A stretch of 38,585 nucleotides of DNA from Prolixibacteraceae bacterium (GTDB lineage Bacteria; Bacteroidota; Bacteroidia; Bacteroidales; Prolixibacteraceae): the NCBI GenBank assembly GCA_019459525.1, contig JAIBEY010000045.1, positions 1-38,585 on the forward strand. The letters are read 5' to 3'. The notes under the pieces are model-generated. The model was not told the origin of the DNA and made no database searches. It saw only the letters and a list, made by a program, of their open reading frames with translations. The position numbers and the translations under genes were made by a program. Shown piece after piece: positions 1 through 38,585 of the stretch (position 1 is its first letter; each line of letters begins with the position of its first letter).

Positions 1-699
1 TGCCGTAATCTGCGAAATTTCCACATCTTTGCTTTGCAGCGTATCCATAAATTCGATGGTGTATTTCTGATTTTCAGGCGGCAATCCCATCAGCATAAAA
101 AGTGAATAGCGGGCCTGATGGAGTTGACTGCGGGCAGCGTCGATGTCGTTGTTGGATTCGGCCACCTGCAATTCGGCTTTGGTTAAATCCATGCCATTTC
201 CCATACCGGTTTCGAACTGGGTATAAACCGCATTGTACAATTCGGTGGCCAGTTTTAATTGCTGGTCGCGTAGTTTCTGGAGATGAAGTGCATAAATCAC
301 TTCGATGTACCGCGATTTTACGCCAACTTTTACTTTTCGCTCTTCTTCTTGAATGTTGAATTCCAGAGCCTTTTCTTCCTCTTTCAAGGCTTTCAAACGG
401 TAGGAAGTAGTCAGCGGGAAATCAACTGATTGCGAAATACTGAGGCGTTGTTCCTGAAAAGGATCAGCAGCTTTGTTGTTGATCCCCTCTTTCATGTAGC
501 TGATTTCAGGAGAAGAAATACCGGTTTGAGTCCGCCATTCTTCTTTTTTCTGGGTCAACTGTGAGCGCATTTGGTTGATCTGTGCATTGTTTTGGATAGC
601 CTGATCAACCGCATCTTTGATGGTGAGCAATTGGGCTTTGGCAGGGTAGAAAAAAGTAAGAAGAACTGCCCAAAGCATTATTTTTGGTAAGCTGCCCAT
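1..699 (-). CDS. TolC-family outer membrane efflux protein (N-terminal part)
   Basis: The reading frame runs off the left edge, so only the first 233 residues are present. The start is an ATG at 699 followed by a signal peptide (MGSLPKIMLWAVLLTFFYPAKAQ region, cleaved after Ala-Lys-Ala). A second in-frame ATG at 678 is also possible. The mature part begins LLTIKDAVDQAIQNN, the usual N-terminal helix of TolC-like channel proteins. It continues with long amphipathic helices rich in Gln, Glu, Leu and Lys, and the segment NGMDLTKAELQVAESNNDIDAA is typical of TolC/CusC family repeats. Known role of the family: the trimeric outer-membrane duct of an RND or MFP efflux pump. The partner pump genes would lie to the left, outside the window. 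Substrate cannot be told. Confidence 0.88.
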   Translation of the reverse strand, partial: MGSLPKIMLWAVLLTFFYPAKAQLLTIKDAVDQAIQNNAQINQMRSQLTQKKEEWRTQTGISSPEISYMKEGINNKAADPFQEQRLSISQSVDFPLTTSYRLKALKEEEKALEFNIQEEERKVKVGVKSRYIEVIYALHLQKLRDQQLKLATELYNAVYTQFETGMGNGMDLTKAELQVAESNNDIDAARSQLHQARYSLFMLMGLPPENQKYTIEFMDTLQSKDVEISQITA

Positions 700-842
700 T
701 ATTTTTGGTTTTTTAAATTGATCCACAAAAGTTAGTGAAAATTAATATGAAAACTCATTTGCAAATCCACAAACATATCAGAAACCAAAAAGATTATTTC
801 GCAACCCGTTCAACGCATGATTTAAGCCAATTTTAAGAAATG

Positions 843-871
843 AAAAAGCCTCCGGAAATAACTCCGAAGGC
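843..871 (-). terminator. Rho-independent terminator downstream of the PepSY gene
   Basis: Read on the minus strand, GCCTTCGGA pairs with TCCGGAGGC (8 of 9 pairs plus a wobble) around a six-base loop and is followed by five T. It lies 86 bases after the stop of the minus-strand PepSY gene and before the TolC-like gene, so the two genes are probably separate transcription units. Confidence 0.75.
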
Positions 872-956
872 AATTCTAATCCAACATCCGTAACCGGCTG
901 AATCGGCTAACTGATACGGTGGTTCAGACTTATTTCCAAATAATCAAAATAGCGGA

Positions 957-1478
957 CTAAAACAGAAGCAACACAACAGTAAATACAATTCCGGCACCCA
1001 CCAAAATCATTCCCCTGCGAAAGGTTTTTGTATTTGGTTTAAACATCCAAAGCGATGAAATAGCCAGAAACAGAAAAACTGCACCGAAAACAAGATTAAA
1101 CCAATGGGTAGCCTTGCTGCTTATTGCTTTATGAAAATTGATAAACTTATTGAGTGGAAATATGATATCTTTTGATGTATATACCGTTAAGCCTGAGGTT
1201 TTGTTGTAAGTTCCATTCTGAAAAAAAATGACTTCGCCTTCGGTCTTAGTCACTTTGAAATCGCGCAGTTTAAGTTCTTTGCCAATAGCTTCGGTTTCCA
1301 TATTGGGTTTTAACTGCCGTTCTATCTTGACTTCACGTTTCAGGAAATCGGTATTGCGATAAATAAGCACAACTCCACTTAAGGCATAAATAACAACCAG
1401 TCCAAAGGCAAAATAGCCGATGTCGCGGTGCAAACTGCGCATGTAATAGTTGAATGATTTGCTTTTCTTGGGTTCCAT
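957..1478 (-). CDS. PepSY-associated transmembrane protein
   Basis: A 173-aa membrane protein. Visible layout: a short cationic N-terminus with SFNYYMRSLHRDIGYFAFG, a first membrane helix at about 20-42, a soluble loop of about 65 residues, a second helix near 125-145 (HWFNLVFGAVFLFLAISSLWMF) and a third at 152-173. The motif 'R-x-LH-x-DIG-x-x-x-x-G...YALSG' is the hallmark of the PepSY-TM family. Such proteins are small relatives of iron-uptake-linked or ferric-reductase-like membrane proteins. His17, His115 and His124 could bind haem, but this is inference. A Bacteroidota promoter lies about 30 bases upstream and a terminator lies downstream, so it looks monocistronic. Precise role unknown. 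Confidence 0.8.
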   Translation of the reverse strand: MEPKKSKSFNYYMRSLHRDIGYFAFGLVVIYALSGVVLIYRNTDFLKREVKIERQLKPNMETEAIGKELKLRDFKVTKTEGEVIFFQNGTYNKTSGLTVYTSKDIIFPLNKFINFHKAISSKATHWFNLVFGAVFLFLAISSLWMFKPNTKTFRRGMILVGAGIVFTVVLLLF

Positions 1479-1506
1479 AAAGTAAAATTTAATGAATGAT
1501 AAGTGT

Positions 1507-1514
1507 CAAAATTA
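1507..1514 (-). promoter_or_regulatory. Bacteroidota -7 promoter element for the PepSY gene
   Basis: The minus strand reads TAATTTTG, an exact match to TAnnTTTG, 28 bases before the ATG at 1478. No clear -33 TTTG was found at the expected distance, so confidence is moderate. Confidence 0.5.
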
Positions 1515-1726
1515 ATATGTTTTCTGAAGTTGTGCTAAAAATTACCTGTTGGATTATATTGAATATAAAAGGTTTAATATGGTATAACGTTTTAAATTTT
1601 CTTTAACCATTGCGCAAAAGTTTGATTCTTATCGATCCCCATATCGCTTTCCATCAACTGAGAATTAATTCTTATCGTATTAAACGGCAACTAAATAACA
1701 TTCCAACTTTCTTTCAGTAAAACGTA

Positions 1727-1734
1727 TATCTTTG
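1727..1734 (+). promoter_or_regulatory. Bacteroidota -7 promoter element for the ABC-F gene
   Basis: TATCTTTG matches TAnnTTTG exactly and is followed by GC, as is common in this phylum. Transcription would begin near 1740, giving a leader of about 20 bases to the ATG at 1759. The TTG inside this element (1732) could be misread as a start codon. Confidence 0.65.
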
Positions 1735-1758
1735 CGCCTTCAAAAAAAACAGGATAGA

Positions 1759-3402
1759 ATGATTTCAGTTGATGGACTTACGGTGGAGTTTGGCGGATCG
1801 GCGCTTTTTTCGGATATCTCATTTGTGATTAACGAAAAGGACCGCATTGCCTTGATGGGAAAAAACGGAGCAGGAAAATCAACACTGCTGAAGGTAATTG
1901 CCGGGGAAAGAAATCCGAACAAAGGCCGGATTTCGGCGCCCAAAGATGCTGTAATTGCCTATTTGCCACAACATTTGTTAACCGAAGACAACCGTACTGT
2001 ATTTGAAGAAGCGGCTCAGGCTTTTTCGCGCATCTATGAAATGGAACGCGAAATTGCTGCCATGAACGAAGAATTGGCCACCCGTACCGACTACGAATCA
2101 GACTATTATACCGACCTGATTGAGCGGGTTTCGACTTTAAGCGAGAAATATTATTCGATTGAAGAAATCAATTTCGACGCCGAAGTGGAGAAGATTCTGC
2201 TCGGACTGGGCTTTCTGCGCGAAGATTTTACCCGACCAACCAGCGAATTCAGCGGTGGATGGCGCATGCGCATCGAACTGGCTAAAATTCTGTTGCAAAA
2301 ACCCGACCTGATTCTTCTGGATGAGCCGACCAATCACATGGATATCGAATCCATTCAGTGGCTGGAAGACTTCCTGATCAACAGCGCCAAAGCGGTGATT
2401 GTTATTTCGCACGACCGGGCTTTTGTCGATAACATTACCACACGTACTGTTGAAGTGACGATGGGTCGCATTTACGATTATAAAGTAAACTACTCGCATT
2501 ACCTTGAGCTCCGCAAAGAGCGCAGGGAGCAGCAGCAAAAAGCATTCGACGAGCAACAAAGATTTATTGCCGATACCACCGAGTTTATTGAACGTTTCAA
2601 AGGAACCTATTCAAAGACCCTGCAAGTTCAGTCGCGTGTTAAAATGCTGGAAAAACTGGAAATCGTGGAAGTTGACGAAGTTGATACTTCCGCGCTCCGC
2701 CTGAAATTCCCACCCTCGCCCCGCTCCGGAAATTACCCGGTAATTGTAGAAGAGCTGAGTAAAAGTTACGGCGATCACCTGGTATTTAAAAATGCTTCGC
2801 TAACCATATCACGAGGCGAAAAAGTAGCTTTTGTGGGCAAAAATGGAGAGGGAAAATCGACTTTGGTAAAAGCCATCATGAGCGAAATCGATTACGACGG
2901 AAAAATGACTTTGGGGCACAACACCATGATTGGTTATTTTGCTCAAAATCAGGCTTCGTTGCTCGACGAAGAATTGACCGTTTTCCAGACCATAGACGAT
3001 GTGGCAGTAGGTGATATCCGGACCAAGATTAAAGACCTTCTCGGCGCCTTTATGTTCGGTGGCGACAGCATCACCAAAAAAGTGAAAGTGCTTTCGGGAG
3101 GCGAGCGAACCCGACTGGCAATGGTTAAACTGCTGTTGGAACCCGTGAACCTGCTGATTTTAGATGAGCCTACCAATCACCTGGATATGCGGACCAAAGA
3201 CATCCTGAAAAGTGCACTGAAAGACTTTGACGGCACGTTGATCCTGGTTTCTCACGACCGTGATTTTCTTGACGGATTGGCAGAAAAGGTATTTGAATTC
3301 GGCAACAAGCAGGTAAAAGAACACCTTTACGACATCAAAGGCTTCCTGGAGAAGAAAAAACTGGACAACCTGCGCGAGATTGAGCGCAAAAACGTGAAAT
3401 AA
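1759..3402 (+). CDS. ABC-F family ATPase (two ATP-binding cassettes)
   Basis: A soluble 547-aa protein with two ABC domains and no membrane segment. Domain 1 has Walker A GKNGAGKST (about residues 34-42), signature SGGWRMR and Walker B LILLDEPTNHMD. Domain 2 has Walker A GKNGEGKST, signature LSGGERTRLAM and Walker B LLILDEPTNHLD. The charged linker between the domains (around 230-300, RKERREQQQKAFDEQQRF) is the helical tRNA-interaction arm of ABC-F proteins. Family members bind the ribosomal E site and act as translation factors or antibiotic-protection proteins. This one resembles the housekeeping EttA/YbiT/Uup-like type rather than a dedicated resistance factor, though that distinction is inference. 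ATG 1759 was chosen because the upstream TTG at 1732 lies inside the promoter. Confidence 0.93.
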   Translation: MISVDGLTVEFGGSALFSDISFVINEKDRIALMGKNGAGKSTLLKVIAGERNPNKGRISAPKDAVIAYLPQHLLTEDNRTVFEEAAQAFSRIYEMEREIAAMNEELATRTDYESDYYTDLIERVSTLSEKYYSIEEINFDAEVEKILLGLGFLREDFTRPTSEFSGGWRMRIELAKILLQKPDLILLDEPTNHMDIESIQWLEDFLINSAKAVIVISHDRAFVDNITTRTVEVTMGRIYDYKVNYSHYLELRKERREQQQKAFDEQQRFIADTTEFIERFKGTYSKTLQVQSRVKMLEKLEIVEVDEVDTSALRLKFPPSPRSGNYPVIVEELSKSYGDHLVFKNASLTISRGEKVAFVGKNGEGKSTLVKAIMSEIDYDGKMTLGHNTMIGYFAQNQASLLDEELTVFQTIDDVAVGDIRTKIKDLLGAFMFGGDSITKKVKVLSGGERTRLAMVKLLLEPVNLLILDEPTNHLDMRTKDILKSALKDFDGTLILVSHDRDFLDGLAEKVFEFGNKQVKEHLYDIKGFLEKKKLDNLREIERKNVK

Positions 3403-3723
3403 TTTCAGATTCATTTTTTTTAGCCTGGGTTGCTTAATCAGTGGATTCTGAAAACCCCTTTCACTGGGTAAGTGGCAAGACCACCTACCTGTGATTTCAT
3501 TATCTAATTGCATCTTTCAGTCATTTGCATCTCTGCAATGATCAGACCATTACAATCCCCGACAATAAATCCACCCCTCTTTTTATTTTTAATCTTTAAA
3601 AATTCGTTTTTACCGGTAAAAAAAGGTCATTCACTGAAAAAAATGATCTTTTGCGATTACTGCACCCTAATTTTGGTAACGAATTTAATTTTCATGCGTC
3701 TATTCAACTAAAACAATCAAACT
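3403..3723 (+). other. Intergenic region between ABC-F and GIN-domain genes
   Basis: About 320 bases with no convincing gene. The right part holds a -7 element (TAATTTTG, 3668-3675). The left part contains only a weak GTGG/CCAC hairpin (about 3471-3484) without a T-tract, so no clear terminator for the ABC-F gene was found. Short ORFs here show no coding character. Confidence 0.6.
3668..3675 (+). promoter_or_regulatory. Bacteroidota -7 promoter element for the GIN-domain pair
   Basis: TAATTTTG matches TAnnTTTG exactly, 48 bases before the ATG at 3724. A TTTTG lies upstream at 3649-3653, but the 14-base spacing is shorter than the usual 19-21, so the -33 assignment is doubtful. Confidence 0.5.
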
Positions 3724-4446
3724 ATGAAACGGAATCACTTTCAACTTATCGGAGTTTTTGCGCTACTAAGCATATTACTTTCATCTTGTTGGTTTATGGG
3801 TCCATCGGTAAAAGGAAATGGCAGGGTAACCGAAGAAACCCGGGAGGTTGATGAATTCGACCAGATTAAAGTAAGCCGCGGGATGAATGTGTATATTACT
3901 CAGGGCAGTCCGGCCAAGGTTGTCGTAATTGCCGACAACAACCTGCACGAAATTATCCGTACCGATGTGGAAGGCGATGTGCTGAAAATATATACTGAAG
4001 AAAATATCCGTTGGGCCAAAGAAAAAAAAGTGATGGTAACCGTCGAGAAACTCTCCGGAGTTGATGCCAGTTCAGGAGCAAACGGTTATTCGCAAGCACA
4101 AATCATGTCGGAAAATCTGGAACTGAAAGCCACATCAGGAGCCAACCTGACAATGGATGTTAATACCACATATCTGAAAGCCAATTGTTCTTCGGGCGCG
4201 AATATCAAACTTTCGGGTCTGGCCAAAGAAGCAGAACTGGAAACATCGTCGGGTGCAAACCTGAAAGGTGCCGACTTAAAGGCAGATTATTGCAAAATGC
4301 GGGCATCCAGTGGTGGGAATGTGTCCTCAACCGTGGTCGAAAAACTTGAGGCCAAAGCATCAAGCGGGGGAAATATTATTTATTACGGCGAACCAACCTC
4401 AACAGATGTCGATACCTCATCAGGTGGTAACATCCATCGCAAATAA
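3724..4446 (+). CDS. Head GIN domain (DUF2807) lipoprotein, Asn-type repeats
   Basis: A 240-aa secreted protein. The N-terminus is a lipoprotein signal with lipobox LLSSC (Cys22), so it is probably anchored in a membrane and faces the periplasm or surface. The N-terminal half (VDEFDQIKVSRGMNVYITQG...) is the DUF2807 'GIN' head. The second half has seven rungs of about 20 residues, each ending in SSG-A/G-N (or TSGAN), which should stack as a right-handed parallel beta-helix. All seven rungs carry Asn at the last position. The family is often labelled 'putative auto-transporter adhesin', but no biochemical function is established. A close paralogue follows 47 bases downstream, and the two probably form one operon from the promoter at 3668. 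Confidence 0.88.
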   Translation: MKRNHFQLIGVFALLSILLSSCWFMGPSVKGNGRVTEETREVDEFDQIKVSRGMNVYITQGSPAKVVVIADNNLHEIIRTDVEGDVLKIYTEENIRWAKEKKVMVTVEKLSGVDASSGANGYSQAQIMSENLELKATSGANLTMDVNTTYLKANCSSGANIKLSGLAKEAELETSSGANLKGADLKADYCKMRASSGGNVSSTVVEKLEAKASSGGNIIYYGEPTSTDVDTSSGGNIHRK

Positions 4447-4493
4447 ACACAACAAAAAAATAGAAAACAGGAAACATTAAACAATTAAAACAC

Positions 4494-5213
4494 ATGAAAA
4501 CAGTCAAATTCTTTACACTTATTCTCTTTGCGGCAGCTTTATTTCAGGCCACATCTTTACAGGCCGCCCAGTCAGGCGGAAATCGCCAAACCCGCCAGAT
4601 TTCCGGATTCCACGGTATTTCGGTAAGCAGTGGAATTGATCTTTACCTGGCTCAGAAAAACACGGAAGAGGTAGTCGTTGAGGCTAATTCCGACGATTTG
4701 GATAAAATAATTACTAAAGTTGAAGCCGGAATTCTTAAAATTTATGTGAAGGAAAAATCCTGGTTAAACATGAATTGGGATAAAAATCCACGTAAGGTTT
4801 ACGTTTCGTTTAAAACGCTGGATAAGCTGGACGCTTCAGCAGGTTCTGATGTAAATGCCGAAGGAGTTCTAAAATTAGACAACCTCGATTTGGATGCCAG
4901 CAGCGGATCAGATGTCAGGCTGGAACTGGAAGCCAACGAGCTGAGCGCAGAATCGAGCAGCGGATCGGATATTACCCTGAAAGGCAATGCCAATGTGATG
5001 CAAACAAGTGCTTCGAGCGGAAGCGACATCAATGCCAGCGAGCTTCACGCGAAGAAATGTACGGCCAGTGTTTCAAGTGGTGCCGATATCCGGGTTTATG
5101 TGATCGACGAACTCGATGCCAATGCCAGTAGCGGCGGCGATATTACTTACTACGGAAATCCAAAGACCAAAGACATTAACGAGTCGAGCGGCGGCGACGT
5201 CAGCGGAAGATAA
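4494..5213 (+). CDS. Head GIN domain (DUF2807) secreted protein, Asp-type repeats
   Basis: A 239-aa paralogue of the preceding gene with the same order: an Sec signal peptide (cleavage likely after LQAAQS-like Ala-rich end, about residue 25), the GIN head (ISGFHGISVSSGIDLYLAQK) and seven beta-helix rungs. It differs in having no lipobox cysteine and in ending every rung with Asp (S-S/A-G-S/A/G-D) where the neighbour has Asn. The pair therefore looks like an ancient tandem duplication that diverged consistently at one ladder position. An Asp ladder could bind cations, but this is inference. No terminator is evident directly after the stop. Confidence 0.87.
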   Translation: MKTVKFFTLILFAAALFQATSLQAAQSGGNRQTRQISGFHGISVSSGIDLYLAQKNTEEVVVEANSDDLDKIITKVEAGILKIYVKEKSWLNMNWDKNPRKVYVSFKTLDKLDASAGSDVNAEGVLKLDNLDLDASSGSDVRLELEANELSAESSSGSDITLKGNANVMQTSASSGSDINASELHAKKCTASVSSGADIRVYVIDELDANASSGGDITYYGNPKTKDINESSGGDVSGR

Positions 5214-5526
5214 CCAACTTCAAAGTACCGTATTTAATCAAGATTAGTATTATTTAATCAGTCACCTACCGGCTGACGTGATTTGTATTGCCTAAAAGAA
5301 ACGTACCAAAAAGGAGAAAGCTATAACGGGCAACTTATAAATAGTGTAAAAAATAGAATGCCAAAGTGTAAAATAATTACACACCACTTTTTGCATTTTC
5401 ACATTAACGTGCTGATAATTAACCATTTTTAATTCTGGCACAAAACTGGTATTTACAGAAACAGGCCTGACGCCATGCAGGCTAAACAATTTCAATAAAC
5501 AAAAACAATTTTAAAAACAGAAAACC
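5214..5526 (+). other. Intergenic region with a GTGTAA-N5-TTACAC palindrome
   Basis: About 310 bases without a gene. The clearest structure is a perfect inverted repeat GTGTAA-AATAA-TTACAC at 5366-5382, of a size suited to a dimeric repressor or activator. It lies about 145 bases upstream of the next ATG. No exact TAnnTTTG promoter was found; CACTTTTTGC at about 5385-5394 is a poor match. Confidence 0.45.
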
Positions 5527-6117
5527 ATGAAAACAATTTTGAAAGTGACTTTAGCGTTCGCTTTTGTAGCATTTGCGAACACCTTATTTGCAATCGGAAA
5601 TCTGAAAGTTAACATCCAGCCGATTTCAGCAGAAAAAGCTTTGGTGGCCATTTCGAGCCTTACCGACAGCAACCTGAAAATTACAGTAGAAGACAGCAGT
5701 GGGCGCATTGTTTATTACAAAGAAGTTGCAGAACCAACGGGCGATTACCAAAAAATTTATGATTTCTCCGACCTTGAAGCAGGTAATTATAAACTTTCGG
5801 TGGAAAGCGACAGACTTACTGCTGAACGTTCGTTCGAAATTAAAAATTGGAAAATTGAAGTTGGTAAAGAAACAACTTCCCTTGAGCCATTTTTCGGATA
5901 CAATGATGGATTATTAAGATGCAGCTACCTGAACTTCCAGAAAGAAAACCTGACCTTGTATTTCTACGATAAGCAACAATTGATTTTTACCAAAGAAATT
6001 GGTCGCAATTTTAATGTTAGCGAGGCCTTAAACCTTTCGAAACTAGATAAGGGAACTTATACGGCTGTTCTTTCGACCAACAAAAAAGACTACTCCTATA
6101 ATCTTGATATTAAATAA
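5527..6117 (+). CDS. Secreted protein with tandem T9SS-sorting-like beta-sandwich domains
   Basis: A 196-aa protein with a clear signal peptide (MKTILKVTLAFAFVAFANTLFA, cleavage after residue 22). The mature part has two segments of about 80 residues. Each contains 'N/D-L-x-I/L-x-V/F-x-D...' strands and a 'L-x-x-G-x-Y-x-L/A-x-V' finish (DLEAGNYKLSVES and KLDKGTYTAVLST). That pattern recalls the Bacteroidota DUF3244 and type IX secretion C-terminal sorting fold. Here the fold is repeated and is not attached to a larger cargo, so it may be a free-standing surface or periplasmic domain protein. Function not known. The gene is flanked by the intergenic palindrome and a strong terminator, so it is monocistronic. 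Confidence 0.75.
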   Translation: MKTILKVTLAFAFVAFANTLFAIGNLKVNIQPISAEKALVAISSLTDSNLKITVEDSSGRIVYYKEVAEPTGDYQKIYDFSDLEAGNYKLSVESDRLTAERSFEIKNWKIEVGKETTSLEPFFGYNDGLLRCSYLNFQKENLTLYFYDKQQLIFTKEIGRNFNVSEALNLSKLDKGTYTAVLSTNKKDYSYNLDIK

Positions 6118-6160
6118 ATTGAGTCTCTTAGTGTTATTAAGTTGGTTTATAATTAGTTTG

Positions 6161-6193
6161 AACCTTTCAGGATGCCCTGAAAGGTTTTTTTTT
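6161..6193 (+). terminator. Rho-independent terminator after the 196-aa secreted protein gene
   Basis: AACCTTTCAGG pairs perfectly with CCTGAAAGGTT around ATGC, followed by a run of T to 6193. It also separates the plus-strand gene from the convergent porin gene. Confidence 0.9.
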
Positions 6194-6215
6194 CATCAGA
6201 TTCTGTCCAACATTT

Positions 6216-7442
6216 TTACTGAATAAACTTCGGTGTTACCGAAATCATCACATAGGCCCAGTTGTTAAATGCTCCATTTGAGCCACCTTTCAGGATTTGT
6301 AGGCTTTCTGTTCCAAACATCTGAGAATAACCGAATGCTATTTTAGTTACCGGATTAAGCGTTTGCGTCAAAGTTAAATCCAGTTCGGTGCCAAGATAAT
6401 TGTCGGCGGTTGCCGAAATTTTGGCTGCGCTGGAAAAGAAATGTACATCGGCATTGAAAGCTGTTTTGTTTTTGCTGGTAGCGAATTTCACATAGCCATC
6501 CGACAATCCGACATTATTCAGGTGGTTTCCCACATAAAAATAATCCATGAACCCATTGAATTTGTGGTTGGTGCCATACAGAGGAGTAAACGAGCTGTTC
6601 TTCTCTGTTTCGTTGTAATCGGTCCCCGACAGGATTTCGTACCCAATCAAAAACTGGCTTTTTTCAGAAGCCTGGTAAGTAGCCTCAGCCATTAAATTAT
6701 AGGCATTCATCGAATAATTGGAGCCATCTTCCCCCGTCTGAAAATACAGGTTTCCTGAAAATGCTACTTTATCAACCGGAACTTCCACATGCGTTCCAAA
6801 AGTCTGGCTGTATTTCGATTTCTGTTCGGTCCCTTCCAACACAGGTTTTCCGTTATTCAGGAACAATAAGCTAAAATTGAAGTTGTCGGTTTTGCGGTTA
6901 AGCCATATAAATTGCAAATCTTTATAGGCATCTGGCCCCTCGTACAGATTGTTTTTGCGGTTGCCTGTTTCGTGGTGTGCAATCCCGAAATGAACATTCA
7001 GCTTTTTGGCATATTTAAACAGCGCCACATCGTGCGAGCGCCCCTGTTGCGCCCAACCAACATTTCCCAGGATGCGTTGGTCATCGTAATTCAATTCCTG
7101 ACGGCCGACTTTCAGAGTCAGTGTTTTGGACAGGTTCATCTCGGCCCACGCCTGGTGAATGGACGTGGCTTTTTCTTCGTTGGCAACTTGCTGCGCCTGA
7201 TTTCCCCAAATGCGAACATCCTGCAAAACCAAACCAACTTTCAGTAAATCCATTTTGTAATCAAAATTCAGGCGGGTGCGTTGCGAAGTAAACAACGATG
7301 GATCCTGATCCTCAGCGGCCAATGCTCCATAACCGTGACTATACTCTGTTCTTGGCCGTAATTCTCCGGAAAGGCTGAATTGCGCTTTCACCTGGCTGCT
7401 TATAAAAAGGCTGCAAATCCCTATGAATATTGATTTTCTCAT
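6216..7442 (-). CDS. Alginate-export-family outer membrane beta-barrel (porin-like)
   Basis: A 408-aa protein. The chosen ATG at 7442 gives a textbook signal peptide (MRKSIFIGICSLFISSQVKA, then QFSLSGELRPRTEYSHG). The longer in-frame start at 7541 would add 33 residues encoded across the palindrome region and is rejected. The mature protein has the alternating pattern of a beta-barrel (SQRTRLNFDYKMDLLKVGLVLQDVRIWG, LTLKVGRQELNYDDQRILGNVGW) and ends in the aromatic-rich WAYVMISVTPKFIQ. This matches the Pfam 'alginate export' barrel family (PF13372), whose members export or admit diverse anions and organic molecules. It lies 224 bases downstream of nrfA on the same strand, so a link with nitrite or nitrate passage is possible but unproven. 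Confidence 0.82.
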   Translation of the reverse strand: MRKSIFIGICSLFISSQVKAQFSLSGELRPRTEYSHGYGALAAEDQDPSLFTSQRTRLNFDYKMDLLKVGLVLQDVRIWGNQAQQVANEEKATSIHQAWAEMNLSKTLTLKVGRQELNYDDQRILGNVGWAQQGRSHDVALFKYAKKLNVHFGIAHHETGNRKNNLYEGPDAYKDLQFIWLNRKTDNFNFSLLFLNNGKPVLEGTEQKSKYSQTFGTHVEVPVDKVAFSGNLYFQTGEDGSNYSMNAYNLMAEATYQASEKSQFLIGYEILSGTDYNETEKNSSFTPLYGTNHKFNGFMDYFYVGNHLNNVGLSDGYVKFATSKNKTAFNADVHFFSSAAKISATADNYLGTELDLTLTQTLNPVTKIAFGYSQMFGTESLQILKGGSNGAFNNWAYVMISVTPKFIQ

Positions 7443-7495
7443 GTGTATAAACTTTACATTTTTATTGAATAACAGGTAACATTTAAACTCGGTTT

Positions 7496-7509
7496 TGTCC
7501 GTCAGGACA
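7496..7509 (-). promoter_or_regulatory. Palindrome 1, TGTCC-N4-GGACA
   Basis: A perfect 5-bp inverted repeat with a GTCA spacer, 54-67 bases upstream of the porin ATG. The same half-sites recur at 7546. The size and symmetry suit a dimeric transcription factor. Confidence 0.6.
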
Positions 7510-7545
7510 TGAATGTCAATAGAATTATTAATAAGGGGCAATCAT

Positions 7546-7559
7546 TGTCCGTTAGGACA
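7546..7559 (-). promoter_or_regulatory. Palindrome 2, TGTCC-N4-GGACA
   Basis: A second copy with a GTTA spacer, centred exactly 50 bp from palindrome 1. It differs from palindrome 1 by a single base in the spacer. Confidence 0.6.
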
Positions 7560-7581
7560 TTAACTAACTGGATTGTATTAA

Positions 7582-7594
7582 TTCCCTACGGGAA
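7582..7594 (-). promoter_or_regulatory. Palindrome 3, TTCCC-TAC-GGGAA
   Basis: A perfect 5-bp inverted repeat with a 3-base spacer, related to but not identical with palindromes 1 and 2. It may be an operator or an RNA hairpin in the nrfA-porin intergenic transcript. Confidence 0.5.
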
Positions 7595-7631
7595 ATAGGT
7601 CATGTCAATCTGATATTTCTATTGTCATATA

Positions 7632-7644
7632 TCTCCTACGGAGA
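7632..7644 (-). promoter_or_regulatory. Palindrome 4, TCTCC-TAC-GGAGA
   Basis: A perfect 5-bp inverted repeat with the same TAC spacer as palindrome 3 and centred exactly 50 bp from it. It lies 23 bases downstream of the nrfA stop codon. No T-tract follows on the minus strand, so it is not a standard terminator. Confidence 0.5.
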
Positions 7645-7666
7645 AGTTGTAAACCTTCTATTTATA

Positions 7667-9184
7667 CTACATTTCCACCTTTTTACCGTATCCGGCCTCA
7701 CGTTTCTCGGCGGCTTCAATCCATTTGGGTAACAGGTTTTGTTTGAATGTCTGCTTCTCTTCGCGCAGTTTTTTCACATCCAAGCCGATAAATTCCTGAG
7801 CTTTATCTTTGGTGGCAATATCCGGATAAGGCACTTCCTGGGTGAACCCTTTGCTAGCCAATAACCGCGCAAGCTTAACACGTGTTTCTCCGGCAATAGC
7901 AATTCCTGTCGAAATGATACGGCCTATTTCAACCGGGGCATGGAATGAAGCTCCGTGACTAGCCGCAGCAAAATCCCAGCGCCATTGTGCATGACGGATT
8001 CCCATCAAAATATCTTTCATTTCGGCTTCGGTAGCTCCCAAATCCCAGGCTTTTTTAGCTTCAACATGAGCAAAAACCAGCAATTCTTCCAGCTTGTCGC
8101 GGTTCTCAATAATTTTATCCTGACGGTCGTACACATTCTGAACCAGCTTGGCCGTTTCCTCGCGGTGACAAACCTGGCACGAATTGGCCACATTATTCAA
8201 TGGCGACTGAATGTGGTGATCTGTGAATTTCTGTCCGCCTTCACTTTTGTAAGGCATGTGGCAGTCGGCACACGAAACGCCGCGCTCGGCATGAATTCCC
8301 ATCGAATGGGTTTCGTATTCTGGATGCTGGGCTTTCAGCATGGGCGCTTTGCTCAGGTCGTGAGTCCAGTCGGAAAACTCGATTTCGTCATAATATTTTT
8401 CAATATTTTCGGCGCTCATTCCTTTATCCCAAGGGAAAGTCAGGTAATTGGCGCCTTCCACTTTGTGTTTGTCGAAATAATATTCCACATGGCACTGAGC
8501 ACAAACCAGTGTGCGCATTTCCTGATGAGTAGCTTTGGTAATGTCTTTCCCCTGACGTTCGAAAGCTTCGATCAATCCGGGGCGCGAAATGTGCAGGTTC
8601 ATGGTTTTCGAGTCGTGGCAATCGGCGCAGCCAATCGGATTCACTACTTCGGAACCTAAAGCCGACCATTTGCCTTTGTAGAATTCTGTCACACCCTTTT
8701 CCTGCATCAGGCGCGGAACATCAGGGCTTTTGCAGGTCCAGCAGGTTGAAGGTTGCGGTCCATCGGTATCATTGGTTGGTCCTCCGGTGCGTAAGGTATT
8801 TCGGATATCTTCAATGGCATAAAAATGTCCGCGTCCCTGGCTGTAATCTCTCGAAAAACCATATCCGGCCCAAAGAACCACCAACCGCGGATCAACTTCC
8901 AGCATGTCGATCATCCGGCTTCCGTTGTATTTACTGGCAAAAGCGGTATCAGCAGTTTGGTAATACGACTGAAACTCACGCGGATAATTTTCGCCCCAAA
9001 CTTCATTCCGGGGTTCGAATTGCGAAATTTCCGTCTTCGGAACATTTACGAAAACAGCTTCGGCACGGCGCTCGATAACCGACGAGGCCAGTAATCCGAC
9101 TAAAAAAACGACAACGATGGTAACAAAGAAAATAAGCCAGGCCATCCATGGGCGCTTTTCAATAATTTGTGTGATAGGTTTCAT
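7667..9184 (-). CDS. nrfA: Ammonia-forming cytochrome c nitrite reductase NrfA
   Basis: A 505-aa pentahaem enzyme that reduces nitrite to ammonium with six electrons in the periplasm. The N-terminal helix (WMAWLIFFVTIVVVFLVGLLAS, about 13-34) is an uncleaved anchor or signal. The catalytic haem site is the diagnostic CWTCK (148-152), in which lysine replaces histidine. Four CxxCH sites follow: CADCH 186-190, CAQCH 228-232, CADCH 305-309 and CQVCH 336-340. The KAQHPE segment (284-289) matches the conserved K-x-Q-H motif near the active-site calcium. Length is normal for the family. The gene lies 56 bases downstream of nrfH, its membrane electron donor, and shares the palindrome-bearing upstream region. 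Confidence 0.97.
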   Translation of the reverse strand: MKPITQIIEKRPWMAWLIFFVTIVVVFLVGLLASSVIERRAEAVFVNVPKTEISQFEPRNEVWGENYPREFQSYYQTADTAFASKYNGSRMIDMLEVDPRLVVLWAGYGFSRDYSQGRGHFYAIEDIRNTLRTGGPTNDTDGPQPSTCWTCKSPDVPRLMQEKGVTEFYKGKWSALGSEVVNPIGCADCHDSKTMNLHISRPGLIEAFERQGKDITKATHQEMRTLVCAQCHVEYYFDKHKVEGANYLTFPWDKGMSAENIEKYYDEIEFSDWTHDLSKAPMLKAQHPEYETHSMGIHAERGVSCADCHMPYKSEGGQKFTDHHIQSPLNNVANSCQVCHREETAKLVQNVYDRQDKIIENRDKLEELLVFAHVEAKKAWDLGATEAEMKDILMGIRHAQWRWDFAAASHGASFHAPVEIGRIISTGIAIAGETRVKLARLLASKGFTQEVPYPDIATKDKAQEFIGLDVKKLREEKQTFKQNLLPKWIEAAEKREAGYGKKVEM

Positions 9185-9240
9185 AAGAGATATTTTTTGT
9201 TGTTATTATTTCTGAATAAATTGAAAATAGGTTCGGGGTT

Positions 9241-9819
9241 TTAGTCGGCCATCGCTTCTTTTAGCCAGTCCGGAACCGGACTTTCGGGCAGCGGAACCCG
9301 GGCATTAGGTGTGCTACTCAAACTATTAACCCGTCCGTGTGGAACTTCGCGGTGACATTCCCAGCAAACGCGATCGGTGCGTTGGGCGTGCAAATCTTTT
9401 ACCGAAGCACTCAACTTCGGATCGACCAATAATTTGGAATGACAGCGGACACAATTCTGATGAACCACATCACGCCCAGCCTCGTGAATAAAAATAACCT
9501 GCGGCTCCAGCCGGAGAGCAAACATGGAGGCATGGCGCATTCCGTCTTTGGCCTTAAAAAAGTATTTGTTGAAAACGTTGTTGTGCGGTACATGGCAGTC
9601 GTTGCAATTGGTGTATTCGCGGTGAGAACTGTGCCCCCAGGTGGCATACTGCGGCGCCATAATGTGGCAATTGACACAGGTTTCAGGCTCATCCGATAAA
9701 TACGAATAGGCTTTGCTCACATAAAACAGGAAGAAAAACAGTCCAATGAAGATTCCAAATAATAACAACACTGGAAACCTCCATTGTTTTGGCGGAAGAA
9801 AATGCAATATAAATTTCAT
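9241..9819 (-). CDS. nrfH: NrfH tetrahaem quinol dehydrogenase subunit
   Basis: A 192-aa member of the NapC/NirT family that takes electrons from menaquinol and feeds NrfA. One N-terminal membrane helix (about 16-36) is followed by four CxxCH haem sites: CVNCH 48-52, CNDCH 72-76, CVRCH 123-127 and CWECH 152-156. The first is followed by Ile-Met (CHxM), as in NrfH, where methionine is the unusual distal ligand. It is the first gene of an nrfHA operon, with a Crp/Fnr-like palindrome about 80-100 bases upstream. Start ATG 9819 leaves a short cytoplasmic tail before the membrane anchor. Confidence 0.96.
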   Translation of the reverse strand: MKFILHFLPPKQWRFPVLLLFGIFIGLFFFLFYVSKAYSYLSDEPETCVNCHIMAPQYATWGHSSHREYTNCNDCHVPHNNVFNKYFFKAKDGMRHASMFALRLEPQVIFIHEAGRDVVHQNCVRCHSKLLVDPKLSASVKDLHAQRTDRVCWECHREVPHGRVNSLSSTPNARVPLPESPVPDWLKEAMAD

Positions 9820-9900
9820 AGCTGTAAGGTTATGGCAGAAATCAGTTTTTTATCTGATTTTCAATCTGCAACATAAAAATACAGCTATTAAATGGAATAA

Positions 9901-9920
9901 TTTGTAACGTATGTTACAAA
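9901..9920 (-). promoter_or_regulatory. Crp/Fnr-like operator upstream of nrfH
   Basis: A perfect palindrome TTTGTAAC-GTAT-GTTACAAA (8-bp arms) centred about 91 bases upstream of the nrfH ATG. Size, symmetry and location fit a Crp/Fnr-superfamily site. GTAAC/GTTAC half-sites recall those proposed for the nitrosative-stress regulator HcpR in some anaerobes (recollection, not searched). A partial -7 match (TATGTTGC, minus strand, about 9870) lies between it and the gene. Confidence 0.65.
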
Positions 9921-9967
9921 AGGGAATTGTTATTGAACATGAATTGCAACACGCGATAAAATATGGC

Positions 9968-11443
9968 TTACTTCTTCAGCTCCCAGCTCACTCCGTCTTT
10001 GCCATCTTTGATGTCGAAGCCAATGTCGGCAAGTTCGTTGCGGATTTTATCCGAAGTTGCCCAGTCTTTGTTGGTTTTGGCTTCTGCACGAAGTTTCATC
10101 AGCAAAGAAACTACGTCGTTCAGCACTTCGCTATTTCCGGCTTCGGCCTGAGTATCGGCTTTTAAACCGAAAATATCGAACACAAAAGCGTTGAAAAGCG
10201 ATTTTAAAGCCTCGCGGTCTTCAGTGGTGATGGTTGATTTTCCGTCGGCTACCGAATTGATCATCTTCACGCCTTCGAACAGGTAGGCAATGGCAATCGG
10301 GCTGTTCAGGTCGTCGGCCATGGCGGCGTAGCAATTGTCAGATAATTCAGCAATATTTACAGAAGATGTTCCGGAAACGGGCAAGGTTTCAATTTTAGCC
10401 GTGGCTTTCATCAAACGTTCCAGTCCTTTTTCTGAAGCCTGAAGCGCTTCGTTCGAGAAATCGAGCGTACTGCGATAGTGTGCCTGCAACATGAAAAAGC
10501 GGATGGTCATTGGGCTGTATGCCTTTTCGAGCAGCGGATGATTCCCATTGAAAAATTGTTCCAGCGAAATGGCATTTCCGAGCGATTTGCCCATTTTTTG
10601 GCCGTTCAGGGTAATCATGTTGTTGTGCATCCAATAGCGAACGGCAGGTTTTCCGTGAGCAGCCTGTGCCTGCGCCATTTCGGCTTCGTGGTGCGGAAAT
10701 GTCAAGTCCATTCCACCACCGTGAATATCAAATGTTTCGCCCAGATACTTGCAGCTCATAGCCGTACATTCCATATGCCAGCCCGGAAATCCGTCGCTCC
10801 AGGGCGAAGGCCAGCGCATGATATGTTCGGGCGAAGCTTTTTTCCAGATAGCAAAATCCAGTCCGGAGCGTTTTTCATCCTGCCCATCCAAGGTGCGGGT
10901 ATTGCAAAGCAAATCTTCAATCTTCCGGCCCGAAAGTTTTCCGTAGTCATTTCCAGAAGCAAATTTTTCCACATCAAAATACACCGAGCCATTGCTTTCA
11001 TAAGCATATCCGGAACTCAATATTTTTTTCACTTCCTCAATCTGCTCAATGATATGGCCCGAAGCGCGAGGTTCAATACTGGGTGATTCGAGGTTCAGTA
11101 GCGCCATAGCTTCGTGGTACATATTGGTGTATTTTTGTACCACTTCCATCGGTTCCAATTCGTCGAGCTTCGCCTGCTGGGCAATTTTATCCTCACCTTC
11201 GTCGGCATCGGCCACCAAATGTCCTACATCAGTGATGTTGCGCACATAACGCACTTTGTAGCCAATCTGTTTCAGGAAACGGAACAGCAAATCGAAACTG
11301 ATAGCCGAGCGTGCATGACCTAAATGTGGCGGCCCATAAACGGTTGGTCCACAAACGTACAACCCAACCTTGCCGGGAACCAGCGGTTCAAAAACTTCTT
11401 TTTTGCGGGTAAGTGTGTTGTAAATTTGTATTTCCGGGATCAT
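9968..11443 (-). CDS. cysS: Cysteinyl-tRNA synthetase
   Basis: A 491-aa class I aminoacyl-tRNA synthetase that charges tRNA-Cys. The HIGH-type motif is HLGH at residues 40-43 ([10 protein letters not shown]). The KMSKS loop appears as KMGKS in [14 protein letters not shown]. The zinc ligands that select cysteine are visible as Cys31 (YVCGPTVY), the Cys in WHMECTAMS and the His pair in FPHHEAE. ATG 11443 was chosen rather than the upstream in-frame start at 11500 because a promoter (-7 TACATTTG at 11467-11474) falls between them and the protein begins [15 protein letters not shown] as in relatives. Its divergent neighbour is the methionine locus, so cysteine and methionine genes flank one control region. 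Confidence 0.97.
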
Positions 11444-11466
11444 AACTTTTGATTTTTTTGATGCTG

Positions 11467-11474
11467 CAAATGTA
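11467..11474 (-). promoter_or_regulatory. Bacteroidota -7 promoter element for cysS
   Basis: The minus strand reads TACATTTG, followed by C, an exact TAnnTTTG match 24 bases before the ATG at 11443. A TTG (11500-11498) lies 23 bases upstream as a candidate -33 box. Confidence 0.65.
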
Positions 11475-11605
11475 AAAATTATTGATGAAAGGACAGACAA
11501 TGCCGGATTACCTTCATTTATATGTAATAATAAGTAAAGATAGATTGCTATTCGTAATTAAAACATCAACTTTTGCTAAAACGACTCACTCAAAATGAGG
11601 TTTTG

Positions 11606-11637
11606 TTTGCCAAATCGGTTTTTTGAACTTATTTTTG
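11606..11637 (+). promoter_or_regulatory. Consensus Bacteroidota promoter of the methionine locus
   Basis: TTTG at 11606-11609 and TATTTTTG at 11630-11637 are separated by 20 bases, matching TTTG-N19-21-TAnnTTTG in full. Transcription would start near 11644, about 35 bases before the riboswitch. Confidence 0.75.
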
Positions 11638-11677
11638 TCTCATTATCAAATAATCCTCGCACAAACTGATTGTTTGA

Positions 11678-11772
11678 TTATAAAGAAGAGCGGAGAGATC
11701 GGGCTCAGCGAAACTCTGGCAACCAGCTGAAACAGAAAAGGTGCCAATACCCGGCCGGAAACGGAATTATAA
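11678..11772 (+). ncRNA. SAM-I-type (S-box) riboswitch
   Basis: The leader carries the S-box core in order: AGAGCGGAGAGATCGGGCTC (P2 region), GAAACTCTGGCAACCAGC (the conserved GAAACxCxGGCAACC J3/P3 element), AAGGTGCCAATACCCG (the GGTGCNAAT element of P4/J4) and a closing P1 helix TTATAA/TTATAA at 11678-11683 and 11767-11772. S-box RNAs bind S-adenosylmethionine and turn off sulfur and methionine genes. No intrinsic terminator follows P1; instead a 21-codon ORF begins 15 bases later. Control may therefore be at translation or through P1/downstream pairing rather than classic termination. Genes downstream are homocysteine and methionine synthesis genes, as expected. Confidence 0.9.
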
Positions 11773-11786
11773 TTTAAACAAAACAA

Positions 11787-11852
11787 ATGAAACCACTTTC
11801 TATTTTACATCTCCTGAGTTTCATGTACTTCTCTAACGGGTGCATGTGCTAA
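11787..11852 (+). CDS. 21-residue Met/Cys-rich leader ORF behind the SAM riboswitch
   Basis: A 22-codon frame starts 15 bases after riboswitch helix P1 (leader AAACAAAACAA-ATG) and ends in TAA. It encodes MKPLSILHLL, then SFMYFS, and finishes NGCMC. Three Met (including the initiator) and two Cys make about a quarter of the residues sulfur-containing, which is high. The middle is hydrophobic, so it could insert in a membrane. Possible roles: a leader peptide whose translation senses charged tRNA-Met or tRNA-Cys, a small metal- or sulfur-handling protein with its C-terminal CxC, or a chance ORF. It precedes the homocysteine genes by 108 bases and would be the first cistron of the transcript. 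No homologue was checked. Confidence 0.55.
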   Translation: MKPLSILHLLSFMYFSNGCMC

Positions 11853-11883
11853 ATCCAATCTTAAGTCACGTAAAAATTTCAAT

Positions 11884-11940
11884 ACAAAGACTCAAAGACA
11901 CGAAAGAAATAAAACTTAGTGCCTTCGTGGCTTTGTGTTT
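11884..11940. repeat. Imperfect inverted repeat (CACGAARGCAC-type hairpin)
   Basis: Left arm ACAAAGACTCAAAGACACG and right arm (as complement) ACACAAAGCCACGAAGGCAC match at about 18 of 23 positions across a short A-rich centre. Similar 'ACAAAGACACGAAGG' hairpins are scattered in many bacterial genomes as non-coding repeats. It lies in the leader between the 21-aa ORF and the DUF39 gene and ends 20 bases before that gene's ATG. Confidence 0.6.
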
Positions 11941-11960
11941 AAGCATAAAATATTCAAACT

Positions 11961-13127
11961 ATGAGCATTCAAAAAACATACGAAGAAATTAACGAGAAAA
12001 TCCGGCGGGGTGAAGCGGTAGTTTTGACCGCTGAGGAAGTTTCGCAAATGGCACTCACCGCCTCTCCGGAAGAAATCGCGGAAAAGGTGGACGTGGTGAC
12101 TACTGCCACTTTTGGAGCCATGTGCTCTTCCGGTGCAATTATAAACTTTGGACACGCCAATCCACCCATCCGGATGGAAAAAATACGGCTGAACGGAGTG
12201 CCTGCCTACGAGGGTCTGGCTGCTGTTGACACGTACATCGGCGCAACTGCCTGCGATCCGGAGAATCCGAAATACGGTGGCGCACATGTCATTCAGGATT
12301 TGATCGACGGCAAAGATATTGAACTTGAAGCCTGGGGAAAAGGCACCGATTGTTACCCCCGAAAACACATCAAAACCATCATCAATAAGGAAACGGTGAA
12401 CGAAATGATCCTGTTCAACCCGCGCAATGCCTACCAGAATTATCCCGTGGCGGTGAATTCCACCTCGCAAATGAAATACACGTACATGGGAAATTTGCTT
12501 CCTAACATGCGCAATGCCACCTATTCCACTTCCGGCGAACTGAGTCCGTTGCTGAACGACCCGGAAATGAAAACCATTGGCATCGGAACCCGCATTTTTC
12601 TGGGCGGAACACAAGGTTTTGTGGTTTGGCCTGGAACGCAGTTCAACACCTCGAAACCGAAAAACGAGCATGGCGTTCCGGTTGGTAATTCGGCTACGCT
12701 GGCCGTGATGGGCAATTTGAAAGAAATGTCGTCGGAATTTTTGCAGGCGGCTTATTACGAAAAATACGGCGTGAGTTTATTTGTGGGGATCGGAATCCCG
12801 ATTCCGGTGCTGAATGCCGATATCGCAAAAAATGTCTCCATCAGGAACGAGCAAATTGAAACCACTGTTTGCGATTACGGAGTAGAAGGTAGCCCTGCCC
12901 TTGGCCGGGTAACTTATGCAGAATTACGTTCCGGAGAAATTGAAGTTCAGGGGAAAAAGATACGGACCGCACCGGTTTCGAGCCTGAGCAAAGCACGCAA
13001 AATCGCTGAAATCCTGAAACAATCGATTCTGGCTGGCGAATTTGAGATCAGCAAACCGGTTCAGATGTTTCCGACAAATACCTCATTGAAATCACTAAAA
13101 GAAATTAAGGGAGGAAACGAATCATGA
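11961..13127 (+). CDS. DUF39 / HcyBio homocysteine biosynthesis protein
   Basis: A 388-aa cytosolic protein of the PF01837 family. The hallmark segments are VVTTATFGAMCSSGAIINFGHANPP, GLAAVDTYIGATACDPENPKYGGAHVIQDLI and GKGTDCYPRKH, with conserved cysteines at 55, 98 and 131. In Methanosarcina the homologue MA1821 works with MA1822 to build homocysteine from aspartate semialdehyde and sulfide, bypassing O-acetylhomoserine. A cysteine persulfide intermediate has been proposed. No C-terminal CBS pair is present, unlike some archaeal members. The stop overlaps the next start (ATGA), so the two are translationally coupled. It lies behind a SAM riboswitch. Confidence 0.92.
   Translation: MSIQKTYEEINEKIRRGEAVVLTAEEVSQMALTASPEEIAEKVDVVTTATFGAMCSSGAIINFGHANPPIRMEKIRLNGVPAYEGLAAVDTYIGATACDPENPKYGGAHVIQDLIDGKDIELEAWGKGTDCYPRKHIKTIINKETVNEMILFNPRNAYQNYPVAVNSTSQMKYTYMGNLLPNMRNATYSTSGELSPLLNDPEMKTIGIGTRIFLGGTQGFVVWPGTQFNTSKPKNEHGVPVGNSATLAVMGNLKEMSSEFLQAAYYEKYGVSLFVGIGIPIPVLNADIAKNVSIRNEQIETTVCDYGVEGSPALGRVTYAELRSGEIEVQGKKIRTAPVSSLSKARKIAEILKQSILAGEFEISKPVQMFPTNTSLKSLKEIKGGNES
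13108..13114 (+). promoter_or_regulatory. Strong Shine-Dalgarno-like site before the NIL-ferredoxin gene
   Basis: AGGGAGG lies 9 bases before the ATG at 13124, inside the end of the DUF39 gene. Such sites are unusual in Bacteroidota and, with the ATGA overlap, support coupled translation. Confidence 0.5.
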
Positions 13128-13543
13128 AAATGCAGAAAAAAAGATATGTCCTGAAGTTTCCACCACAAAGTGGAGATCAGCCGTTTAGCTACCATTTGGT
13201 AAAAGATTTCGACATTCGGATTAATATTCTTCGGGCTGAAGTTTGGCCGGGGAAAACCGGAAGTTTGGTGCTGGAACTGGAAGGAACAACCACCAACCTG
13301 AAAAATGGAATCGCTTATTTGCAGGAAAATCAGGTGAGCTGCGAGCCGCTGAACAAAAAAATTACCTGGAATCAGGAGCGATGCATCAGTTGCGGAAATT
13401 GCACGGCTGTGTGTTTCGCCGGAGCCTTGCAACTGGATCCGGAAAAATGGGAACTTCAGTTCGATCCGGAAAAATGTATTGTTTGCGAACTTTGCGTTCC
13501 GGCGTGCCCGCTGAATTTGTTTAAGATCGATTTTAGGGAATAG
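13124..13543 (+). CDS. NIL domain / 2[4Fe-4S] ferredoxin, partner of DUF39
   Basis: A 139-aa protein. Residues about 5-78 form a NIL domain (small ligand-binding fold also found on methionine ABC transporters). Residues 83-139 are a bacterial-type ferredoxin with two complete clusters: CISCGNCTAVC (Cys 87, 90, 93, 97) and CIVCELCVPAC (Cys 118, 121, 124, 128). This is the architecture of MA1822, which is needed with MA1821 for homocysteine synthesis from sulfide and is thought to supply electrons. The gene overlaps the DUF39 stop by four bases and has a strong ribosome-binding site. An in-frame second ATG at 13130 is possible. Confidence 0.92.
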   Translation: MKMQKKRYVLKFPPQSGDQPFSYHLVKDFDIRINILRAEVWPGKTGSLVLELEGTTTNLKNGIAYLQENQVSCEPLNKKITWNQERCISCGNCTAVCFAGALQLDPEKWELQFDPEKCIVCELCVPACPLNLFKIDFRE

Positions 13544-13548
13544 TTTTT

Positions 13549-13648
13549 TTACCACAGAGAACACGGAGGAAACACAGAGTTCACAAAGAAAAATTTAGAT
13601 TTTGAGTACTCTGTTTTCTCTTTAAGACTCTGCGATCTCTGTGGTTTA
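13549..13648. repeat. Inverted repeat (ACCACAGAGA...CTCTGTGGT hairpin) inside the operon
   Basis: The 128-base gap between the NIL-ferredoxin and COG2122 genes is almost filled by a long imperfect hairpin. ACCACAGAGA at 13551-13560 pairs with TCTCTGTGGT at the other end, and CACAGAGTTCACAAAGA-like inner segments also pair. The consensus 'ACCACAGAGAACACGGAGG' is a dispersed extragenic repeat I recognise from many bacteria. Its stem could stabilise or process the polycistronic mRNA. Confidence 0.7.
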
Positions 13649-13671
13649 TTATATTGATGTAGCAATAATTT

Positions 13672-14418
13672 ATGATCGAACAACGCACATACCGCAATCA
13701 GTTTTCGAAGCAACGATTTCGGTCGTTCGGGATTAATTACAAGGAAACTGACTTGTGGATTGGCGTTGATCCGGACTCTTATCACGACGAAATGCGCGAA
13801 GTTGCACTGGCAAAAGTGATTGCCCTGCGCACTGAAATGGAAGCGTATTTGTTGACTGATCCGGTGTTTGGCAAATCCTTCGAACCACATCAGGTAGAAC
13901 CGAATGCCCCCGAGATTGTTAAGATCATGGCTGAAGCTGCCAATCGTGCCGGAGTTGGACCAATGGCTTCCGTGGCCGGTGTCTTTGCAGAAATGGTTGG
14001 CCAGCATATGATGCAACAGTTTTCTATTCAGGAAATTGCAGTGGAAAATGGAGGAGACATCTTTCTTAAAATTAACCGAAATTTGCTGATGTCGGTTTAT
14101 GCCGGAAGTTCACCTTTGTCGGAAAAGATTGGCATTGAAATTCCGGCGTCAGAGTCACCGCTGGGAGTTTGTACTTCCGCCGGAACAGTTGGCCCATCGG
14201 TAAGTTTTGGAAAAGCGGATGCGGCCATGATTATTTGCCGGAATACGCCTTTGGCTGATGCTTTTGCCACTGGATTTGGCAACCTGGTGAAGACGTCGGA
14301 AGATGTTCAGCGTGTAACGCAGCAAACGGAGCAGTTTCCGGAGATACTTTCAGCTGTGATTATTTGCCATGACAAGATCGGAATCCGTGGGCAGTTTGAA
14401 ATGAAACTATTGCGATAA
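13672..14418 (+). CDS. COG2122 / UPF0280 family protein (sulfide assimilation)
   Basis: A 248-aa soluble protein, distantly related to the ApbE flavin-transferase fold. Recognisable segments are VEPNAPEIVKIMAEAANRAGVGPMASVAGVFAEMVG, VENGGDIFL and SPLGVCTSAGTVGPSVSFGKADAAMIIC. The Methanosarcina homologue MA1715 is reported to promote efficient sulfide use for homocysteine and cysteine synthesis. Its presence beside DUF39 and NIL-ferredoxin genes reproduces the archaeal functional trio. Cys161 (GVCTSAG) is the obvious candidate for sulfur handling, but this is inference. The ORF ends one base before the next ATG. Confidence 0.88.
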   Translation: MIEQRTYRNQFSKQRFRSFGINYKETDLWIGVDPDSYHDEMREVALAKVIALRTEMEAYLLTDPVFGKSFEPHQVEPNAPEIVKIMAEAANRAGVGPMASVAGVFAEMVGQHMMQQFSIQEIAVENGGDIFLKINRNLLMSVYAGSSPLSEKIGIEIPASESPLGVCTSAGTVGPSVSFGKADAAMIICRNTPLADAFATGFGNLVKTSEDVQRVTQQTEQFPEILSAVIICHDKIGIRGQFEMKLLR

Positions 14419-14419
14419 T

Positions 14420-14977
14420 ATGAATCCTGTTCTGGTGATTATTGTATCTTTTTTATTGTTATGGATTATTCTAACAATAGTTGAATTAATTCAACTTCAC
14501 AGGTTTAATTTGATATTTTTCAACTATGGGTTTAATTTATATAAGCGAGAGGTTGATTTTCAGCGCTGTATGTGGAGTAACCTTGATGGGATTTATAATG
14601 AAAAAGAAGGAAAGTATGTATTTATTCCAGAGCAAAAGGTAGGATATTTCGTTACAAATTTTGAGTTATATAGACATTATAATATATTTTTTAATGGGCC
14701 GGTTTTGCCGTTGACAATCTTTGGTTGTTTTTATGAAGAAGAGAGTAGGCTAAAAATCCAGTATAAAATTTCATATAGGCATCTGGCATTGATTGTAATT
14801 GGGATGGTTCCTTGGGTTATTCTCCCATTTTTTATTGGTAGCCTATTGGCATTTGGAATTGGATTGGGAGGAGTACTTTTTTCTCTTTTCTTTTTATCCT
14901 TGATATATTTTTATCAAAAAGGGAAGATGTTAATAATCTCAGATGAGATTGAAAAACTTTTAAGAATTAAAAAATAA
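14420..14977 (+). CDS. Small AT-rich membrane protein of unknown function
   Basis: A 185-aa protein not recognised as any known family. Visible: an N-terminal membrane helix (about 3-22), a soluble stretch of about 100 residues with several Tyr, Phe and Asn, then two helices (about 122-142 and 146-165) and a basic tail (EIEKLLRIKK). It begins one base after the COG2122 stop, so it is probably co-transcribed and coupled. Base composition is clearly more AT-rich than its neighbours (runs such as ttttttattgttatgg), which suggests later insertion into the operon. No link to sulfur metabolism is evident beyond position. Confidence 0.7.
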   Translation: MNPVLVIIVSFLLLWIILTIVELIQLHRFNLIFFNYGFNLYKREVDFQRCMWSNLDGIYNEKEGKYVFIPEQKVGYFVTNFELYRHYNIFFNGPVLPLTIFGCFYEEESRLKIQYKISYRHLALIVIGMVPWVILPFFIGSLLAFGIGLGGVLFSLFFLSLIYFYQKGKMLIISDEIEKLLRIKK

Positions 14978-14982
14978 ACTGG

Positions 14983-15011
14983 TGAGCGGATGACTCGAAG
15001 TCACCTGCTCA
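14983..15011 (+). other. Hairpin between the membrane-protein gene and metH
   Basis: TGAGC-GGA-TGACT pairs with AGTCA-CCT-GCTCA around a 3-base loop, 11 of 13 pairs Watson-Crick. There is no T-tract, so it may be an attenuator, an mRNA-processing site or a stabilising stem just before metH. Confidence 0.5.
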
Positions 15012-15027
15012 CTAAGGCATAAAATTG

Positions 15028-18000
15028 ATGACAACGAAAAAAAATATACAACACGAACTCGAATCGCGGGTTTTGGTGCTCGACGGGGCTATGGGAACGA
15101 TGATCCAAAAACACCGGCTGTCGGAAGAAGATTTTCGGGGAACGATTTTTACGGATTTTCAGTACGATTTGAAAGGCAACAACGATTTACTTTCGATTAC
15201 CAAACCGGAAGTCATCCGCGAAATTCATGCACAGTTTCTGGATGCTGGTGCCGATATCATCGAAACCAATACCTTCAATTCGACCAGTATTTCGCAGGCC
15301 GATTACCATTTGGAAGAATGGGTATATCAGCTTAACCTTCAGGCTGCTCAACTGGCTGTTAAAATTGCGGAGGAGTTTACCGCTAAAAATCCAGAGAAAC
15401 CGCGCTATGTGGCTGGAGCTATTGGCCCGATGAACAAAACCTTGTCGTTGTCGCCGGACGTGAATGATCCGGGATTCCGGTCGGTAAATTTTGACGAGGT
15501 AAAGGCTTCGTACCGCGAACAGATCAAAGGCTTGCTCGATGGCGGCGTTGATTTGTTGTTAGTCGAAACCATTTTCGATACGCTGAATGCCAAAGCTGCT
15601 TTGTTTGCCATTGAAGACGAGCTGGAAGAACGCGGAATTCGTTTGCCAGTGATGGTTTCAGGAACAATTACCGATGCCAGCGGACGCACCCTTTCAGGCC
15701 AAACAGTGGAAGCTTTTTTGACTTCGGTTTCGCACATCGACTTACTTTCCATCGGACTGAATTGCTCATTGGGAGCCCGTGATTTACGCCCGTATCTGGA
15801 AGAATTGTCGAAGAAATCATCCTTCTTTATCAGCGCTTATCCGAATGCCGGGCTACCCAACCAATTTGGCGAATACGACGAAACTCCGGCGGAAATGGCG
15901 CATCAGGTAGGCGATTTTCTCGACAATAAATTCGTGAACATCATTGGCGGGTGCTGCGGAACAACTCCCGATCACATCCGGGAACTGGCTAAAATTGCGG
16001 CCAAATCGGAACCACATCTCCGGAGGAAAAAAGATAAACATACCATCCTAAGCGGCCTTGAACCTGTAATACTGACTCATGAGTCGGTGTTTATGAACAT
16101 TGGCGAACGTTGTAATGTGGCCGGATCACGCAAATTTGCCCGGCTGATCCGCGAGGAAAAATACGAAGAAGCGTTGGCCATTGCCCGAAATCAGGTTGAC
16201 GAAGGCGCACAAGTGATTGACGTGAACTTCGACGATGCCATGCTCGATGCCAAAAAGGAAATGGTCACCTTCCTGAACCTCCTGATGGGTGAACCCGATA
16301 TTGCCCGGCTTCCAATCATGATCGACTCGTCGAAATGGGAAGTGATTGAGGAAGGGCTGAAATGCCTGCAAGGCAAAGCCATTGTGAATTCCATCAGTAT
16401 GAAGGAAGGCGAGGACGTTTTCCGGAAACAGGCGCAACGACTGAAACGCTACGGCGCTGCTGTGGTTGTTATGGCTTTCGACGAAAAAGGCCAGGCCGAT
16501 TCGTTTGAACGGCGTATTGAAATTTGCCAGAGGGCTTACAACATCCTGGTCAATGAGATTAACTTCCCGGCTCAGGATATCATTTTCGACACCAACGTAC
16601 TCACCATCGGCACCGGAATCGAAGAACACAACAATTACGCGGTCGATTTCATTGAATCGGTCCGCTGGATCAAACAGCATTTGAAACACGCCAAAACGAG
16701 CGGTGGAATCAGCAATGTGTCGTTTTCGTTCCGCGGAAACGATCAGGTTCGGGAGGCCATTCACTCGGTTTTCCTGTTCCATGCCATCCGCGCCGGACTC
16801 GACATGGGAATTGTGAATCCTGGGATGTTGCAGATTTACGACGAAATTCCGAAAGATTTTCTGGAAAAAGTAGAGAATTTGGTTCTGAACAAAAAGCCGG
16901 AAGCAACCGAAGAATTGCTCGAATTTTCGCTGACTTTAAAAGCGCAGGATGCAAAAGAAGAGCGCAAAGACGAATGGCGCGACCTGCCTGTTGAAAAACG
17001 GCTGGAACATGCACTGGTAAAAGGCCTTCCCGATTTTATCGAGATTGATCTGGCCGAAGCTTTGCCACATTACTCGCCCGTTCTGAATATTATTGAAGGT
17101 CCGCTGATGGATGGCATGAACGTGGTTGGCGACTTGTTTGGCGCCGGAAAAATGTTTCTTCCACAGGTGATTAAATCGGCCCGGGTGATGAAAAAAGCAG
17201 TGGCCTATTTGCTGCCATATATTGAAGCTGATAAAGATAAACTGGACACGACCGACAACCGCAAAACAGTACTAATGGCTACGGTGAAAGGCGATGTGCA
17301 CGACATCGGGAAAAACATCGTGGGTGTGGTTTTGGGCTGTAACAACTACCGGGTGATCGATTTGGGGGTTATGGTGCCGACCGAAAAAATTCTGGAAACA
17401 GCCATTCAGGAAAAGGTGGATATTATTGGACTGAGCGGTTTAATTACGCCATCGCTCGAAATTATGGTGGACGTTGCTACCGAAATGGAGCGCAGGGGCA
17501 TGAACCTGCCGTTGCTGGTTGGCGGGGCTACCACTTCCAAAATACACACGGCCGTGAAAATTGCACCACAGTATAAAAATCCGGTGATCTATGTGAAAGA
17601 CGCATCACGCGCGGTGGGTGTGGTTTCTAATCTGGTTTCAGGAAACGAAGAATTCCTGAAAGAACTTCGTGAAGATTATCGGCAGGTGCGCGAACTTCAC
17701 GGCCAGAAAAAGGCAAAAAAATACTTGCCAATTGAAGAAGCCCGCGCCAACAAACTGAAAATTGACTGGAAAAATACGCCCATTTACAAACCGAATTTCA
17801 TTGGGGTAAAACAACTGATTGATTTCCCGATTTCGGAACTCCGGAAATACATCGACTGGACGTTCTTCTTCTTTGTTTGGGAGCTGAAAGGCAAATTCCC
17901 GGATATCCTGAACGACGAACTTCAGGGTGAAGAAGCGCGCAAATTGTACGCCGATGCCAACCGGATGCTCGATCGGATGGAAGCCGAAAAGATGGTTCAG

Positions 18001-18702
18001 GCCAATGGTGTTTTCGGTATCTGGCCAGCCAATGCCGATGGCGACGATATTGTAGTTTACGAAGACGAAACCCGTGCGAAAGAGGCCGGGCGTTTTTATC
18101 ACCTCCGTCAGCAGGAAGCCAAAAAACCGGGTTCGCCGAACTATTGTTTGGCTGATTTTATTGCACCAGTTGAAAGTGGCAGAACCGATTATTTTGGCGC
18201 CTTTGCGGTAACCGGTGGCGTGGGCATCGAGAAATGGATGAAGCATTTCCATGACGACCACGACGATTACAACGCCATTCTGCTCGAATCGCTGGCTGAT
18301 CGATTGTCGGAAGCATTTGCAGAATTGTTGCATCTTCAGGTCCGTAAGGAGTATTGGGGCTATGTTCCGGAAGAAAACCTTTCGCTTGAAGAAATGTTCC
18401 ATGTCGATTATCAGGGAATCCGCCCGGCCATTGGCTATCCGGCCTGTCCGGAGCATCACGAAAAGGGCAACCTGTTTAACATGCTGAAAGCCGATGAAAT
18501 TGGAATGACTTTGACCGAACACTTTATGATGCGCCCAACCGCTTCGGTGAGCGGAGAATTTTTTGTGCATCCGGAATCGAAATATTTTAGTCTTGAAAAA
18601 GTTGGCAAAGACCAGGTTGAAGATTACGCCCGCCGCAAAGGGGTGAGCGTTGAGGTAATCGAGCAGTTTATGCCTTCGAATCTGAATTATAAAGGGATAT
18701 AA
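15028..18702 (+). CDS. metH: Cobalamin-dependent methionine synthase
   Basis: A full-length 1224-aa enzyme that methylates homocysteine with methyltetrahydrofolate through methylcobalamin. Modules in order: homocysteine domain (1-330) with zinc ligands Cys246, Cys309 and Cys310; pterin-binding domain (about 345-640, [19 protein letters not shown]); cobalamin cap and binding domain with [11 protein letters not shown], in which His758 is the lower axial ligand; and SAM-dependent reactivation domain (about 900-1224) with [15 protein letters not shown]. These positions match the E. coli enzyme closely. ATG 15028 is preferred to the TTG at 15025. It ends the SAM-riboswitch locus and uses homocysteine made by the upstream genes. 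Confidence 0.97.
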
Positions 18703-18724
18703 AAGTGTTCAGTCGCAGTTGAAA

Positions 18725-18840
18725 GCCTCAAAAGCTATCGTTGGTTGCATTTTCACAACTCCGGAGGAGCGAAATAGTTGTAGCCCGGGGGCGTTCCCTT
18801 GTCACTTTACCCCGGGTAAAAAAGGACGACCAGAAAACCG
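18725..18840. repeat. REP-like extragenic palindromic element
   Basis: Two adjacent hairpins: ACAACT/AGTTGT (18755-18760, 18776-18781) enclosing CCGGAGGAGCGAAAT, and CCCGGGG/CCCCGGG (18784-18790, 18810-18816). The order 'CCGGAGGagcgAAAT-n-TGTAGCCCGGGG...CCCCGGGT' is a dispersed repeat pattern that I recognise from many Bacteroidota and Planctomycetota genomes. It sits between metH and the AraC gene and is GC-richer than its surroundings. Confidence 0.7.
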
Positions 18841-18957
18841 TCGGCGCAAAAACCAAATACGAAGCTGATTGTTTCTTTCGGACGAAAAGGAGTTCACTCT
18901 CCAAAGTTGGCCTTTTAAAATTGTTGCTAAAGTTCAAGATATAAACGGCAAACATTG

Positions 18958-19839
18958 ATGCCTGATAAAGATAAAATATACAGCCTCGAACTGATGTATC
19001 GCAATAGCCCAATGCCTTTTGTAATAAAAAGCATGGAGGAGATTGACCGCGCGTTGGGTGGAATTGCAGACCAGCCGCACAGGCACAATTATTATACAAT
19101 CGTTTGGCCGGTAACAGCGACAGGCAGGCACATTGTCGATTTCAAGGAATACGCCATACAACCGAATCATATTTTTTTTGTGAGCCCCGGGCAGGTTCAT
19201 CAGATTATTACTGATCCGAATCCGACCGGATATGTTTTACTTTTTACACCCGAATTTCTCGAAAAGAACAGCATCCGGAACGATTTTATTACCAACCTGA
19301 AACTGTTCAAAAAAAGTGATGAAACGCCGCCTCTTCCGGTTACGGATAAAATGGCCGATCAGCTCAGAATATTTGCAGATCAGATGGTTTCGGCTTTTCA
19401 GCTACAGAACGATATGTTTCTCGAAATAATTGGCGCCTACCTGAAACTGTTTCTGATCGAATGCAACAACCATTGTTCATTATCGCCCGGCTCGAATCTA
19501 CAGAACATTGAGGTAAGCAAAACGCTGGTTAAAAATTTCAAAGAGGCAGTTGAAATCAATTACGCGCAAAATCACCAGGTTCAATATTATGCCGAAGCTT
19601 TAAATGTGACGCCCAACTACCTGAATAACGTAATCAAAACGTCCATGAATATTTCGGCCAAGGAATTTATTCAGAACAAGCTCATTCTCGAAGCCAAACG
19701 GATGGTTGTTTTTACTGAAAAGAGCGCTAAAGAAATCGGATTCGAGATCGGATTCGACGATCCTTCGCATTTCAGTAAATTCTTTAAAAGCAATACAGGC
19801 CAATCACTTCAGGAATTTAAAGATAGCCTTACACTTTAA
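18958..19839 (+). CDS. AraC-family transcriptional regulator 1
   Basis: A 293-aa regulator. N-terminal cupin-like sensor (about 35-150) includes PHRHNYYTIVW and FVSPGQVHQI, the usual ligand-binding sequences. The C-terminal double helix-turn-helix (about 205-293) includes YYAEALNVTPNYLNNVIK and the second helix KEIGFEIGFDDPSHFSKFFKSNTGQSLQEF. It stands directly upstream of yceI and pirin and probably controls them. A TTG two codons upstream (18955) is less likely than ATG 18958. Inducer unknown; electrophile or quinone stress would fit the neighbours. Confidence 0.93.
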   Translation: MPDKDKIYSLELMYRNSPMPFVIKSMEEIDRALGGIADQPHRHNYYTIVWPVTATGRHIVDFKEYAIQPNHIFFVSPGQVHQIITDPNPTGYVLLFTPEFLEKNSIRNDFITNLKLFKKSDETPPLPVTDKMADQLRIFADQMVSAFQLQNDMFLEIIGAYLKLFLIECNNHCSLSPGSNLQNIEVSKTLVKNFKEAVEINYAQNHQVQYYAEALNVTPNYLNNVIKTSMNISAKEFIQNKLILEAKRMVVFTEKSAKEIGFEIGFDDPSHFSKFFKSNTGQSLQEFKDSLTL

Positions 19840-19936
19840 GCCCGGAGAAATACCAACCAATCTTATTTTTCTCATCGGCATTGATTTATACCATCGATGC
19901 CCTGATTTTTCCATTTACCGGCTCTTCCTTTCAGCC

Positions 19937-19944
19937 TACCTTTG
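19937..19944 (+). promoter_or_regulatory. Bacteroidota -7 promoter element for yceI-pirin
   Basis: TACCTTTG matches TAnnTTTG and is followed by TTTCATCAAAA and ATTTAAAAAC. The same leader follows the promoter at 22368, so the two transcription units share initiation-region sequence. Confidence 0.7.
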
Positions 19945-19976
19945 TTTCATCAAAAACAATTTAAAAACAGGATACA

Positions 19977-20522
19977 ATGAAAGATTTAGTAAAAACAAAA
20001 TGGGGAATCGACCCAACCCACAGTGAAATTGCATTCAAGGTAAAACACCTGATGATAACCAATGTAAAAGGGGTGTTTAAAGAATTCGATGCCAGTATTT
20101 ATACAACCGGCGAAGATTTTATGACTTCGGAAATCGATTTCTGGATGAATCCGGCCTCGATTGAAACCGGCGTTGCCGATCGGGATGCTCACCTGAAAAG
20201 TGCAGATTTTTTCGATGTGGAAAATCACAAACAGATTCATTTTCTTGGTAATACCTACGAAAAAGTCGATAACGACGGAAGTTATACTTTGTGGGGCGAC
20301 CTGACTATTAAAGGCATTACCCGGCAGGTAAAACTGGATGTTGAATTTGGCGGTGTTATGAAAGATCCCTGGGGAAACGAAAAAGCCGGTTTTACAATTA
20401 ACGGAAAAATTAACCGTAAAGACTGGGGTTTGAACTGGAATGCCGCGTTGGAATCGGGCGGAGTGCTGATAAGCGAAGATGTAAGAATAAGTTGTGAAAT
20501 ACAACTAGTAAAACAATCCTGA
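19977..20522 (+). CDS. YceI family protein
   Basis: A 181-aa lipocalin-like beta-barrel that in relatives binds polyisoprenoids or amphiphilic ligands. Motifs: WGIDPTHSEIAFKVKHLMITNVKGVFKEFDASI at the start, DRDAHLKSADFFDVENHKQIHF in the middle and TINGKINRKDWGLNWNAALESGGVLISEDV near the end. No signal peptide is present, so this copy is cytoplasmic, unlike the periplasmic E. coli protein. It is 11 bases upstream of the pirin gene and shares its promoter. Confidence 0.92.
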   Translation: MKDLVKTKWGIDPTHSEIAFKVKHLMITNVKGVFKEFDASIYTTGEDFMTSEIDFWMNPASIETGVADRDAHLKSADFFDVENHKQIHFLGNTYEKVDNDGSYTLWGDLTIKGITRQVKLDVEFGGVMKDPWGNEKAGFTINGKINRKDWGLNWNAALESGGVLISEDVRISCEIQLVKQS

Positions 20523-20533
20523 AAAAATTAGCC

Positions 20534-21250
20534 ATGACAAATACAATTATTCATAAAGCAGAAACACGTGGACATGCAAATCACGAATGGTTAAATAGCA
20601 TGCATACTTTTAGTTTTGCAAACTACCACAATCCGGAACGGATGCATTTTGGAGCATTGCGGGTTTTGAACGACGACACGGTTGAAGCCGGAATGGGATT
20701 TGGTAAACACCCTCACGACAATATGGAAATCATTTCCATTCCACTTGAAGGCGATCTGGAACACAAAGACAGCATGGGAAATGTGTCGGTTATCAGGCAT
20801 GGCGACATTCAGGTGATGAGCGCCGGCACAGGGATATTCCACAGCGAATACAACAAGAATAAGGATAGCCGGGTGAAGTTCCTGCAAATCTGGGTGTTTC
20901 CGAACAAAAAGAATGTGACACCGCGTTACGACCAGATTACCTTAAATATTGCCGACAGGCACAACAAGCTACAGCAAATTCTGTCTCCTAATCCTGAAGA
21001 CGAAGGCGTTTGGATTCATCAGAATGCGTGGTTCTACATGGGAACTTTCGACAAGGGAATCGGTACAGAATACAAAATTAAAGCCAAAGGGAATGGCATT
21101 TATGCCTTTATCCTGAAAGGCGATGTAACCATCAACGGGCAGGTTTTATCAACCCGCGACGGATTCGGAATCTGGGACGTTGATTCGTTTTCGATTAAAG
21201 CTGACTCGGATGCCGAGATCCTGTTGATGGAAGTCCCTATGGAATTTTAA
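20534..21250 (+). CDS. Pirin family protein (bicupin)
   Basis: A 238-aa protein. The N-terminal cupin has the metal-binding pattern GKHPHDNMEIISIPLEGDLEHKDSMGN (His59, His61 and Glu/His further on) and SAGTGIFHSEYN. The C-terminal cupin (YFVLKGDVTINGQVL-like) is degenerate, as is usual. Bacterial relatives such as YhhW oxidise quercetin, and others act as redox-sensing co-regulators. Co-transcription with yceI and proximity to AraC regulators and an Old Yellow Enzyme suggest a redox or electrophile role. A strong terminator follows. Confidence 0.93.
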   Translation: MTNTIIHKAETRGHANHEWLNSMHTFSFANYHNPERMHFGALRVLNDDTVEAGMGFGKHPHDNMEIISIPLEGDLEHKDSMGNVSVIRHGDIQVMSAGTGIFHSEYNKNKDSRVKFLQIWVFPNKKNVTPRYDQITLNIADRHNKLQQILSPNPEDEGVWIHQNAWFYMGTFDKGIGTEYKIKAKGNGIYAFILKGDVTINGQVLSTRDGFGIWDVDSFSIKADSDAEILLMEVPMEF

Positions 21251-21273
21251 TTGGTGCATATCCGGAAAAAATG

Positions 21274-21311
21274 AATTGCCGTGACGATTGTGTTACGGCA
21301 ATTTTATTTTT
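21274..21311 (+). terminator. Rho-independent terminator after pirin
   Basis: AATTGCCGT pairs perfectly with ACGGCAATT and is followed by TTATTTTTT. It closes the yceI-pirin unit. Confidence 0.85.
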
Positions 21312-21389
21312 TGCAAATCCTGATTTTTACCGATATTTAAACTTCTGATCAGCCGAACAGCCCTTGTCAATCAATTGAACGAATGTTTT

Positions 21390-22304
21390 ATGGATGAGAA
21401 AACACAAATCGCCTATTTTCAGGATATAACGACTTTTTTAAAAGCACTAAAAACGTTTACGCCCCAATCCAACCTTTTTCACATCCACCGGCACGAAGAT
21501 GTTCCGGAAACGCATTCAGAAGAAACACAATTGTTCCGGACGAACACGTTTTCAGTATCGTTATTAACTGATGGCGAGGCGGTTTATAAAATCGGAATGC
21601 GCGAATACCTGATGAAACCCGGATCGTTCTATTTTATGTCGCCGCAACAACTGCGTTACTACAAAAAAATTAAACCGTGGAAAGGCTACGTGTTTGTTTT
21701 CTCCGAAGAATTTATTCACAAGTTCTCGCCCATTCCCATTTACACAGAGTATCCGTTCTTCGGGCTCGACGCCAACGTTCAACTCAATCTGGATGAAAAT
21801 CAATTGAAGCAACTTCTGGCTTTGTTGGATAAAATGCAGGAATACTATACCGGGACAGAACCCGAAAAACTAAAATTCATTTTCCATTACCTGACTTTGG
21901 TTTTACTGAACGCCAAGAAATGGCATGCTGAACAGAATCTATTGGAAACCAATACTTCCAGATCCATAGCCCTATCCAAAACGTTTGGCTACCTGCTCGA
22001 ACGTCATTTTTTTGAAATAGCCACCCAAAATGCCGAAAAAATCCTTGCAGTATCCGATTTTGCTGAAAAACTAAACGTAAGCCCCAACTATTTAAGCGAC
22101 ACCGTAAAAAAAGAAACCGGGAAAACACCGACTCAAATCATCAAAGAACGAACGATTCTTGAAGCCAAATCATTACTTCGAAATACAGAGCTGACCGTTT
22201 CAGAAGTGGCGTACTTCCTCACATTTGACGATCCTTCCTATTTTGCCAAATATTTTAAAAGCGCAACCGGAATTTCGCCTTCCGACTTTAAAACCGCAAA
22301 ATAA
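21390..22304 (+). CDS. AraC-family transcriptional regulator 2
   Basis: A 304-aa paralogue in the same style as the upstream AraC gene. Sensor domain about 30-150 (ETQLFRTNTFSVSLLTDGEAVYKIGMREYLMKPGSFYFMSPQQLRYY). HTH domain about 215-304 with AEKLNVSPNYLSDTVKKETGKTPTQIIKERTILEAKSLL and EVAYFLTFDDPSYFAKYFKSATGISPSDFK. ATG 21390 is chosen because the longer frame would need TTG at 21375. It faces the small membrane protein and Old Yellow Enzyme genes, which it may control. Confidence 0.92.
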   Translation: MDEKTQIAYFQDITTFLKALKTFTPQSNLFHIHRHEDVPETHSEETQLFRTNTFSVSLLTDGEAVYKIGMREYLMKPGSFYFMSPQQLRYYKKIKPWKGYVFVFSEEFIHKFSPIPIYTEYPFFGLDANVQLNLDENQLKQLLALLDKMQEYYTGTEPEKLKFIFHYLTLVLLNAKKWHAEQNLLETNTSRSIALSKTFGYLLERHFFEIATQNAEKILAVSDFAEKLNVSPNYLSDTVKKETGKTPTQIIKERTILEAKSLLRNTELTVSEVAYFLTFDDPSYFAKYFKSATGISPSDFKTAK

Positions 22305-22367
22305 GCCTTCAGTAAATTTTACCTGGTTTGAAGTAAATACTGCCCGAAGTCCGGCTGTGGTCGGGTG

Positions 22368-22375
22368 TATTTTTG
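22368..22375 (+). promoter_or_regulatory. Bacteroidota -7 promoter element for the 92-aa membrane protein
   Basis: TATTTTTG matches TAnnTTTG. The next bases TTTCATCAAA and ATTTAAAAAC are nearly identical to those after the yceI promoter (19937). Confidence 0.65.
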
Positions 22376-22405
22376 TTTCATCAAATCATTTAAAAACTCC
22401 ATGTC

Positions 22406-22684
22406 ATGGAAATACTATTCAAATATTACGGGCTCGACTGGATTTCAATATTCCTGAACCTTATGGCAGTCATTCAATTGGGGAACAAATCGAAATGGGG
22501 ATTTGTAATTTTTGTAGCCGCAAACCTACTCTGGATCATTATTGGCATTACCCTGCTGCAAAGCTACGCCATTGCTTTTGGCAACAGTATTTTTCTGGTA
22601 ACCAACATCAGGGGATTCATTAAATGGCAACGTCAGGAAGAATTAAACCTAACTGAAGAAAATTCTGTTAATGTATCCTGTTAA
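22406..22684 (+). CDS. Small membrane protein (PnuC-like fragment or relative)
   Basis: A 92-aa protein with about three short hydrophobic segments: LDWISIFLNLMAVIQLG, WGFVIFVAANLLWIIIGITLL and IAFGNSIFLVTNIRGFIKW. The 'N-x-x-G/W-F-I..AN..W' and 'R-G-x-x-x-W' ending recall small PnuC-like or DUF-type integral membrane proteins in Bacteroidota. It has its own promoter and lies 57 bases before the Old Yellow Enzyme gene. Function unknown; confidence that it is expressed is fairly good because of promoter, start context and coding character. Confidence 0.7.
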   Translation: MEILFKYYGLDWISIFLNLMAVIQLGNKSKWGFVIFVAANLLWIIIGITLLQSYAIAFGNSIFLVTNIRGFIKWQRQEELNLTEENSVNVSC

Positions 22685-22741
22685 CCAACAACACCTCCTG
22701 AAAGATAATTCAAGTAACAAAAATCATTAAAGCAGAACGAT

Positions 22742-23809
22742 ATGAAAACTTTAAATTTATTTTCGCCATTAACCCTCCGCAACCTGGCACTTAAAAACAG
22801 GATTGCCGTTTCGCCCATGCAAATGTATAGCGCAACCGATGGCAAACCGGGCAACTGGCATTTGGTACATTTAGGCAGCCGTGCTGTTGGCGGCGCCGGG
22901 TTAATTATTACGGAATGTACAGCGGTTTCACCTGAAGGAATGAACACCTTGTCAGACACCGGGCTGTGGAATGCCGAACAAACCGAAGCGTGGAAACCCA
23001 TAGTAAAATTTGTTCAGGAACAGGGAGTAGCCATTGCCGTTCAATTGTGGCATTCCGGAGGAAAAGGAAGCCACACGCATCCAAACGAAGGCTTTAAACC
23101 CATGCCGGTTGAGCACGGTGGCTGGGTTACAAAAAGCTCTTCGGCAACAACCATGAGCGGAGTTACTCCGGTAGAATTAACCATTGCTGAAATTCAGACA
23201 ATCAAAAATGATTTTGTGGAAGCGGCCAAAAGAGCCGTTGAAGCAGGTTTTGATTCGATTGAAATGCATGCCGGGCATGGTTATCTGTTCCATCAATTTT
23301 ACTCGGCAGTTATAAATAAACGGAACGACATTTATGGCGGAAGTTTCGAAAACCGGATCCGGTTTCTGGTTGAAACAGTTCAGGAAGTGAGAAAGGTAAT
23401 TCCTGATGGAATGCCATTACTGGTGCGAATTTCGGCTGTCGATTATTTGGAGACCGAAGAAGCCTGGACATTGGACGAAAGTGTAAGGCTTTCCCAAATC
23501 TTAGCTGACAATGGAGTTGACTTCATTACTGCATCGGGCGGAGGATTTGCCTTTGTCGATAAATCGAAAGTGCATCCGGGCTATCAACTACCATTTGCTA
23601 TAGCAATCAAACAACAAACCAATGTTTTAACCGGAACTGTTGGCATGATCACCGATGCGGCGCAGGCCAATCAAATCATCTCCACCGGGCAAGCCGATCT
23701 GGTGGTAATTGCCCGCGAATTTTTGCGTAATCCGTATTTTGCGCTGAATGCCTCCAAAGAACTGAACATCGAAACAGAAATTCCGTGGCAATACAAAAGA
23801 GGCTTTTGA
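22742..23809 (+). CDS. Old Yellow Enzyme family NADH:flavin oxidoreductase
   Basis: A 355-aa FMN-dependent TIM-barrel enzyme of the YqjM/thermophilic-like class, which reduces activated C=C bonds of quinones, enones or maleimides. Visible: FSPLTLRNLALKNRIAVSPM at the start, HAGHGYLFHQFYSAVINKRNDIYGGSFENRIRFL with catalytic His176 and His179, and VIAREFLRNPYFAL near the end for FMN binding. The usual MCMYSA redox-tuning cysteine is replaced by Gln27 (SPMQMYSA), and the usual QLxHAGRK is QLWHSGGK. Those changes suggest altered redox potential or substrate. It lies in the AraC/YceI/pirin stress island. Confidence 0.92.
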   Translation: MKTLNLFSPLTLRNLALKNRIAVSPMQMYSATDGKPGNWHLVHLGSRAVGGAGLIITECTAVSPEGMNTLSDTGLWNAEQTEAWKPIVKFVQEQGVAIAVQLWHSGGKGSHTHPNEGFKPMPVEHGGWVTKSSSATTMSGVTPVELTIAEIQTIKNDFVEAAKRAVEAGFDSIEMHAGHGYLFHQFYSAVINKRNDIYGGSFENRIRFLVETVQEVRKVIPDGMPLLVRISAVDYLETEEAWTLDESVRLSQILADNGVDFITASGGGFAFVDKSKVHPGYQLPFAIAIKQQTNVLTGTVGMITDAAQANQIISTGQADLVVIAREFLRNPYFALNASKELNIETEIPWQYKRGF

Positions 23810-23903
23810 AAGGTTAATAGAAAAGCAGAAAAACGTGTACGCAAAAATGAAAAACAAAGCGGATGACTTTTTTGGACGGAATAGAACAAATCAACATCAA
23901 TTT

Positions 23904-23943
23904 AAAAAAGCAGGATTAAAATTCTGCTTTTTTTGTTGAAAGA
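23904..23943 (+). terminator. Terminator after the OYE gene; copy 1 of a repeat flanking dinD
   Basis: AGCAG-GATT/AATT-CTGCT hairpin followed by TTTTTTT. The same 40-base sequence recurs at 24917-24957 on the other side of dinD with few changes, so it is also one arm of a direct repeat. Confidence 0.8.
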
Positions 23944-24032
23944 TATTTTACAAACATATTGTATTTGAAGGTGAGAAAGGGTAACTTGCAGTGTTATATA
24001 TCAGATTATTATATAGTTAAAACTAGATTACG

Positions 24033-24851
24033 ATGGAAAATCATACTATATTTGAAGAAATCAAACATACGAATGAAATTGGCCAGGAATATTGGAGTGC
24101 CAGGGAACTTTTCTCCATTTTAGATTATATAAAATGGGATAAGTTTTTAAATGTAATCGAAAGAGCAAAACAAGCTTGTAAAAACTCTGGTCAAGAGCAT
24201 GATGACCATTTTCCCCGGGTGGAGAAATTGGTCGAAATTGGTTCAGGTGCCCAAAGAGATATTGGTGATATTCACTTATCAAGATATGCCTGTTATTTGA
24301 TTGTGCAGAATGCAGATCCATCAAAAGAAGTTGTCGCTTTAGGACAGACCTATTTTGCTGTTCAAACCCGCAAGCAAGAAATACTGGAGCAAAGTTTCGG
24401 TTCTCTTCAAAACGATGAAGAAAAGAGACTTTTTCTGAGAAAGGAAATGGCTGAACACAATAAACAACTTGCCGATGCAGCCAAGAAGGCGGGAGTTATT
24501 CAACCTTGGGAATATGCAGTCTTTCAAAATCATGGTTATATGGGGCTTTATAATGGGTTAGGAGCCAAAGAGATTCATAAGAAGAAAGGATTAAAGCAAA
24601 ATCAAAATATACTCGACCACATGGGAAGTACAGAACTAGCCGCTAACCTTTTTCGTGCAACCCAGACTGAAGACAAATTAAGGAGAGAAAACATTAAAGG
24701 AAAGCAAAAAGCAAATCAAACGCATTTTGAAGTAGGACAAAAGGTTCGTCAAACAATAAGAGAATTAGGAGGCACTATGCCTGAAAATTTACCAACGGAA
24801 GATAGCATTAAAAAAATTGAAATTAAGAAGGGTAAAGAACTCGATACGTAA
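24033..24851 (+). CDS. dinD: DNA damage-inducible protein D (DinD)
   Basis: A 272-aa protein strongly resembling E. coli DinD (about 274 aa) over its whole length. Shared segments include YWSARELFSILDY, RAKQACKNSGQEHDDHF, DIHLSRYACYLIVQNADPSKEVVALGQTYFAVQTRKQE, HMGSTELAANLFRATQTEDKL and VGQKVRQTIRELGGTMPENLPT. E. coli DinD is SOS-induced and inhibits RecA filament activities. The N-terminal part is related to phage BRO/antirepressor domains. The unusually high similarity across phyla, higher AT content and flanking direct repeats point to horizontal acquisition. No LexA box could be judged here. Confidence 0.93.
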   Translation: MENHTIFEEIKHTNEIGQEYWSARELFSILDYIKWDKFLNVIERAKQACKNSGQEHDDHFPRVEKLVEIGSGAQRDIGDIHLSRYACYLIVQNADPSKEVVALGQTYFAVQTRKQEILEQSFGSLQNDEEKRLFLRKEMAEHNKQLADAAKKAGVIQPWEYAVFQNHGYMGLYNGLGAKEIHKKKGLKQNQNILDHMGSTELAANLFRATQTEDKLRRENIKGKQKANQTHFEVGQKVRQTIRELGGTMPENLPTEDSIKKIEIKKGKELDT

Positions 24852-24916
24852 ATACTCTCAACGCCACAACTTCCATAAAATTGGATACCATCATTCATTA
24901 AACTGACGGATACACA

Positions 24917-24957
24917 AAAAAGGCAGGATTAAAATTCTGTTTTTTTTGTTTGGAAGA
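24917..24957 (+). terminator. Terminator after dinD; copy 2 of the flanking repeat
   Basis: AGGCAGGATTAAAATTCTGTTT with a T-tract, nearly the same as copy 1 at 23904. Two G-T wobbles weaken its stem, so copy 1 is the better terminator. Confidence 0.7.
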
Positions 24958-24962
24958 ATCAT

Positions 24963-25005
24963 TTACCTTGAAAATCTAAAATCAAACTTTAGGATTTCAA
25001 GGTAA
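24963..25005. repeat. Long inverted repeat upstream of the 52-aa ORF
   Basis: An 18-base arm TTACCTTGAAAATCTAAA pairs with TTTAGGATTTCAAGGTAA across a 7-base loop, with 16 Watson-Crick pairs, one wobble and one mismatch. No T-tract follows. It could be an operator, a cruciform or an RNA stem. Confidence 0.6.
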
Positions 25006-25051
25006 TTGTCCGATATTGCGAATAAAAATATGATCTAAAAATTAATAACTC

Positions 25052-25210
25052 ATGAATAAAAACACAAAAACTGCAATTATCTTTTTCATTCTAGGTTTGG
25101 CTGTTATGTTTGTAGCCGATATGATTTTTCATTTTAACAATTCGGTGGAAACCCAACTGAAACGCGAAATGGACAAAGCAGAAAAGAAAATCGAGAACAT
25201 TTTTAAATAG
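25052..25210 (+). CDS. 52-residue single-pass membrane peptide
   Basis: Begins ATG in an A-rich leader (AATAACTC-ATG) and encodes MNKNTKTAIIFFILGLAVMF, continuing VADMIFHF and a charged tail NNSVETQLKREMDKAEKKIENIFK. One hydrophobic helix (about 8-28) followed by an amphipathic acidic/basic helix gives a small inner-membrane protein with a cytoplasmic or periplasmic helix. It lies 57 bases upstream of the metF ATG on the same strand and may be co-transcribed. Function unknown. Confidence 0.6.
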   Translation: MNKNTKTAIIFFILGLAVMFVADMIFHFNNSVETQLKREMDKAEKKIENIFK

Positions 25211-25267
25211 TATTTCGTTCAACTTTTGAAAATCAGATCAGCTTTTGAATCTTTAAATACCCCTGAA

Positions 25268-26221
25268 ATGAAAGTTATTGACATTATCAATCAAAGCAAT
25301 AAAACTGTTTTTTCTTTTGAGTTGCTGCCACCGCTCAAAGGAAACGACGCGAGCAAAATATATAAAACCATTGAAACTCTGGTCGATTTCGATCCGAAGT
25401 ACATCAACATCACCACGCACCGCGACGAGATGATGTACATTGAGTTGCCCGATGGCCGCATCGAAAAGCGAACGGTCCGCAAACGCCCCGGAACGGTTGC
25501 CATTGCAGCCAGTATTCAGCACCAATACGGTATTCCGGTGATTCCGCATATTCTGTGCGGTGGCTTTTCGAAAAGCGAAACCGAACATGTTTTGATCGAC
25601 CTGAATTTTATGGGAATCAAAAATGTGCTGGCATTACGCGGCGACGGCAACAAAGGCGAACATGTTTTCAGGCCCGATCCGAATGGACATTCGAATGCCA
25701 ATCAATTGGTTGAACAGATTGTAAATCTCCGCAATGGTAAATACCTGGAAGCCGATCTTAAAAATACCGCTCCAATGGATTTTTGCATCGGGGTAGCCGG
25801 CTATCCGGAGAAACATTTTGAAGCGCCCAATGCTGAAATTGATCTGCAATATTTGAAACAAAAGGTGGACGCAGGCGCCGATTACATTGTGACACAGATG
25901 TTTTTTGACAACCGGAAATATTACGATTTTGTTGACAAATGCCGTGCTATCGGAATCAATGTTCCGATTATTCCGGGAATCAAGCCAATCAATTTAAAGA
26001 ATCAACTGACCGTTTTACCGAAACTGTTTAGTATCGATATTCCACAGGAGCTAGCCACCGAATTGGGCAAATGCAAAACTGACGACGATGCCAAAGTGGT
26101 GGGTACGGAATGGGCCATCCATCAATCGAAAGACCTTGTTGAACACCAGGTTCCGAGTTTACACATTTACACCTACGGCGTTTCGGACAATACCCGGAAA
26201 ATTGTGGAGGCCGTGTTTTAA
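25268..26221 (+). CDS. metF: 5,10-methylenetetrahydrofolate reductase
   Basis: A 317-aa FAD-dependent TIM-barrel enzyme that makes methyltetrahydrofolate, the methyl donor for MetH. Motifs: VFSFELLPP (catalytic Glu), INITTHRDEMM, IPHILCGGFSKSETEH, VLALRGDG and GADYIVTQMFFDNRKYYDFVDKCRAIGINVPIIPGIKP. ATG 25268 is preferred; the TTG at 25226 adds 14 residues and has no homology support. It supplies metH, which lies about 6.5 kb upstream behind the SAM riboswitch. No separate riboswitch was seen before metF. Confidence 0.95.
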   Translation: MKVIDIINQSNKTVFSFELLPPLKGNDASKIYKTIETLVDFDPKYINITTHRDEMMYIELPDGRIEKRTVRKRPGTVAIAASIQHQYGIPVIPHILCGGFSKSETEHVLIDLNFMGIKNVLALRGDGNKGEHVFRPDPNGHSNANQLVEQIVNLRNGKYLEADLKNTAPMDFCIGVAGYPEKHFEAPNAEIDLQYLKQKVDAGADYIVTQMFFDNRKYYDFVDKCRAIGINVPIIPGIKPINLKNQLTVLPKLFSIDIPQELATELGKCKTDDDAKVVGTEWAIHQSKDLVEHQVPSLHIYTYGVSDNTRKIVEAVF

Positions 26222-26261
26222 CTCCTGAACCGATATTAAAAGATAGCGGATTTAAAATGAT

Positions 26262-26295
26262 AAACCCCGAAGCAGTAGAATCTGTTTCGGGGTTT
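26262..26295 (+). terminator. Rho-independent terminator after metF
   Basis: AAACCCCGAA pairs with TTCGGGGTTT and CAG with CTG in one long stem. The following T-tract is short and interrupted (ATTCTTGGTCTT). Confidence 0.7.
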
Positions 26296-26502
26296 ATTCT
26301 TGGTCTTCGCTCAGCATCGACCACCAGTACACCACCTCAAAAATCAAACTAAAGCGGCACCAGAACACTTAGTTCGTTCGATTGCTCAATAAACATGAAA
26401 TTGCATGTCTTACTTTTCGCTGATTTAGCTATTTTTACCAGTTATTCTGGTTATGTTGAAGTAATTAATTCCAAATTAGTACGTTATAGAAGCTAAACAC
26501 AT

Positions 26503-29500
26503 ATGGAAAAGGTAGGACGGATGAGAATGTGGTTTTTTCTGATCGTGTTGTTTTTGTTTCAACTCACAGCACAGGCGCAAAGCAAAAAATATTTTGTAAT
26601 TACGGGGAAGATTGGCCCCGAATCGGCAGATGCTGGAAATGGAACGATAGAGATAACCCGGGACGGAAAAGAGACGAAAATTGTTGAAATTCCCAAAAAC
26701 CTTCGGTTCCGGCTCGAACTTGAGTTTTTCAGTGAATACTCCCTCAATTTTAAATACCCCGGACACTTTAACAAAATCATCCATGTTTCTACCGAAATTC
26801 CGCAGGAAGTGTGGGCCCGCGATAACGACTTCCCCGTATTCCCAATGGTTGTTACCCTTCTGAAAGAATTTGAAGGAATTGATAAAAGTTTCACGCTCAA
26901 ACCGGCGGGCAGAATCTTCTACGGAAAAGAAATCGACAACTTCGAGAAAGAAGCATACATTTCAGACATTCAATTCCTTGAACAAATAGAAACGGCTAAG
27001 ACCCAGGCCAACCAGGTTAAGAAAGAAGCAGAATCTATTTCGAAGATTGATGCACAGGATTTAGCCGCGAAACAAAAGGACTTCGATTTGCTTGTTAAAG
27101 AAGCGGATACCCATTATCAGCGCGGCGAATATCAACTGGCTTTAGTGAAATACCTGGAAGCCAGAAAATTATTCCCTGACAAGGCTTATCCGAATGATCG
27201 GGTAGCCGAACTCCAGGATTTGGTAAAAGCCCTCGAAATTACCGAAAAACAAAAAGCCGATTTGGAGCAGAAATATAATGCAGCCATTGCCAAAGCCAAC
27301 GGCTTTTTCGATCAGAAAAGTTATATCAGTGCCCGTTCGGTTTACGAAGATGCCATTCAATACAAACCTGGTGATGTGTTTGCCAGCGGGCGAATCAAGG
27401 ACATTGACCAATTGCTGGCATTGCTCGAAAAGCAAAAAAAATACAACGAAACCATTGCCCAGGCCGACAACAATTTCAAGTCTAAAAATTACGACCAGGC
27501 CATCGCCTTGTACAATCAAGCCAGCCAACTTGTTCCTGAAGATCAGTATCCGAAAAATCAGATCGCACTGATAAATACAACCAGGCAGCAACAAGCCCAG
27601 CTCGAACAAACCGAGAAGGAATTCAATCAGGCCTTGGCAACAGCCAATACACAGGTACAGCAAAAAGACTATTTACAAGCGATACAATCGTATAAAAAAG
27701 CACTCGGACTTAAACCTGACAACCAGTTAGCCAAAGATAAGCTGGCTGAAGCCGAACATGCCCTAATCGCTATTGAAACGGACAAAAAATACCAGCAAAT
27801 TATTCTGCTGGCTGATCAGGCATGGGCCGCCAACGACCTCCCCAAAGCAAAAATAAACTACCAGGAGGCTCTGAAAATAAAGTCAGCAGAAATATACCCC
27901 AAGGATAAACTGACTGAAATTGCCGAATCAGAAGGAAAAGAAACGCGATTTAACGAACTGGTTTCCAATGCAGAAAAAGCCTTTTCAGCAACAAACTACG
28001 ACGAATCGCTGAAGTTATTTGCGCAAGCACTCGAATTAAAACCGAAGAATGCCGCTATACAAAAGCGAATAGACGACATTCAGGTGATCCGACAGCAGCA
28101 ACTCGCTGATAAAGAATATACAAACCTGATTGCGCAGGCGGATCAATCATTCCTGAAAGATGAGCTGGATGCCGCACTCGCAGCTTACAACAAGGCCATC
28201 CTGATTCGTAGATCAGAAACCTATCCAAAAGATCAGATCAAAAAAATAGGAACCTATCAGGATTTGGTCAGGAAAGCCAATAAATTGTTTGATTCGGCTG
28301 ATTTGACAGGTTCATTGAACGCTTTTACTGAAGCTTTGGCCGTAAAACCCAACGATAGCTTTGCACAACAAAAAACGGCTGAAATACAGAAGCTGTTGTT
28401 GGAAAAGAAAACGCTTGAAGAACAGGCTATTGCCCAGCAAAAAGCTTATGACGATGCCATAAAAAAAGCTGACCAACTCCTTACTGCACAAAATTATACG
28501 GAATCGTTAGCCAAATACAGGGAAGCCTCTGAGCTAAAAACTACAGAAACTTACCCGCAAAAAAAGATAAAGGAAATTGAGACCATCCTGGATCAACTGG
28601 CAAAAGACAAGGAACGGAAAGAAAAAGAATATCAGGCTGTTATTGCACAGGCGGATAAACTCTTCGGGGAAAACAATTTCGCCAATGCGAAAACCGAATA
28701 CCAGAAAGCCCTGGCAATAAAATCAGAAGAAGCTTACCCCAAAGAACAGATCGGAAAAATTGACAACGCCATTGTGGAAAATAATCGGCTCGAAGCAGAA
28801 AAACAGCGGCTCCTGAAAGAAAAAACAGATTCGGAATACAACATGGCCATGGCAAATGCCGATAAGGCATTCAATGCAAACGATTTCAGTACAGCGCGAA
28901 CAGGCTACGAAACGGCTTTGGCAGTAAAACCCAATGATGCAAAAGCCAAGGAAAAACTCGGGCAAACTGACGCCCAACTGGCACAGTTAGCTAAAATGAC
29001 CCGGGCATACGATACCGCAATTAATGAAGCCAATAAACTGCTAACGGACAAACGTTATACACAGGCACGAGATAAATATCAGGAATCGTTGCAGTATAAG
29101 CCAGATTCGGAATATCCCAAAGAACAGATTACCAAAATTACCGAATTGCTTACCCGGCAAGAGGCTGAAGCAAAAACCAGACAAGAATACAATCTGGCTT
29201 TTACCGAAGCTGAAACTCATTTCAAAAATAAAGACCTGCCCAAAGCCAAGGAAGCTTTTATGAAGGCTTACAACCTTATTCCTACAGAAACAGTCCCTCC
29301 AAAAAGAATCAGCGAAATCAATACCTTACTGGCTGAGCAGGAACAAAAAGAATCCGCATTAAAGGCAACCATGCAAGCCTATCAGGACGTTGTTGCAAGA
29401 GCCGATCAACATTTCAGCAACAAAGAGTACAGCGCTGCGCAACAGGCTTACAACGAGGCATTACTGACTAAGTCGGACGAAAAATACCCGGCTGATCAAT

Positions 29501-32070
29501 TGGCCCTGATTGATAAACTTTTGAAAGAACAAACCGAACAACAATATAAAACAGCAATTTCAATTGGTGACAAAGCATTCAATTCAAATCAATTGGATCA
29601 GGCGACAACAGCCTATCAGGAAGCACTGACCTACAAAAAAGAAGACAAATACGCTGTTGTTAAACTAAAAGAAATCGATCAGAAGAAAGCGGCAACTGAA
29701 GCAGAAAATAATCGTTTAAAAAATCTTCAGGAACAATACACAGCTCTGATTGACGAGGCAAATACCTTTTTTGGAAACGCAGAATACTCGAAATCGAAAG
29801 ACAAGTACCAAAGAGCGCTGGCATTAAAACCGGCGGAAGTACTTCCTAAAGAGCAGATTGCAAAAATCGAGCAGCTATTGAATGAGGTAAAAAAAGAAGC
29901 TGAGACCAACCGCCAATATATTCAACATGTAAAACTGGCACAGGAAGCTTACAATCAGAATAATTTAAAAGTCGCTCGCGATGAATACCTAAAAGCTTCT
30001 GTACTTAAGCCTTCAGAACCGATGCCACCAACCAAAATTGCTGAAATCGACGAAAAAATGACCCAGCTTGACGAGGCTGAGAAACTGGCTGCAATGGAGC
30101 AAGCACAAAAACTGGCCAAAGAAAAAGCAGATAAAGAACTTTATGCCAAAGCAATTGCAGCCGGCGACAAAGCATTTGCCGAAAAAGAGTATAAGGGCGC
30201 ACGAACTCAATACATTTCAGCGCTCACTGCACTCCCGAACGAAAAATACCCCAAAAGCCAGATCGCTAAAATTGATGAGATTGAAGTACAGCTCGGACTA
30301 GATCAAATTGCGATGAAACAAAAAGCGGAAGAAGATTCGATCAGAGCTGTTAAATACAACGCATACGAACAGTCAATGGCTATGGCTAAAGACCTGAAGC
30401 AAAAAAAAGAATACCTGGCTGCCATTGCCAAGTATGAGGAAGCCATTCTGAACAACCCGTCGCAAAAGGCTGCAATACAAAAATTGATCGCTGACATTGA
30501 AGATCAGATTCAGCTGCTGGCCAGGCAAGATGCAGAATACAAAAGAGTGATAAAGATTGCTGACGACCTTTTCGCCAAATCGAATATGGAACAGGCGTTA
30601 GCTCAATACCGAACTGCAGCAACGATCAAATCTGACGAAGAATATCCAAAAAATCAAATCAAGGAAATTCAATCGGTTATCGCCGCACAAGCCGATAATT
30701 ACAACAATGCCATAAAAAAGTCAAACGCAGCATTCGAAGCTTCGGACTGGATAAATGCCCGAACAGGTTATACCGAAGCGCTGGCCATTCTGCCCAACGA
30801 GGTTTTTCCGAATAAACGACTAAAAGAAGTTAACCAGAAAATTGCGGAGGCTAACACTGCTGAATTAAAAAAGCCCGCCTTAAACGATGCCTATTCCGAA
30901 GCCGTTGAAAAAGCTGAGAAAGCGGTTAAAGAAGGTCAGCTCGCTACTGCAAAAATGCAATTTGAGGTCGCCAAATCGCTCAAGCCGGAAGAAAAAGTAC
31001 CGGCAGAACGGATTAAGGAAATTGAAGCATTATTGGATCAACGCGATAAAGATAGGCTGGCTCAGTCGCAACGGGAAATCGACGAGAAATACCGGCAAGC
31101 CATTTCAGTAGCCGATAATTCGTTCCGCGAAAAAACCTATAGCATTGCCAAACTTCAGTACAAACAGGCATTGGTCATCAAGCCCGAAGAATCGTATCCA
31201 AAAAACCAAATGGCCCTGATTGACAAGTTGATGAACGAAGATCAGCCTGTTGAAACGTACACTTCCAATTTGCCCGAAACGGAAACGGTGAAAACGACCA
31301 GCAAGCCTATTTTTAACCCGGCAGAATCGGCTCAGGATACCGAAGCACGCGCTAAAAACTACACCATCACCAACACGTACGAGGAGGCAATTAAAAAGGC
31401 CGACGATTCGTTCGGCATCAAAGATTATTCGGTTGCGCGTTTCTATTACTTAAAAGCCAACGAATTAAAACCAACCGATGAATACCCGAAAAATCAAATC
31501 GAATTAATTCGAAAACTCATCGATTCTCAATTGTCGGCAAACGATGTTTCGGGTTACGAAAATGCCATTGCACAGGCTGATGCCGCTTTCGCAAAAGCAA
31601 GCTACAATGTTGCTAAATTCTTTTATTACAAAGCGCTGGAGATCAAATCCTGGGAAAAATACCCCAAAGACCGGATCAATGAAATTCTGGCACTTACCCA
31701 TTCTTTGCTTTCTGAAAAAGAAGAAAAAGAATACCGCGATATGATTGCCAAAGCCGACGAAGCTTATTTCAATAAGGACATTGCCATTGCCCGCTTCTAT
31801 TACAACAGGGCAATCAGTATAAAAAGAGATGAAAATTATCCGAAAATCAAGCTGAGGGACATTCAGCAGGTGATTGACCAGGAGAACCAGGATCAGCAAA
31901 ATATCGAATACAACAGGCTGATCGAATTGGCAGATCAGGCCCTACAGCTTGAAAACTACAGCATTGCGCGCTTTAACTACAACAAAGCACTTAACCTCAA
32001 ACAGGATGAAAAATATCCAAAAGATCAGTTAAAACGTATAAAAGAAGCGCTGGAAAAACCAAAGAACTAA
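26503..32070 (+). CDS. Giant secreted protein with about 27 TPR-like repeats
   Basis: A 1855-aa protein. Signal peptide at 1-25 (MWFFLIVLFLFQLTAQAQ), then a non-repeat head (26-185) with a beta-rich stretch resembling accessory domains of Bacteroidota surface proteins (ITGKIGPESADAGNGTIEITRDG). Residues from about 187 form about 27 repeats of 50-70 aa. Each has a core like 'A-x-x-x-A-x-x-x-F-x-x-x-x-Y-x-x-A-x-x-x-Y-x-x-A-L-x-x-K-P-x-E-x-Y-P-K-x-Q-I-x-K-I', TPR-like helical pairs plus a third helix. A linker near 1575-1625 (SNLPETETVKTTSKP) separates the last four repeats, which share an ARFYY variant. Likely a large periplasmic or surface scaffold. It has no close tag for secretion system or ligand. 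Confidence 0.85.
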   Translation: MEKVGRMRMWFFLIVLFLFQLTAQAQSKKYFVITGKIGPESADAGNGTIEITRDGKETKIVEIPKNLRFRLELEFFSEYSLNFKYPGHFNKIIHVSTEIPQEVWARDNDFPVFPMVVTLLKEFEGIDKSFTLKPAGRIFYGKEIDNFEKEAYISDIQFLEQIETAKTQANQVKKEAESISKIDAQDLAAKQKDFDLLVKEADTHYQRGEYQLALVKYLEARKLFPDKAYPNDRVAELQDLVKALEITEKQKADLEQKYNAAIAKANGFFDQKSYISARSVYEDAIQYKPGDVFASGRIKDIDQLLALLEKQKKYNETIAQADNNFKSKNYDQAIALYNQASQLVPEDQYPKNQIALINTTRQQQAQLEQTEKEFNQALATANTQVQQKDYLQAIQSYKKALGLKPDNQLAKDKLAEAEHALIAIETDKKYQQIILLADQAWAANDLPKAKINYQEALKIKSAEIYPKDKLTEIAESEGKETRFNELVSNAEKAFSATNYDESLKLFAQALELKPKNAAIQKRIDDIQVIRQQQLADKEYTNLIAQADQSFLKDELDAALAAYNKAILIRRSETYPKDQIKKIGTYQDLVRKANKLFDSADLTGSLNAFTEALAVKPNDSFAQQKTAEIQKLLLEKKTLEEQAIAQQKAYDDAIKKADQLLTAQNYTESLAKYREASELKTTETYPQKKIKEIETILDQLAKDKERKEKEYQAVIAQADKLFGENNFANAKTEYQKALAIKSEEAYPKEQIGKIDNAIVENNRLEAEKQRLLKEKTDSEYNMAMANADKAFNANDFSTARTGYETALAVKPNDAKAKEKLGQTDAQLAQLAKMTRAYDTAINEANKLLTDKRYTQARDKYQESLQYKPDSEYPKEQITKITELLTRQEAEAKTRQEYNLAFTEAETHFKNKDLPKAKEAFMKAYNLIPTETVPPKRISEINTLLAEQEQKESALKATMQAYQDVVARADQHFSNKEYSAAQQAYNEALLTKSDEKYPADQLALIDKLLKEQTEQQYKTAISIGDKAFNSNQLDQATTAYQEALTYKKEDKYAVVKLKEIDQKKAATEAENNRLKNLQEQYTALIDEANTFFGNAEYSKSKDKYQRALALKPAEVLPKEQIAKIEQLLNEVKKEAETNRQYIQHVKLAQEAYNQNNLKVARDEYLKASVLKPSEPMPPTKIAEIDEKMTQLDEAEKLAAMEQAQKLAKEKADKELYAKAIAAGDKAFAEKEYKGARTQYISALTALPNEKYPKSQIAKIDEIEVQLGLDQIAMKQKAEEDSIRAVKYNAYEQSMAMAKDLKQKKEYLAAIAKYEEAILNNPSQKAAIQKLIADIEDQIQLLARQDAEYKRVIKIADDLFAKSNMEQALAQYRTAATIKSDEEYPKNQIKEIQSVIAAQADNYNNAIKKSNAAFEASDWINARTGYTEALAILPNEVFPNKRLKEVNQKIAEANTAELKKPALNDAYSEAVEKAEKAVKEGQLATAKMQFEVAKSLKPEEKVPAERIKEIEALLDQRDKDRLAQSQREIDEKYRQAISVADNSFREKTYSIAKLQYKQALVIKPEESYPKNQMALIDKLMNEDQPVETYTSNLPETETVKTTSKPIFNPAESAQDTEARAKNYTITNTYEEAIKKADDSFGIKDYSVARFYYLKANELKPTDEYPKNQIELIRKLIDSQLSANDVSGYENAIAQADAAFAKASYNVAKFFYYKALEIKSWEKYPKDRINEILALTHSLLSEKEEKEYRDMIAKADEAYFNKDIAIARFYYNRAISIKRDENYPKIKLRDIQQVIDQENQDQQNIEYNRLIELADQALQLENYSIARFNYNKALNLKQDEKYPKDQLKRIKEALEKPKN

Positions 32071-32151
32071 TTTTAAAATCGCTGATTGCTTGTGTTGAAT
32101 AGCAACTGCGATATGGAAATCATCACTCGAAATATCTAAAAACAAGTAACC

Positions 32152-33582
32152 TTGGAACTAAAAATAAAAGATCAGTTAATCAGCTTGTTCGAATTGCATT
32201 TTAAAGAAGAAGTTATTTTTTTCGAACAACTGCCGGGTTCGGGCTCGTACCGCGAATATGCCCGCATGAAAAGCGCCAGCCATCAGGTTATTGGCGCCTA
32301 CAATAGCGACATCAAAGAAAATCAGGCTTTTCTCGAATTTTCGGCTCACTTCCGAAATAAAAATATACCTGTCCCTCAAATCTATGCCGTTAGCGGCGAT
32401 CAGAAAACCTACCTTCAGGAAGATCTCGGAAACACAACCCTGTTCGATTTTCTGACACAAACACGCGAAACGGAGGGCTTTTCAGTAAAAATTGTGGATG
32501 TTTATAAAAAGGTACTGAAAGAACTTCCCCGCATTCAACTGGTTGCCGGGAAAGACGTTGATTACAGCTTTTGCTACCCCCGCGATGCCTTCGACAAACA
32601 GTCGATGATGTGGGATTTGAATTATTTCAAGTACTATTTTCTGAAGCTGGCCAAAATCGCTTTCGACGAGCAAGCCCTGGAAGACGATTTTCAGGCCTTC
32701 AGCGATTACCTTTTGGCCGTAGATAACCATGCTTTTCTGTACCGCGATTTCCAGAGCAGAAATGTGATGCTGAAAGACGAACAAGTCTATTTTATCGACT
32801 ATCAGGGCGGACGAAAAGGCGCATTGCAATACGATTTGGCTTCGCTGTTGTACGATGCCAAAGCCAACATTCCGGAAGCCGAACGCGAAGAATTGCTGGA
32901 ATTTTACCTCGACGAACTCAGTCAATACAAACACACCGACCGTGAAAAATTCAAATCCCTGTTTGGTGGATATGTGCTCATCCGTATCATGCAAGCCATG
33001 GGGGCATACGGCTTCCGTGGGTTCTACGAGAAAAAGGAACATTTTCTGAAAAGTATCCCGTTTGCACTGAAGAATCTGGAAACTCTGTTGGCAAAAAATA
33101 CGATCCAGGTTCCCCTTCCCGAACTATTTAAAGTACTGAAAGCGGTTACCGAATCATCGTTCCTGAAATCAATCAGCCCGGTAAACGACAGATTGACCGT
33201 GAGAGTCAGCAGTTTCTCCTATAAAAAAGGCATTCCCAAAGATCCATCCGGGAATGGTGGCGGTTTTGTATTCGATTGCCGGGCCATTCACAACCCCGGC
33301 AGGTACGAAGAATATAAACATCTGACCGGAAAAGATCCACAAGTTCAGCAATTTCTGGAAACAAAATCGACAATGGCCGATTTTCTGGCGCCCGTATTTA
33401 GTTTGGTGTCGCATTCGGTTGAAGTTTATTCGTTACGGGGGTTTTCGCACTTGTGTGTAAGTTTCGGATGTACAGGTGGGCAGCACCGTTCGGTTTATGC
33501 TGCGGAAAAATTGGCGGAGTATTTGAAAAACAATTATCCGGTTGAGGTTGTTTTACAGCACGTGGAACAGGATAAGAAATAA
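32152..33582 (+). CDS. Sugar-kinase-like domain fused to RapZ C-terminal domain
   Basis: A 476-aa fusion. Residues 1-330 are an aminoglycoside-phosphotransferase-like kinase of the AmgK (N-acetylmuramate/GlcNAc-1-kinase) kind, with YRDFQSRN (Asp199, Asn204) in place of HGDxxxxN and IDYQGG (Asp216). Residues about 350-476 match the RapZ C-terminal domain (VSSFSYKKGIPKD, GCTGGQHRSVYAAEKLAEYL at 439-458), which in enterobacteria senses glucosamine-6-phosphate. The enterobacterial N-terminal P-loop domain is absent. The start is TTG at 32152, since a stop lies five codons upstream and the next ATG would delete the kinase N-terminus. A role in cell-wall amino-sugar recycling or sensing is inferred. 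Confidence 0.88.
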   Translation: MELKIKDQLISLFELHFKEEVIFFEQLPGSGSYREYARMKSASHQVIGAYNSDIKENQAFLEFSAHFRNKNIPVPQIYAVSGDQKTYLQEDLGNTTLFDFLTQTRETEGFSVKIVDVYKKVLKELPRIQLVAGKDVDYSFCYPRDAFDKQSMMWDLNYFKYYFLKLAKIAFDEQALEDDFQAFSDYLLAVDNHAFLYRDFQSRNVMLKDEQVYFIDYQGGRKGALQYDLASLLYDAKANIPEAEREELLEFYLDELSQYKHTDREKFKSLFGGYVLIRIMQAMGAYGFRGFYEKKEHFLKSIPFALKNLETLLAKNTIQVPLPELFKVLKAVTESSFLKSISPVNDRLTVRVSSFSYKKGIPKDPSGNGGGFVFDCRAIHNPGRYEEYKHLTGKDPQVQQFLETKSTMADFLAPVFSLVSHSVEVYSLRGFSHLCVSFGCTGGQHRSVYAAEKLAEYLKNNYPVEVVLQHVEQDKK

Positions 33583-33586
33583 AACA

Positions 33587-33715
33587 ATGTCGAAAACACA
33601 GTGCAAAAACGAGGATTATAAGGAAAAAGAAGACGCTAAATATGTTTGCAAACGTTGCGAACGAAAGGCAAAAAAAGAAGATAAACTCTGTAAACCGAAA
33701 AAAATAAAAGACTGA
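33587..33715 (+). CDS. 42-residue four-cysteine (zinc-ribbon-like) protein
   Basis: Starts four bases after the RapZ-fusion stop and ends seven bases before the receptor gene. It encodes a very basic peptide, MSKTQCKNEDYKEKEDAKYV then CKRCERKAKKEDKLCKPKKI, with Cys6, Cys21, Cys24 and Cys35. Two CxxC-like pairs suggest a tiny zinc-binding nucleic-acid protein. Small 'KYVCKRC' proteins of this sort are frequent in Bacteroidota. The tight spacing suggests coupling to the kinase-RapZ gene. Not checked against any database. Confidence 0.65.
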   Translation: MSKTQCKNEDYKEKEDAKYVCKRCERKAKKEDKLCKPKKIKD

Positions 33716-33722
33716 TACGCTC

Positions 33723-35996
33723 ATGATCAAATCAGTCGTAAGCAAATGCAGTTACCGTTATTTCATCCCGGCCCTTCTTTTTCTGTCCTCCTTTTCGTTA
33801 CAGGCACAGAATCGTTTCGAAGGGCGTGTTTCGGATGCTGAAACTGATTTACCTCTAAGCAAGTTTACGGTGCTGGTTAACTCTACTGAATATCAGTTTA
33901 CTGATGGCAATTTCAGCTTCGAAACCGCCGAAGTTCCGTCTTTGATTATTTTCACAGCCGAAGGGTATTTTTCGTTTAGCTTTCCGGTATCTACCGGACC
34001 AACTCCAATAAATATCCGCCTGATTCCTGAAAATGTAAATATTCAGGAGGTTGTTATTAAGGCGTTTCAATCAGAAAAACGACTCCTCGATACGCCGGGC
34101 TCCATTGGATTAATCACCAACCAGCAGTTACTTCGTGAGCCCAGCTTTACACTGGCACCTTCTGTTAATAAGTTAGCAGGAGTATGGATGCAAAGTGGTT
34201 CCATCAATACCAATCGACTTACTATTCGGGGGATAGGTGCACGATCTCCTTACGGAAGTAATAAAATCAGAGCCTATTACGGCGATATTCCACTTACAAA
34301 CGGGGTTGGCGAAACAACATTGGAAGATTTGGATTTGGAACAAATCGCCCACATCGAAATTGTTAAAGGTCCTTCTTCCGGATTTTATGGATCGGGGTTG
34401 GGAGGCGTTTTGCTGTTTAACCCGACTAAGCCGACCCAAAACCATATTACTCAACAGGTTTCAGTGGGTTCATTTCAAACCATTAAATACACCGGTAAGC
34501 TGGCAATCGTTCAACCTCATGCGGCTCATTCCTTGGCCTATAACCGCATTCATTCCGATGGCTACCGGGAAAATAACGAAACAAACCGGCACAATGTAAC
34601 CTGGACAAGTACATTGACGCGGAACCGGACACAAGTTAATTTGTTGGCGGCATTTATTCAGATGGATGCGTATATCCCAAGTTCAATTGACCTGAAGACC
34701 TTTCAGGAAACACCGGAGAAGGCTGCCGCAAACTGGGCCTCCGCGAAAGGTTATGAAGTTTACCGGAAAGCTTTCGGAGGAATCTCCGTTCAGCATACAT
34801 TGAATCGAAACTGGCAAGCAAAATTCAGCACTTTCGGACAAACCAATCGAAATAACGAATTACGTCCTTTCAACATCCTTCAGGAAAAAAACAACTATCT
34901 GGGGTTTCGGTCGGTTTTGGAGAAGAAATACGCTTCTGAAAATACCACAAGCAGATTTATACTGGGCAACGAATTTTTTACCGAAAACTACCAATGGCAA
35001 ACGCTTCAGAATAAGGACCGGGCAGCCGGTAACCTGCTAACTGACAACGAGGAATTTCGCCGGTACAACAACATTTTTTTTCTGACCGACCTGAATTTTC
35101 AGGAGCAATTTCTGATATCTGCCAGCCTGAACTGGAACCAAACCAACTACCGCTACCAGGATCTTTTTCTGACCGATGGCGATCAGGGCGGAAGACATCA
35201 GTTCAATCCAGTAGTTTCTCCACGCCTGGCTGCCAGTTGGGTTATGTCCAAACAAACCCGGTTATTCTCGGTCGTCAGCCATGGCTTCTCTCCTCCTACG
35301 CTTGAAGAAACGCTGATGCCAGGCGGATTACGCAACACATCAATTAAGCCCGAAACCGGTTGGAATTTTGAATTAGGGACAAAAGGGACGATTGGCAAAT
35401 CCTTCTTTTTTGAACTCTCGGCCTATTACATGAGAATAAAAAATTTACTGGTGGCCCAACGTACCGGTGACGACGAATATATTGGAGTTAATGCCGGAAG
35501 AACGAATCACCCCGGACTGGAAATAAAACTAGATTATCAGCTAATTGACCGTCCCATGTGGTCCAGTTTCGTCCGAATGAACGCAAACCTTACCCGATAC
35601 CGATTTGATGATTTTACAGACCAGGAGAATGACTATTCAGGAAATAAGCTAACAGGAGTTCCAGCGTCAGTCACCAACTGGATGTTGGAAACCAATTACA
35701 TCAACGGTCTTTTTGCAAACCTGCATTTTCAGACTATTGGATCGATGCCTATGCGCGACGACAATACTATATTTACCAAAGCCCATGAATTGACAAATAT
35801 AATGGCCGGATACCAAAGATCATTTGGAAACCTCTCCATCAGCCTTTCTTCAGGCATTCAGAACTTGTTCAACACCACTTACGCGTCTATGATTTTGATT
35901 AATGCAACTGGTGTTGGAAGCCAATCTCCCCGCTATTATTACCCCGGATTACCCCGTAATTACAAAACGACTGCAAGTTTAAAATACTCATTTTAA
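33723..35996 (+). CDS. TonB-dependent outer membrane receptor
   Basis: A 757-aa receptor. Signal peptide (MIKSVVSKCSYRYFIPALLFLSSFSLQAQ), a CarboxypepD_reg-like beta domain at about 31-110 (FEGRVSDAETDLPLSKFTVLVNS), a plug domain about 125-230 (LAPSVNKLAGVWMQSGSINTNRLTIRGIGARSPYG, IEIVKGPSSGFYGSGLGGVLLF) and a barrel ending in KTTASLKYSF with C-terminal Phe. FecA/siderophore-like plug segments suggest uptake of a metal chelate, but the substrate is unknown. No SusD partner follows, so it is not a polysaccharide-utilisation pair. Weak coupling to the preceding 42-aa gene. Confidence 0.93.
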   Translation: MIKSVVSKCSYRYFIPALLFLSSFSLQAQNRFEGRVSDAETDLPLSKFTVLVNSTEYQFTDGNFSFETAEVPSLIIFTAEGYFSFSFPVSTGPTPINIRLIPENVNIQEVVIKAFQSEKRLLDTPGSIGLITNQQLLREPSFTLAPSVNKLAGVWMQSGSINTNRLTIRGIGARSPYGSNKIRAYYGDIPLTNGVGETTLEDLDLEQIAHIEIVKGPSSGFYGSGLGGVLLFNPTKPTQNHITQQVSVGSFQTIKYTGKLAIVQPHAAHSLAYNRIHSDGYRENNETNRHNVTWTSTLTRNRTQVNLLAAFIQMDAYIPSSIDLKTFQETPEKAAANWASAKGYEVYRKAFGGISVQHTLNRNWQAKFSTFGQTNRNNELRPFNILQEKNNYLGFRSVLEKKYASENTTSRFILGNEFFTENYQWQTLQNKDRAAGNLLTDNEEFRRYNNIFFLTDLNFQEQFLISASLNWNQTNYRYQDLFLTDGDQGGRHQFNPVVSPRLAASWVMSKQTRLFSVVSHGFSPPTLEETLMPGGLRNTSIKPETGWNFELGTKGTIGKSFFFELSAYYMRIKNLLVAQRTGDDEYIGVNAGRTNHPGLEIKLDYQLIDRPMWSSFVRMNANLTRYRFDDFTDQENDYSGNKLTGVPASVTNWMLETNYINGLFANLHFQTIGSMPMRDDNTIFTKAHELTNIMAGYQRSFGNLSISLSSGIQNLFNTTYASMILINATGVGSQSPRYYYPGLPRNYKTTASLKYSF

Positions 35997-36357
35997 AAAA
36001 GATCAAGTATTATAGCCCTAAAAGCTAAACGAATACGGTCAAATATGCTCAAAATAAACAAATATGACCAGGCTCTTAGGGAATATACACAACTACAAGA
36101 TCACATTTTAAAGGATTTGAAAGGGGTTCAGGGGAAGAAACGAAGAAACCAAGGGAGACTGTTTAAATCACTGCAGGGCGGCCGTTACAGGCCAAAGAAA
36201 GCCCGGGAAAACAGGAAACAGAGCTGTGTTACAACCACTCGGTATGGAGTGTTTCCCACTTTTGTTTTACACCCATTTTGGGGGGTTACCGGTGTGTTTT
36301 GCAGTGGGTGTGTAGGTGAGTGAAGGTAGCAGTGTTTTTTTTGCAAGCTGGTTGTAA
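35997..36357. other. Intergenic region before the rRNA operon terminator
   Basis: About 360 bases with no convincing gene. A 92-codon frame (36045-36323) has no start signal, odd composition (basic first half, Cys/Trp/Phe-rich end) and no recognisable domain, so it is not called. No terminator for the TonB-receptor gene is evident. Confidence 0.5.
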
Positions 36358-36359
36358 CC

Positions 36360-36391
36360 AAAAAACCTCCATCCCAATAAAGGAATGGAGG
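36360..36391 (-). terminator. rRNA operon terminator
   Basis: Minus strand reads CCTCCATTCC-TTTATT-GGGATGGAGG-TTTTTT, a strong hairpin followed by six T, about 10 bases after the 3' end of 5S rRNA. Confidence 0.85.
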
Positions 36392-36400
36392 TAATTAAAG

Positions 36401-36512
<112 letters not shown>

Positions 36513-36589
36513 AGCTTTCATGGTGGCTTACGTATTAAACACCAAATATTTTAAACATATCGGGAATAAACAGAAGTATTCAATTGACC

Positions 36590-38585
<1,996 letters not shown>

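Follow-up and report, generated by a model that had tools for sequence, protein, structure and literature searches.

A SAM-I riboswitch and a conserved cysteine- and methionine-rich leader peptide precede a predicted homocysteine/methionine operon in Prolixibacteraceae

The gene set and the RNA sensor of the locus described here were already known; what is new is a conserved leader peptide behind the SAM-I aptamer. We consider it fairly probable that this is a SAM-repressed homocysteine/methionine operon, standing beside a complete O-acetylhomoserine route, in which the aptamer gates a leader peptide that adds a sulfur-amino-acid check.

Results

The window, the whole 38,585-nt stretch of DNA analyzed, carries SAM-I riboswitch, hcyBio/DUF39, NIL-ferredoxin gene, COG2122 gene and metH in one direction, and the gene order given by a first-pass annotation was thus borne out. 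That annotation had omitted a 185-aa ORF, a leader peptide (11787-11852) and inverted repeats in two gaps, which take their place among the features of the locus:

11606-11637, + strand: putative promoter from sequence, TTTG at 11606-11609 and TATTTTTG at 11630-11637
11645-11678, + strand: P0 hairpin of 11 bp (arms 11645-11655 and 11668-11678), 5′ of and overlapping aptamer P1, from shuffle folds
11670-11781, + strand: extended P1, pairing 11670-11683 with 11767-11781, from a forced fold
11675-11775, + strand: SAM-I riboswitch aptamer (RF00162, 63.2 bits; gathering score 44.4)
11787-11852, + strand: leader peptide ORF of 21 residues, MKPLSILHLLSFMYFSNGCMC and stop, with a conserved motif and coding selection
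11878-11942, no strand: imperfect inverted repeat in the gap that separates the leader peptide from hcyBio; the genome has two further, diverged copies (72-74%)
11961-13127, + strand: hcyBio (DUF39/COG1900), L-aspartate semialdehyde sulfurtransferase catalytic subunit (PF01837)
13124-13543, + strand: NIL-2[4Fe-4S] ferredoxin subunit (Pfam NIL and Fer4 domains)
13551-13645, no strand: inverted-repeat stretch in the 128-nt gap 5′ of the COG2122 gene, from an inverted-repeat search
13672-14418, + strand: COG2122/UPF0280 (MA1715-like) protein (NF003323; PDB 2o34)
14420-14977, + strand: 185-aa ORF of no family (no Pfam or NCBIfam match), with hydrophobic segments by eye
15028-18702, + strand: metH, cobalamin-dependent methionine synthase, ATG at 15028 (TIGR02082 and NF007024 above cut-off)

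Successive genes from hcyBio to metH are separated by -4, 128, 1 and 50 nt, with an ATGA overlap joining hcyBio to the NIL-ferredoxin gene, and their shared strand and short gaps make one transcription unit likely. HcyBio scored 498 bits against PF01837 in a Pfam scan (gathering cut-off 26.2). Its Cys55, paired with the essential Cys54 of MA1821 by residue number (the MA1821 sequence lies outside the alignment), is conserved in 81 of 81 homologues, and Cys131 in 78 of 81. The same scan gave no CBS match in HcyBio; this domain is a feature of the M. acetivorans subunit and is not known as a defining one. The eight cluster cysteines of the NIL-ferredoxin (two [4Fe-4S] sites) are kept in 78 of 78 homologues. 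For the COG2122 protein Pfam gave nothing even at E≤1; its best NCBIfam match, PRK04334/NF003323 (266.5 bits, residues 3-245), falls just below the cut-off of 271, and it matches PDB 2o34 with E 9.7e-35. MetH has all its domains and passes the TIGR02082 cut-off, and for the 185-aa ORF no tblastn match of at least 45 bits was found across 80 named loci. An identity as MMP16 coenzyme M synthase was also considered and rejected, TIGR03287 giving 140.1 bits, below the NCBIfam cut-off of 363.95.

Within 80 nt 5′ of the aptamer, 59 of 64 family genomes carry TAnnTTTG, which we take to be the Bacteroidota -7 element, compared to 7% of shuffles; a sigma-70 scan returned 12 sites against a shuffle mean of 10.5 (sd 3.3), no excess. 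The aptamer at 11675-11775 is the sole RF00162 match in the genome, and is predicted to bind SAM and to act in the OFF direction.

The first-pass annotation had proposed that this bacterium makes methionine from sulfide without O-acetylhomoserine. As a sole route this fails because of gene content: the genome (99.99% complete) encodes MetA_acetyl (494.2 bits, cut-off 460.5), two O-acetylhomoserine sulfhydrylases (MetY; 693.5 and 664.8 bits, cut-off 495.1) and an aspartokinase, the last clustered with one MetY and MetA on a single contig. Judged by its genes, the genome has the full predicted acetylhomoserine route, with MetA where the first-pass annotation had named MetX. The best MetX match in this genome scores 29.8 bits; MetX was judged by score because no genome, among 140 of the family and 14 controls, attained the TIGR01392 cut-off of 500 bits, and in three family genomes the match scores 206-208 bits. 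At gathering score, no Rfam element (SAM-II or other) precedes the genome's own metA or metY genes. Across the family, metA is also present in 64 of the 75 genomes with hcyBio and lacks a match above cut-off in the remaining 11. Three of these, G134 (98% complete), G059 (96%) and G048 (93%), also have no MetX match above 27 bits, and so the hcyBio module may be the sole route there. These genomes, the low MetX score in the window's genome, and the complete trio with metH behind a SAM-I aptamer would all suit a module that bypasses O-acetylhomoserine in making methionine, with hcyBio under simple SAM feedback. Nevertheless, MetA_acetyl, two MetY and aspartokinase in the same genome, and the leader peptide sitting between aptamer and hcyBio, make this very unlikely. 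What stands of the claimed module is its three families known to make homocysteine, the retained Cys55 and a family-wide link between aptamer and hcyBio; the bypass of O-acetylhomoserine does not. Direct SAM feedback, likewise claimed, is incomplete as a description, the nearest start codon being that of the leader peptide.

That start codon lies 12 nt 3′ of the aptamer, and hcyBio starts 108 nt past the leader-peptide stop. The peptide is rich in cysteine and methionine near its C-terminal end, and the motif [HY]-[FG]-[AS]-N-x-C-M, an expression written after the peptides had been seen, is present in all 47 peptides that were read upstream of hcyBio or COG2122 (a count that omits the metA-type leaders G073, G074 and G111-G114). 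The pN/pS ratio was 0.31 among 19 distinct 25-mer sequences and 0.26 among 10 21-mers, values reached by 0 of 100 column shuffles in either group, compared to 0.74-1.96 in other frames. Synonymous codons encode the motif Asn in 46 of 47 peptides (AAT in 35, AAC in 11) and the motif Cys in 45 of 47 (TGT in 32, TGC in 13). The leader peptide is under coding selection, and as a short, selected ORF with control codons it agrees with an attenuator. Met and Cys together make up 15.3% of 53 leader peptides versus 4.0% of the four operon proteins. The window's peptide has just two Met and two Cys codons within its last nine, few for classical attenuation. A strict DNA pattern, ATGYAYTTYKCNAAYNNNTGYATGYG, matched only the window's own genome among 395 sampled genomes of the phylum, a result that says little on near relatives because the sample holds only five other genomes of the order, all free of RF00162, and the pattern excludes the HGxN form.

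One RF00162 match each was found in 64 of 140 family genomes: 53 stand upstream of hcyBio and share its contig and strand, 7 lie some 3 kb upstream of metA, 3 precede COG2122-metH and 1 is at a contig end. Aspartokinase-metY-metA is present in five of the seven metA-type cases, the five whose stretch was fetched, and relatives without hcyBio carry the riboswitch before either aspartokinase-metY-metA or COG2122-metH. Where the aptamer precedes hcyBio (53 genomes), the leader peptide is present in 44, hcyBio itself starts near the aptamer in 8 (own ATG at +8 to +13 in five, +30 to +32 in three) and 1 has neither; genomes of the same genus are related, and these per-genome counts are non-independent events. 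The peptide counts leave out G003, whose aptamer lies at a contig end, and two genomes in which no peptide was read, G138 and G076; in G076 the aptamer precedes aspartokinase. G099, one of the 44, requires a TTG start and its hcyBio match holds two internal stops, and the peptides of G127 and G131 require GTG. The first ATG falls at +8 to +15 past the aptamer in 52 of 63 leaders, compared to 13% in shuffles. No aptamer was detected under strict filters in 21 of 75 hcyBio genomes, and such a peptide was absent from six of the seven leaders read among them; in G059, without a detected aptamer, the peptide is present, with a hairpin at the stop codon. Of the 19 nearest named loci (L042-L060), 16 have metH downstream of the hcyBio module.

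Beyond the family, RF00162 matches occur in 314 of 395 sampled Bacteroidota genomes. Met-rich leader peptides lie at +15 and +14 in two further loci of the phylum (L082 and L092), and a Met/Cys-rich short ORF was seen by eye in 3 of 33 other Bacteroidota SAM-I leaders (G141, G277 and G408). SAM-I also precedes hcyBio in Clostridia and Nitrospirae. The short ORF might encode a functional micropeptide, for example a metal- or thiol-binding one, co-regulated by chance, as the residue-level conservation of its C-terminal motif would allow. However, every copy found sits behind the aptamer or directly 5′ of hcyBio or COG2122, the N-terminal half varies across relatives, and Met-rich peptides of other sequence occupy the same place before aspartokinase-metY-metA, which renders this highly improbable.

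Two helices bear on how the aptamer could reach the first start codon. P0 folded better than shuffles at p<0.05 in 35 of 64 genomes (which are not independent), and its inner pairs were 74% formed versus 40-52% when slid, in 50 anchored genomes (the 14 genomes without a TCAAA anchor being left out). P0 was not significant in the other 29, including all of genera g6, g7, g8, g17, g18, g21 and g23. Extended P1 ends 5 nt 5′ of the leader-peptide ATG and in this genome is mutually exclusive with P0, the forced extended-P1 fold (-41.5 kcal/mol) and the P0 state (-42.4 kcal/mol) being nearly equal in energy. Taken alone, the P1 extension was significant (p<0.05) in just 11 of the 64 genomes, none in the window's genus. 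In our reading, SAM prevents translation from starting at the first start codon, and the structural support for this is uneven across genera.

The aptamer could alternatively act through intrinsic or Rho-dependent transcription termination between 11776 and 11960, the peptide being a minor by-product. The inverted repeat at 11878-11942 lies in this stretch, and by eye the SAM-I hcyBio leaders of Clostridia and Nitrospirae show a hairpin followed by T. Yet our scan gave no terminator-like site on the + strand across 11500-13499 (13 sites overall versus a shuffle mean of 9.8, sd 3.3, no excess), and the repeat has diverged genomic copies and by eye is missing from the leaders of several relatives; we regard termination as improbable.

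A hairpin at the leader-peptide stop codon is absent from the window's genus (10 genomes, mean z +0.67). Elsewhere it folds only modestly better than shuffles do (g5, mean z -1.06 in 25 genomes; g21, -2.12 in 5 genomes), and in several genera its arms have changed yet still pair. Such a hairpin would offer the peptide a switch to act upon.

These compensated hairpins also bear on whether the leader ORF is a mere ribosome-loading or coupling device, whose riboswitch-controlled translation would shield the mRNA from Rho or let ribosomes re-initiate at hcyBio, while the encoded sequence has no sensing role. They speak against it, as do the selection on specific residues, the Met/Cys enrichment and the peptide of G059, which lacks a detected aptamer; moreover, a gap of 108 nt is long for re-initiation. 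The fixed spacing to the aptamer agrees with such a device, and a Mycobacterium B12-riboswitch uORF is reported to act mainly by termination-reinitiation (PMC11260477). On balance we find it rather unlikely, and retain the reading of a SAM-gated leader peptide with a sensing role.

Discussion

In the mechanism that we propose, HcyBio, the NIL-ferredoxin and the COG2122 protein would convert sulfide and aspartate semialdehyde to homocysteine, and MetH would then form methionine, the enzyme activities being those expected from sequence. Without SAM, P0 would hold the 5′ strand of P1 and leave the A/U-rich stretch before the first AUG open. When SAM is bound, P1 would form and extend outward until 5 nt short of that AUG, which would keep ribosomes from loading. 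In this genome and most relatives the AUG so blocked would be that of the leader peptide, with hcyBio further downstream, and the peptide would tie downstream expression to methionine and cysteine supply or to the nascent peptide itself. It probably adds a second, sulfur-amino-acid check. More tentatively, and with the balance tilted against it, the leader peptide could be a new ribosome-arrest peptide: its sequence S-[FY]-[ML]-[HY]-[FG]-[AS]-N-x-C-M-[RC], in which synonymous codon changes have preserved more residues than Met and Cys, might sense methionine, cysteine or SAM, either within the exit tunnel or during termination, and form a two-input gate with the SAM-I aptamer, while other Met/Cys-rich leaders might control the parallel O-acetylhomoserine operons.

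In Desulfovibrio and Methanosarcina, DUF39, NIL/ferredoxin and COG2122 proteins are reported to convert aspartate semialdehyde to homocysteine (PMC5764234; PMC12068725), and the pathway of Desulfovibrio vulgaris and Methanosarcina (MA1821-MA1822, MA1715) comprises the same three families as here. M. acetivorans, like this bacterium, is described as having a second methionine route beside the module; its subunit bears a SAM-binding CBS domain (PMC12068725), whereas here SAM sensing lies in the mRNA and metH in the cluster. SAM-I is known in Bacteroidetes, as is translational control in which the 3′ strand of P1 contains the RBS (PMC2258182); in contrast, our proposed switching partner P0 lies 5′ of the aptamer and the reachable start codon belongs to a leader peptide. 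Mycobacterium tuberculosis B12 riboswitches likewise combine a riboswitch and a translated short ORF within a single leader, each of them affecting expression, but differ in ligand and phylum; the ppe2 uORF overlaps its gene, and the available text of that report notes no Met/Cys-rich motif (PMC11260477). In Sinorhizobium, a SAM-II riboswitch similarly lies near the first AUG of a metA leader with the true gene start 74 nt downstream, although there AUG1 and AUG2 are in frame and AUG1 is reported dispensable (PMC9373788), whereas the first ORF of our locus ends at a stop of its own and encodes a conserved peptide. Amino-acid leader-peptide attenuators also place a short ORF with pathway-product codons before a biosynthetic operon, and clues for such attenuation are reported in Flavobacterium psychrophilum (PMC9723704). 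Compared to classical attenuators, our leader has few control codons, conservation beyond them, a riboswitch in front and, in the window's genus, no stop-codon hairpin. Among the top listings of our searches of CC-licensed PMC articles, none described a Bacteroidota leader that pairs a SAM-I riboswitch with a leader peptide; such a report may exist elsewhere in print.

Of the 75 family genomes with hcyBio, 64 combine the homocysteine module with the O-acetylhomoserine route; where a SAM-I aptamer is present, it is a single one, placed on one of the two. Genomes of the G127, G128 and G131 type, with COG2122-metH behind the riboswitch and no hcyBio, bear on the role of COG2122. Our findings suggest that one methionine operon is under two successive sensors, first a SAM riboswitch and then a conserved sulfur-amino-acid leader peptide, and the evolutionary series within the family (direct gene start, gene behind the peptide, peptide without a detected riboswitch, riboswitch on the other route) makes this logic testable.

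A leader peptide behind the SAM-I aptamer of the hcyBio operon

The window corresponds to contig C74 in a genome of 5.54 Mb (116 contigs, 99.99% complete), and its closest named hcyBio (DUF39/COG1900, PF01837) relatives, loci L042-L048, are MAGs titled Prolixibacteraceae or Bacteroidetes with 95-99% protein identity. The first-pass annotation had claimed an S-box RNA followed by hcyBio, a NIL-2[4Fe-4S] ferredoxin (NIL-Fd) and COG2122 (together, the trio) and then metH, and this order was confirmed by Rfam and family searches. It had missed a leader peptide ORF directly behind the aptamer:

11645-11655 with 11668-11678: P0, 11-bp hairpin upstream of the aptamer that uses P1 bases
11670-11683 with 11767-11781: extended P1 (closing helix), 14 pairs and a single bulge, stopping 5 nt short of the leader ATG
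11675-11775, + strand: SAM-I aptamer, the single RF00162 match in this genome
11787-11852: leader peptide ORF, 21 codons, MKPLSILHLLSFMYFSNGCMC, starting at +12 behind the aptamer
3' of the aptamer, + strand: hcyBio, NIL-Fer4, COG2122-type protein, 185-aa ORF, metH

Cys55 of hcyBio is kept in 81/81 aligned sequences and Cys131 in 78/81, and the eight cluster cysteines of the ferredoxin in 78/78 (window included in each); in the M. acetivorans homologue, whose residues are paired here by number only, Cys54, unlike Cys131, is essential (PMC12068725). The 185-aa ORF (14420-14977, between COG2122 and metH) has hydrophobic stretches and no match to a family or in the best 80 of 229 named loci. Imperfect inverted repeats of CACAGAG/CACGAAG-type words lie at 11878-11942, with two diverged copies in contig C90, and at 13551-13645. 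The divergent neighbour (9968-11500, - strand), adjoining the leader peptide with its Cys codons, was recognised by eye as cysteinyl-tRNA synthetase.

We found the leader peptide in 44 of 53 family genomes with an aptamer before hcyBio. In eight others hcyBio's own start lies near the aptamer, at +8 to +13 (G033, G041, G044, G056, G121) or +30 to +32 (G048, G055, G058), and G138 has neither. Three of three COG2122-metH leaders also carry it, giving 47 peptides (36 distinct). Anchored on the C-terminal motif [HY]-[FG]-[AS]-N-x-C-M, these keep Met in 47/47, His/Tyr in 47, Asn in 46 and Cys in 45, with synonymous codons used for Asn, Cys and His. In two groups, in-frame pN/pS was 0.31 and 0.26, compared to 0.74-1.96 in other frames, and fell below all 100 column shuffles in both. 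The first ATG lies at +8 to +15 in 52/63 leaders versus 13% in shuffles, and Met plus Cys account for 15.3% of the residues in 53 leader peptides versus 4.0% in four operon proteins. Among the 21 hcyBio genomes without a detected aptamer, the peptide was absent from six of the seven leaders examined; G059 has the peptide and its hairpin.

A proposed two-step model of control

Without ligand, the P0 and extended P1 states have near-equal predicted energies (-42.4 and -41.5 kcal/mol), as would suit a switch that SAM tips one way. In the probable first step, SAM would lengthen P1 up to 5 nt before the leader ATG and exclude P0. There is precedent for SAM-I control of translation in which the 3' strand of P1 contains the RBS (PMC2258182). 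P0 was better than shuffles (p<0.05) in 35/64 genomes (genera g1 10/11, g4 1/1, g5 20/31, g11 1/2, g19 2/2, g22 1/1) and in none of the 16 genomes of g6, g7, g8, g17, g18, g21 and g23; the P1 extension alone reached p<0.05 in 11/64, all g5. With outer P0 pairs anchored, inner pairs 7-12 formed in 187/252 cells (74%), compared to 40-52% when slid (42 distinct arm pairs, 50 genomes). The window's genus and a few more thus give the switch good support; other genera may differ.

The second step, less certain than the first, likely involves ribosome pausing on Met or Cys shortage or nascent-peptide arrest, with a signal that could reach hcyBio via structure, Rho or coupling. By eye, the peptide's stop codon sits in or at a hairpin loop in most g5 leaders (G047, G050 and G052 do not fit), in G097 (g11), G115 (g18), G132 (g22), G072 (g7) and in g21, with arms that vary yet stay paired (GCGGU...ACCGC, GCGCU...AGCGC, GCGC...GCGC). 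The hairpin's stability is only modestly above shuffles (mean z -1.06 in g5, -2.12 in g21), and it is absent in the window's genus (10 genomes, mean z +0.67).

The trio's homocysteine pathway (PMC5764234, PMC12068725), SAM-I in Bacteroidetes (PMC2258182) and a riboswitch with a translated uORF (B12, mycobacteria; PMC11260477) are already known. Suspected cases of attenuation by leader peptides come from Flavobacterium psychrophilum (PMC9723704) and, in the form of short ORFs within long 5' untranslated regions, from Bacteroides thetaiotaomicron (PMC7366714). A search of CC-licensed PMC papers found none that describes SAM-I with a conserved Met/Cys leader peptide behind it.

A parallel O-acetylhomoserine route

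The operon had been proposed to make methionine without O-acetylhomoserine; as a sole route, this is contradicted by the gene content. The genome encodes four PF01053 proteins above 170 bits. Two of these are identified as O-acetylhomoserine sulfhydrylases by TIGR01326 (693.5 and 664.8 bits, cut-off 495.1), one clustered on contig C100 with aspartokinase and MetA_acetyl (NF047918, 494.2 versus 460.5). The best MetX match was 29.8 bits, and no genome searched reached the 500-bit cut-off. A second pathway to methionine exists in M. acetivorans as well (PMC12068725). Across the family, 64 of 75 hcyBio genomes (of 140) have metA over cut-off; among the other 11, a MetX-like protein scores 206-208 bits in G102 and G115. 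Neither was found in G134, G059 and G048 (98, 96 and 93% complete), which may depend on hcyBio for methionine. The hcyBio match of G013 falls in two overlapping pieces (G013:C44:32990-34023), and G062 has a weak second match (20.9 bits) within a 4597-aa frame (G062:C1:14904-15239).

The idea of layered control is strengthened because the window's genome carries candidate Met/Cys-rich short ORFs before both aspartokinase-metY-metA (Met-rich, MNHSEKNSTPSTSHLMGCNDSMMSMYMIMR) and its second metY (Cys/Met-rich, ending ...SCCCQMYLSAFRMRMCS). No Rfam riboswitch precedes the former. In stretch L132 (C100), MNHSEKNSTPSTSHLMGCNDSMMSMYMIMR precedes the aspartokinase start (8601) by ~420 nt, with a TAGCCTTCAG...TGAAGGCTA hairpin at its stop (by eye); in L133 (C34) the ORF upstream of the second metY reads MKTTQQISNENLFRINGTGNLTAGPSCCCQMYLSAFRMRMCS. 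In genus g17 (L155, L156, L160, L162) a SAM-I aptamer is followed after 12 nt by a short Met-rich ORF, e.g. ...SGLMTASSMMPTMTMSMR, with aspartokinase-metY-metA further behind in G111 and G114. L233 (G408) has a SAM-I aptamer, a terminator-like hairpin and a short ORF with six consecutive Cys (MLQKQYYHIAHNCFTHMMCCCCCCMPFGA).

The arrangement across the family and beyond

With stricter filters, RF00162 was matched in 64/140 family genomes, once each, and in 53 it precedes hcyBio, sharing contig and strand with it. In seven genomes without hcyBio (G073, G074, G076, G111-G114) it lies 2.9-3.1 kb upstream of metA, with aspartokinase-metY-metA behind it in the five stretches fetched; in G003 it is at a contig end. 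Three further genomes without hcyBio (G127, G128, G131) have it away from metA, with COG2122-metH behind it in 3/3. Their stretches (L171, L172, L173) retain riboswitch, leader peptide, COG2122 and metH and gave no NIL-ferredoxin match, and from this gene content COG2122 seems to have a role apart from the trio. The ORF behind metH in L172 and L173 is presumably metF-like. COG2122 was matched in 82/140 family genomes and metH in 137/140.

In the best 80 of 229 named loci, hcyBio and NIL-Fd occur together in 79 (exception L105) and COG2122 is nearby in 68, once on the opposite strand, several loci being cut by contig ends; metH follows in 16/19 of the nearest (L042-L060) and in none of L061-L081. 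A family-aptamer model gave 28 matches (E<=0.05) over 26 of these 80. Rfam confirmed SAM-I in 13/13 of the more distant ones rescanned (L082, L092 and 11 titled Clostridia/Bacillota or Nitrospirae); L042-L046 and L048-L055 were matched by the model alone. A Met-rich short ORF follows the aptamer in L082 (a Butyricimonas MAG) and L092. L092 (67-2020 and on) unites the aspartokinase and hcyBio branches in one cluster: SAM-I aptamer, short ORF (MKQRFFRDILSHPLICNYFIMVMPMGMR), aspartokinase, hcyBio-NIL-Fd-COG2122-metH. In eight of the 11 Clostridia/Nitrospirae leaders (all but L113, L114 and L118), short ORFs occur, e.g. in L106, where one overlaps the Rfam aptamer; by eye, none carries the motif.

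SAM-I before hcyBio is therefore found well beyond this bacterium, as a conserved arrangement that predates the window's genus. For the archaeal enzyme, control by methionine is attributed to the NIL domain, and control by SAM to a CBS domain (PMC12068725). A family search gave no CBS match in the window's hcyBio, and SAM sensing therefore seems to be located in the mRNA, with CBS-based sensing exchanged for mRNA-based sensing and the NIL domain retained.
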